From the NCBI GenBank assembly GCA_000697055.1, contig JNDT01002297.1, positions 62,001 to 126,000 of the forward strand: a stretch of 64,000 nt of DNA, in the 5' to 3' direction. The position numbers and the translations under genes are program-made. Shown here piece by piece: positions 1-64,000 of this stretch. The stretch's first letter is position 1, and each line of letters starts with the position of its first letter. The stretch is from Saksenaea vasiformis B4078. Lineage: Eukaryota > Mucoromycota > Mucoromycetes > Mucorales > Saksenaeaceae. The notes under the pieces were generated by a model. That model saw only the letters and a program-made list of their open reading frames with translations, was not told the origin of the DNA and searched no databases.

Positions 1-605
1 ACGTGCGGATCACGCCGAAGTTACTAATCTAATTGTTTCTAATAAACATATACAAATTGGAGGTGTGGCTATCGTAACGTTACTTGCGGTATGTTCTACT
101 CTTTCTAACGGTATCTGCCTTTTCGTAAGCAAATGTAATTAGCATACTGAATATCCACGTATAGTAATATAAAGCATGAAATAGCTGATATTATGACTAG
201 GACTTGTGATGATGCCATACTTGACATAGGGAAATATCTTTTGTAAGGCAGTAAAGGGAAAAGCTCTCCAGGGCGAAGTATTTGCTCCTCAAAAATTTTT
301 TAGCCAAGTTAGCCTGGGTTGCGTTTTTTTTTTTAAAAAAATTTCCAATTATTCAATTGTTCACCGTGAGAGTTAATCCCGGGGTTCTTGCAATTTCTTC
401 GCATAAAACATTCTTCAAGGAGAAAGGATGGCCTATCTGCCGTATATGACATTCGACTACTTGCAGGCCCGTAGAAAACAAACAAATTGCCACGATCCAT
501 GTGCTTCTCCTTTGCTTCGGACGAGATTTCCATTTTATAAGAAAAGAAAAGGAATATGTATATGTATATATTGTACAGTTTGAAAGACACAATTGGTAAG
601 TTGAA
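1..605. other. Intergenic / 3' flank of the anion transporter gene
   Basis: AT-rich sequence with homopolymer runs near 325-340. The short reading frames here continue out of the transporter's last exon in wrong frames or have no coding character. No RNA gene, repeat or promoter signal is recognised. Confidence 0.5.
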
Positions 606-2607
606 TCAGCACCATCCTAGAAGTTTCCACCAAGCCATGCCAAGAGTGAAATAAACGACTAAATAGAACAAGGCCATCTTGGCACCAATGAGGAACCACT
701 TTGACCGTGGCACGTAGCCAGGTGCAAAGTACATTGCCACTACGCCTTATCGTTGTTTTAGTGTTTTCTTCCATTGCAGTGGGTACAAGGTCTTACCAGA
801 AGAGAAATTAGTCTAAAAAAAGGAAATAACAATAGAAAAGTTTAAGTATTACGACCTCTCCAGGGATGTATAAATTAATTTGTTCATACCATGCATCCAC
901 TTAAGGAACCGAAGTAACCTAAGAGAGCCGTAAGTAGCATTGGTGCAGCACCCAAGGCATGACCAGCATCGAGAAAAGTCGCAGCAAATGCCACCGTATG
1001 AGCACTGAGTGATGAAAATAAGAATGTAGTGAGAAAGTAAGCAATCGCCAAACAAGGCAAAGGCGGAAGTCCTAGTTCTTCAATAGCAAACGAAATTTTG
1101 CGTCCAAGAAATGCCGAAGCACCCGCTTCCGAAAGCTGTTCCGCCATGGTAACGAATCCACCAAGCCAGAATAACGTATCCCACTACATTAAGGATGAAT
1201 TTTTGGGAAGTCAAATAAGAAGTAAAAGCAATTACTGCATTTGTGTTACTCGCAACGTCTTTCCAGGTAATTGTTCGTGTATGTAAGAGTGCAACGATGC
1301 CTAGCAGTGCAACCAAGGTCGTATCGAGCTTCGTATAACTGGTTGTGACCCAAAGACTGAGACATAGAAGAAGAATGAGACACAGCCGCTAGAAGCAAAG
1401 TCATCAGTACACTTGTTCATGAATGGAACCTTAATGAGCCTACCCATTCTTGTGCGGACATACATCCCATGCGCTGTAATTCGATCTGGGCGTAACGGAT
1501 GACACTGTCATCAGACGATTTGTCCCTTTGATCATCTAGATCAAGGCCATAAAACCAACGTAGGATATGAGGAAGTGCTACTGCACATACAAGGGCCGGG
1601 ACAATGCTGCCAATAAGCCATGTCATAAAACCAAAGTGAATATGGGGAAACAATTGATTGGCCTTGGCAAGAACGATTGGATTGGCTGCCATGCCAGTCA
1701 AGTAGACTGAGGCAGATAGGAAGTTGGCATGGGCACCCACAAGGATCAGAAAGCCACCAAGCTTGGGTTTTTCTGATGGCGTTGACCCGAGCGTCATGGC
1801 GATGGATTGGACTACCGGAAGAATGATACCACCACCACGCGCTGTATTGCTTGGAACAAAAGGCGCAAGTAATAATTCTATTGGGATGGTTTATCGACTT
1901 ACTTCTTGCTCAATCTCTTGTTACTCCTTTTATATATAGATATATATATAGATATATATATGTATATATATATGTTTTTTTTTTTACCTGACAAGACAAT
2001 AGCATAGGCCAATCCCATGACTCTACTGCCAAAAATCTTGATCATTAATAATGACAAGCGGCGACCTAACTGGGTCAACTGAACGGCTTTGCCCAGATGA
2101 AATGCAGCAAATATCAACCAGACAATGCTACTAGAGAAACCTGTCAATGACTGTTGAAAGGATTCTTTGACAGCGTCGCATTGATATGGATCTTCCGTTA
2201 GCGGGTTTGTTTGGCCACATAATCGACATTCAATTTTTTTTCCTGTAACGTGGTCCATGCATTCAAAAGAATGGGTAACAGCCAAGAAAGTCAAGCCTGT
2301 CAGTACCAAGACCGAAATGTCCACAGACGTCGTGATCAAGGCACAAATACAGCTGCAGTATGCAGATTAGTAGCTACACGAGATTTGGGATAATATACCT
2401 AAGAAAAACAGCAAGTAAATGGACGGCGGTTGTTGTTAGTTCTTCTGTAGGCTTGACGCCAAACCAGATGGCAGTGCCAAGGATAAGTGATGGGACAAGT
2501 CGACAGCAATGTGTTTTAGAGAAGTATTTTTTTGGATGTATAAAAAAGGAGAATGTGTCATGTTTCCTAGCGGTTGGTAAAAGAGGTGTATTTTCATTCA
2601 TGATCAA
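606..2607 (-). CDS. DASS-family (SLC13/CitT, DiT1-like) dicarboxylate/anion transporter, 7 exons
   Basis: Spliced model on the minus strand: 2607-2399, 2352-1988, 1877-1444, 1388-1236, 1183-890, 812-797, 745-606; total 1611 nt, 536 residues, with matching phases at every junction. The protein has repeated hydrophobic segments typical of 11-12 helices and the family signature APFVPSNTARGGGI followed by LPVVQSIA, the second half-motif GAWDTL-type (NAWDTLFWLGGFVTMAEQ) and the C-terminal YFAPGYVPRSKW and MAWWKLLG blocks. These are hallmarks of divalent anion:sodium symporters related to the plastid 2-oxoglutarate/malate translocator and bacterial CitT/YbhI proteins; transport of di- or tricarboxylates across a membrane is inferred from family, not seen. 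The exon at 812-797 is only 16 nt. ATG at 2607 or at 2601 could start the protein. Intron 2 contains an (AT)n run. It is divergent from the kelch gene at 3039. Confidence 0.85.
1926..1976. repeat. AT-rich microsatellite in intron 2 of the transporter
   Basis: Imperfect (AT)n/(GATATATA)n run directly followed by a poly-T tract; it lies wholly inside the 1987-1878 intron. Confidence 0.85.
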
Positions 2608-3038
2608 CGCACAGAAAAAAAAAGGAAGAGGGATATGTAACGAAAAGGAGGGAAGAATGAAGGTTTATATAAGAGGAACAATAAAGTGATTCATTAAAGC
2701 TGTTTTTCCCTAATTACGCCACCTACAGAAACTGATGGATTCATATCAGTGGACATTGCAGTTTACTCAGGTGCTTAGATTATTACAAGCAAAAAGAAAA
2801 AGAGAGATTGAGTAATGATAATAACAATAGTAATAATAATAGTAATAATAATAACCTTGTTGTTGTTCTATCAGTTGCTGTAATTGTGCGCATGAGCCTG
2901 TGTTACTTTTGGGGAAACGGGGGCCGAATTTTTAGTTTATTTGTGGAAGGCAAATTGCCCGGTATTTCTTTGTTTCTTTCTCTTTTCTTCCGCAAAAAAG
3001 ACCCCCCTTTCCGCTCATTTTTCATGAAGGTTTAGCAC
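2608..3038. promoter_or_regulatory. Divergent intergenic region between transporter and kelch genes
   Basis: 431 bp separates two head-to-head start codons (2607 minus, 3039 plus), so both promoters must lie here or overlap the genes. It contains an AAT/AAC-type trinucleotide microsatellite at about 2812-2855. No specific factor site is recognised. Confidence 0.45.
2812..2855. repeat. AAT-type trinucleotide microsatellite
   Basis: Imperfect run of AAT/AAC/TAG units in the divergent promoter region. Confidence 0.9.
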
Positions 3039-5222
3039 ATGATTGTTCTCTATCTTCTTTTCTGCGTCCAGATAGTCTATGCCGTCAACATACGCAGACA
3101 TCATACAGCCACACGTCTTCCTGACGGAACTGTGTATATCCTCGGCGGCGTTCACGCTTCAGACAATTTCGCTTCTTTTGCGCTCACCCTGCATATCGGC
3201 AAAGATCTTTCTGTACATTCTACTGCACATAAAACAGAGCCCATAGCGGGGCATTCTACTCACTGGCATGCACCTTCCCGCTCACTTGTGTCGTTATTTG
3301 GCTTGCAGCCACACGGTCTCTTGGCAAATCAATCCACTAAAAACGCTCTCCCTCCTTCTCGTTATCACCATACCTCCACATTACTGAATCATTCCATTTA
3401 TGTCGTTGGTGGCCGTTCTTCTACCTCCAATTTCTATGCTGATATCTGGAAATGGGAATCCAATACTTGGTTTGCCCTGCACAAACTCGATCACCCTCTT
3501 GCTGGCCACTCGACCATTGCGTACCGTCATTGGCTATTATCATGTTTTGGTGCAACCAAAGGAACAGAAAACTTGTTACGCCAATGTACTTGGTTTAACA
3601 CGGTAACCCTTCATCATCGCACAGTTGCAGCAGATCCACCTGCAAGGATCCATGCTTGCATGACCTTATTGCCGGAGCGTAATCAATCACGCGCCCTTCT
3701 TTTTGGCGGTCAATCGAAGACAACCGCCCTGGGCGACTTGTGGCAGCTTGATCTGTCGCAAGCCCCACACCGCATCAGCTGGCAACTACTCGGACATAGC
3801 CATCCCCGAACAGGACATGCCGACGTGTTACTTAATGATACCATGATTATGTACTACGGTGGCACAGCCAATGACATACTCTACTTCGATGTACAGAAAC
3901 AAAAGTGGATTCTACCTTCCTCCACCCAAACGCTGCAGGCTCGTCAGATCGCCGCCGAGCCACAAATTTCACCGGGCAGCGATAGCAACACGATCGACGA
4001 CAATAACAAAGGACTTGGCGCAGGCGCAATCGCAGGAATCGTTGTTGGCTTACTTGCATTTTTGGCAATCGGGATCTCTTTGTTTGTATGGGGCTATCGG
4101 CGCCAGCGAGCGCGACGGACACAACATAGCTTCTCAGCTCGTTTTAGTCTACAACCGCCGGTTATTCCGCGGCGCAATAATAATAACGAAGCACAGTTAT
4201 CCATCGGAAGTCGACTGATGCGACAACATTCTGAAACAGAAGATAGTCTTATCGTTCGCGTGCCAGAACCCGCTAAAATCCAATCCCGCCTTAGTGCGAT
4301 TTCGTTTGGATCCCAGTTCCGCGTCAGCCAAGGTAAAGACGAACTACCGCTTTCCTCGTCACCACCACCCCTGGCTTCTACAACAGCAGCTACAGAATCC
4401 ATCGATCCCAATGTCACTACAAAGCAGCACTCGAACGACCCGGAAACTACCGAAGAGGACGCTATTGCATCGTCATCATTATCATTATCATCATCATCAC
4501 CGCCACAGCGATCGCCACCAGAGGAAGAAACGCCGCCAAAAGGGCGCCGGGAGAGCACGGCATTCAAACGACTCACACTCAATATTTTTTCGACACGCCT
4601 GCAGGATGATAGTGGTGGTAATGACAGTCCAGTATCCGCGTCACCATTGTCTGCTCGGTTGTCCAAACGTAACACTGTCTGCACGCCCACGCAAGACTCA
4701 TCTTCTTCCTCATCTCCGTTATCAACACCGACACCAACCAACAGACGACGATCGAGCTTATTCCGTCTTTTGCAATTACCTATCATATCCGGCAATACCA
4801 GCCAAACGGCGAACGGACCATCATCAAAACAGATCTCGCGTGCATCCGGTACGGGATCGATCAGCGGTAAATCCGTTGCTTCCATTCAGTGGGTCCAGTT
4901 CAATGATGCAATGGATTACAAGGAACAGCACTGGAATTCCTCAGCGCATCTGACGGTTACCAATCCACGACGAAGTATGACGATCGCTAGTGGTCGCACA
5001 AGCATCTGCACCGATGGAAGTAGCCCATCATCCACTCCACGAAGTGGCTCTTTTCCTCGACAGTACCATGTATCACCATCGGAGGCGATGTCATGGGGAG
5101 ATGATCTTGTTGACAGGATCCATCAACACCGTCAACAAAAACGACGCAATAGCAATGATAGCGAAAATACATTTACGATTCGTGATCAAGTGGGCAGGAA
5201 CCCACAGGGTCCTCAAACTTAG
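3039..5222 (+). CDS. Single-pass membrane protein with kelch-repeat ectodomain
   Basis: Uninterrupted 727-residue frame opening with a signal peptide (MIVLYLLFCVQIVYAVN). Residues about 20-300 hold kelch blades recognisable as VYILGG, IYVVGGRSS, ALLFGGQ and MIMYYGG, each followed at a distance by a tryptophan strand, giving a beta-propeller. A Gly/Ala-rich transmembrane helix (GAIAGIVVGLLAFLAIGISL) lies near residues 325-350 and is followed by a basic stop-transfer stretch. The last ~370 residues are a Ser/Pro/Thr-rich low-complexity cytoplasmic tail, probably phosphorylated. The design resembles fungal cell-surface kelch/galactose-oxidase-like sensors; partner and role are unknown. It is intronless, unlike its neighbours. 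Long frames on the opposite strand (4094-4885) are shadows of the biased tail. Confidence 0.8.
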   Translation: MIVLYLLFCVQIVYAVNIRRHHTATRLPDGTVYILGGVHASDNFASFALTLHIGKDLSVHSTAHKTEPIAGHSTHWHAPSRSLVSLFGLQPHGLLANQSTKNALPPSRYHHTSTLLNHSIYVVGGRSSTSNFYADIWKWESNTWFALHKLDHPLAGHSTIAYRHWLLSCFGATKGTENLLRQCTWFNTVTLHHRTVAADPPARIHACMTLLPERNQSRALLFGGQSKTTALGDLWQLDLSQAPHRISWQLLGHSHPRTGHADVLLNDTMIMYYGGTANDILYFDVQKQKWILPSSTQTLQARQIAAEPQISPGSDSNTIDDNNKGLGAGAIAGIVVGLLAFLAIGISLFVWGYRRQRARRTQHSFSARFSLQPPVIPRRNNNNEAQLSIGSRLMRQHSETEDSLIVRVPEPAKIQSRLSAISFGSQFRVSQGKDELPLSSSPPPLASTTAATESIDPNVTTKQHSNDPETTEEDAIASSSLSLSSSSPPQRSPPEEETPPKGRRESTAFKRLTLNIFSTRLQDDSGGNDSPVSASPLSARLSKRNTVCTPTQDSSSSSSPLSTPTPTNRRRSSLFRLLQLPIISGNTSQTANGPSSKQISRASGTGSISGKSVASIQWVQFNDAMDYKEQHWNSSAHLTVTNPRRSMTIASGRTSICTDGSSPSSTPRSGSFPRQYHVSPSEAMSWGDDLVDRIHQHRQQKRRNSNDSENTFTIRDQVGRNPQGPQT

Positions 5223-6157
5223 AAGTCCATTGTACATTATACCATACATCGATACTTTATCTCCCTTTCTTGCTTTACCTACACGTGAAATATATATTTA
5301 TACATATCCTCCTATAAGGAGGATATTTGACCAAGTTTGATCAGACGAGAGAGTTCATCCTCTATTCCATAAAGTAACAACTGTGTCCTTGCTTCAAGGC
5401 GGCAAAAAGTAGCGGCCGATTCATAAAACTAGGACCCATCTGAAACCATATACTTGCTATTCTACAGGTAAAATTGAATTCTTTGCCGCAACTGACCTTC
5501 ATTTAATGCAAGAGATAAATGCCTGTGCTTTCCTTCTTCTTTTTTTTTTTCCCTTGGTTGCACCACATTGGACTCGGACTTTAACATGCATAACGACTCG
5601 ACCAGCCAATCAGAGATTGCCGCAACGAACGGCGCGTGATTCTTCCTTAACGAACGCAGTGAGCTGTTCAACGAGTCTACATTTCAAAGACACGGCACGG
5701 GAAAATAAACTACGCGCCGTACTTTTTGTTTATTGCATAATGCCGCGAGAAAATGGGGGCCTCTCGGTTGCAACAAGTCTATTGTCTGGGTTTCAATCTA
5801 GCAACGTCACTGACAAGTGGGGCAACGGCCGCGCCTCCGCCTCTTTTGCGTTTGACTCCTTTCACCAGTGTCTTTTCCACTGTTGTCTTTTAGTTTGAAG
5901 ACACTTAACGAAGGAAGCTATAGAAGTGCAGAAGTATATATCCATAGCACAACTATCCTCTAGCTTGAAGGTACACCTTTGTTCGACATGGCCCGTAGTT
6001 TGACATGCTCATGAATATCTTGGCGCCAACCTTTCCAGTTTCAAACATAAGACACGCCAGCAAAAAAGAAGAAGAAAACAAAAGAAAAAAAAAGAAAAAC
6101 TTGCGGCTGTTTGTTTTCAGAACAAGTAAAGAAAACGGGGAATAAACGTTGACGACA
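5223..6157. other. Intergenic region between kelch and VPS10 genes
   Basis: About 0.9 kb with poly-T and A/G-rich tracts (5539-5550, 6062-6105). Small frames here show no recognisable domain. It must contain the VPS10 promoter; no element can be named. Confidence 0.4.
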
Positions 6158-9100
6158 ATGACGGACATACCGTGGCGTCGCCATACTCAAAGGCTTTCAC
6201 CGCGCTTATGGCTTGGCATCTTGATAGCGGCGCTGGCCGCCACATGGATAACTCAAGTGTCAGCTCAATCGATTGCAAGAACAGGATTCCCTAACATGCC
6301 AGATAAATTCTTTTATTTCAAAGATTCATCGGTAAAAAAAGGCCTCCTTGTATTTTCGCACGCAGGATTTCTGAATAGCGCGGCATTTTTTCTTTCTTTT
6401 CTTTCTTCCGTGCTGTAGGTTGTGTTATGGTTGGATGCCAATACACACACTGTTTGGCGATCGGAAAACCATGGTGATCATTGGTCAAGAATATCAGACG
6501 TTCCTGATAATCAAGCAACGTTTCTGTATGAACATCCATTTGATAAAGATAGGGTAAGCAATCTATAAGCAGTGCCATTTTTTTTTTTTTTGCATCCACC
6601 GATCCTTGCTCCTTTTTTTTTTAGGCATATATCTTGGGAAAAAGTAATACACATTGGAAAACGGTTGACAAAGGGAGAACGTGGCAAAGATTTGAGACGC
6701 CGGTGGAGCCTGGAGCTGGCACACAACACCTGTCTTTCCACGCCACCCGCACCAACTATGTTCTATTCACGGGATTTAGGTGCAATCTTGGTGGCTGGAC
6801 TGGCGTAGATTGCCATTCGGAGGTAAAGTAATTTTTTTTGGACTGGCGAGGAACGCATAAGGGACTGACACGACGGAATGCAGACATATTATACCCTAAA
6901 CAACTTTGAAGAGTTGACGTTACTGCGTACGCATACCACTTCCTGTATCTGGTCCATTTCGAGCAGCACCTTTTTGACTGCTCCCACCAAAGAAGTCATG
7001 TGTGTTGAGGGTCCAAAGAAGAATGGGCTGACAAGTCTTATGGAACCCGAAACACTTCGCTTAGTTCAATCCGAAGATTTCTTCCGTACCGAAGAACCTG
7101 TTAATTTCAATACCGGGAATGATGTACGTGGTGTGATTGCTGTTAGCACTGTCAATCGCTTCTTGGTTGCAGCCGTGAAACCGTCGGCAATGAAGCCGGA
7201 CATGGACCTTTATATTACATTGGATGGTGAAAATTGGCATGAGGCTGTCCTCCCAGCTGGCACCTTTGTGCATGAAAAAGCCTATACCATTGTTCAGTCG
7301 ACGAGCCATTCGCTCTTTGTCGATGTTCTTGATAGCAATGAAAACTTTGGCACACTCTACAAATCCAACTCCAATGGCACTTTCTTTGTCAAGAGCCTCG
7401 AGAACACCCACAGAAATGCCATGGGTATCATTGACTTTGAAAGGATGCAGGGCGTCGAAGGAATCATGCTAGCCAATATTATCGCGAATCCCACTCAGGT
7501 AGAAAGAGGAAGCGCAAAGAAGGAAATCCAAACGCGGATCAGTTTTGACGATGGTTCCACATGGAATCCAATCAAGAGTGTAAAGGATAAGGACGGCAGA
7601 GACATGACCTGTATGGGTCGCGAGGTGAGAAAAAGAAAGAAGGGCGTAATGGTCGTCGTCGTACTAACCGTTGGGTTGTTAGTGTGCGTTACACATGCAC
7701 TCCGTTACAACACCACATAACAGTGGACAAGTGTTTACTTCTAATGCAGCAGTGGGTGTCGTTATGGGTGTAGGCAATTACGGAGAACACTTGTTAGAAT
7801 ATGACGAATGCGATACCTTTTTGTCCGTGGATGGCGGTCTGAATTGGAGAAGAGTGTTTGAAGGAGCCCACAAGTATGAATTTGGCGATATGGGTTCCAT
7901 TCTTGTGGTAGTAGATGATGAAAAGGCAACAGATCATGTTTGGTGGAGCAAAGATCGAGGCAACTCCTGGTTAGTAGTACTTCAAAATGAATTGGCTGCG
8001 AAACGTATCGGTCACTTACTTCTCTTTCTAGGACACGCCTTGATCTCGGCATCTCTATCCGTGCACGTATGCTAACGACGGATCCCGCGTCAACGTCGCG
8101 CAACTTCTTGCTGTTCGGCGGAGCTCGGGCGTCTGCTTCCAATGTCGAGGCTATCAAGCTTGACTTCACCAATGTCCATTCGCGACAGTGTCAGTTGATC
8201 GAAAATGATAGTGAACGAAACGATTTCGAAAAATGGTTCGCTCGTGATCTCACACCAGGCCCTGACTGCTTAATGGGACACGAACAGATGTTCTATCGCA
8301 AGAAAGCGGACAGAGATTGCTATGTCGGGCGTGATTTCCAAGAGCCAGTGCTTGAGATGAAAAATTGCCCTTGCACTGAAGCAGATTATGAGTGTGACTA
8401 TGGTTTCCAGCGTGATGCTAATGGTCGCTGTGTTCGCGTTGCTCCTGACCGGCTCTCACCCTCTGATTGCAAGTCCAAGAATGACAAGTACCCTGGGTCC
8501 AGCGGTTATCGATTAATTCCTGGCAATACATGTAATAAGGAAGGAGGCAAGGTACTGGATGAACCCGTAGAACGAAAGTGCAGCGATAACACCGCGCAAA
8601 TTCCGAGCACTTCACGTCCGGCGGATGGTGATTTTAGCATCACCGCTGCCCAGCCGTCCAACGACGCTATCAAGAAATATCAGACCGTGTTCAACGATGA
8701 AATCGACCAATTTTCGTATTTCAGGAATTCGCCAGCGATACTCCTTCGACTTTCAAATGGTGAACTTTGGCATTCGAAAGAGCATGGCATACAATGGAAC
8801 CGTGTGCTTCAGAATGAGGGCAGAGTGAATGGCTACGTTTTGCACGAGTTTGACGACCAGCGCGCTTATGCTTTGTTGGATAAGACGCTGTATGTGACAG
8901 AGAACCAGGGAGAGTCATGGAGACAGATCAATGTACCTGTGCCGCCCAGTCGACACGTCCAAGAGGTGCTTGATTTCCATCCACAGGAGAAAGATTGGAT
9001 CTTGTTCCTTGGCGATCCGGGATCTGGACTCCGTGCCGAGCCGTATATCTCGAGAAACCATGGTGGCTCCTGGGACAACCTGAAGATGACTGTGCATAAA

Positions 9101-12100
9101 TGCATCTTTGGTCGTTCGCCTGAATTTAAGATCCAGAAAGAAACAGTGTACTGCTCCGTTCCTGATAGCAAGGAGATCAGCAGCGATCTCAAGCTAGTTC
9201 GCACCGCGGACTGGGGAAGAACACAGGAAACGCTATTCGAGAAGGTTGTTGAGTACTTTGTTATTGAAGACTTCATGGTTGTCGCTGTGAACAACAAGGG
9301 CGACCTTACCCTACATGTCAGTATCGACGGTAGCACCTTCAGCGAAGCACAGTTCCCGCCAAACCAGTACATTGATCGCAATGTAAGTTTGCTTTGGTTT
9401 TTTTTTAAAAAAAAATGCGTAATTGACACATTCGTTATAGACATTCACCGTTCTGCAATCGACGCCTTCTTCCATTCTTCTGAACGTCTTCACTTCCGTA
9501 GGCCGTGGCAACGCATTTGGTACGTTGTTCAAGTCCAACGAGAACGGTACCCTTTACCACCAGTCGTTGCCCAACACCAATGGCGATGCCCGAGGTTTTG
9601 TCGACTTTGAAAAGATGCAAAGTGTTGACGGTATCATTCTGGCCAACCAAGTCATCAATACCGATGAACTAAGCGGTAAACTGGGGACGTCCAAAAAAGT
9701 GCGCAGTATGATCAGCTGGGATGATGGTGGCCATTGGGAGCCACTCAAGCCTCCACATACGTACGACTGCTCGACCAGGGACTGTACGCTGAACCTTCAC
9801 AGCCGAACGGATATTCATGGTCCAGGCGCTATTTTCACGGCCAAGGGTGCACCTGGCCTCGCCATGGGTGTAGGTAATGTTGGCCCTGCTTTACTCCCGT
9901 ATGAACAGAGCAACACCTTCTTGACACGCGATGGCGGACGAAACTGGGACATGATTCAAGAGGGCGAGCACCTTTACGAATTTGGTGATCAAGGATCTAT
10001 TCTCGTCTTAATCAATGATGAAGGACCAACAAATGAACTTCTCTATTCATGGGATCAAGGCGTGACTTGGCACTACTATCACTTTTCGGAGACACTTGTT
10101 CGTGTCAGCGCGCTCACGACGGATCCAAAGTCGACCACACTCCGATTTGTGATCATTGGCCATACAAGAGATGCACAACGGTCGCCTGTCTTTATCACGG
10201 TCGATTTCTCAGACACGCATACTCGCAATTGTGAGATGGATAAGGACCACCCGGATAAGAGCGACTTTGAGCGATGGGTACCCCAAGACAGCGAGGGTCA
10301 CGATACCTGTCTTCTGGGAGAAAAGAAAGGTTACTGGAGAAGAAAGAAAGACCGAGTTTGTATTGTCGGTAACCGATTCAAGGAACCCGAAGTCGTGGAG
10401 GAAAAATGTGAATGCCGTGAAACAGATTTCGAATGGTAATGCTGTGCTTGAACTCATGTGGTTTGGTGATACTCACCCTGTTCTCTCTCCATTTACACAG
10501 TGATTTTGGCTTTTGGGCTAACGATCGTGGTGAATGTGTCGCTTACGGCCGTCATCCTGATAGACCTATCAAATGTGATCCCAAATCCAAATTTAAAGGT
10601 CGTTCCGGCTACAAAAAGATCTCCAAGTCTCGATGCTCTGGAGGTGTTGATCTTGAAAAAGAGCGTGAATTCGATTGCGGTAGCGGTGGAGCTGTTGAAA
10701 GCACTCGAGTACGTTGAATAGGATAACAGGACAACTCAATCAATCTCATATCGCTTATTAGACTGAGTTTACCGATCGCGTGGTGGACTACACCTACTTT
10801 ACAGATACTGATGTATGGTCTCTGTCAGTTTCTTTAAGCAAGACTGATCTTTGTTATAGAGAGTATTCGTTCGTACGGCAGATGGAAAAGTATGGCGAAG
10901 CGATAATGATGGCCACACATGGAACAGACAGTTTGAAGGCGTTGACATCATTGCAGTCTACCATAACCCTCACTTTGAGCAGCGCGTAAGTTGTACAATA
11001 CTGCAAGAAACAAATTATAACCATGCTTTCTTATCTTATAGGCATATTTCTTTACCAGTGGATTGGTGCATTACGTAACGACCAATAAGGGCAACACCTT
11101 TGAAGAGATGCGTACACCTCTACCACCAGTTACCAATATTCAAGGAACAGTACTCAATTTCCACAAGACTGCAGCAGATAATTTGTTGTTTTTGGGTGAA
11201 GAAGGCTGTAGCTCTTTCTTATCCCCAGACTGCCGATCACAAGCGTACTATTCGCAAGACAATGGCGCTACATGGCATATGATTGGCAGCTATATCCGCA
11301 GCTGTATCTGGGGACGTGATGGTGCTATCGAGCTGACAAACGAGAATTCCATCTTCTGCGAAGAATATCGGGACAAGAGGGGTAACCAGCGCTCGTTCTA
11401 CTCGAACCCACTGCGATTTATGTCATCCAATGACTACTTTGCTGAAAAGCGGTATATCTTTGATGACATTGTGGGTGCCACCGTATTCGGAAAGTTCATG
11501 GTGGTAGCTGTTGTAAGTAATGCGACATAGACGATAACAAAGTAGCTCAACAGTTTAATAGTCCAAGAACCATGGTACCAATCTTAATCTACACATCAGT
11601 ATGGATGGCGAAACGTTTGCACCTGCATCCTTCCCAGAATCGTTTGATCTAAAACCAGAGGTAAATGTGAGAAGAACAATGTGAGATACTTAATATTTCT
11701 GCATTTAAGGCGTTCACAATCATGGAATCGCTCAATTCGTTGTGGATCCATGTATCCACGAATACTCACCGGGGCAGTGAATTTGGTACCATTTTCACAT
11801 CCAATTCAAACGGCACTTACTACGTGGCATCATTACCATCGACGAACCGTAATAGTTTGGGTATTGTTGATTTCGAGAAAATGCAAGGCATCGAAGGTGT
11901 GGCGATCGCAAACAAGGTGATCAACCCCAACCAAGCGAACGCGGGCGATCCGAAGAAACTAGTGACAATGAAAACAGCTGATGCTGGTGGACACTGGAAC
12001 GCTCTGACTCCACCTGAACATGACAGCGACGGAAAGCAGTATACATGCAAGGTAAGCGAAAATGAAAGGATGCTCCTGAGATTTGACCAAACCATTCTCT

Positions 12101-13690
12101 AGGGTGACGATTGTAAACTTCATCTTCACTGTTATTCAGAGAGGAGAAACGTTCGCGATCTATTCAGTTTGTCCAGTGCGGTCGGTCTGATGGTTGGCGT
12201 CGGTAATGTCGGATCTAGCTTAACGCCATATCGAGAGGGCGACATGTTCTTGACACGCGATGCCGGTAAAACCTGGTTTGAAGTGCTAAAGGGTGCACAT
12301 ATATGGGAATTTGCCGATCAAGGTGCCTTATTACTGATGGCGGATGACGAGGCTCCTACAAACGTCGTCAAGTAAGTTTGACCTTGCGTGGTGATGTTTT
12401 CCTTGTTTGCTTAACAGAATTCAAGATATACCACGAACGAGGGACTGTCGTGGAGCACGTACGAATTTGCAAGGAAGAGTGAAGCGATCAGAGTAGACGA
12501 TATCATTACCCAGCCTGATGGCACAAGCCAAAAGTTTGTCGTGTTCGGTACCGAGCGCAATAGTGGAAAGACGGTAGCCTACCACATTGACTTTAGCGCT
12601 ATCCACCCCACACAATGTATGTTTGTCATCTTCATCGGCTAACTACCAGTACTCATGAGTTCGTTAGGTAAACTTGACCTCGAACATCCTGAAGACGACG
12701 ACTTTGAACTATGGAGCCCTGAAGATACCCGTGGTGAGAAATGTCTATTTGGCCGTGAGGTAAAAAGAAGAAAAGGTATGTGCTCAACCTGTTGTACTGA
12801 ATTTTCTGTTAGACCCTTTACTACCGTCGTATTCGTGACAGACAATGCTATATTGGTGAAAAGCTTGTTCAGCCTCGAGCAGAAGTACGAAACTGCTCCT
12901 GCACAGAAGAAGACTTTGAGTGGTATGCTGGAACACGGATGTTATGGATGTTGTCATACTAATTTGGATGAAATAATACTATTAGCGACTTTAACTTTGT
13001 CCGAGATGAATCTGGCAAATGTGTCCTTGTGCCTGGACTGTCGCCACTGATTCCACAGTGCGATGGAACCATAGATTTCTACTATGAACCTACTGGGTAT
13101 TTTTTTTATTCTATGTGAGTTGTCTCACTAACACTTTTCTCCCTTAGTTATCGCAAGACAGCAGGATCGAGCTGCGTCGGTGGAAACGAGTTGGACAAAG
13201 GAACGAAACATTGGTGTCCTGGAAAGGCACACTCAGGAGCCATGTGGGTAGTGTACCTCTTTGCACCGATCATTGGTGCAGGATGTATCTTTGCTTGCTT
13301 GCGTTATCGAAAACAGGTCGCATTTGGGTAAGTAACTCGTCTGAGGAAAGAAGAAGGAAGGAAAGTTAACGGTGATGTAGTCGTATCCGTCTTCCGGACA
13401 GCAGTACCAGAGAATCGTGGCATTTGCCTCGTTTCTTTGCTAGCATGGCGGCAGCGTCGCTCATGATCCCTATGACAATCCTTGCTGTCTTGTCGAGGGT
13501 CCCAAGACCGCAGTCCTGGTCTGATTTGAATGTGTTCAAGAACCTGCGTATGCCATCCTTTGGTAATCGTGGGCCTCGCTACAGTCCACTAGGACAAGAC
13601 GAACACACGGATGTGCTGCTGGATGATTATGACGGTTCTGAGGAACATCTTATCGATCAAGCGGATGAGGAAGATGCAGATGAATTGTAA
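6158..13690 (+). CDS. VPS10: Vps10-type vacuolar/lysosomal sorting receptor with three Vps10 domains, 20 exons
   Basis: Exons: 6158-6331, 6419-6553, 6625-6822, 6884-7624, 7683-7969, 8032-9382, 9441-10435, 10501-10708, 10762-10812, 10860-10985, 11042-11512, 11562-11660, 11710-12051, 12103-12371, 12426-12616, 12668-12759, 12813-12922, 12986-13096, 13148-13327, 13381-13690; 6441 nt, 2146 residues, all phases consistent. A signal sequence (ILIAALAATWITQVSAQS) precedes Asp-box blades such as SENHGDHW, SVDGGLNW, SKDRGNSW, SWDDGGHW, SQDNGATW and TRDAGKTW. Three times the protein closes a propeller with a cysteine-rich 10CC module (CPCTEADYECDYGF, CECRETDFECDFGF, CSCTEEDFECDFNF). A transmembrane helix (VVYLFAPIIGAGCIFACL, about residue 2020) and an acidic tail follow; a second hydrophobic stretch lies near 2060-2082. 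Yeast Vps10 has two such domains, so this is one extra repeat. In yeast the protein cycles between Golgi and endosome carrying carboxypeptidase Y. Start chosen at the ATG of 6158; 6149 is only a TTG. Confidence 0.96.
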
Positions 13691-14802
13691 ATGTCAAGGA
13701 ATCGCTTTTTCTTTCTTTTTGTACAATAGTTTTATTTTGCCTTATCTCTATGTGCATACTGTTGAGATTGAGTTTATTCCATAATCCAATGGAAACAAAC
13801 TACTTATTCAGACGGATACCTTTTGTGTCATGCTATATTCTGTGGGATCGTAGCATTTCTCCTTGATTCTAAAGAGACATGCCTTTTGCGGTAAGCAATC
13901 GATAAGTGCGAAGTGATTTCTGGGAAATGGTCTGTGCACATAAAGGAGAGAGAGCCTCCTAAGTCACCGGGCCCAGTATCCAATGTTAAGGATCTACTTG
14001 TGCCTGTCTACCTCACCCGAGTCGTTTCGCTACGGAGTTGTACAGATCAGTATCACAAACGTTATAATGCAAAGACAAACGATGCTTATCGAATTTGGCC
14101 AAAAGCAGGCAGTCTTTTACAGCACTTGCATGTGAATGAAGTACTTACCTGTTATTAACTGGAAAGCGCAGGAACTTAAGGCCCGTCAACTGTTAGACAC
14201 TATAAACACCAGCATCTAAAAGTACATGATACAGATAGCGGTAACGTTTTTACCTACAATGCCTGTGACAACAAGAAAGCGATATGTGAAATCGAGATAG
14301 CCTATGACGGTGTAGTCAAACATGAAACCATATTTGAGTACGAATGTGTGGAACAGCGATACGAAATTTTTGTACGGGATGTGTTTGACAACATCCGGAA
14401 ATCAGAGAATGAACAATAGCGCGTTACATTGAAGTATGCTTCTGTCAGAGGATGATAGGGTCGTTTCCCTAGTCAAGCACTACTAACGGCCAACGGGTAT
14501 TACGTCGGCTCCACCGGGGCAAGATGCACAGTATAGGGATCTTACGAGTCCAGTGATATCCTATTTCCTAACATGAATGATTTTTATGCTACTGAACAAA
14601 TTTTGCATTCTCTGAGGGTCAAGTTCACGCACAACGCACATTCAGTCCTTCTTAGCTCAACCAGGACATTTTTAATGTAATGCAAAAGCTGATTCCATGA
14701 ACAGTAGAAGTGCATTGATGACTACATATTTCAATTAAGCTACGCAGTCTAATATGATAACACAAATAATTGAGGTATTTACGAAAAAGTTCCGTGTAAA
14801 CA
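13691..14802. other. Intergenic region with decayed coding-like patches
   Basis: No complete gene. Around 14300-14420 a plus-strand patch reads like protein (CVEQRYEIFVRDVFDNIRKS) but is flanked by stops. At 14571 a short segment starting MNDFYAT resembles one at 48131. No RNA gene seen. Confidence 0.4.
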
Positions 14803-15616
14803 CTACCAAGGCAATGGCTTATTATTGTAATCATAAAATTTACCGCTATCGCTCTCTTTCAGTCCTCCAATTACTTTCAGCATGCCCTTTACTGACTGTT
14901 CTGGTGTTATCGGGGCATTATCGCCCCCAGCTTTTGTCTGAACCCAACCTGGATGCAGTGCTATCACTATAAACTTCTCCTTCTCGAGATGGAGCGCAAA
15001 TAACTTATTCACCATGTTTAGTGCCGCCTTGGAAACGCGATAGGCAGGAGCATTGCACGCATCAGCGGTAGCGATAGATCCCATCACTGAAGAGACATTG
15101 ATTATCTTACTTGTCTTGCGTGTCTCGCCTTTACGTAGAAGTGGAAGGAACTTTCGTGTCACTGTAGCTGCGCCAACAGCATTTGTCTTGAACACTTCCA
15201 CATATTCGGCTGTAGCTCTGTTTTATGTCAGTCTGTTTAAACATCCAGCTTAGTGCTCTACCTACGCATCCTCAAGTTTCGCGTTGAAGGTTCCAATTAT
15301 TCCAGCATTATTAATAAGAACATCGATGCCGTTAGGTGCATATTCCGACGCTTTTTTAACCGCGTCCTAGCCATACATGCTATTACTGATGTCGTCACCG
15401 GTAATTTGCATCTCTTACCTTTACCGAATCTTCCTTGTCTACTTCAAGCTTCACGAGATGGACGTTGGTTGCTTTGTTTTCCAGGTCTTTAAGATCGCCG
15501 CTGTCTATTTTCCGTGCGGTAGCAATCACCTCACAGTCCGGTTCTTTACAGAGCTGATTAACGAATTCAAGGCCGATACCGCTCGAGCAACCAGTGATAA
15601 GATAGACTAAAGGCAT
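14803..15616 (-). CDS. Short-chain dehydrogenase/reductase (C-factor/sniffer-like), copy 1
   Basis: Exons 15616-15419, 15366-15266 and 15217-14803; 714 nt, 237 residues. It carries the Rossmann cofactor motif TGCSSGIG at the N-terminus, the NNAG strand, the catalytic serine region INVSSVMGS and the active-site YRVSK (YxxxK). The C-terminal LHPGWVQT block is typical of small cytosolic SDRs of the sniffer/carbonyl-reductase group, which use NADP(H). Substrate cannot be deduced. Its intron positions and phases match those of the second SDR at 35221-36033, so the two are paralogues. Confidence 0.93.
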
Positions 15617-18180
15617 GACAAAGCTTAACGCAATGCGGTTAAACCTTTTCAGGTTTTTATGTGAAGTGCACTAACTCAGATGCCAAACCCTTGGATCTTG
15701 TCATAATATTGCTTGTAGCAAATCTTAACAAATACCTCTTACATGAACTATGCTCGCACGAACCGATGAAATTTTTTTTTCGGAGATGGCTGCAACTCTA
15801 AAGAGTGCTTCGTATGTTGTATGGATTCGATAGCCACGGGATAATACTTTCAAGGGTCTCGATTACCTGGGATTATCGGTTCTGGAGGGTTTCGGCAGCG
15901 AAGGAGTAATACTTCCAAGGGTTTTTGGTGCCTGCTTTATCGATCACCAGCGGCATCGATCGTCGAGAAATCTCTGTGTCACGGAGTGTACCAGTGAATG
16001 AGAGAGTTTTGTGGGCATGAACATATCCTGATCACTGCGAAATCTTCACGCATAACGATACGGATCTCATCAGTGCCATGTTTCATTCGCTTCGAAGGTT
16101 GAACTTTTTAAGTCTCAGATGTCCTGGCGCTTTATAAAAGGACGAACGCACGGTTATCGTAGTCGTTTAATTTTTATACCATCTTTTCTGCATCTTAAAA
16201 TGAAGCCACCAGCCTAGAGGATAGAAACATAGCCGAATCCAACTGCCTTCGGGCATTAGAAAGTTGTTACCAAGCTTTTGTCATCAAATGGTCCAGGCCT
16301 CCCTACTGGGTTACCAAAGCAATCCATAATCATAGACAAACTTCCTTTGACAGGTTGTGATCTTTGAGATGGACAAGTAGGCATCCTACACGACTGTTAG
16401 GTGGCTTTATTCTTCTTGTCTAGGATTCAGCAAATTTCCGTAAAGACAAAATAAGCAAAGCTGTCTCATCTCATCTTAAGCCGCTCAGAGCCAAATCGTG
16501 CGAAAAGTAGTACTCGACTTCATCCGCATACAATCTTTCAGAATTACAACGTTAATGAAATAGCAGACGCCAGCATGGACGTTGATCACGTATCTCAGAA
16601 CTTTTGATACTTGCATCAACCTGATGTACTCGCCTACATCCGTATCTTCTGTATGCCCTAATTTGTCTCTTTTAAGACATTTCTTGATTTATCGTGCTTA
16701 CTGCCTCTAACCGATAAAATCTTATTTTGTGAACTTCTCATTTCCTGAACCGGCAGATGTTAATCTTCACTTTTTTTATGAGAAAGAAATGAAATCAGTT
16801 GCTCCAAGCTTGTTATGAGAGCGGTATCTACGCAACGCAAGTTTCCCTACCAATTTACATTGTCCCACTTCTATCGTGATCCATAGTAACTAGACGTAGA
16901 TACAGGAGTTAAATGGGTCTCCTTGTCTTTCTTTCTTTTAGATATTTTGTGACAGCCATGTTCAAAGGCACACAAAAAAAAAGAAGAACGAAAGTAAACC
17001 TGTCCTATTAGAAAGATATGCCTTGACGTATGTATGCTAGGTACTTGTCACTTCCCGTATACACTCTGAGAGAAAGAGACAGAGAAGATTTTGAAATAAG
17101 CACCAGCACGGTACCTGCTTGGGTTTCGACTCGAAACTGCTGTAGAATTTAGCCGCACCAACCGAGACTTCTTTGAGCTAAAGCAGACCATAAGCATACA
17201 AAGGGGCAATAGTACGTGAATAATATATTTAGTGACCCTACGTCTATGATTCTATACGACAGAACATGGAAGCGATATATACAGTACCCGCTCGGTTAAA
17301 AAATATTCACCAAGGGAGCATGTCGCACTTATGGAATACTACGCAGCCTCCTAATACATAGTTTCGAGTTATCGCAAAGTTAGCTGCTTCGAAATATCCC
17401 ATGGAACAGTGTTCAGTCGGGTATCGATCTCACAATCAGTGTCAACAGTGACACTAAATTATTTTTCTTTTACTGACACGTGGCTTTCCAACAGTATATG
17501 CACATGAGCTCTTGATGACACATGATGAATCATGCTTCAACACCAGGCAGTGAATACGCTGGTAGCAGTGATATATTAGACAAAAGCAAATGTATTGGTA
17601 ATGGATACTATGTCATACATTCACGATTATTAAGGAGAGACTCAACAGATACTCATACAGCCATAATACTTTTCCACTGGACGTCGAAGTGCAGCAATAA
17701 CAGAGAGACTGCTAATTGCAGACCTATTGTTATCATTCCCAATGTCTATCTGGAAAACATGCATTGATTCGTTGATAGTTGTGCTGAAAATGATTATAAT
17801 CATCTTCAGTCCAACTATCAACAAATCACCTCTAAACATTTTCGTCCTGTCAACACCATCACCTTGCGCACCACAATTAATATATGCCATCGGTCTTAAT
17901 AGCTTCAGCATAACAGCCACCAGAGTTAACAGCATCGATAAAAGAACATAATGAACAACAATCACTTGTATACACTCAGCTACAATTTAAGCCAGAATTC
18001 GATTATGCTCTCTGATGGTATGCATAAGTACGCAAGTGTTGATGATTGTTAGTGTTGGTTATTAGTTGTGGTGCAGAATGGGATGGCATAGGTGGAAATA
18101 TGAACAGATCTGCTGGTGGCTCTTCAAATGCGTTTGACGGGTGGCAAGAACGAATCTCTTCGCCAGCTGGATCTGTCAAC
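15617..18180. other. Gene-poor intergenic stretch
   Basis: About 2.5 kb with many stops in all frames. Frames near 17522-17966 lack any recognisable domain. No tRNA-like box pair or long repeat was found by eye. Confidence 0.4.
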
Positions 18181-20470
18181 CGTGGATGCGTTGCTCGATA
18201 TGATATTCTTTGATGTCGGCACATTAGTTAGCTGATCCCTTCCTATGCTTTCCATTTGTTGTTTTTAAATGTATTACCTTTAATTGAAATACCCGTTCAT
18301 ACGCGTTAATTGCGGAGGAAAAATCGTCCATATTGAGCAACAAATTGAATTGTGCTATTTCAATAAATCGATATATCCCATCGTATGTCATATCCATTTT
18401 GAAGGTCGTGCATCGTAGCCCTATAAAAATATAGGTCGGTTGTTAATATGGTCAACTGTGAGTTTGGGTTTGCGATTTTACCGTATAGAAATTACCTTCT
18501 ATCAGAATACCTGCCGTCCATATTTCTTTGCAGGGATCGACAGAAACCAAGTGATCAAGCATGAGCTTGAGCTCAAATCCAAGTTTTGGCAAATCGGTGT
18601 AAACGGTAAAGTACTTGTACTTGGGCTTCTTCACTTCTCCACCAATGTGCTCGTGACCTTCTTTTGAAATTGTAATGTCCGGTTTCAAAGCTATCAACGA
18701 CGTATCGATCGGTTCATATGCCTCTTTGATTGCCTTGGAAGATTTTGTGGGTCTAAAAAAAAAGTCAGCCAAATAGACCAAATCAACCACAAGAAACACA
18801 AATTATGCATCGATTTTGATCTCTTACCCATTAATAGTGAAGTGCTCTATGGTTGGAAACACAGATCGGATGAATGGCATCAAGGAGGTCTCAGTGAATT
18901 GCTGTTCTTCTAAATCGTCGATATCGTCGATATTTTCGTAGTTACTAAACCTAGCAATCAAGGAATGAACCAACGTCCAATACATGATAACCTGCGCACG
19001 AAGCTATACGCGAGACTTACAATTGATAGAGACATTTCACGAACGGCTTTATGATTGGATCTTGCAAAGTCTCCATCTGCTCTTTTAACAAGCGTGACTC
19101 CAAATTATTCGGCATCTGTTGCGAAACCTATTCTCGTTTCTTCAATTTAGTTCGGTCTCATGCCTTTTTTTTTGGGACTATAAACACACCTTGTTAAATT
19201 CTCGGCACATCATGACGGTCTTGTCGGGTAAGTGATGCAGACCATCAGATATGCGGAGATCGTCACTTATTTGACTGTGGATTCGTTCCGGTAGCTTTGT
19301 CCAAATGCCCTTATTACGATTGCGTGGAAAATAGTAAACATGGTTCAACGCACTGAACATAATGTTAGAAGATATAAAGGCAATAAGCCAAAATACCCGT
19401 TTGTAATTAACATCAAACTCATCCTGAACTTACAGCATATCCCCAGCCTCTACCAAATCCTCATCTTCAGCAAGGACCAACACGCTTCTTCGGTAGTCTT
19501 TTAAAAGTTCGGAAACATTTTCTTCAGCTATCCACTACATTTTTTAAGGCAGACCATATAAGTATGTGCATACATGTTTAGATATATGGGTAGGATGATA
19601 ACCTTGCTTTTGGAAGATTAAACTTACCTCCCCGTTGTGGTCTCTAACCTCTTCTTCTTCTTCAATATCACCGTTGCCAGCAAGCCAGCAAAATTTTTGT
19701 ACTTTTTTCGGAAAATCAGCATCATCTTCCGTGTCCTCTTCGGTCTCTGTATAATGCCCCTTTGTCCAACGTTTAGCTCAACTTTTCACATTCAATCAAA
19801 GCAGACCACCAAACCAGAAAAAGAAATACATACCACTTCAATGGCTTCCGCATATTTGCGTTTTGACCTGCGTGGAAGTGGAGGGGCCATTCTACTCGAA
19901 CCTAAAAATTCATATCATTAAATTGGAACCTTTCTAACTCTAAAACGTTTGTTATACCTTCCGCTTGCTCCCCCACTTCTTCATCCACTTCCGCGTGGTC
20001 CTGCACTTCTTCACCAACTTTCGCGCGGTCTTGCACTTCTTCAACAACTTTCGCGTTTTCCAGCACTTCTTCGTCAATTTCGGCTTGAAATTTGTTCTTC
20101 CGCAAAGCCGCCTCTCTTTTGAGCCGCAGCCGCAGCATTCTTTTCTTTTTTGAGGGCCAAATCGCTCCAGAACATATCAGCTTCCAGGCTCGTTAAAATC
20201 TGAAATAAAAGTAAGAACTTAGTAACAGTGACCATGGCGCTTGTCAGCGCTCCGCATACATCAAACTTGTTCATCCTTATATTCCGAGCCCAAGAAAAAA
20301 TTGGTTTAGGCGTCTTGATTTGTTTTGTAACGATTTCTTCAATGAGCCGTTTGAAGTTTCTTTCGGCCACCGAGCGACTCCCGATTTTAGTGGCTTTAAA
20401 ATAAGAGCTTATTGAAAAGTCATTGTAGTGTTTCTTTATGTAGCTAGGAGACAACCTGCTGGCTGTCAGT
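18180..20470 (-). CDS. Multi-exon protein of a fungal expanded family with PD-(D/E)XK-like motif; possibly degenerate
   Basis: A chain of minus-strand exons with correct splice sites can be read: about 20469-20242, 20208-19964, 19859-19801 area, 19758-19628 area, 19538-19440, 19357-19193, 19119-19022, 18954-18827, 18757-18500, 18420-18280. Conserved blocks are SLEADMFWSDLALKKE, an acidic repeat (EEVQDRAKVGEEVQDHAEV), HHLPDKTVMMCREFNK, MPFIRSVFPTIEHFTING, then KPDITI followed 12 residues later by GEVKKP, then GILIEGLRC and YDGIYRFIEIAQFNLLL. The spacing of PD and ExK is that of PD-(D/E)XK nucleases, an inference only. No ATG is found in the first exon (an upstream exon is likely) and the frame changes after an A-rich run at about 20140, so the copy may be broken. 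The 3' end after the ...YERVFQLK block is uncertain. Confidence 0.55.
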
Positions 20471-20537
20471 TATTTATTTTGTGCCACTGTTTGCGGTCAC
20501 ATGTATAAGATTAACTAACTAGGATTTACTGAATTTT

Positions 20538-21312
20538 CTAAACTTGTCTTGCGGAGAAGGAGGATGCCTTTGGCACCTTTGGCAGTGATACGGAAAGGGT
20601 GAAAGGTGTAGAGTTGAAAACCGAGTCCCAATGAGCATGCCATATAGTCACGGTGACACAAGCGAGGAAAGAATAGAAATCAATGTTGAGATGGTCGTGG
20701 AGAGGGAGTGGGGTTGGGTCGACGGTGAAGATATGTGCAGGAGTGAGGGAGTGGGAGAGAGAAGGAACTGGCGGGCTAGGCGGGTCCAGATGGTTCGCTT
20801 TTGTGAGCATGACCACAGTATATGTTCGCGTGTTTCATCCTGACCCAGGGAGGGGAACAACTGGCTGTCGGAAATCTAGTGGGAGCTATAGCGTGCATGC
20901 GAGAACGGTAGGGAAGACTGTTGTGATAGATACATCAGAGTAGCGTGTGCGCCTTGAATGGAAATGTGACTTTCCAGACGCTTCGCCATGCCTTGGGAGT
21001 CGTGCGAGGATAGTGATTTGGTAGGCCATTCAGAGCCGGCAGCTGCGCCAAACGGAAAGCGTATCACCTGAAACATTGAGGCGGATGGGAAGGGCGCCGA
21101 TGTGTTGAGAAATACCATCAACCAAGACCAGTTGAGTTGGAGCTGGAGAGTGTCTGCCGCTCGGAATAGTGCCCGAAGTGACCGAGGTCCAGAGCGGCGT
21201 TGTGGAAGGAGGGCCAGCAGGATAGGAGAGGGGCATTGGCCATATAAAATAAGGCAGTATTGTAAATAGGAATGTGCACGCGCGCATTTACTTTGCTTTG
21301 AAAATGAGATGC
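20538..21312 (-). pseudogene. Remnant of a LINE (non-LTR retrotransposon) ORF2 3' end
   Basis: Minus-strand frames broken by shifts contain a reverse-transcriptase-associated zinc-binding signature (ETREHILWSC...W, around 20760-20840) preceded by frames with the composition of a LINE C-terminus. No complete reverse transcriptase catalytic core is present. The Tc1 element starts immediately beyond it at 21313, so the transposon may have landed in or beside this relic. Confidence 0.5.
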
Positions 21313-21314
21313 TA

Positions 21315-21470
21315 CAGGATTTCGAGGTCAATTTTCGGCTGACTGAAATATTTTTTCGTGCAGCTCACAAACTAAATTCGTGCGCATCACAAAGTAATTT
21401 CGTACATATCACAAACTAAATCCGTGTGTATCACAGAATAAATTCGTGTGTATCGCAAAGCAAATTCGTG
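21315..21470 (+). repeat. Left terminal inverted repeat of the Tc1 element
   Basis: About 155 bp matching the inverse of 23060-23218 with few differences. Inside it a roughly 25-bp unit of the form CACAAAnTAAnTTCGTGnG is repeated about six times. Confidence 0.93.
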
Positions 21471-22070
21471 TCTTGATAGTTGATATCTGTTTAATTAGTT
21501 TCTGACAGTGCAGAATATATAAAGTCGTTGATTCCTTGTATCTTACTGTCTATTATCTATTGCTATCCTTGTTTTCACCACGTATCATTCAACATGCCTC
21601 GTCAACATCAAGAGAAAAAGACTTATTGTGATAAATGGATAGATCAAAAAATAGGAAAATCAGACGAGAAAATCCTTTGAGACTCTTTTTAATTGTCAAG
21701 TTCAATAAAAAAGGGATGTCGTTCTAGTACATCATTTTCTATCCTATTTATATTCAAGAATTAGAGTGGAGCTTGTAGAAAGGCCATGGTTGGATAAAAC
21801 ATGTCCTTTCGGGTGTCTTGATACTCTTATCTCGTCTGTCATATTCTTCTTGTTCTTTTCTGCTGTAATCTTGGATCAAGCGGAGTTATTTCATGTACCT
21901 GATCTTTAATTTCACTCAGATCAAGATACTCAGTTCTGCACTAATTATAGGTGACTCTCTGAGTTTATTTCATTACGGTCATTACCGATATGACTTATAC
22001 ATCAATATGAGTCGTCCTATACGACACTTATGCCAAAATTCCTCTCAGTGACAGAGAGAAGCTTGTTGAG

Positions 22071-23036
22071 ATGGTGCTCGATCAAGATATCTCAGTCCCA
22101 GAAGCTGCCAGACGCTTGCGGATCGCGACGCAGACTGCCCGAGACATTCTCAATCGCTTCCGTGACCACGGTCGCCTGGAGGACCTTCCACGCGGAGGAA
22201 GAAGAAGGAACTGCAGATTGCTCGAAGAACATTCGTTGTATATCAGGGATTGCATTGACGAGGACAATTGCATCACCTTGCAGACTCTGAAGGAGAGGCT
22301 TGAAAGCGTGGACCCCGACATGCAGAATATCTCTATCAGTGCCATTGCGAAGCACATCGGAGAAAAGCTCCGTTACACGTTGAAGCGGTCGCAGCGGTAT
22401 CCAGCAGCACGTATGTCTGAAGCCAACATCGAAAAATGGTACCGATTCGTGTCCGAATTGCCATCCCTTGGAGTGTCCTATCTAATGAATTGCATCTTCT
22501 TGGATGAAACTGGATTTAATCTTTGGACAACGAGAGGTCAAGCAAGATCCTATAAAGGACAACCAGCCTACGTGGTAGTCCCTAGCCAACGTGGCAGAAA
22601 TATAACGGTACTTGGTGCCATTAGCTACAATGGTCCGGTCTGGTTTCGTGCACATTTCGGAGGAACGACTGGTGATGTCTTCGCTGACTTCGTCAAGGAG
22701 GTTTTGAACATACTTGATCGCCAGGGTGCTCCTCCACAATTCTTGATAATGGATAACGCATCTATTCACAAAGTGGAGACTGTCAAGGAAGAGTTTGATC
22801 AATCCATTCATACACCACTCTATCTGCCTCCATATTCGCCGTTTTTAAATCCAATCGAGGAGTGCTTTTCCAAGTACAAAAACTTTGTGAAGCGTACTGC
22901 TCTCCAGAATCCAGAGCATCTTTTAGTTCGCCTGGAGGAAAGCTCTACCAATATCACTGCAGAGGATTGTCGTGGATGGATTCAGCATTCCATGAGTCAT
23001 TTTCAAGCTTGCCTTGAGAGAAGATCAATGATTTAA
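22071..23036 (+). CDS. Tc1-type DDE transposase (DD34E)
   Basis: 321 residues from the first ATG. An N-terminal helix-turn-helix (ISVPEAARRLRIATQTARDI) is followed by a second DNA-binding region. The catalytic triad is visible as FLDETGF (first Asp), IMDNASIHK (second Asp) and LNPIEECFSKYK (Glu), with 34 residues between the second Asp and the Glu, the Tc1 spacing. Residues just upstream of the ATG (PLSDREKLVE) are also coding-like in frame, but an in-frame stop about 20 codons up blocks extension; a short 5' exon or an indel is possible. The catalytic part looks complete. Confidence 0.92.
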   Translation: MVLDQDISVPEAARRLRIATQTARDILNRFRDHGRLEDLPRGGRRRNCRLLEEHSLYIRDCIDEDNCITLQTLKERLESVDPDMQNISISAIAKHIGEKLRYTLKRSQRYPAARMSEANIEKWYRFVSELPSLGVSYLMNCIFLDETGFNLWTTRGQARSYKGQPAYVVVPSQRGRNITVLGAISYNGPVWFRAHFGGTTGDVFADFVKEVLNILDRQGAPPQFLIMDNASIHKVETVKEEFDQSIHTPLYLPPYSPFLNPIEECFSKYKNFVKRTALQNPEHLLVRLEESSTNITAEDCRGWIQHSMSHFQACLERRSMI

Positions 23037-23059
23037 GATAATAAATTTGCTTTTGCTTA

Positions 23060-23218
23060 GAGGAACGAATTTGCTTTGTGATACACACGGATTTGCTTTA
23101 TCATTCACACGGATTTAGTTTGTGATATGTACGAAATTACTTTGTGATGCGCACGAATTTAGTTTGTGAGCTGCACGAAAAAATATTTCAGACAGCCGAA
23201 ATTGACCTCGAAATCCTG
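23060..23218 (-). repeat. Right terminal inverted repeat of the Tc1 element
   Basis: Mirror image of the left end, including the iterated CACAAA/TTCGTG units; begins about 25 bp after the transposase stop codon. Confidence 0.93.
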
Positions 23219-23350
23219 TACATAGCAACCAGACTTACAGTTTTTTACGTGTAATTTTGCGTCGACTGAGAATGAATTTAGCGCCGGTAAGGGAACGTTT
23301 TTGCGTTGTATAAACTCCGCGTTTCACCAAGGGTAGCGAGCTTCTTCGAT

Positions 23351-23870
23351 ATGGATAACGTACGTGACTACACGGAGGCTGATGGCACTCTATTGAACGT
23401 AAATGGTGTCGCCTCATTTGATATTGATATATCTGAGAATGATGTGCAAAATGAGTGGGCAGAGCTGTCTTGTTCAAATCCAGCCATTTTGACTGAAAGA
23501 TGGCAGGAAGGAGGTAGTCGTGTAAACGCGGATGCCAACATTGGCATATGCCTCTTTATTTGCTGATGAAACTAGGGATGGAGGCTTAATGGGCTTTGTC
23601 CAATTTCCAAACAGGCTACGTGTATGTCATGAGCGTTAAGCTAGAACGAGAGGTTCATATCGGAAATATACTCCATAGCAAATCGAAAAGTTGTTTGATT
23701 TGGTAATTGGAAAAGGGCGGACAGCAAAGAAAGCAGCGCTTATCAAGAGTATAAATGCTTTGATTGCTCAACACTATGTCAAAACGTACAATTGAGATGA
23801 AGGAAGACGCCCACCCGTAGTTCAGAGGAAGCATCGTACTAAAAACACGCTCTTCTAAAGTCCGTGCCGG
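23351..23870 (+). pseudogene. Decayed second Tc1/IS630-like transposase N-terminus
   Basis: Fragments in shifting plus frames read ADGTLLNVNGVASF..., then KLFDLVIGKGRTAKKAAL and AQHYVKTYN, the pattern of an N-terminal helix-turn-helix of another Tc1-like family. No catalytic domain follows; frames are broken by stops. It stands just upstream of and in the same direction as the decayed Fanzor gene. Confidence 0.45.
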
Positions 23871-23910
23871 TATGATCTAGAGTCATCTTTCATTCGAGTT
23901 TATTATATTA

Positions 23911-25623
23911 ATGTCATTTATAGGGTTTGGAGAAGTCGAAAGCTGGCGCTACTGCGTCTCAATACATCTACGAATGCATTGCAGGAGGAGAGCCTCGCTG
24001 GCCTTCATGGGTTCAGCCGGTATCTGCCGATGTACTGAGAGAGGTTGTAAGAATCTGTCTGGATTTGAAGCCGGGAATTTTCCAGCCAGCTACCCCTCAA
24101 AGCATTTCAAGATCTCCAGGTGATTACATCAGCATTCTCAAATACAGTTTACGCAGTTATGGAGAAGAACATGGCGCGGCAGAAAAAGAAACGGCCGATT
24201 TGCCCCGACTATTTTCCATATGTCCAACACCGTCAATGCGATGGCGATTCGTGAGTGTGGACGCTGCAACGCTTGCTCGGATTGTATCGCTCCCTTCACC
24301 AAGGACTTATGAGGAGAATACAGCATTATTTTATAGAGTACTTGAGTTCCAAAGGTTTGGTTATTCCAGGTACACAATCCTTTTGCAAATGACGTGACGA
24401 ACTTATACTATTTTAGTCTTGAACAAATGATGAACGGAGCACAGAACGGTGTGTTGTTTACAAACCAGTTTCTCAGCGACGGTTTCGCTGTGGATTTACA
24501 CTTTGCACGGAAAGCCAAGTCGAAAGTTTGGAACTCGAGCTAGATCTTGACGTTTTCACACAGGAAGAGGTCGAAATGATGTTTTGTCCCTGTGCCATCG
24601 TCCCTGGCATCACACAGCCCTTTACTGCGTCGTACGGTTCAGGTAACCAACCACATGAAGTCCGGCGTTGCTCAACGAAAGAATACTACTGCTACACTGG
24701 CACTACACTGGCAGTGCTTCACGACAAAAAGAATTGGAGCGGGTTGAGAGACCAGGCAGGCAGTACGGTCATCGAAACCGACCTTGCTACGAGCAAAACA
24801 CAGTCCATAGACAGATATCACCAACGAGTCGATGATATCCTCCAGCATATGGCTGTGTTCTTTCATTTTACAGACCTGACAAGGCAGAGTTACGTTTCCG
24901 TAGATATCAAGGTAAGCAGCGCGCCACAGAAGAAATGGTCAACATCTTGATCCATGGGGGGAAGAAGTACAATCGTAAAAGAAGGAAAAAAACAAAGCAA
25001 AACCGGAAGCGACGGAAGAAGCAACGAGAAGAAGAAAAACGAAGGAGAGTTCTCCGATGGGAAGGTACAAGTAACTCCTATCAGCTTATATTCAAAAATT
25101 CTTCAGAGTACCTTATCAACCAGTTTCGTCCGTAGTCCACGTTACAGCAAAGTCAATTCCAGGAAACAACGAAGATACCTTTGCTCGCGCTCGCGTTCGG
25201 TGATGCAATGTTCTTGAACAATATGAGCTACAAGGGAAAGAAGAAAGGGGTTGTTAAAAGGTGCTGGCGAAAAATCAAGGAACGAGAACGGCGACGAGAT
25301 CTTGTCGCAGTGAAAGTTGATGAGTACAATACGTCGCAGGTCTAAATTTATCATAGACGGAAGGCTTATTGTATCTAACTTATAATGTAGGTGTGCAATC
25401 CCTGTACTCAAAAGACATTGAAAGGTGTGACTACGGCCGATGGTGTCACGCACCATGGTATCCTGGCTTGCGAACATTGTAGGGTACTACGGCAGTGTGA
25501 CATTAATGCCAGCAAGAACATGTTCTGGATCGCCGAAGCCATCTGGTCTGGTCATTGGCGACCAGGAGCTTTCGCACGACACGTCACCGCTCAGAATGCG
25601 GGTCCCTATCAATGGATTTAGAT
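23911..25623 (+). pseudogene. Fanzor/TnpB-like nuclease gene, inactivated
   Basis: Plus-strand blocks in order: an N-terminal region (RWPSWVQPVSADVLREVV ... GDYISILKYSLRSYGEE), an intron at 24369-24416, FTNQFLSDGFAVDL, ITQPFTASYGSG, a basic helix rich in Lys/Arg near 24960-25050, then IPLLALAFGDAMF, VAVKVDEYNTSQ, an intron at about 25341-25390 (GT-AG) and a zinc ribbon VCNPC...ACEHC followed by CDINASKNM. VDEYNTS plus CxxC and the D-x-x-A-S-x-N RuvC-III block identify the family. Frame changes near 24510 and 24880 and an in-frame TAG at 25133 break it. It belongs to a different subfamily from the minus-strand gene at 26087-29485. Confidence 0.8.
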
Positions 25624-26086
25624 AATTACGGTGGGTTGTACCATACAAACTGGGATCGTTTACTGATGTGCTATTTTCTAGATCCCCATATTGGTAAGAC
25701 TTTTTGAAGCTTCCAAATACGATACTCACTATTGCGACATATGCGACGCTGGGAATGCTTTATGCGTCAACGAAAAACAAGGGGATGCCATCCATCGTCA
25801 AAATTAGATGGTAAGTATGCCAGACGATGCTTTTTTATAAGTGCTTCTCCATTTACTAAGTAGTGAAAATGTGGTATTTCTCTAGCGCATATCCTGTTTT
25901 TCAGCGACGTGAAAAAGCATTATCAGCAACGCAAATGTTGTTTCAAAAAACAGCAGCATAGGGACGAACGTTAAGTCTCGGCTATGTGACCAAAATCCTA
26001 GTAGCCCTGAAATCCGATTGTTAGATCATTGGCGGAAGTCAGACCCGATTCTTACGTGTCATACAAAGTGACGAGTGAGCAGTTCC
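25624..26086. other. Intergenic spacer between two convergent Fanzor genes
   Basis: 463 bp lying after the 3' ends of both Fanzor genes. TnpB and Fanzor guide RNAs usually come from the region overlapping or following the gene's 3' end, so this is where one would look. No obvious hairpin or inverted repeat was recognised by eye. Confidence 0.4.
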
Positions 26087-29000
26087 TTACTGCCTAACTG
26101 TCCTGGACAGTGCTGCCGGGCGAGATGCTAACTGGCATCCGGATTCGATGTAGCGAACAAAGATATCACGAATGTTCCGCCCGGCATTAACATCTCTATT
26201 CCAGAACTAATCAAATAGTTAAGAATCAATGAGTCAAGTCAAGCAGTACGACTTACTAGAGATGTTCTGATTCCTCGTCTATCATACGCGCACTGAGGAC
26301 ACAGTCGGATAGGATAGACAATATTTCTATAATTATTGCGAGCTATTCCTGTGTTAAAGAAAAACGTATGCAAGCAACACTAAACCATACCCGGTCGGCG
26401 CCTATCGGGGCATTCACTGCTAAGATGCAGAATCTGCTCGTCGTCATCTAAGCAATATCGACGTTTGTGCTTATGATGCCGACGCCTGATATACTTTTTA
26501 CTAGAGATTAATTTGTATGAGTCAGCTTTCCATTGTGCCCATTTGTTTCCCAAACATACCGATGATTACACAGCTGCATGTTATAGTCACGGAAATCAAC
26601 TGTGTCGTGATGACATATGCTGCATCCTTTGCTGGTTTTGTACTCGTCTACGCATATGACTGGACATCGCTGTGCTAGAACCTTGCCGAAAGGACTACAC
26701 ATGGATAATAAATATTAGTAGGATTCTTACTACCAAGAGAACTTCACCACTCTCACCTTCACTGGTAACGGTGCATACGTCTTACAGCCTCCACTATGCA
26801 GGTCGGCATCTCCGTATGCCACAAGCGCTCGGCGCTGGTCATGTCTACTGTTTTGAGCCGCACGGTGTTGACGACATTGGCGATACCGCGACTTTTTATT
26901 CTATTTTTGGACGTTTGCAACTGGAGGCTGAAACAGAGACATAATTAATAAATGAAGAGTAAGCAGTCAAATGCTCACCAGAGTTGAATTGGGATAAAAT
27001 CCCACGACCTGGTCTGCGATAACGTCCATGGTCATACTTCTGGAAGAGACCTGCAAGGCACGCCTTTCCCTGTGTCTGTAATGACGGTTGAACTCATCCA
27101 TCCTGGAAAAAATCTATTCAATACAAGCACATATTGATAAAATATTCTACAGCTACCTCCGTTTTTCGCTAAATTGTGCCGTGAGAAATCGCTGGAATTC
27201 CAGAACAGATGAAGCCGTCTTAGGGTGTTCCGACAGACGATCATAGACTTCTTGCATGTTGGCGATGTCACGATTTTTCCTTTCTATCTGAAGACTCCAG
27301 TTAAATGTGGAGCTGGCTCTAAAAAAGTATGTAGTTATTGTGCTGACTACATACAGGACCTTGTTCTTACTGATAATAACCGTTCGTGATGGAAAATGTA
27401 TGACTATTTCTTGCATCTTCGTCATGAAGATCCTCCGCTGTGTCTACGGCAGTCACAAGGGAACGAATACCTAGAAATACGTATAGTCTTTGTCAGATTC
27501 TTCATAGCAAGGAGCATACCAGGATCGATCCCCACTATTCGGGTTATTTCAGGGTCCAAATCACGTGCGACTGTTAAGCCTCTAGGCTCCTTCTTCAAAT
27601 GGTAGATGCCACGCTGCAAATTAGAGAAATCCCTGTCCCGAGGAAGGAATTGGAAGCCTCTTTGGGAGGAGGGATAAGATGCTGAGATGCGATTTTTCCG
27701 TCAGCATGCTTCAGTATAGCAAAGACTGAACTGACCTTGGTTCGGTTTGCGGGATTTGAATCTGACCGCCACCATAACACCATCGGTTTCAAAGCCATAA
27801 TCAAATTCGACTTCTGGTAGCTCATCATTGTTTACCCCTTATATGAACAAGTGTAAGGATATTACTCCCATGCAATTGAACCTAACCCAACCTTGTGCAC
27901 GGCGGCGGCGAGGCATGACCCTATCGAGGCAGAAGATTGTTTCCCAGAGCTGTTCACGGTATATCATGTCCTTGTGCGCATTATTGAAGCTACGAAAGTC
28001 CTGCAAAGGACCCTAGAGCAAGAATATCAATTTTTCATTAGGTATACTAGGCTTTTCTTTACGAAACACTTACTGCTAAGTTTTCCGGGAGATTGGTGGT
28101 GGTAATGTCTTTAAGCGCCCAGTAAAGTATTTTACCAGTTACAGGGAAATAACCTAGCACGATATTATTATTTAGTCCATGTTATGGTTCAGATATGTTC
28201 ATCAGGTTTAAGCATACCTATCTGATTTTTAGCCAATGGAATGAGAGACCAGCCTTTGCCATTGAGTTCATTGGTTTGCTTAAGCATCAATGCTGAGAGA
28301 CGAAGCATATAGGGAAGCAACCGCTGTTTTTCATCGTCATTGAGGTCTGCGGTTATATCGATATTGCCAAGACTTTCCTGGTAAACATTCTGAAACTCTC
28401 TAGCAAGCACCCAACGGTAATTAATAGTGAGGAAGAAAATAAGTCAAGATGTTGACTTATCATACCCATAAAAAACTTCAAGCTCGGTGATTGGATCATC
28501 ATCTAAAGTTGTCCATGCACTACGGTCAAAATTTTCTTGCGTTGCTATTCCCCGGACACATCGGGAAGCTATAAATTGGAAGCAAGGCGATATCACGTAA
28601 ACAACGTAAAGCAAATACATTAAGCAGTGGAGTAATACCTAGGCTTCTCGCATTATGTCGCTGATTTTGTGGGTGGTTCGCAAATAGTTCATCAAAAAAG
28701 GCAACGAAGGTTCGCTTCATATATATTTGAAGATTCGACGTGATGTGTAGGTATGTGTCTATAAATACGAAAAGTTTGTGTTTTCTTCTTCTCCAATAGT
28801 TCCACTTACTAGCAACTATTTTCCCTGCAAAGGACGGCGCCAATTCTTTTAGAATGCCGGTTAAACTGGGTAGCTCGTAGTTTACTGCAAAAATTACATG
28901 TGTATTTAGCCTTACAAATTTTATTTGTATACCAAGTGTCTCTGGATTAATTCTGCAAAGATTGAAGTAGTTTTGGAACGTTTGCTTTAGATCAACACAC

Positions 29001-29485
29001 CAACGGTAATTGGACTGTGATCAGGAGAGTAGATTTAGCTTATCCTGCAGATTTCCTGACGTCGCTACATACAAACGGTACTCGAAGGTTTGTGCCAGCA
29101 TCTCGGGCCAGGATCATTTTAAACGCGGTGCTAAAAAAAGATTCATTCTGTACAGGAGGGAAAGTCTCGAACTGGCCATCGATCCAACGATGGACGTGCA
29201 AATTGACACGGTACATTGCACACTGACAAGCGTTTGCATACTCTTCTGCCACTGAACGCGAAACACCCTACCAACATATGTTTAATATATTTGAAGGGTT
29301 TAGATGGGAATTTCATAATACAGTACTCTAAGCGGCTTGTAACCATGCTGCAGGAAATTACAAAGTTTTAACTTCCGAACGATCAAATAGTCGCGCCCAG
29401 GTAACTGAGAGATAGGGCTGTTCTGGTACCCATATCGTCTCCTGCGGGGTGGGGGCTCTTCAACTTCTGGGCGTTGTCTGTCCAT
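26087..29485 (-). CDS. Fanzor (eukaryotic TnpB-type RNA-guided nuclease), 19 exons, apparently intact
   Basis: Exons: 29485-29344, 29251-29073, 29014-28933, 28884-28810, 28758-28639, 28568-28466, 28399-28218, 28153-28074, 28012-27892, 27837-27736, 27681-27520, 27470-27371, 27318-27157, 27102-26979, 26900-26734, 26694-26560, 26500-26391, 26348-26257, 26206-26087. They join into 2358 nt (785 residues) without a stop, all 18 junctions GT-AG and in phase. RuvC-I is IVGIDPGIRSLVTAVD (Asp448; an intron splits the DPG glycine codon). The canonical RuvC-II position reads VAYGDADL, without a Glu; a Glu sits about 43 residues on in VCVDEYKTS-type ICVDEYKTSKGCSIC (Glu651), the displaced position described for Fanzors. 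The zinc ribbon is C658/C661 with C732/C735 (CPQC), separated by a basic 70-residue insertion. RuvC-III is WNRDVNAGRNIRDIF (Asp751). The basic N-terminus PPPRRRRYG could be a nuclear signal. Function is inferred from the family: RNA-guided DNA cleavage. Expression is not shown. Confidence 0.88.
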
Positions 29486-30656
29486 GTTTGATTATTAAAA
29501 AGGAAGAGAGAATTGTTGCCAAATGGTTAGATGGGACAGATGTGATTGGAGGATGGTCGTGTCTCATCGGAACATCCGAAAGTTTAGTAAATGCTGCACG
29601 TTCGCACATCACGCGTCATTTCTTTCAAACGACCCCTTCTAAATAAAATGAGTGTGTCCGCTTTAGAAGCGTTTATGCTATCGTACAGCGGCGATCATTT
29701 CAATCGATCATGTTTCTTAGAACATAGGCGGCCGCTCAAACGTTGCATATTTATTCGTCATCTTTAGATTCGGAAAACAAACTCATATCTACAAACCTTC
29801 TGAGCATCCGCCATTTCGTAGGACTGCTGTTTCGTTCTTCATGATGCAATACTGTTTCGAATAGATAGGCTCAGGAGCCAGAAAGCAGATAAGACATGGG
29901 TAATACAACAATGTTGGATCAAGAGAATACTGATCATGCGTTTTTAAGAAAAGGCATTTGGTCTGTGCAGCTCATATATCAGCCTACCATCCATTTTACT
30001 GTTGTGAAAAATATTTAACGGTAAAGGAACAAAGATTAAGAACTTCTCTTCCTGTCAGACTCTTGTATCTCATTAACTGTTGTCGTTACACCACTGGTGT
30101 GGTAGATCTTCTTATTTCGCCACTCATTTTTTGCTGCAATTGCTGAAAATAGGGCTCAAAGGGATTTGCTACTACCTCGTCTTCTTCGAAAATCTCCTCT
30201 GAAACGTTGGCATCAATGGAAGCTAATACTTGTTCATATGCATGTGGTCGTTATGTTACTATTGCGGAGTGTTCATAGGTGACGGACTGATGAATAAAAG
30301 GGTTTAGAGTTGGTGGAGTGAGGCACCTAATTTTGGAATTCCGTCGCCATAGAAGTCCGAAGATTAACTGGAGGTATTCATTCGCTGATTTCTGATTCCG
30401 AAGATTAACTTGTCATTTTTATTGACGCAGGCGAGCTTAAGCCTCTGCATTGTGCGGTGTTTAAATACCTTCGCCAATAAAAGTTTGACCGACGTCACTT
30501 TTTGAAGTCAAGGAAACATTTTAGTTATTTTTCTCCGAACTAACACTCAAAGATACTGTTATTATTGATGAATTTGTAGATGTTGTTTTATACGGAAGAA
30601 TCTTCAACTACCCGACGACAACATCGATACTCCTGTGCGTTTATCTGAGTACAGCT
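29486..30656. other. Gene-poor stretch upstream of the Fanzor gene
   Basis: No gene recognised. A short plus-strand frame at 29449-29646 overlaps the Fanzor 5' end and has no domain. A 12-bp phrase (CGAAGATTAACT) occurs twice at 30358 and 30398. Confidence 0.35.
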
Positions 30657-31395
30657 ACGACAACTGCCGTTGGTTAGACAGGCAATCTGTTCCATTCCGG
30701 AGAGGAATGGCGCCTTGGATTTATTATTATCTCCAAGGTGAATGCTTGATGCTGCGACGTGGCAACTTGAAAGGCTCAAGGGTGATGCCTTGATCTTTCA
30801 CACGAGCACTGACAGTGCGTTCTTCGCATGGCTTGAAGGTTTCGGCCGACACGTCGTGTCTAGCACGCTGCCTGTTTTGGACATTCGCCAATACTAGTGT
30901 TTGTGGTATGGCAACGTAAGCATCAAAACGATATCTATATGTGCACAGAGACATCATCTAATTCCTGTTTTTGTGTGTTAGGTTGATTCATGTTTGTGTC
31001 GAGCAACGACAACTACCGTCGGTTAGACAGGCAATCTGTTCCATTCCGGAGAGGAATGGCGCCTTGGATTTATTATTATCTCCAAGGTGAATGCTTGGTG
31101 CTGCGACGTGGCAACTTGAAAGGCTCAAGGGTGATGCCTTGATCTTTCACACAAGCACTGACAGTGCGTTCTTCGCATGGCTTGAAGGTTTCGGCCGACA
31201 CGTCGTGTCTAGCACGCTGCCTGTTTTGGACATTCGCCAATACTAGTGTTTGTGGTATGGCAACGTAAGCATCAAAACGATGTCTATATGTGCACAGAGA
31301 CATCATCTAATTCCCTGTTTTTGTGTGTTAGGTTGATTCATGTTTGTGTCGAGCAACGACAACTACCGTCGGTTAGACAGGCAATCTGTCTCATT
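30657..31395. repeat. Tandem duplication, unit about 350 bp, 2.1 copies
   Basis: The segment starting ACGACAACT at 30657 recurs at 31006 and, for about 40 bp, at 31356. The first two copies (30657-31005 and 31006-31355) are almost identical, differing by a few substitutions and one extra C. Each holds the same 76-residue minus-strand frame, which has no recognised domain. Confidence 0.93.
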
Positions 31396-33524
31396 CTGGA
31401 GTATGCTAGCTGCCAAGAGCTAAGGTTGCTAAACATGTGTGACCATTCTGTGTGCTTGCAAACTGCATACCGTTCCACAGTAATTTGGAAAAAAAGTTTG
31501 TCACCGCTCTTCGTTTTCTCATTTTCTTTTTCGAAATGAATTGCATTATGTTTAGTTTTCTGCTTCTAAATTTGTAGAATCATTGAGTGAGATCTATTAC
31601 TGTCCGGGTAAACGCTGATTTCCGTGGAGAAAAGGAGTGGAAGACGAGGTTTTTTCTTGACAAGCAGCCAACATAAGCAAGATTATATAAAAGACATGTC
31701 TAAGAGTAACAGCTCTATTTTTTATTGGCCTCTGAGAGTGGCCATCACACGTGTAAAAGAAAGAGAGAAAAGGTCCATTTGGCTCCCATATCTATGTTCC
31801 GTTACTGTTGACCACTGTGATTTATACAACGCTAATACAATGCTAAGGCACTGGAGAACATGGTGTTCCCAGTAATAGATGTCGCTAGTTGATGAAATTA
31901 TTTGTCAGTCGGTCCTATGACAGTACTTGTTGGCTGCGTTCCGACTCCCAATGCGACAAGATCTTCCGTAGCTTGAAAAGTTGAATTGATGATATTGGCG
32001 CTTTCCACGTAACGATGACGAGGTTTTCACCGATGTTTCTTAAGCGTTTTCGCGAATTGGCTCCCATTTGCGTGTTGTTTAACTTGTTAAAATGAGAATC
32101 TCTTGCGTACAGTTTTGGTGCTAGCTGTCGAGCGTGTTGTTGTGTGGTGTACATTGAGACCTGCATATACCCGCTGCTGTCATCATCCTCTTCACTGTTT
32201 GCTACCGTACCCGGTTGGACGTTGCGAGATAACTGTGGTTGCAATATATATGCCAAGCAAACGGTGTGATCGACAGGAAAATCCTTAAACAGATGATATG
32301 TGCGGCTGAGAAACTGAAACGAAGTCATGATTGGGCAGAGAGACCTTTATTTAGCGAGGTACAAAGGCACGATGATCTGTATTGAGCTTCTTTAGGTGCT
32401 CTTTTAGACGAAGGTGACACCTTCCACTTCCTCGTTCTCATTGTGCACAAAATGGATGTCTCGTTGCGGTAGTTGGCCAATGCCTGATCTAGGTCTTCAA
32501 CCTGTGGCGATACAAAGAACAACCGATTTTTCTTGCAAGCGATCCAAGGTGAGGATTCATTTTTGTGATAGTTGATTTTTTTTATATATCGCATCGTCAT
32601 GTCTGTATCTTATGTCTCCAGTTGCTGAGGCTTTGTAGCATGAATTCGGATCGATCCTTATATATCGAAGACTTGTTTGGACGTAGGGCTTGTAATACTG
32701 AAGTGATTGCTACACTAAAACTTCGAAAGTGCGAGCTTGAGCGTTGGCTATGAGTTAGAAAATACTTTGATGATCGTTTGGATATCGTATGCCGGTGGAT
32801 CCATAACCATTCCTTTTCCCGAAATCATTGGCATCATTAGATAGCGGAGGCTATCTTGATTACTCTTATGTGTGTAGTCGGGTCTTAGGAAATAACAGAC
32901 CGGAATCTCGGATATTCATCTTCCGCGACAGTTTTCCACGTCTCTGGTTCAACCGTAGTATTAATATAGTTTACAATGTACGCTACGCTATGGTATATGA
33001 TACGGGGCATCAACAGATCTTCCGGGACGCCTCACACTAGCATGTAGGTCAGTTCGTACTTTTTTTCGCAGTAAATATCTCCTTCTCCTCACCTTCCAGG
33101 CAGAAGCATAATTCTTAATGAGGATACCTTAGCTTTATGATGCGACTGGTGAACAAGCAGAGATGCGTCTTTAAAGGACAAATAGATCTCGGCTTCTTAT
33201 TAGGACCTGCAACTAAGCGCTCATTTATTGTAATTTATAACATTCAACACTATTATATTTTGAAGAGTGCGCTCGGTCTCGGTTGATAAGACCGCCGATG
33301 GTCATAACCCGTATGTATTTGAAATGTGTGAAATCATCCATCGCTTTTCATAGATTTCCTGTTAAGCTCCAGATTCTCCGTTGTGATTGAATTTGAAAGT
33401 TACGATACATGTTATCTGTTCAAAGTGGCGAAAGAAAAGAGGCGGTCTACGCAGGTCGTCATCGATGAATCTATTTAGATGGTATACGATCTTCTACATC
33501 TAACAAATGAGAACAAGTTTCGGT
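31396..33524. other. Gene-poor stretch with unexplained minus-strand frames
   Basis: Minus-strand frames at 31915-32328 (with LVIVTWKAPISSIQLFKLR) and 32325-32600 (PQVEDLDQALANYRNE) look protein-like but match no family recognised here and cannot be joined. Probably relics of a mobile or lineage-specific gene. Confidence 0.35.
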
Positions 33525-34988
33525 TTATGCCATGATCAACGCTTTTGAGACCATCTTCAGAGCATCGCTATGAGATTGGCAACCACCAATAAATCTAAGA
33601 CAGGTATGTTATTTTGGCTGCGTGGAGGAAGACGAAGTATTTACCCGGTAGCATGGACGAACGTGGCTGTTTGGATTTCCGAGGCCTCCCTTAAACGTGC
33701 TCCACTTAAACCTCGCCAACTAACGGGAACCGCATTGAGTGAATATTTCGTGGGTAGTTATGATTCGCCTTACTTTGCGGGAAGAGGCATACGGGATTTA
33801 AAGTGTGTCCCATTCTCCCTTACACACTGTATACGCCAGCCGCCATTGATGGTGTCATTATAAACGACGTACAGTATCTCTGCTTTTGTGTCAAAGGCTT
33901 CCAGATGTTCCTTCCACGGACAGGCTTTTTCCAGCTGGATGACTTTCCCAGACGGGTGGCATTCCATTCTGCTATCGAAAGCCTTCTCGACAAGTTCGCG
34001 TGCAGGTAGCCAAATCGAATAGGCAGCTCGAAGATGTTCTACAAATTCGTCACCTGCCAGAGCCGAAGCGTCTTCAAATCGACGCTAGCAAAGGGAAAAA
34101 AAAACGAAGAAATAAGCAACCATCATTTAGGATGATCCGTAAACTAGAACGGTACCATTAGCAAATTGTCGTCGCTCGGTTCATTCCATGCTGGGTTGAG
34201 TCTGCCGATCCGGGACCCGAGATCTGTACTATCTCTGTACAACAATGAGCCTCCACTTGCATTTGCCGCGATTCCATTGTCCAACGCGTCAATAGGCTTG
34301 ATGAAGGACTGTGACATGATCAGTGAATGGATAACTCATAAATGAACAAAAGTTGCAAACCTGATAAATCTTGCGGTAAAGGAGGCTTATAGCCTGATGG
34401 TCCCAAGGAAGATCCAGCTCGTTTTGAATGATCTCTAGTCCAAAATGCCTAGATGAAGCCAAAACATCAATACGAAATACAACGACGATATCGCTTACTT
34501 ATAAATTAACCCGGCTGAGCTTAGCTTGATGGCCCCTCTCGGAGTAAATGTCTCTAGGAATCCTGCCTTTCCTACTCGTTTAATGTTGTTCTTCTCCTTA
34601 CTACTCCACAACTCAATCAATTCACCTGATGATGATCGAAACGAAAGCGTGAAGGATCATATACGCTACCAACGTCGACTACAACATCGCACGCGTCCAA
34701 CAATGTAGGATCCCGTGTTCGAACCAACGAAGCATTTTGAAATTCCTTGGTTCGACGCAATAAATAGACGGCCAGGGCTTCGTCACTACAGTTATATTCA
34801 GGGGCGCGATCGCTTTCCTTGATTCTTGCTTACCAGTGAAACACCCCATTATGGGTCCCGATCGTCTAGGAACCATGAAGTCATGTCGGGATTGTTTGCT
34901 GCCAAGTCTAAAAAGAAAATGGTACCTTTGAAGCAAAGAATCTTCTCGAGAATGGTAATCGTAAAGCAAGAAAACGATTGAACAACAT
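33525..34988 (-). CDS. MYG1: MYG1 family exonuclease/metal-dependent hydrolase, 9 exons, mitochondrial presequence
   Basis: Exons 34988-34926, 34865-34834, 34785-34626, 34566-34499, 34448-34361, 34308-34156, 34084-33774, 33719-33645, 33594-33525; 1020 nt, 339 residues, all in phase. The core begins [20 protein letters not shown], then [12 protein letters not shown] and the DHHQ motif, [32 protein letters not shown] and the C-terminal FVHATGFIGG, all MYG1 signatures of the DHH-like fold. Exon 1 encodes an Arg-rich amphipathic leader ([18 protein letters not shown]), consistent with mitochondrial import. Animal and yeast MYG1 proteins act in nucleus and mitochondria as 3'-5' RNA exonucleases; that activity is transferred by family. 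The length is normal. Confidence 0.93.
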
Positions 34989-35220
34989 GGAGGCCAGGAA
35001 CGAGAAGGGTGAAAGTGGCTTTTAGGGACCTAAACTTTGGAAAGCGGATCTCCAACCCGGAATCCACACTTGGCGTCAGTTGGTATTGTTTCACTTTGAC
35101 GCTTGACAGCAAACTCTGAATAGGGTTTAACTTGAGCCAACAAGCAATATCTGAATGACATGGTTCGATGGATGATGAAGTACAAATGTAATAAAAACAA
35201 TTTTTATTTCGGTGTATAAT

Positions 35221-36033
35221 CTACCAAGGAACTTCGTTGCCTTCATAATCATAAAACACGCCATTATTCTTCGTTGATAGGCCTTCAATGACCTTCAACA
35301 TGCCACTGATAGACTCTGGTGCTTGTAACGGAGCATTTTCCCCTCCCATATCTGTTTGAACCCAACCTGGATGAAGCGGAATGATTGTAAAGTTCTCGTT
35401 TGCGAATTGGAGAGCAAACATCTTAGTCAGCATATTCAATGCCGCCTTAGAAACACGGTAGGCGGTTGCGACGCTTCCTGGCCCTTCACTTGCGATGGAT
35501 CCCATGGTTGAAGAGATATTGATGATCTTACGTGTCTTGCGTTGGCGTAGAAGGTCGAGAAAAGCCTGTGAAACAGCAGATGTACCAGCCACGTTTGTTT
35601 CGAACACCTTCACATATTCCTGTGGAGATCTGTTCCTCTGTCAGTTTCATCACATCTTCCAATGAAAAATTTCCGCTTACGTGTTTGTAGCATTTAAACT
35701 CCATGGTGATGCGATTCCGGAATTGTTGATAAGGATATCGATACCATCGGGTGCGATACGCGACACTTCGCTGACAGCAGCCTAACCAACATACAAATTG
35801 GTTACCACGATATCAACGTCGACCTTTTCCCCTTTTACCTTTATCGAATCGTCTCTGAGTATGTCAAGGCTCACCACATGGACATTTGTCTTTTTTGCTA
35901 ATTCTTGAAGCTGTGTAGCTTTTTCCGGGGTACGTGCGGTGGCAATGACAGTGTGGCCCTTTGCCGAGAGCTGTCGAATGAATTCAAGGCCAAGACCACG
36001 GGAGGCACCAGTAACAAGGAAGGTTAACGACAT
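35221..36033 (-). CDS. Short-chain dehydrogenase/reductase (C-factor/sniffer-like), copy 2
   Basis: Exons 36033-35839, 35781-35681 and 35629-35221; 705 nt, 234 residues. Cofactor loop TGASRGLG, NNSG strand, catalytic INISSTMGS and YRVSK are all present, with LHPGWVQTDMGG near the end. It shares exon structure (second exon 101 nt in both) and much sequence with the SDR at 14803-15616. The reading in the NNAG position is NNSG. Substrate unknown; probably cytosolic and NADP(H)-dependent. Confidence 0.94.
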
Positions 36034-38123
36034 GACAAATTAAATGATCGGGCAGTCTGGATGTTTTAATTGTCCTCCATTTTGGCCTATTTATATAGAA
36101 AATCAGACACAGTGACGCTGAATAATCAGACTAGTCCTCCTATATCGGTCGGCATGATTTTTGTTATCGCTCGGAATAAAATATTCCGGCGCACTATCCC
36201 CATTCCTTTTTTTTTGTGTAAGGATGGGAAAATTAACCCATTTGCCGTTTATCTTTTTTCCTTGAACCTTTGCACTAGGCAATGCTTTATACTTAGATAC
36301 GGTGGTTCCGGGAGATGATGTCGCGGGGAATCGGTGTGGCGCAAGCTCTATCGTCTTTCCATGATGTGCTGTTGCATAAGTCTTGCTGGTTTCCAGGCGT
36401 CTTTGAGATGCATTTAATGTTCTCGCCTCAAGCTTTTGTTCCTTTAACACAATTGAGCCACAACTTCTATCGTAATGAGCGTTCAATTTTTAGACGAGAT
36501 GAAAAGGGAATGCTGTTGATGAGTGTGGCAGACATGAGCCTATGGATCATATTGTCTTGAAACGTTGAGCTCTTAGATGTCTTGTATGCCACTGACTGTT
36601 CGAAGGCACGCTACTTATCCTTGTTGAAATACAATACGCTGTGAACAATAAGTTCCTGCATCACACTGTGCGATATTGTGAGGTAACTGTCGCGTCACCT
36701 GTCCTTCTTGTAGCTGCCATACATGGACGTATGAAAAAAAGCAACGAAAACAAGTCAAAGCTTTTTTCTTTTCTTTTCTTTTCTTTATGTTACCGTGCTT
36801 TTCGTGGGAAAATCACTGCTTTATCCTGACCAAAGAATCAATTCTTTGCCATATGGACAAAAGACGCCATCGGATCCGATCGTTGCTCTTGGCGCGTTAT
36901 TCACTGAATAGAAGCAATCCTTGGCTTACCATGTTTATCATCATGATTCTATCTCCCAGCAACTATACTGCATTGCAAGGCACATTTTTCAAAATCAGGT
37001 TACGGCAGAGGAATCAATGGCAGCTCACCTTTTACGTGCCGTTGAGGGTGCAGAATCAAGATATCACAAGGTCACGGACATGATTGATGATGACATTTAC
37101 GACAACAGTGCGAAGAAAAGAACGATCGATTATGTGAAGGAAGGGACGGCTTCTTTAAGAACATGCAAACGCCAATACATCGGGAATGACTAGGGACACT
37201 CCAATGGGATGCTCTATCACGCGAAGATTTATGCCAAACCACGCAGTATCTCGTAATACCTTCGTCATTTAAAACAACTTGAAGTCAAAGATCAACTATT
37301 ACGTTTAACATATTTCGCTGTTCCTAGATATATTCTATTTGACGTGGGCGTCTGCTTTTTATATCTTGGCACCCGAGGCATATTCTCTTTTCGAAACGCT
37401 TCCAACTTCCGATTGCCACGGTTCGCAGCTCTCCAGCAACACGGATAACATTATACTCCCATGAAATCGTTGATACGTTTATTGAAGAGATTGAAAGTTC
37501 TTCCATTAAAATTACAGACGACATCTCTGAACTCGCGGTTATACTGAGAGCTACAATGTATAGATATGCAGCTCTTGGAGACGATAAATTTTTAGTATCA
37601 ACTGTTGTACCCGGTGCAGCAATTCGCGACAAATCTCTGATCGACAAATCAGGTCATGTACGTGTATCGCCGCCGCTGATGAATCTTAGCGATGATAGAG
37701 ATTACAAGAAGCTATTTGGGCAAGAACATATCCAATACCTACACCAACAGTACATGGGACTCATTGGATGCCTCTTGCTCATGTAAAGTTGGGTCTATTA
37801 GGATCCACGCAATAGTAATAGGAAGATAGAAAAATAAACATATTAACCCAAAAAATGGCAATCTTTATTCCAAGTCGACATATTTTGTGTTCAAGGGCAA
37901 AGATATATCCTCATTTACTGGATTTATTCGTGGGGTTTTGTCATGTCTTTCTGGTGGTGTTGAACGAGTTTTGATCCGCGCAGCCCCAACCTTGGTTCCT
38001 TCATGGGCGTAGGATTCATTTAGAATTGCGTGATCGCCATTCACGGTAAGATGGCGTAACATAAACGACTCAGCTTCCTATGCTCGAGATGGATGACTAA
38101 TCAGACACTCCGACGTCTCCTAT
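36034..38123. other. Intergenic stretch with decayed plus-strand coding patches
   Basis: Plus-strand open patches at about 36921-37190 (HLLRAVEGAESRYHKVTD) and 37440-37786 (EIVDTFIEEIESSSIKITDD ... VPGAAIRDKSLIDKSGH) read like protein without a recognised domain and cannot be joined into one gene with confidence. A minus-strand patch at 37865-38062 belongs to a dispersed family noted separately. Confidence 0.4.
37865..38062 (-). repeat. Fragment of a dispersed coding-derived repeat (copy C)
   Basis: The translated phrase HAILNESYAHEGTKVGAARI aligns with phrases at 48.25 kb (HATLNEFRVHEGIKFALREN) and 51.6 kb (CAVLNKSCIHEEINSALREN). The match is better at protein than at DNA level. Confidence 0.55.
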
Positions 38124-38127
38124 ACTA

Positions 38128-38307
38128 CGGTGGTTAGTCGCTCGATATAACGATACCCTCGGTGGAAAGGAAATTTATCACTATATCGAGAATATCGTTT
38201 AAGCAGACATGCAAAATTTATAGCCCACCGATTCTGTTCCACAAAGAAAAATATCATAATATCGAGAATATCGCTATATCGAATATCATTATATCGAGCG
38301 ACCACTG
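38128..38307. mobile_element. Short pogo/Tc1-like MITE
   Basis: About 180 bp with inverted ends: CGGTGGTTAGTCGCTCGATA on the left and the inverse (ATCGAGCGACCACTG) on the right, each bordered by TA (38126-38127, 38308-38309). The interior is full of ATATCGAGAATATCG-type motifs and has no gene, as expected for a non-autonomous element. Confidence 0.75.
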
Positions 38308-38309
38308 TA

Positions 38310-39691
38310 TCGAGTCGACTATTGATCAGTGCATTAATCGGTCGTTAAAACCTCTTCAAGGTTTTGGAATTTGAGTACGTGAGGCGTGTATCTGTCAGCT
38401 ATTCCCCACATTTCTTCCGTAGCTGGGCCAAACCATGTCAGACAGTTGAATCCCATAAGGGCAAGCCATGCGAGCATCAAGTTGCTATCATATAGGAAGT
38501 TTGCTAACGGAGGCCTGGGTTGATTAGTCACGCTATGCTCATATGCACCTTCTTTTTACCTTGTATGGAAAATAACAATAGTAACAGTAAACTTCCAATG
38601 ATGACATGAATACGTCTTTTGAATAAACCAACAAGTACATTACACGCCATGTTACCTAGCCAAAGAGCAAGGCGACAATGGATAGCTACATAATTGATCA
38701 GGGACTGAACACTTTAATAGCGCGGTGCAGCCATTTAGCAGCATTTCGGTGATTTCTGGAATGGATTCGGTACGAAACAAATAAAAAGTAAATGTTGTGC
38801 ATCTGACAGAGCTACAGTAAGTGCTATCCTTTTTTAGATTCTACGTAGAGGGTCACAATCGCCTGATCATAAATATCGAAAATGGCATGAGGAAACTGCT
38901 TTATTTAACGTATCACAATTATGCACAGCGGGTATCCCAATAACTGCAATTCGCTCCGGATCATGCAATACGTGGTGCCATTTATCACATCAACAGAATG
39001 GTAGGACCGCTGTTCTGCAATACGACACGAAAGACGGCAGAGAATCGAAATAGTAACTATGACGGAAGAAAGTCAAGAAAGCTACCAAGTCATAGAAAAC
39101 AGAAAATCGCGTTGAATATGCAGGTTCATCTGGCAGAAAAAAGGTGCACTGCTTCTCACTGTCAGCTATTAGGTCTATGGGAAATGCACCTACAGAGGTC
39201 CTGGATCGTAGCTAGAGAACATGGCACTCAAAGTGTAACATGTCTTTTCAAGGCTCATGCAACGTATGACACGCTATTGATGATAGTACATGTATGTGCT
39301 ATCCTTCCTGACTGAAACAAACTGGTCAAATAATTTCACTTGTCAGATATTCACTGGGTCTTGGTCCATGTTATACACTCAGACATCTGTTGAAACAGTT
39401 TCTTCGTATTAGCCTTATAATTCTGATGCACTTGACAATATCGTATTGTGAGTATTTGCAAACTGAGTTGCAGGTCATTCGTGATCTGGCAGTGTTACTT
39501 CACCAGAGCTAACTTACCATCATATTTGACAGTTCATCTGATCCCGGCGCCCTGAAAAATGTCCTGACTGGGAATCCTCACTTTCTTTTTTACAAACCGC
39601 TTGACTTTTTCATACACCGCTGTGTTTGCCTCCGATAACCATTTTCACTTGTTCGAGTTTCATCTTTTTCATTCGTTAATTACGGTTCACC
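38310..39691. other. Intergenic stretch upstream of the LAMTOR1-like gene
   Basis: No gene recognised. A plus-strand patch near 38835-38935 (FYVEGHNRLIINIENGMRK) and 38998-39315 looks protein-like but is isolated. Confidence 0.35.
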
Positions 39692-40369
39692 ATGGGTTGC
39701 TGCGGAAGCAAAGAAAATCATGAGCAGGTAAAAACCTGTTTGTACTAAAAGTTTCCCTTGTATACTCACTATCCTCTCTAGGATGATCTCTCTTCGCCCT
39801 TGCTTCGGCATGAGTTAACACATGAGGATAGGTAATGAAGCCTGCCACAATGTCATGCATTATATTTACTTATAGATTCAGTTGATAAATGATTTTAGCA
39901 GAATGAATTGTCAATCATACGGCACGATCGATGTAAAGATGGAACAAGACTTCTGGAATGATGTCCTCGAGCGGACAACCAAGTATGTTTCATAAAATCT
40001 CTATGGGTGGAAATACACAGAGACTGATGTCATAAGCGTTTCTGTAGTAATCTGATTGATATCTCGAGCACAACAGCGGATCCCTTACAGATACAAGATA
40101 TTCAAGAACGCGTAGAAAAGTACAGAGAACTACTGGATCAGTTGGCTGTAAAATCTGCGGCCAAAGATGCGTTGCACAACAATCTTGCTCCTATCGAAAT
40201 CCTTCTTCAAGCAGAACCCAACGAGGGCATCGATCTAGACTGGCTTTATCAATCGATGGATGATATCCAAAACGCACTTGATACTATGGAAGTTACCCAT
40301 GTAGGTGACATCGTTGTCGATCTGACGCTGAACGCGCATGCCTATGGCGCACCCCACACCCCAAAATGA
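39692..40369 (+). CDS. LAMTOR1/p18-like Ragulator (EGO complex) lipid-anchored subunit
   Basis: Exons 39692-39727, 39782-39831, 39899-39982, 40048-40369; 492 nt, 163 residues (human LAMTOR1 has 161). The N-terminus MGCCGSKE carries Gly2 for myristoylation and Cys3/Cys4 for palmitoylation, as in LAMTOR1. The middle (ERTTNNLIDISSTTADPLQI) parallels the LAMTOR1 segment with SNIIDVS, and the protein ends with a helix plus a DIVVDL strand matching the family's C-terminal strand. The inferred role is anchoring the Rag/Gtr GTPases and TORC1 machinery on the vacuole. The start of exon 3 could also be 39902. Similarity is moderate, which is normal for this fast-evolving family. Confidence 0.8.
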
Positions 40370-40419
40370 TGTAGCGCATGAATAACGCGCATCTCATACC
40401 TTGCATGATTTACGGTTTA

Positions 40420-40439
40420 TATATATATATATATATATA
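40420..40439. repeat. (TA)n microsatellite
   Basis: Ten TA units downstream of the LAMTOR1-like gene; followed by a long poly-T tract at about 40527-40543. Confidence 0.9.
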
Positions 40440-40699
40440 CATGATCACCATTAATTGCAGCAAAAATTTATGAAAGAAAACGACGGTGCCATATCAAAAG
40501 GATCTTCTCCCCCTTCCTTCTTCTTCTTTTTTTTTTTTTTTTTTACTCCACGAGCTGCTACTTCCTTTCCTTCCTATTACATTCTTTCATCATCTATGTA
40601 GAAAATACAATAAAATGGCTGTCCAACTAACCAAATCTCGCTATTTTCTTTATTTCTACAAACTATATCAACGTAGTTTCTGATATGTATATGATGGTT

Positions 40700-43222
40700 C
40701 TAGTTTTTCTTAGCCTTGTTGGCCTCTGGCTTCTTCTCGTCAGCCTTGGAGACGGTCGAGGCAACTTTACCATCGGGAATGTGGATAAACACAGCAGGTG
40801 ATTTCTCGTTGGCTACTGCATCCAAAATGTAATAACCTTTACGCTCGAACTGGATAATATCTCCCTGCTTGAGATCGCGGATGTTAGCATCAGCAACAGC
40901 TGCCGTCTTGAACTCGCTGACGGGTGTCACAAGATCCTCGACGCTGTCGCCTTCCTCCACCTTCTTCTTGGTGATCAGGTAGTCATAATCCACCAAGACA
41001 GCGTCAGCGACATTGTCGTTGTAAGCCAACCACGAAATCTTCTTCTTGGTCTTCTTGAAGTCACCCTCCAAGTGGAGATCAAAGTTGACAGCAGCAACCT
41101 CACCGTCAGCGTTCTTCTGGACATCACGCACAATAGCGTTACCCCAGTCCATAAGAGTAATCTAAACAATGGATCAGAAACACTTATCTTTTGTTACTTT
41201 TTCACCGCTTACCTCTTCGCCAACCTCCAACGAAGCAGCATCTTCGTGATCAAGGACGATCTTGTGGAAGTAAGTGGTCTTCTTCATGCCAATATCAGCA
41301 TTCTTCTTGTGCTTAGGAAGTTCCTTCACTTCGGCAGTAGCGGGTGCACCCTGGATGGTACACTGCACCATCTTCTCCTTAATCACGGCTGTATGACGAG
41401 GAGCAACTGGGTCGATCACCTTGCGGTTCAGAGCCCAAAGCTTGTCCCATTCAAGAAGAAGAGTGTTTTGGGAAGCGCCTTGCATGAGGATATACTGCTT
41501 GAGGGCCTCAATAGTCATACCACGGCGACGAATACCACGCACAGTGGGGAAACGGGGATCGTCCCATCCGCCAACATGGCCTTGGTCGACAAACCATGTA
41601 AGCTTTCTCTTGGACAGCAAGGTGTAGACGAAGTTAATTCTGCTGAAGTCCCAAACGATCACCTTGCGGAGACCAAGGGTCTCAAGCATCCAGTAGTACT
41701 GGGGGTTACGATCGCGATATTCGTTGGTTCTCAATGCGTGAGTCACACCCTCCAAACTGTCAACAATAGGGCAAGCAAAATCGTAGGTAGGATAGATCTT
41801 CCACTTTTCGCCAGTGAAATGATGAGGTGTCAGGTTGCATCGATAGATAACAGGATCACGAAGAGTGCCGTTAGGATCGTTGTAACTGATCTTAGCGCGC
41901 AGACAGCAAGTTTGGCCCTAAAGGCATAACGTAAGAAACCCAACCAATTTCTTCAATATCTCCTTACGAATTCAGTGCCATTCTTCATTTCTTCGAAACG
42001 GCGCAAATTCTCCTCGATAGACAAGTCACGGCACTTTGAAGCCAAGCCAGCCATGCGCTCCTTGCGCATGTTTTCTTGATCGGTGTCGTCGACGTATGCC
42101 TTACCCTGGTTGATCATCTTGAGGGCCAGCTCATACATCTGATCAAAGTAGTCGGAGGTGTGAGACACAATGGAAGAATCAACACCAATCAGAGCCAAAT
42201 CCTCCTTGATGGATTCCTCGAACTCAGTCTTTTCTTTGCTAGGGTTGGTGTCGTCGAAACGGATGATCAACTTGCCCTTGTAGGTTTGAGCGAAATACTG
42301 GTTAAGAAGAGCAGCCTTGGCGTGACCGATGTGAAGATAACCACTAGGCTCAGGAGGGAAACGGGTCACAACCTTGCCCATCTCAGCTTCGGTCAAGCCG
42401 ATTTCGAACTTGCCCTGATCCGCCACCTTGGCCTACAGAACAGAAATTAATATTCCCTATCCACCTCCGAGATTCTTCTGTTACCTTGGCGTTCTTCTCC
42501 TTCTGCAAAACGCTTTTGACAGCGGTCTGTGCAATGCTCAAGCTGGAGATATACTCGTACCAACGAACGAGGTACACACCAAGACTTTCCTTCTTCGTCT
42601 TCAGGGTGCGAGCAAACACAGGCGAACCCTTCAAAGCGCCCCACACAGCAAGATCAGCAAGCGAAACATCATATCCAACAAGGTATGAGCGGAGAGTCAG
42701 GTACTTGTTGAGTTCCTTGAAAGCAACGTCCAGTCCCTTGAAATCAGAGGTTCCCAACTTTGTTTCAGCAAAATCAAGCCATTGATCAACCTAAAGAAGA
42801 TGTTTTTGAGTGATACACAAGATGTATAAGATTATTTGTTTACCAAAGTCGAGCTGATAGGGTCTTTTGGATCATAAAGTCCAGCTTCAGGGTAAAGTCT
42901 GCCCAGCAGTCTAGCAAGGGCGTTGGCAGTGTCGTATTTCTCTCTAAAATATGACGCAGGCATGAGCGTCATTATTATTCGTGCTTCGTAAATCCTACCC
43001 GTTGTAGGTGATAACGGCGTTGTTGGCACCTTCCGCTTCAAGATTTTTGGAATCACGATGTTCAACCGTAATAGCCCCAGGCTTGACGGCATTCACTCGA
43101 GCAGCAACAGCAAGAATACCTGAGAAAAATCGTTATAGACAATGAAATACAACCAGGGCGCTTGCTGTTTTACCATAGCTAACAGGTGTAGCCTTGTTGG
43201 CAACGATCAATGTGAGGGACAT
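40700..43222 (-). CDS. GUS1: Cytosolic glutamyl-tRNA synthetase, 7 exons
   Basis: Exons 43222-43174, 43119-42999, 42943-42844, 42790-42485, 42432-41968, 41917-41213, 41161-40700; 2208 nt, 735 residues, in phase. Residues 1-190 form a GST-like domain (YLTLRSYLVGYDVSLADLAV), used in yeast to bind the Arc1 cofactor. The class I catalytic domain starts VTRFPPEPSGYLHIGHAKA (HIGH), continues with IIRFDDTNP, NEYRDRNPQYYWM and WDDPRFPTVRGIRRRG, and carries the second signature as LLSKRKL. The C-terminus is the beta-barrel anticodon-binding domain of the eukaryotic GluRS type, with a Lys-rich end. It charges tRNA-Glu in the cytosol. The long plus-strand frame at 41072-41929 is only its antisense shadow. 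Confidence 0.97.
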
Positions 43223-44019
43223 GTCAACAAGGGGTATGAAAGATGTGTGTGGCGCTGCTTCCCTTTCCCAGCCGAGAAAAAAAAAGCCACCCTCTTGTAC
43301 CACATTCCCAATTAATCCATTTTGTTTCGTGGCATTGGGTGAAAGATGAAACAGGAACACCTTGCACCAATACGGTGGAACCGTTTTTTTTTTTTTTGCT
43401 CGGGTTTCGGCATCCTTTAACTAAGCGTCCTTACCTTTCAGCTAGAAAGATGAGGTAATTTGCCAATATGATACATTGGGAGAAGTAAACCAAATTGGAT
43501 GCATACGACAAAGTCGTACGACGGATGAAATCTATTCACCGGTGACGATCTACTTATGCTGTATGGGCGTCGGAATCTTTTTGAGACTAAACCAGGTGGT
43601 CTCTTATGGTGGAAGGGAAGGAAAGAGAAAGCTGAATTATCAGCAAGTGTCCATATAAAGGGCATAGTGGCATACACACGTCATAGAACGTACAACAAAA
43701 TGAACTATCGAAGAAAGTATAGCATTATATAGACGGTATCTTCATCCTTTGCATGCAATGGTACTATTGTTGTCTCACTGAACGAGGCTGGCTCATCTAT
43801 TGTATGTGCCGTAGCACCACGCACATTGACCAAAATGTTACAAGCACAGGGCTTTTTATTGTACAACTGTCTTGCGGGATATGTACGATGCAGAGGGCGC
43901 TTTCGGCATGAGAATAGCGGATTGTACTAATAACGAGCTATCGATAAACAAATAGTCCTGCACAATTTAAGAGGTACTATTTTCATACGGCGATCATTGT
44001 TGTTGCGTTAAATTGTGTT
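43223..44019. other. Intergenic region, nothing recognised
   Basis: About 0.8 kb upstream of GUS1 with a poly-T run at 43386-43398. Small frames lack domains. The GUS1 promoter should lie at its left end. Confidence 0.4.
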
Positions 44020-45095
44020 GCGGTTACACACGATGGTCTGACGCAAGAAGACGTTATATGAGGTATAAACTACTATCTCAGAGCAAGTTTATTCATATGT
44101 CAAAAACTGCAACTATGCTTCCACTGCCGCCGTTCCCGTTAGTTTTTTTAAGCGTTCCTGGAACTCTGCGGTGCTGTTTGTATTTGGATAGGGTTCGCTA
44201 GGAACATCTTTACCCAGGAATTTGCATAATCTGTCCCAACCCTCACCAAGATCTAGCTCGATCAACCGTTCGGGTGGTACGGTGCGACGAACCCATTCAT
44301 TATGCTCTACAAATTTCCTTTTGATTGCTTCTTCGTCCTCAATCAGTGCAGGATTTCCAAATGCGCCATCCAGGACTACAGTGTTGACCATTTCATGAAG
44401 ATCGGTTGATTTTGGGTGAAAAGAAAATTTTGTTTGGCTAGCCGGGTAGATGCTGTTCTTTACTGAACGGTACCAGCTGTCAGGATCGCGAGTCGTCAGA
44501 ATCACCTTAGCATCAGGATATTTCTTCATTAATGGCTCCAGAAAAGACACGGTCGGCCAATCGACTGCAGCAGTATAGCCCTCATAGGCCTCGTCCCAAT
44601 CATGTTCTTCCTCCGGGTGTTCATACGCTCGCTTGAAGAATAAAGGATCCTTCTCATGATCAAGTGTAAAAGTAACCATGTGATGAGTCTTGTACCTGCA
44701 TATCATGCAATTAGTTCACTTTGGCCTTTAACCTCGGGATTCACTCGTTTACTGTCTATTTACCCAAGCATGTCTAATGCAACGCGCAGACTGTGTGTGC
44801 CAGTACGGCCAAAGCCTGCTCCAATAACTTCAAGAGGTGCCATTCCGTTTAATTTGATACTAAAGAAAAACAGCAGGTCAATGTCGAGCTTTTTTATATT
44901 GTTTGAGGCACGGCTAAAATAATGGTTCGGATCTCAGGAAAGCCGTCATGCGCTGGACGGCCAACGGCTCAAAATCCAGCCGACACAAATCAGCTTCCGA
45001 TTGACCGCGCTACGCTTTACTGTTCATTTGAACATTAATATACGCTATTCCTAAATAACCTCTGTGTCTATGAAGAAATCAACTTTGCGCTAAGA
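44020..45095. repeat. Duplicated segment, unit 1 (sulfotransferase with flanks)
   Basis: Starts in a GCGGTTACACACGATG sequence and extends upstream of the gene to about 45095 (GAAATCAACTTTGCGC); the same order of sequences recurs at about 45836-46882. Coding parts are nearly identical and flanks diverged by small indels. Confidence 0.85.
44113..44843 (-). CDS. P-loop sulfotransferase-like protein (Sulfotransfer_4 type), copy 1
   Basis: Exons 44843-44764 and 44695-44113; 663 nt, 220 residues. The N-terminus EVIGAGFGRTGTHSLRVALD holds the 5'-phosphosulfate-binding loop; downstream are YPDAKVILTTRDPDSWYRSV (3'-phosphate-binding strand and Arg) and the C-terminal ERLIELDLGEGWDRLCKFLG helix with PYPNTN. 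Such fungal proteins are often mislabelled NAD-dependent epimerases; their acceptor is unknown. A near-identical copy lies 1.8 kb away at 45929-46656. Confidence 0.9.
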
Positions 45096-45257
45096 AAAAC
45101 AAAATATACGGTCATTAGTTAATGAATTGGCAGCAAAATCATACATCTACCTATATCATAACTTTGTCCACGATGGACGCAAAATTTATTGGAGCAGGAT
45201 AAAAAAAATCGTTCACGTTTTAGTAAATTGGAGACGCTTTGATGTCTTTTTACTTAC

Positions 45258-45640
45258 CCCGAAGGGTGATCAGGCCAAAAGACCTGAGCCAAGTCCGCAC
45301 CTAGATCCGGTGGGGCCAGCATGAGAGGGGATCTGGCTGCGACGGCGAGGTCTTCTTGTGGAACATAAGTGACACTAAGGCAGACAACTGTAGTTATTTA
45401 CCTGGTGGTGAATAAGGAGCTACACCACAGCCGAGACGGTTCGAGACAAGGGCCATGCAGGCTGAACGATAGATAAAAAGAAATGAATGATTCTGTGTAC
45501 GTGATGAAGAATTGAAATCCTTACCGGGAGGTTTCTCTTTTTTGAAGAAGACAGAGCCAAAGAAAAAGGAAATTCATGAGTCCCTTCAAATAGGGATCAT
45601 TTTGGGTTGTTTTGTCGTTATCATGAGACATTTTTACTGC
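45258..45640 (-). CDS. Small protein of unknown function, exon fragments
   Basis: On the minus strand a first segment opens MSHDNDKTTQNDPYLKGL (45630 downward) and then, with a frame change, continues FFFGSVFFKKEKPP. A second exon (45461-45402) encodes CMALVSNRLGCGVAPYSPP and a third (45354-45258) EDLAVAARSPLMLAPPDLG ... FWPDHPSG, with a donor after it; the last exon is not identified. A degenerate relative of exons 2-3 exists at 63.1-63.3 kb. It sits between the two sulfotransferase copies. I do not recognise the family; the copy may itself be damaged. Confidence 0.4.
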
Positions 45641-45835
45641 TTCCAATGGGCTACCGAGAAATCCACCACTGAAGCGACTTAATGCAAGACTCTAGTTACC
45701 CAGGAGCGAATTATTCTTTGGATTAACGCAAAATGAACCATCTCAGCGTAAATACGCATCACTTCCGGCGTTAAATCCATTCGGCGTGAAGATAAAGGGG
45801 ATCTAGTTGACGCAAACACTTATTCCTTCAAGTAT

Positions 45836-46882
45836 CTTGCGGTTACACACGATGATTTGACGCAAAAAGACGTTATATGAGGTGTAAAATATCTCAGAGC
45901 GAACTTATTCATATGTCGAAATTTGTAACTATGGTTCCGCCGCCACCGTTCCCTTAATTCTGACGTGGTCCTGGAACTCTGCGGTGCTGTTTGTATTTGG
46001 ATAAGGTTCGCTAGGAACATCTTTACCCAGGAATTTGCATAATCTGTCCCAATCCTCACCAAGATCTAGCTCGATCAACCGTTCGGGTGGTACGGTGCGA
46101 CGAACCCATTCATTATGCTCTACAAATTTCCTTTTGATTGCTTCTTCGTCTTCAATCAGTGCAGGATTTCCAAATGCGCCATCCAGGACTACAGTGTTGA
46201 CCATTTCATGAAGATCGGTTGATTTTGGGTGAAAAGAAAATTTTGTTTGGCTAGCCGGGTAGATGCTGTCCTTTACTGAACGGTACCAGCTGTCAGGATC
46301 GCGAGTCGTCAGAATCACCTTAGCATCAGGATATTTCTCCATTAATGGCTCCAGAAAAGACACGGTCGGCCAATCGACTGCAGCAGTATAGCCCTCATAG
46401 GCCTCGCCCCAATCATGTTCTTCCTCCGGGTGTTCATATGCTCGCTTGGAGAATAAGGGGTCTTTCTGATGATCAAGTATAAAAGTAACCATGTGATGAG
46501 CCTTGTACCTGCGTACCATGCAATTAGTTTACTTTGACTTTTAACCTCGGGATTCACTCGTTTACTGTCTACTTACCCAAGCATGTCTAATGCAACGCAC
46601 AGACTGTGTGTGCCAGTACGGCCAAAGCCTGCTCCAATAACTTCAAGAGGTGCCATCCTGTTCAAATTGATACTAAAGGAAAACAGCAGGTCGATGTAGA
46701 GCTTTTTATATTGTTGAGGCACGGCTAAAATAATAAACCGGTTTCAGGGAAGTTGCCATGCGCTGGGCTCAAGATCGACACGAATCAGCTTCCGGTTATG
46801 CGCTGTAACCGTTCACTGGATGTTAATATATGCTATTACCAAATAACTTCTGTGTCTATGAAGAAATCAAGTTTGCGCTGGC
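45836..46882. repeat. Duplicated segment, unit 2 (sulfotransferase with flanks)
   Basis: Second copy of the 44020-45095 segment in the same orientation, covering 3' flank, gene and about 220 bp of upstream sequence. Confidence 0.85.
45929..46656 (-). CDS. P-loop sulfotransferase-like protein (Sulfotransfer_4 type), copy 2
   Basis: Exons 46656-46577 and 46508-45929; 660 nt, 219 residues. Same P-loop (GAGFGRTGTHSL), same DPDSWYRSV block and same intron position as copy 1. The two differ at a small number of residues; the last dozen residues differ most (DHVRIKGTVAAEP here against QERLKKLTGTAAVEA). Both copies look functional. Acceptor substrate unknown. Confidence 0.9.
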
Positions 46883-48749
46883 AGAAAATAAATTACGTCT
46901 TGTGAGTACATCATCTATAAGTATAATTTACTTATGTGTGAAGCTCGATTCCCAGTAAGATAACATAAAATACTCGTTGCAATAATTGTTCCGATGCTAC
47001 ATTAGTTAAGACTTCCTATATTGTCCCGAAACCTGTCCCGTTCCGACCGATATCGTCGTCCCTCGAGTCAAAGAAGCGTGCTGAGCTAAGTGTCCGTTCG
47101 AACTCAAGATGAAGGAGTGTCCCGTCTCACCCCGTCTTGTCCCGTCAGGTCCTTGCTACAGATGGAAAAAATTTGTCAGTATGGAAAACTGCTTTTTAAC
47201 ACAAAGATAAGCGCTTAAGACCGTTGTCCCCATCTAGTGCCTACGCGCTGGGTTAGGAGGCCTTAGTGCTCCCGTGGAGCGAAAAGGGAAAGAAAGAAAC
47301 GCATGTACGGAAAGTAGTTGGTTGTGTCGGTCACTGGGAGACCTGCAGCACATACAAAACGGTGAAAAGGAAGGAAACAAAAATAAATCAGGAAAGAAGA
47401 TAAATAATGGTGACTTGCCGGTGCACAATGAAGTCCGTATGTGATGAGCATTGGAAGGACTGTATCAGTTACAAAGAGAAAAAGAAAAGGAAGTGAGAGT
47501 AGGAGAGCTACAGAACAAAAGCCCACTTGAACCAACTTGAACCATTAATCGTGCATTTAGTACATATGAATGGATTACTGCAGGGCAGTAGCGAAGAAAG
47601 CACTGGATTTACCCGTCGCACCGGTGCTTTCTCATATCTGTTCGACGATTTTAACGAGAGCGGATTTGCGCGGACTCATCCTTAGTTAGGCGCTCTTAAT
47701 CCTAATGGAAACACGTGTCTGATTGGGAAACCTTGCATTCACAAAATAGAAAGCATATTTGATCGTACTTCATATCATGTCAATTCAGCTTTAATCGTGC
47801 GTGAACTCAAAGAATACACTGCGATTCTGTACATGAACGGCACAGTCTTGGATAGGCAACATGAGAAGGATTCAACGATGTCTCAGATGGTTCCTTTATA
47901 AGCAGTCCAGCAAATGTTACCATACCTTCCTCTTTTTTCTACCTTTCGATTATTCTATTTTTGCTCCATTTCTTCGGTAAGTGCTGATGCAGTAGTCCAT
48001 TCATATGGATTAACTGTGTAATTGATCGTTCGAGTTGGTTGAGGTGTGCTTTCGTTTCCGTATCCCTCCCACGCGCTGGGACTACATCTTAGTAAGCGAG
48101 ATAACAAGGTATCATCGCATGTGTGCTTACCATGAATGATTTTTTATGCTACTTTGACAAATTTTGCGCCTATGGGGAATCGAGTTTCAGGTAAGTAAGT
48201 TTTTATTTCTTCTCATAAACGATATACTGACCACGCATAGTTTATTTTCTCTCAATGCAAACTTGATTCCTTCATGGACGCGGAATTCATTTAGAGTAGC
48301 GTGGATTTCTATTCAATAAACGGTAAGCAAGTTAAAGCAAACAAAGCGCAAACAAATCGCAAACAAAACAAGGCGACGTTTACTGGGTCGTTTATAAAGT
48401 AACAATCTGCGACATGAATCCCCAATCTCCCGCACTGCCTTGGGTAGGCAGTGTCATTCGAGAGTATAATCGAAGTGTATCGAAGTGTATCCTAGAATGC
48501 GCACACATTACATCCTGAAAGCATAGTTTGGTGTCGATAACTCTGCCATCGATATATGATAGGAACACGACACGAGGTATGCACAGGTATAACGTTTTCT
48601 TTTGTCAACGCAACATTACTCGATCAGACACATTTTTTCTTCCGGATTAAGAGCGCTCAACCAAAGTTGAGCCTGTGCAAATCCACTCTCCTTAAACACA
48701 TCAAAAAAAAATACGTGAAAGCGTCAGCTTGACGGATAAATGTGTTATT
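46883..48749. other. Intergenic region with dispersed repeat copy A
   Basis: No intact gene. Near 47030-47160 the phrase TGTCCCG recurs several times. From about 47640 to 48345 runs copy A of a divergent repeat also seen at 51.05-51.69 kb. Confidence 0.45.
47640..48345. repeat. Divergent dispersed repeat, copy A
   Basis: Shares a collinear series of short matches with 51045-51690: an ACGAG.G.GGATTTGC block, a CCTTGCATT block, GCGTGAA.TCAA, GCTGATGCAGTA-like and, strongest, TTTTCTCTCA.GC with TTCATGGA. The last block translates on the minus strand to HATLNEFRVHEGIKFALREN. Confidence 0.6.
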
Positions 48750-50753
48750 TTATACAAGAGATCCACTACCGCTCCAGTAAACAGGTAATTCCTTATGTAG
48801 AACGTCGGCAAATTTCCGAGCATCTTCCATCAGTGTGTGGATATTTTCATCAGGCTTTGCTAAGAAATCCTCTGGTGTCCATCGAGGTGCCTCACCGATC
48901 CCCAGACATAGGTTATCTGCAAATCGATCCTGCCATGCTTCACGGTACATAGACACCTTGTAAAGCACACGATCAGGATTGTTAGCACCTAAATCGATCG
49001 GTAGCGATTTGTCGTTTTGTTTGATATCCGCCAGGTTCCATATCTCGTCACGTCCGACTTCAATAACGTACTCGCCCCATTCGTAAACCCACTTTGTCTT
49101 TTGCGTAACAAGTTTAGGTTGGTAATCGTCTACGTTAACTAACACCAGTCGGCCTTCTGGATTGAGGGAGAGATCCCGAACAAACTGTCCATGCGGGGTC
49201 TCGGTTTCCGACGGTAAACGTCGAGCATATTGAAGCTTGGTTTCCCAAGAGTATTCGCATTGCAATTCCGCACAGTTGACCGTAACAAGATCAGCGCACT
49301 CCGTCATGCAGTTCCACAAGCCAACACGCCCATCACTATTGAATTTCGCCATTAGTACCGTTTCCCACGGCTGACCTCTCGATGGCGGAGGCCCATCATG
49401 GCGACCAGAGTAGACTGGAGCTAAGGTTGGATACTGGAGCGCATCAATGGTGAAGGAGGTGCGTGGTGAATCAGAATACTCGACGCCGTTATGCGACAAG
49501 AATTCAAACAAAGGTTCTATCTGGTTCCTTTCAGTGGCAATACAAGGAGCTAGCACGGACAAAAACTTAGGTCGCGGAAAATATTTGTCCGCTAAATCGT
49601 CGATTGTGAACATCTTGTCTTTCTTTGGGTAGTCAACGAGACAAATTTGACCGAATCGGATTTTCATACGTATTTCCCAGTCGAATAGACGCAGACTTTC
49701 TAGACCATCAGCCAAAGCCTTTGTCATTGCCTGCTCGTTACGTAGGTTGAGTGTGCGAGTCCTCTCAGATAACGCCTGTTCTGCCTGCTGCGCGCTCTGG
49801 CCCACATCGTCCTCGTCACCCTCCAAATCAATGAGATTACGATTCGCGTTTTCAAGTTTTAAAGGGACACCGGTGCTGATAGGTTCGAGTAACCTGTGTT
49901 TCTCCAGCATGAAATCTTCTTTTTCCTTGTCGTAGTACTTGTACGTTACAAAGCCGTTTGGGAGCTTGCGGAATTTGACAAGCAGCTCCTTGGTAGGCTG
50001 ACTTAGCAATCTCAAGCTCGCTCCTGTAGGTTTGCGGCAGCACCTTAGATACCAGTTGCGAAGTCGCTGTGTCGCCTTGTCAACGTTCTCTTCGACCTGA
50101 CCAGTAATCTTGAAGGCGTTTAGTTGCTGCTCGTACCACATATAACATTTGCAGTCGGTGCGAAGGCTATTCAAGAAGGACTCTTTTTCACCTTGGATTT
50201 TCAGCAAGGCAATCTTCTGATCTGGAAGTGCGAATATATTGATATACGGCTGTGGCGTAGTAGGAGGTAATAGATAGCTCTTCTCCTCCATCGCTCTTGC
50301 CATGCGTCGTTCTTGGCGTCGTTTCTCTTTTTCAGTGAGCTCGCGTTCTGGTCTCTCCCACTTTTTTGTCTTGCGCGGAGCCTCCTTGTTTTTCTGCAAT
50401 TTTTTAGCAATCACCTCCAGAGCGGCTTTCGTGTTGTCTATCGCCGTTCTTTCACCCCAAATGTCAATCTGATGTTTTTGACGATTATACACACAATAGG
50501 CGTTATATTTCACTCTTATAGCCTGCATTCTGTTTCTTTCTGGCCCCAGAAGCTCCTTCAGTGTGCAATTGGGAGGCAGTACCCAATGATCGTCAGGCAT
50601 TTGTTCTGGCGCATCAGCATCTTCATCGGAATCCTGTTGGCTTCGTGAGGCAGTTCCTCCTTGAATCCGGGGAGAATTATCCTCGTTGATTCTCCAATCG
50701 TCACTAAAGTCAAAGTCAAAGTCATCGTAGGGTGCTTCTGACGGAATGGACAT
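48750..50753 (-). CDS. Conserved-looking 667-residue protein of unknown function (possibly fungal DUF7905 type)
   Basis: One uninterrupted frame. The first 60 residues are acidic and disordered (DDFDFDFSDDWRINED). Residues about 55-115 resemble a KH-like fold unit (CTLKELLGPERNRMQAIRVK ... IDIWGERTAID), followed by a charged coiled-coil rich in KEKRRQERR, then a long globular part with many Trp and Phe (LRLFDWEIRMKIRFGQICL, WETKLQYARRLPSE, YQPKLVTQKTKWVYEWGEY). The overall plan resembles fungal proteins with an N-terminal KH-like and a C-terminal DUF7905 domain, but I cannot confirm this. No signal peptide or membrane helix. It is intronless and flanked on both sides by copies of the same dispersed repeat. 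Confidence 0.75.
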   Translation of the reverse strand: MSIPSEAPYDDFDFDFSDDWRINEDNSPRIQGGTASRSQQDSDEDADAPEQMPDDHWVLPPNCTLKELLGPERNRMQAIRVKYNAYCVYNRQKHQIDIWGERTAIDNTKAALEVIAKKLQKNKEAPRKTKKWERPERELTEKEKRRQERRMARAMEEKSYLLPPTTPQPYINIFALPDQKIALLKIQGEKESFLNSLRTDCKCYMWYEQQLNAFKITGQVEENVDKATQRLRNWYLRCCRKPTGASLRLLSQPTKELLVKFRKLPNGFVTYKYYDKEKEDFMLEKHRLLEPISTGVPLKLENANRNLIDLEGDEDDVGQSAQQAEQALSERTRTLNLRNEQAMTKALADGLESLRLFDWEIRMKIRFGQICLVDYPKKDKMFTIDDLADKYFPRPKFLSVLAPCIATERNQIEPLFEFLSHNGVEYSDSPRTSFTIDALQYPTLAPVYSGRHDGPPPSRGQPWETVLMAKFNSDGRVGLWNCMTECADLVTVNCAELQCEYSWETKLQYARRLPSETETPHGQFVRDLSLNPEGRLVLVNVDDYQPKLVTQKTKWVYEWGEYVIEVGRDEIWNLADIKQNDKSLPIDLGANNPDRVLYKVSMYREAWQDRFADNLCLGIGEAPRWTPEDFLAKPDENIHTLMEDARKFADVLHKELPVYWSGSGSLV

Positions 50754-51716
50754 GAGAAATGAAACGCGTATTCCTGTTGTGTCAGGTTGGTGCGTGTGTT
50801 CACGTCGTTCACTTTCAAACGCCGCTGATGTATTGTGGGAGCGTGAATCAACAGATAGAGCAGGAATATCATCTCTTTAATTAATCCTTACTTAATCAGA
50901 TGTTATATGTAGCAAACAATACTTGGACAAGATGGGTTGCAAGTCGTCAGAATGCTGTACGGGAAACGTATAAATTCTTTTGGTTCTTACTCGACGAACA
51001 AAAGGTAATAAACTTATCTGTTACGTTGATACTTTCTCATACTTTTTGACATGTTTAACGAGCGTGGATTTGCATCGACCCAATTTCGGCTGTGTGATCT
51101 CAAACTAAAACACAATGCAGTCTGATTAGGGGCCTTGCATTGCAAGTAAAATAATGTTTGTGCGTACCTTATACAAGATTTTCTCGACCGTATCGGTGAC
51201 AGACTTCTTTGTCTAATAGCAAAAATATGGTTTCAGGAAGTGATCGACGCCAAGAAACGTTGATCTTTCTTGATAACAAGAATTTTGTCCTTTAAAATCA
51301 CCCTTTAACAATGCGTGAATTCAAGAGTACACCGGAATTCTATACTTGAATGACATTAGTTACATTTGCTGATACTTTCTTGCTTATCTCTTCGATAGGG
51401 GTTGCTGCAGTAATTCGCTAATGTGGGCTAAGTGTAGAATTAATATATTGAGTTGACCGATGTGAACTTTCGTGCTGTAGACCTCCCACATTTTTTCCTT
51501 TTTCTTTTTCTCTTTGTAACTGATATATTCTTTCCAAGACTCATCGCATACTAACATCATTGTGCACAGGCAAATCTTCATTGTATATATTTTGTTTTCT
51601 CTCAGCGCAGAGTTGATTTCTTCATGGATACAGGATTTATTTAGAACAGCGCAAATTGCTATTCGATAAGCAGTAATACAAAGAATAATCACTATCAAAG
51701 CGATGATGTCTATGGT
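50754..51716. other. Intergenic region with dispersed repeat copy B
   Basis: No gene. About 51045-51690 is copy B of the repeat described at 47640-48345. Confidence 0.5.
51045..51690. repeat. Divergent dispersed repeat, copy B
   Basis: Collinear with copy A. Its right part translates on the minus strand as CAVLNKSCIHEEINSALREN, aligning with copies A and C. Confidence 0.6.
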
Positions 51717-52782
51717 CTAGTTAAAATGCTCGTTGTACAGTCCTTTCAGCTGCTCCAAAAAGACGAACATGAGTGTGGTATGTGGCCTAGTCAGAAATTA
51801 AGTACATCAGATTTGTCAGAAGACTGGTGAAGCTTTCCTTACCCTATACGTAAAAAGTGGGCTAAGAAGCCTTTATACAGTCCTCTGACACCTTCAGTTC
51901 GGATCATTTTGAAAAAGCAGTCGACAGGATTCTTGTACAGTAAACCTTGCCCCGTAATGGGATCGACACCTTGATTATACATACGTGTAGACACAACGTC
52001 AAATGGGTTCATTGCTAAACACACCAAAACACCCGTGAACATGGAAGTTCCGAAGTGCGTTCCAATAGTATCCGGGCATCCAAAACGTTGGATCAGCACA
52101 TCTTTTCCAATCATATATGTTGGCATCTGCACAGCCGAGCCGACGCCCGCGCGGGCCATGGCTGCGTCAGCACCACGATAAAGCCCTCTGAACCCTTCCT
52201 TTTTCCAGATCGTCACGAGTGCACTCAGGGATGATCCCATTTCATGCTGATGACCAATCTGTTTGAAGACAGGTGAATAGGATTGTCTTCTGGTTTTGAT
52301 CAAGTACAACGGCGAACCTAGCACAGCCCCAATCACACCAGCGAAGGCACCTGAGAATACGCTTGCTGCGAAAAGTGAATGCTCAGATTGTAAACCAAGA
52401 CCGTTCACAACACTGGCTCGCACTGGCTCATAAAGCCCAAGTCGACTACCGTTCAAACAGACCTGGTAGACGTATGCTACACCCAACCCACGCTGGATCC
52501 CTCGAATTCCCTCATGTTCGAAAACGACTTTCAGTGCTTGGAAGCTATTGTGATATGGACGTGCTGCTTCTGACAATGATCCTGCTCGAACAAGTTCTCC
52601 TTGTAACTGTAGCCTCGTTTTGACCACCTGGTATTGGTCATTAGCATCGCTTAAGAAAAAAACTGGATCAATCTCTTTACCTCCCACGGATTTGTGAATG
52701 TAACAGCACCGCAGGCAGCCAGTCCACCAATGGCAAAGCCAACAGCAGTGTCCCGATTCTTGTTGGGCGATGGGGTCGTCAT
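51717..52782 (-). CDS. Mitochondrial carrier (SLC25), OAC1-like
   Basis: Exons 52782-52681, 52627-51843 and 51786-51717; 957 nt, 318 residues. Three tandem mitochondrial-carrier repeats are seen with signatures TNPWEVVKTRLQLQGEL, GSPLYLIKTRRQSYSP and MNPFDVVSTRMYNQG, each the Px(D/E)xx(K/R) variant at the end of odd helices. The order TNPWE / GSPLYLIKTR / NPFDVVSTR fits the oxaloacetate/sulfate carrier OAC1 and animal SLC25A34/35. It would exchange oxaloacetate or related anions across the inner mitochondrial membrane. The start is the ATG before TTPSPNKNRD; the long frame starting at 52924 reads through intron 1 and was not used. Confidence 0.92.
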
Positions 52783-54833
52783 GAAGAAGGAAACACTGGA
52801 GAAAAGGTGGAGAGAAAGGAAAAAAGAACAGGCACACCCTTTTTCCTCGGTTCGGATTTTCAAATCGCCTATTGTGTGATAAGATAGAGTAGGGGTAATA
52901 CACTAAGCAGATGGCCCTCTCCACATCACATCTTATTCATTTGCTTATTAGACAGATATCATCTTGCATCAAAACGATTACATGAGGTTAACAAGTATGA
53001 GAGAATAAGCAGGGCGGACATTGTTCAACGAGGTAAGCCAATCTAACCTCTAGCTCTTGTGCACTCAACCTCAGTCAGAAGGAAATCTGGTAAATGATTG
53101 GACGCCTTCCTTCTTTCAGTGCCACCTCCAGGAATTTCGCAAGGCGTCCTCCGGAGACTACAGAAACCCAAAAGGGAAAAAAGAACAATCAACAGCTGCA
53201 GTTTGCTGAAAATCGGACTAGCGTTCATGCTACTTCTTGTTGAATTCAGCTACTTTCTGTTTTCGGACAACTCTCCTGCTAGCCGAATAGAAACTCTAAT
53301 TCTTTCTCCGCTGAGCTTCTTTGGACCGCCGTTAGTTACACAAATCAATAGGTGAGCTGGTTCAAACCCGCGAACAAGGAAATGCCGCCGATGACACCAA
53401 TTCTTCGCGTGTCGCTTGTCGATCATGTTATACGCTACCTGTCTGCAAATGATGGCATTATAAAGTTACGCGTCACAAATTTTTCATGTGGTTCTTGTGC
53501 TCGGAGCATCAGTTTTATTGATTGTTACATCATTTCACACTGAATGTTTGCTTCATAACCCTTTGTGGCCGCAAGCACTATACACAGCATTAGAGCCGTC
53601 CGTTTGATTATGATGTTCCAAAACGAACTTTGTTGACATTTGACGTCGTAGATGCTAACTGCTACCGTAGGAACGCCAGTCTAACAACGCTGCGTCAGGT
53701 TGGATATCAGGATTTGAGGGCTAATTTCCACGTTGTCATTCTCTCACGAAGAAGATTCGATTACTGATGAATTTTTGGAATATATAGTTTGAGGGGTAAT
53801 GCTTGAGAAAGTAGTCGCATCTTCTTTTACGATGAAGAAACGCTTATAAACTCCTGCATGCTGACAATTAACATGTTCATTTCCGGAACGACTTTGACAA
53901 CAGCATCGGTAGACTTAAAGATGGATGGCGCTTGCATGAGCTTCATTTGGAAATTCTTTGTTAAACAACACGTCCGTATATGTTTACGAGATGGTTTCGT
54001 CCCTCAGTCTTGTTAACACCGTTGAATTGTCACGAAAGCATGCTTGCTATATTTTTCTACATTCTTCTTTATAGACAGACAAAGATACGCGGCATACAAA
54101 GGCATTCCTTTAGTTTTATGATCAGAGCAATAAAACTTGATGGAATGACCTAAAATAATGTGGGTTCCAGTACGTGGAAGCACGTTTAAATATGCGAAGA
54201 ATGCGGGAAGAATTGCTCTAATGAACCATAACCAATATCAGGCATTTTGCAAATGACAGTGTTTCCGGTGGCCTGCCTTTGTTCTTGATATGGAATGTGA
54301 CAAAGTATCTTCTTTTCGAGATATGCACAAAGAAATACATTGTTAAGACTCTGGGACGTATGATTTGGCTCTAGTTGGTACCACGAGCTTATGAACTAAA
54401 ATGCATTGCAGAGGACAAGTGTACAAATGTTATGTAACCTAAGACAAAAACAAGCAGTGGAGAAGACGTCTCTATTGTAGAAGTATATCTTATCAAAATG
54501 TTTATTGTAACTATCGTTCAATTTGTTGAAAGGGTAATCTTCGTGAGCGTAGAGATTATAGTTATATTAATGTCAGTTCTCTGGTTTACTAATATAACCT
54601 AAGCGTTGCATTCCAAAGATGGACTGTTGTAGCTACTGGTTAGGGTATACAGTGCCATCGTTGTCTGCTTCGAAGGAAGTTATACAATTTTCCCGGTATC
54701 TGATTCGCGGAGGTACCAAATTGGGAGAGCGAAACAGTCTAGCCCCATGGGATGAGGGGACATGTATCCAACACTGTTACGTTCTTCTTCTCTTTTGCTT
54801 TACGACTTTTTTTTTTATCAAGCAGAAAGAAAC
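52783..54833. other. Gene-poor stretch
   Basis: Plus-strand frames at 53098-53355 (with a hydrophobic KIGLAFMLLLVEFSYFLF segment) and 53352-53543 are the only long ones; neither has a recognised domain or splice context. No RNA gene. Confidence 0.35.
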
Positions 54834-55163
54834 ATGACGCACCTTTTAGATAAATTGAAAACACAAATCGAAATGTGGAAACTAGAAAAATACACGAAGC
54901 GGCGGCCATTTCTGCCTGAATATGACGCTAAAGGTGAGAAAAACTCCCAAAGAAAAAATTGGGGCCCAAAATTCTTGTTTGTTGAGAAAGCTTGACGGGC
55001 CAGCTGACCTGTAGACTCGAACTACTACCGAAACCATTACCGCCATGGTGTCTACGACGATCCAGCCAAGGTCAAGTCGAGGCAATTGTTCGGTTTCAGA
55101 CGTAAAACGTCAGCACCTAATCTACCTCAATGTTCAGAAAACTACACCATTTATGGACGCTGA
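54834..55163 (+). CDS. Small basic protein of unknown function, 2 exons
   Basis: Exons 54834-54933 and 55015-55163; 249 nt, 82 residues. Begins MTHLLDKLKTQIEMWKLEKY, continues with RRPFLPEYDAK, and across the intron SNYYRNHYRHGVYDDPAK, ending in a basic RQLFGFRRKTSAP segment. The intron is GT-AG and phase-consistent; unspliced reading runs into a stop 17 codons later. Rich in Tyr, Arg and Lys, with no signal peptide or membrane helix. I do not recognise the family. It is the only likely gene in a 6-kb poor region. Confidence 0.6.
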
Positions 55164-55240
55164 TGAATACACCCTGTTACCATGCCGTTCCCTTCAATGA
55201 TTCCATTTGCCCTTTGCCTTATAGCCGTATAGAAAGTTCG

Positions 55241-55262
55241 AGAGAGAGAGAGAGAGAGAGAG
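55241..55262. repeat. (GA)n microsatellite
   Basis: About eleven AG units, 80 bp downstream of the small two-exon gene. Confidence 0.92.
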
Positions 55263-58200
55263 GACCATGATTCCCTTTTGTTTTGTCATTAACGTCAAAG
55301 CCTTACCTTTCTTTTGTTTACAAAACAGCAGTGGAAGTAAGGAATAGAGCATTCGATCCAACCAAGTATATCGGAGATTCCATTCACAAGTTTAAGTAAT
55401 TTTATGGAAAACCCGGGTCTCTCGGTTAGTCCATGGCGTTTCATATCTGTCTACAGATCAGATGTTTTTAGTCGTGTATTGCTCAAAGAAGATGCTCTAT
55501 ACTGCTTCTTTTGATTATTAGTGGTCGTCGGGATTTTATGCTTCAAGATTATCCAAGTTTTAGATGTGTACGCCTCTTTTCAACGCGTTACCCCAAAAAG
55601 ATTTGGCACAAAGCAGATAGTCACGTTTGGCATACTTCCCAAGGAAAGCCTGGGCACACTTTCCCCACTTTACATTTTCTTTTCTGTTTTTCTGCGAAAA
55701 AAAAGAAATGGCATTTGTGTATGAAGAATTCGAGAGTTCTGCCTTTACTCTGCTTCTATCATCGAGGTTCGTTGGAATATGATGCTTCTCTAAGGAAAAA
55801 CGAAAAAAAAGAAAGAACTTTAGGTAAATTGATGTACCAGGTATTGTGCCAGCAGTTTTCTTGGGAAGCGACTACGCGCTTTGTGACAAATCTTTAGTGT
55901 GTACTATAATGTTAGAACGGATAATTGGCTTCTGCAACAGTTACACGAACATCTTGTATAGGGGAGTAACTAAGTTTGGTGCACTATTGCTTATTCTGTG
56001 CGATTTGCAACGCGCTAGAAACTAGCGCAGTAAGTTTCATTTTAGTGTGTTTACGCATTTGCATATCATCTTTACACATGAAAACATTGTAGAGAGCGCG
56101 CCGTAACGGCATCAGTAGTACCTGGTTTTCGTAGTAGACGAGGGGCAGTAACATGCAATTGCTGTTATTTTTACGTAGCACATTTGGCGTAGAGGGATTG
56201 TTTTGAGGACACATTAGATCGTAGTACGACACAGATGCTTGATTTATGTTAACGATATATAGCATTTGAATCGCTCTAAGAAGATTAACCTGCACTCTCT
56301 ATGCGGCATTTATAACCTAAGTTCGAATCAAAAATCTAAAATGGAAGAACCAAAAAAGTCGAAGTGTTCATACAAGTATCACGATGAACTAGATTTACCC
56401 TCGGTTCTCCTAGGTGATAATGCAGGTACAGCTATACGGCCAAGACGAAGAGATCCTAGGATGTTCTACTAGATGTTAGACTCCTGAACCTTTGTGGCAA
56501 GATTAGCAGAACTAAAGTAGCTTTCTACCATTATCGATGCTTGACAGACTTATTGACACTGTCATACACCGCTATCTTATCCCATCCGCAGACACTTGCT
56601 TTGTTTGTGTGATTTGGTCCTTATAAGCCTTATTTGTTTAATGTAGGCATTCTGCATATCCTTTCTCTAAGCTCTACATTTTTCCGTAGCTCACCTTGTT
56701 CGAATGGACAAAGCCACCCCTGCGTTCAGGGTAGTCTTGCGCAGTTCTAGGATTGCTGAACGCTAATGTAGATGTGACGATCACCAGGATGTCTGATAAA
56801 GTTGTATCTTCCGCTCGCCGCTCGTCACGCCTTTTAAGTGGGTTCAATGCCAAGTGTGTGTTTATTTCCCAGAAATCTACACGGTGTTATTTCCACTAAT
56901 GACTTTGCATCTCACACAGAGATGTCATACTAGTTAAACTGAAACTGGTTATGCTGACCAGCCTAAGGGACTCAAAACAGTCTCCGTCTACTTTGACTCC
57001 AACACTTTTCCTTAAAAAGCTATATGTTTCAAGTGCACTACGTGGAAGAGCCGCTCTCAGACTTCAAAAGCCGGCAGAATGGGATACTATCTTGACTTTT
57101 GCTTTGGAGCGTCTGTTTGCGTCTTAAACCGAACTTTATAGATGGCTGCAGAGACTTTTTAATCATTATGTCCGAATGCTCTCCGTTTGTGTCTTCTTCG
57201 ACGCTTCCATGTATTTTCTTAATCCGTTCCCCTTTTAGTCGAATTACTCCGTAACCCTGTACGCCTTCCAGCGCTTGTGCAGTACCGATTGAATAATCTA
57301 GGGGTTATGTAAAACGTGCCTTAGAGCGGTGCTTACTTATGGGGTTGGGCTGAGTTGCCACAGTAGCTATCACAAATGATCTTGACAGATCTAGATACTG
57401 AGCAACTACTGAATCAGTCATCAAGCTAGATGATGTGGTTTTGTGATGCATATTCTCAGATCCTATCTAATCTTTCTGAGAAAGCCTCTATTTCATTCAT
57501 GCTTCAAATATGCGGCGATCAAATAATGTATTGTGCTTCGCGTAAGCGTACCAGGTTACTGGTACATTCCTCTTTGACGTGATTAGCCTTTTTCTAGGAT
57601 AGCTCGTTATGCAGAGAGCACTGTCCAAATATGGCGCTTCCTCCAATATGCGCGATCTCTAGGCTCAGTCTAGCATACAACGTCGATACTTGTTAAGTTA
57701 ATCTCAACTGAAGTTACGATGCAAATCTGTGCCGTGATTGATAATCGATAATCAAATATTTCAAGATATATGTCCCTTTCCTTCTTTTTTTTTTCTTTAT
57801 AGACTACTATAAACATAAAGTCTTTTGTATGTGGCTGTGTAACCAGGGCGCTAATGGTAATTATTATTCCCACAGGGTAAAGCTTCTATTCGATGCATCG
57901 TAATATGTCTGGGGCTGCACCTTTTTGACCATTGACCAATGGTAAGCTCGTGACCTTTTCCGCCTCTCGGCAGCTTGTTATCCAATGCTTACAAAGAGTA
58001 ACACAAATACACTACAATTTACATGTCAAAGACTAACGATGTGACACTGGCTACCCATCCGGCTGAGATCAGTACGATAGCTACAGATCCAAGATATATG
58101 AGCTGATATACGGGGCACGTGTCTCTTGGCATGTAGTTAGACTTTATTCATACTATATAACTGGCACATCACTGTGTCCTTATAACGTCTCCTATGACCA

Positions 58201-59032
58201 GTAGTTCTTTGCAAGACATCCGATATTTTCCATATTATAACGAGTTTTGATTGGGGAGAGCTGCAAGAGTACGGCAAATGTAGCCCAATATAGCTTAGTC
58301 AAATAGAACAGATACCGTCTGTCGGCGTAAAGCATAATGATGATTGAAAGATATGAAGAACTATAAAGGGGTTACTGTCTTTGAAACGTAGAAACGTCCA
58401 GTTCAATTTGACCCTCCATTATGTTGGATTTTCGGAATGGCTCTTGTTGACTAAGCGGAGTGGAATGTGTTGCCGCGAAATGCAAGGAGGTTAAGCTGGT
58501 AATGAAAAGGATATAAATGTAGCTAGATGATTATAACATGGCCTATCGGCTATACCAATCGCATTTCCTTTTCTAGTATTTTTCTAGTACTGTCGTTATT
58601 ACCAGGGACGTAAAATGATACAAGGAAAGGATAAACGGAACTAGAAAGAAACGGGCGACATATATTCAAGCAAAAGAACATTACACACGAAAATGTTAAA
58701 CCAAACTGTCTAATAATATAATTTGCTCAGAAAAATGAGAAATGAAACATGAGAAATAAGGTTTACAGATTTATGGGCGATTAAAGGGATTTTTATTGGT
58801 TTACGTCAGTCCTTGATCTACTGCATGTCAGGTGTAGTGCTTAACGTAGAATAACAGCACGCATTGGGATGGATTACATATAAATTAACAAGGACCGACG
58901 GCGAATGACAAGCACGAGATAATGTGCAACATGAATTAGTGGAGAAAAAGAATAAACCTTAAAACCTTGTTTCTTAAAAAAAAAAGCATAAAGCTTGTTC
59001 GAGCGTGCAAAATGAAAACAAATGAGTAAGAA
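55263..59032. other. Gene desert
   Basis: About 3.8 kb with short frames only and stops in all frames. A 43-codon frame starting at 56341 (MEEPKKSKCSYKYHDEL) is the only one with a gene-like composition and is too short to judge. No repeat, RNA gene or transposon end was recognised. Confidence 0.4.
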
Positions 59033-59749
59033 TTAGATCCGTAGTTGTTCTTGAATAGCTTTTAGCTGACGCCTATCTTCGGACCAGGGTAAATGATCCC
59101 AAGCAATGTCTTTTGGAGATGGCCAGTCGATTAGATCGTCATTTGATACGGCAGTAGCAGGTGAAGACGAAAGTGATGGTGGAAGATGAGGAGGCGGTGA
59201 TGGAGATTTGTTATCGTTATGGTATTGTTGTTGCCACCATGGTTGTATGGTTTGGATAGTGGCAATATGACCTCCACCAACGTCCAAAGGATTAAGTTTT
59301 GGGTAGAGACCCTTGGGGATAATAAGATGATTCAGGGAAGGATCAGCTGTAGGTCGTCGGAAACGGTTAGATAAGGCATCGGTCTTGGTGTAATACGCAA
59401 TCAGATGAATTTTTTGGTTTGTGGCAGTGCAAATAGAAAAGCTTTGCTTGATTAGGCCGTCTGGTTTATAGGTGCAATGCAAAGGGAAGCGCCGCGGTCG
59501 TTTGGTTTCCAATTCACGGTATGTAAGAAAACTTCCCAGCACTCGGCTAGGCGACCACGTCCGACCATCTGTCCATCGTCGCATCCCAGCTTCTCGTTCA
59601 TCGAACACAAACACTGAGCCGGATTGGATCCGTGCTCGTTCTTTCGCTGACAAGCGACGGTCGATACGTCGAAGTTGACCTCTTCTACACGCTTCCAATA
59701 TCAGAAGGGCGTCTTGTGGTGTCTTGATATGGCCTCGGTAAGTTTCCAT
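59033..59749 (-). CDS. Gti1/Pac2 (WOPR) family transcriptional regulator
   Basis: Single-exon 238-residue protein. It starts METYRGHIKTPQDALLILEA, the opening of WOPR domain A, followed by SAKERARIQSGSVFVFDERE and MRRWTDGRTWSPSRVLGSFL, the DNA-binding core with the conserved TDGR.WSPSR block; domain B reads SFSICTATNQKIHLIAYYTK. Fungal members (Wor1, Ryp1, Gti1, Pac2) bind DNA and control morphology, gluconate or pheromone responses. A Pro/Ser-rich tail follows. Regulation of this copy cannot be seen. Confidence 0.95.
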   Translation of the reverse strand: METYRGHIKTPQDALLILEACRRGQLRRIDRRLSAKERARIQSGSVFVFDEREAGMRRWTDGRTWSPSRVLGSFLTYRELETKRPRRFPLHCTYKPDGLIKQSFSICTATNQKIHLIAYYTKTDALSNRFRRPTADPSLNHLIIPKGLYPKLNPLDVGGGHIATIQTIQPWWQQQYHNDNKSPSPPPHLPPSLSSSPATAVSNDDLIDWPSPKDIAWDHLPWSEDRRQLKAIQEQLRI

Positions 59750-60127
59750 TGTTTGGAGAAAAGGAAGAAAGGGAAGAGAAGAAGAAAAAAATAAGTTAAA
59801 ACGGTCTATATTTATGCGTTGATAGGTGAACTTTCTTTAGCGCAGAAATCATTGAACCGCAATCACTATATCGGGTAATTAGTCGATTTTGCCTATGCGC
59901 TATGCGCGAGTCCGGACCAGTGCTTATTGTCACTACTTTTCTTGGAATAACATGATATCATCGAACGCAGATAGATAGCTCTATTGTGGTCATGAATTAT
60001 TCGAAAAGAAGAAGAAATCATCGGCAAAAAGAAAATAGCGTGGCATCGTTTTACGTCAATTCAAATCGCGGCATGCATGATTTGCCCAGAAAAAAAAAAC
60101 CTAAAATCAGGGATACCCAATTACTTT
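59750..60127. other. Intergenic region between WOPR and ceramidase genes
   Basis: 378 bp, AT-rich with A/G tracts just upstream of the WOPR start (59755-59790) that may belong to its promoter. No defined element. Confidence 0.4.
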
Positions 60128-61302
60128 TTAATCTGAATGACGTTTATCGTCATCAAGTGTGACATATGGCACGATCCCAGCCAGATAAGCGATATTTGCA
60201 GGATCACCTCTATAACGCGATGCTTCATGACCGCAAGCCACGAAAAAGTAGTGAAGGCTCACGCACATCTGATAGATTAAAAGTAACAAAAGAGAAAGAG
60301 ATTCAGTTATAAATGGAGTAGCATTCGATTGTGTTACCAAAACATGCCACCTAAAACATGATGAGCCTTAATGTGTCATGATGACAATGAGTAGTTACTT
60401 TTACTTACCATGCATGAAGCTGCGGATTTGGCAAATAATCGTAGATGAAGCACATGTTAGAGTCAAACAGCCATACGCCGATAGCTAATCCCAAGAACAG
60501 TGCACCCTGGTGGAATAACCGTATGACTTGCTCAGACTGTACCGCTTTGTATAGTCTCCACACAAGCCAAAAGCAGCTCCACATGACAATTCCAAACCTT
60601 ATTTTTTGATTAGGACGATTTTGGGTTGTCAAACATAAACGTACGAAGTTTGAAACAAAAAGAATTGTGTTTGTCCTTTGTATTGACTTGTCACATATGT
60701 CGCCAATGCGCAATAAAAGGCAATCCCGATCGCATACAGCTGCCGATCATAACCATGTTCGTGCAGTAGTTCATACAACAAATAGCAACCTGTCCAAATC
60801 ATAGGTACCTTTTTTCGCTCTGTATATTAGTAAAAGAAACAAGAAATGATGCATTGTGATCCACATGCCTCATCCCACATTTGGTGCTCGTACTGTAATG
60901 TTGCATGAAACAAGACACTTGCGATAATATGTACATCAGGTGTTGCTGTGTGATCTTTCTTATTACCTTCCAATGCCCACAATGACAATAAGAACGTAGC
61001 CAACCGATATGCGCCAGCCCACAGATAGATGATGCAACAACACGCCCATAATCCCTAACGTTACCATTGCTAAACTCTATGTAGTTTGTTTTGTATTTGT
61101 CTTCCTTATTCTTTCCCACATTGATAAACATACTGATACAGTGTTCCAAAACTCGGCAATGTAATGAGAATGACGATAATTCTCCTCACACCTACGATTT
61201 GCAATGTCCATGTTATTTCATATGCCATTCTGAAGAAAAGCTGCACTCTTACCAATCCACTGAACTGGTGATCGGCCCCCAGTACCCTTCGAGATGACTC
61301 AT
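60128..61302 (-). CDS. Alkaline ceramidase (YPC1/ACER family), 8 exons
   Basis: Exons 61302-61253, 61191-61134, 61076-60967, 60917-60869, 60808-60645, 60597-60409, 60350-60338, 60268-60128; 774 nt, 257 residues, in phase. The N-terminus MSHLEGYWGPITSSVDWCEE and HYIAEFWNTVSSLAM are the family's calcium/active-site entrance blocks. SVLFHATLQYEHQMWDE and LHAWWHVL supply the zinc-site histidines and Ser/Asp of the CREST superfamily. Seven hydrophobic helices are apparent. It should hydrolyse ceramides in ER or Golgi membranes. Exon 7 has only 13 nt. Intron 4 (60868-60809) starts GC instead of GT, the only junction without a GT donor. Confidence 0.94.
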
Positions 61303-64000
61303 GGCTATGTAAAGGAGCTTGTAACCAACGTACAATATAGGTAGGTGGGATTTTTACTGCTAAACATACGCCGTACAAAGTCACAGGTTATTGAACGTTT
61401 CCACGTTGCCCTTGCACAAGGGAAAAACTCCGTGTCTACATCTTGCATGTCATTATGGAACCATTTCGAGGAACTTTAGAGATATAACTACAGATTTTGG
61501 TAAAGCTGAAAGTGGTACCCTATCTCTAGCACCGATTTCAGTTAATCAATGTTCACCAGTCAATAGGTGAATGATGACAGCACGTGCAGTACAGCAAAAG
61601 TTGTAGCATTCCTTCAGCACTGCAAATTGCATGACAACCATGCTGGCGTTATGTATGCGAAGGTCAACGCCTACTTTAGGTCGAAAGATGTTTAGAACTT
61701 TTTCCAATATCAAAGGACAGCTAACCGATGTTCGAGAGCACTAACAACATGAGAACCAGCTGTGAGATCACCGGTATGGAAGGATGGTGCAATTGGGTGA
61801 GTTTATCACTAGCATTGATATGCTTCAATTGTCTAAACAGATCGCATAAACGAGAGGATATTGTATTTGCGTGAACGTCCCAAAATAGGTATCATAGATG
61901 CTATTTACAAGCGTGACACCTATAGAAGATCATAATCAGGTCAATGTTATCATGTGTCTCAAGTCACTGGTATGAGCTGCAGATGACTTAGCTAACTGGC
62001 GAGCATCGCAGCTACATCGGATTAAATTTGATGATCGGAGGGTGCCCTACACTTGAGATTGCGGTAATGTTCGTAACAGGATGCAATTCATTGTTGTTTT
62101 TGCGCCTTCAAGGATGACGAGATGTACTTGTATTTCGCGTATGCACCATTTCCGCGTTATGAGGAACTCCTTTTCTCTCGTTTGAAACAATTTTCCCGAG
62201 GTGCACAAACGAACTGCTTTTAGAAGACTTGTGAGATGGAACAGGACGTCTTGTTTTGGAAGCATATGCATGGAAATACATATGTACGGGGATGCTGTAT
62301 ATCTATGCGTTGTTTAATTCAGCTGTCAATAGTGCCAATTCTTTCTTTTGTGCGTTTCTTCATAACAACCATAGTTACCAGAATCTGAAATTGCTCACCG
62401 TGTACACTAATGAGAGACGCATGAGCGTTCAAATTCTGTGAGATTAAACGCTACAGAACATGACAGAATGGCCAATGTTTGTTTTAATTGTAAGCCTAAT
62501 CCTTGTAACATAAACAAGTCTAAGCCGAGGCAGATTCCTCCAAATGAAGTGTATATCGCGATCTCAAAAGAACATATCCCTACATCTCACATTTTTGAGG
62601 TCGTTAAACTCTCAGCTTGCGGTTACGACAGAAGCATCTCCATGATTATACTATATTGTTTGCGCTGATAAAACAAATCGATCCCTTAGATTTTCGAATG
62701 GAAGGACTGACTCGACGACAGTGACTCCCCTTTAATATATGAATCCGAATCTCATCTCTTCTTCCGGCAAATATGAAAATCTGTTTTTGTGTTTTATAAT
62801 ATTCGTATATGCCTTGTACATGTTGACTGAACTGTATCTTTACGCTACTTTAAAGAAGTATTGCTTTCCGTAAGGGAATAGATTTACATTAAGGAAAAGT
62901 CGACCACAGTTCATCAATTTATGAGCTCTTTCTTTTCAGAGGATAAAAGGAGTTGTACGAACCTGGCCTTCCATAGCCGGATTTTATTCGAGCAGCATGA
63001 ATTCATGGTTAGTAAATGAAATGATACTCGGACCTCATCTTACATACTCCGAGGGATGGTGCCACACATTCGAGGATGCCATATCACGCACTATTTCATG
63101 GCGCCTGGGCGCGGCCAATCTCATTGATAACGATCACAGTGATCATGAAGTGACACGTTCTCTAGTAATCTACTGTTGAAGATGAACGATGCCGAGCGTG
63201 GCAGTCATTCAAGCGGTGAATGACAGTTACATACGCAGCCGAGAGAGTTCGAGGTAAGGGACATACAGACCAAGCGACACATTAAAGGGCATGAGTAATC
63301 CTGTATATGGGTCAATCGAAATATATACCGGACGTCCATTGTAGCGGAACAAAAGTTGGCGAAAGAGTTCAATATTCCCTTCCCCCTAGCTACCCAACAC
63401 ATCCCGTTACCTGGAACATCTTTTCTGTTAAGTAACAAAACCAATCTCTAGAGCCCCTGGGAACCATAGGTGTCACAGGTTGATAATCGATATCAGAAAG
63501 CAAATTCCTCACGGCTATGGCTCTATCCCGTACTGTGTGCTGTAACAGATGCTCTAGCCCTGACGTCAATTAAAGTGCCCTAGTAATAATGACGCTTAGG
63601 GCATGTCTACGGTGCCCTGCGCCGAGTGTAGCAGCATGATCCTTAAAAGTTCCCGGTAGGACACCTACGTTCCTAGGAATATCAATCAATCTGACATGAA
63701 AATGTAATAATAATGCAAAGAATCGTAGCATCGCGTTAACGAAAAAAGAACCACTCCCCAAGACAAAGCTCATGTAAATCTAAGGCAGAGCACTTCCAAA
63801 CTGGCGCAGAACTGCACGTAAAACTTTGTATTGTAGTTCTTTGGAAGTGGCAACCATGACAAGCTAAAAAGGGCAAAAAGCCACAAATCCACTTCCGGAC
63901 AAATGCAGGTGTTGTATGGTCTCCCCTTTCAACGCTATAGGCCTACGTCTTCCATCCAACCTACTACTTGATTTAATGCCTCATTATCCCGACCTTTCTC
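61303..64000. other. Gene-poor right end of the window
   Basis: No intact gene recognised. Small frames at 62256-62668 have no domain. At 63076-63270 (minus) a damaged relative of the small gene at 45.3 kb is visible. The ceramidase promoter should lie just after 61302. Confidence 0.4.
63076..63270 (-). pseudogene. Decayed copy of the small protein gene at 45.3 kb
   Basis: Minus-strand reading gives LVCMSLTSNSLGCVCNCHSP, parallel to ACMALVSNRLGCGVAPYSPP at 45.4 kb, followed at a similar distance by a segment with GTGTCACTT and a CATCCCTCGG end like the third exon there. The intervening sequence has stops. Confidence 0.5.

Follow-up and report, generated by a model that had tools for sequence, protein, structure and literature searches.

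A probable decayed copy of a multi-copy Fanzor transposon in the Mucorales fungus Saksenaea vasiformis

Fanzor1 families are known in Rhizopus, Phycomyces and Mucor (PMC3627910). As the accounts of them in that paper have it, the elements ROr-4, PBl-3 and MCi-4 share with the family analysed here a Fanzor gene in Mucorales, inverted ends and the lack of a transposase of their own; compared by description, they differ in their 9-bp target duplications and in MuDR-type inverted repeats like those of confirmed MuDR elements, whereas our family has 8-bp duplications and short, imperfect inverted ends of about 22 bp. According to the account of Spu-1/SpuFz1 from Spizellomyces punctatus (PMC10432273), this element is like ours in its many copies, in the short region from the stop codon to the right end and in a one-sided motif in the left flank. 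It has a single open frame, 30-33 bp repeats and TA duplications, whereas the gene of our family has 18 introns, and its motif adjoins the element, whereas ours lies 8 nt from the duplication. The MULE-Mucorales group, as outlined in PMC6446971, has a SWIM domain, as has a neighbour protein of related Fanzor subfamilies in our genome; its 10-bp duplications and 40-bp inverted repeats are unlike the ends of our family. We found no description of this family in the titles and opening abstract lines of the Fanzor papers among the matches listed, which come mostly from outside the subscription literature. Since Fanzor1 in Mucorales has already been described (PMC3627910, in the account cited), we regard it as a new family of an established type.

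The window, the whole stretch of 64,000 nucleotides that we analysed, is part of one contig (C577) of a 38.7-Mb assembly of 666 contigs, which was searched for further copies. We consider it probable that the locus (Table 1) is a decayed copy of a multi-copy, Fanzor-only DNA transposon of this Mucorales fungus, with a life cycle that would combine a guide RNA and a transposase acting in trans. The genome contains 40 matches to the final 114 bp of the element and thus about 40 copies of the right end, which is near-identical among them; the left end gives 38 rows, with some elements yielding two, and the part encoding the RuvC domain gives at least 184 exon-wise matches. For the right ends, 37 of the 40 rows were used, two that end short of the element end being excluded, and the window was added by hand to give 38; for the left ends, 33 of the 38 rows were listed and 27 used in the motif, duplication and guide tests, the rest lacking, for example, a clean boundary.

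Table 1. Features of the window copy and its flanks. Positions are those of the window.
Feature	Positions	Strand	Basis
Whole transposon copy, 4,458 bp	25980..30437	-	Sharp ends in copy alignments; right end = 25980, left end = 30437
Target duplication, right end, GAGACTTA (gene orientation)	25972..25979	-	Ends and flanks of the window copy
Conserved noncoding right end, candidate guide-RNA region	25980..26086	-	92.2% mean pairwise identity (figure takes in one base past the element) versus 85.3% in introns; folding negative
Fanzor-like gene of 19 exons and 18 introns, with lesions in exons 15 and 16	26087..29485	-	Single-sequence model and copy alignment
Exon 16 with one-base frameshift, 135 nt	26560..26694	-	134 nt in 16 copies, 133 in two
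Intron 15, corrected, 62 nt, phase 0 (stop-free model: 39 nt)	26695..26756	-	Sister copies
Premature TAG, exon 15, codon 595	26901..26903	-	Sense codon in 18/18 other copies covering the site
Intron 14, corrected, 51 nt (stop-free model: 78 nt)	26928..26978	-	Sister copies
Left end with GTTAATCTTCGG subterminal repeats	30340..30437	-	Window copy without part of the outermost stretch
Target duplication, left end, GAGGCTTA (gene orientation), 7/8 match	30438..30445	-	Ends and flanks
Left-flank target motif CACCGC, 8 nt before the duplication	30454..30459	-	Sequence and family motif

When 20 stretches, the window locus included, were compared for their ends, similarity among the fetched copies was found to stop at two common points in all copies that reach them. 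Thirteen pairs of left and right family flanks are identical at 8/8 positions, and in six of these pairs the two ends lie on a single contig; one of the 13 uses the right end of another pair and is probably a chance match. At a threshold of 7/8 there are 24 pairs, against a shuffled mean of 3.1 and maximum of 10. Both ends lie on one contig in 11 elements, of which six have an exact duplication, the window copy one of 7/8 and four mismatched flanks; the left flank of one of these four fits a right end on another contig. An exact 8-bp duplication joins L025 (C458) and L053 (C573), a left flank from one element and a right flank from the other, which suggests a chimeric assembly or recombination between copies. 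In the family surveys of motif and duplication the window flanks are slightly offset, so that the window motif looks shifted there; the window duplication was taken from the printed ends of the copy.

The sequence-only reading had recognised a Fanzor-type protein, and in this we concur: the product has DPG, a Glu six residues before CxxC and a third Asp in WNRDVNA. DPG in RuvC1 is present in all seven sister proteins with an uninterrupted frame and in a stop-free model of the window gene; the rearranged Glu six residues before the first CxxC is found in 7/7 sisters, and in the window lies beyond the stop and frameshift; the third catalytic Asp, after the ribbon, is kept in six of the seven and replaced by His in one. 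DPG and the rearranged Glu are given as the Fanzor fingerprint in PMC10711439, and the search pattern published there, as stated in the text, has 12-18 residues between the CxxC pairs and 4-8 to the Asp. All eight proteins fall outside the strict ribbon pattern, with CxxC pairs that start 74 residues apart and a ribbon much longer than the pattern; we kept the Fanzor name because the pattern is a search tool and not a definition.

Profile evidence for the protein is thin. PF07282 matches the window protein weakly (E 7.1e-5; 23.3 bits, below the 26.3-bit cut-off) and is found in three of four alignment members at E up to 1 (best E 2.1e-5), and NCBIfam holds no match for the family. Solved Fanzor structures were matched by sequence neither with the single protein nor with the alignment, which gave two unrelated chance hits only. 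The wider homologues comprise one Rhizomucor pusillus protein (27%), and none scored at E up to 1 in a homologue search with the family alignment. The genome itself is rich in PF07282 genes, with at least 137 matches (150 of 388 candidates scored). We file the protein as a Fanzor, and its class is probably Fanzor1. The strongest competing explanation, to which we give a small but real chance, is that the family protein is in practice no RNA-guided nuclease and has another role for the transposon, such as DNA binding or regulation; the weak profile match, the ribbon far longer than usual and the failure of folding to find a structured right-end RNA would suit it, whereas the retention of all catalytic positions in six of seven sister proteins, and selection on the protein together with a conserved right end, argue against it.

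In pairwise comparisons of 12 copies, the introns are on average 85.3% identical and the stretch just before the ATG 83.6%; downstream of the stop, identity averages 92.2%, a figure that takes in one base past the element. Conservation of the right end beyond that of the introns is as expected for a putative guide-RNA scaffold or for a transposon end. Folding gives no support for RNA structure in the right end: among 32 predicted pairs one is changed on both sides, and one of five single folds has a z score of -2.07, the other four ranging from -0.43 to 0.20. A search of the window against Rfam at gathering thresholds found no match.

No transposase was found inside the window element. A SWIM-domain, MULE-like protein lies within 5 kb of 16 of the 37 loci listed for the more distant Fanzor subfamilies (those with a best piece below 62% identity), in 12 of the 16 head to head, and within 5 kb of none of the 32 listed close loci, many of whose contigs end within the element. 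The SWIM domain scores above its cut-off in L090 and below it in L089 and L091; for the MULE domain the match is weak (E 0.075). In L089 (863-1958, minus strand) and L090 (7854-8501, plus strand) the MULE-like protein stands head to head with Fanzor pieces on the opposite strand, both genes being inside one repeated unit; such a pair may be an autonomous, two-gene element. The ends of this MULE-Fanzor family are unlike those of the window family. An autonomous partner was also sought by the subterminal repeat, which gave 24 matches on 15 contigs, every one of them a contig with a left end. The 8-bp duplication of the window family falls within the general MULE range of 8-11 bp, as quoted in PMC6446971. 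Because a MULE transposase was found neither in the element nor in a same-ended partner among the listed loci, we do not file the family as a MULE; a MULE acting on it in trans is likely.

In the cycle that we propose, working sister copies would make the Fanzor protein, partnered by an RNA whose transcription would run from the right end into the adjoining flank, with that flank as the guide. The complex would cut the empty site after excision, repair would copy the element back, and strand transfer would be left to a transposase in trans, most likely of the MULE type. The window copy would supply no full nuclease, yet could still yield guide RNA and be moved. Several observations weigh against this picture: the PF07282 score of the window protein, the lack of a sequence match to solved Fanzor structures, the folding results, the weak MULE domain, the 32 listed close loci with no MULE-like protein nearby, and the place of the target motif in the left flank, which lies 8 nt from the duplication and so would not adjoin a guide that began at the right end. 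Because a single genome offers dozens of copies, it provides the material to test the right end, the target motif and how Fanzors are connected with MULE-type transposases.

The left flank carries the motif CTCCG[AC], followed by eight arbitrary nucleotides and the duplication, in 19 of 27 left ends. CCG[AC] starts at -22 to -19 in 19 of the 27 flanks, whereas 2,000 shuffles averaged 0.75 such flanks and never exceeded 5, and column -20 of the motif reaches 1.29 bits against a null maximum of 0.65 (500 trials). A mirrored motif was not seen in 37 right flanks, where the sole preference is a C at the first base (33/37); the motif is one-sided, and therefore the orientation of insertion is fixed too. 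In the MULE-Fanzor family, CCA is found 6-13 nt from the left end in nine of ten left flanks (10 of 13 left ends used, three being without an anchor) and, judged by eye, sits near the edge of an apparent 8-10 bp duplication. For Spu-1, PMC10432273 describes a conserved CA upstream of the left repeat and a recognition motif CATA; in our own reading, the CA and the TA duplication together would make up CATA. A one-sided motif at a fixed distance offers a direct handle on what Fanzor does for its transposon.

The plain reading of the motif is a preference on the part of the transposase, or of a host factor whose lead the transposase takes. That the Fanzor complex helps to pick the insertion site, with the left-flank motif as its recognition motif and the 8-bp duplication as a staggered cut, seems to us improbable. 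If CCG is taken as the motif, the duplication covers target bases 10-17; PMC10432273 describes cuts by MmeFz2 that follow bases 17-18 on one strand and bases 9-14 on the opposite one, and gives CCG as the recognition motif of NlovFz2. Against it, no right flank fits the target of another copy better than shuffled guides do. Insertion guided by the right flank of another copy was rejected with a best match of 11/16 (null mean of the best 10.8); the nine matches of 10 or more are high and within the null (mean 5.2, sd 2.4, maximum 11, 100 shuffles), and this test gave no perfect 8-base seed. Transposons aimed by a relative of Cas12 exist, and Fanzor-aimed insertion, if true, would be their eukaryotic counterpart.

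The sequence-only reading had described an intact gene of 19 exons, with 18 GT-AG introns, no stop and 785 codons, and with Asp448, Glu651 and Asp751 in a complete RuvC domain followed by a zinc ribbon. The gene and its intron count hold. Our first hand-built stop-free model, on the minus strand, runs from ATG to TAA through 18 GT-AG introns and encodes 793 aa with D456, E659 and D759; it thus reproduces the three residues, with all numbers 8 higher, and any difference between the two stop-free models is probably confined to the part before the first Asp. The introns exceed what chance would give: 278 of 300 intron instances among 20 aligned copies keep a GT start and an AG end, and between copies the length of several introns changes by a number of nucleotides that is no multiple of three. 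The stop-free frame does not hold: once introns 14 and 15 follow the sister copies, the TAG and the frameshift appear, and the gene can no longer be called intact. Both lesions fall ahead of the zinc ribbon and of two catalytic residues, the rearranged Glu and the third Asp.

The 793-aa model was dropped because the aligned sister copies support neither of its splice choices at introns 14 and 15. Among the other copies, eight sites vary in the 27 nt that follow the corrected intron 14 and seven of the eight are third codon positions; these nucleotides are therefore coding and the intron is 51 nt long. An intact window gene that uses splice sites of its own, namely a later acceptor of intron 14, by which the stop and nine residues are lost, together with a later donor of intron 15, is accordingly very unlikely in our view: such sites are present and yield the 793-aa frame, but two changes are needed, neither backed by the sisters, the 27 nt counted as intron vary as coding sequence does, and the required intron 15 has 39 nt, whereas the shortest other model intron has 42 nt. 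An intron-rich pseudogene can thus pass as intact if its splice sites are picked from a single sequence. Scored against the family consensus, the window copy has approximately 16 private replacement changes, 5 silent ones and 1 stop; a similar surplus of replacement changes is found in several other copies, the pattern expected for decay of copies after insertion.

With the corrected introns, 7 of 12 full-length copies have an uninterrupted frame (L013, L015, L016, L018, L019, L020 and L023) and the other five, the window copy among them, are interrupted. Altered splice sites occur in four of these seven, in one or two introns each, and in L023 the third Asp is missing. Over exons 1-15 of the 12 copies, codon positions 1, 2 and 3 have mean pairwise identities of 93.1, 94.4 and 81.3%, respectively; because divergence is concentrated at position 3, the codon comparison demonstrates past purifying selection on the family protein. 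A gene recently active, as had been proposed, may fit the family, with its near-identical right ends, exact 8-bp duplications and uninterrupted sisters, but not this gene. Domestication by the host and retention for a cellular function, in line with the earlier description of the gene as host-adapted, is scarcely credible: many introns and selection on the family protein would agree with it, but the gene is one of about 40 transposon copies, with inverted ends and target duplications in the family and lesions in the window copy.

The window holds further repeats and genes. The C-terminal part of a second, different Fanzor-like gene lies at 25136-25621 (plus strand), perhaps starting near 24000, in two exons and end to end with the first gene; it has the motifs VDEYNTSQVC, CEHC and DINASKN and a TNB domain that scores 31.9 bits, above the cut-off of PF07282. 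At least 187 exon-wise matches in the genome belong to its lineage, and the nearest others are 59-70% identical per exon. A DNA transposon at 21313-23220 with long inverted ends (arms of 137 and 22 nt) and a 341-aa open frame that matches DDE_3 (E 5.6e-30) looks Tc1/mariner-like. Just beyond the left end of the Fanzor element, positions 30615-31401 hold a tandem repeat of about 349 bp in two full copies (97% alike) and a partial third. Two near-identical open frames of 200 and 199 aa stand in tandem on the minus strand at 44113-44715 and 45929-46528, perhaps through a recent gene duplication. Furthermore, the closest relatives of a 708-aa open frame in the window are two Apophysomyces proteins (68 and 65%), followed by those of other Mucorales.
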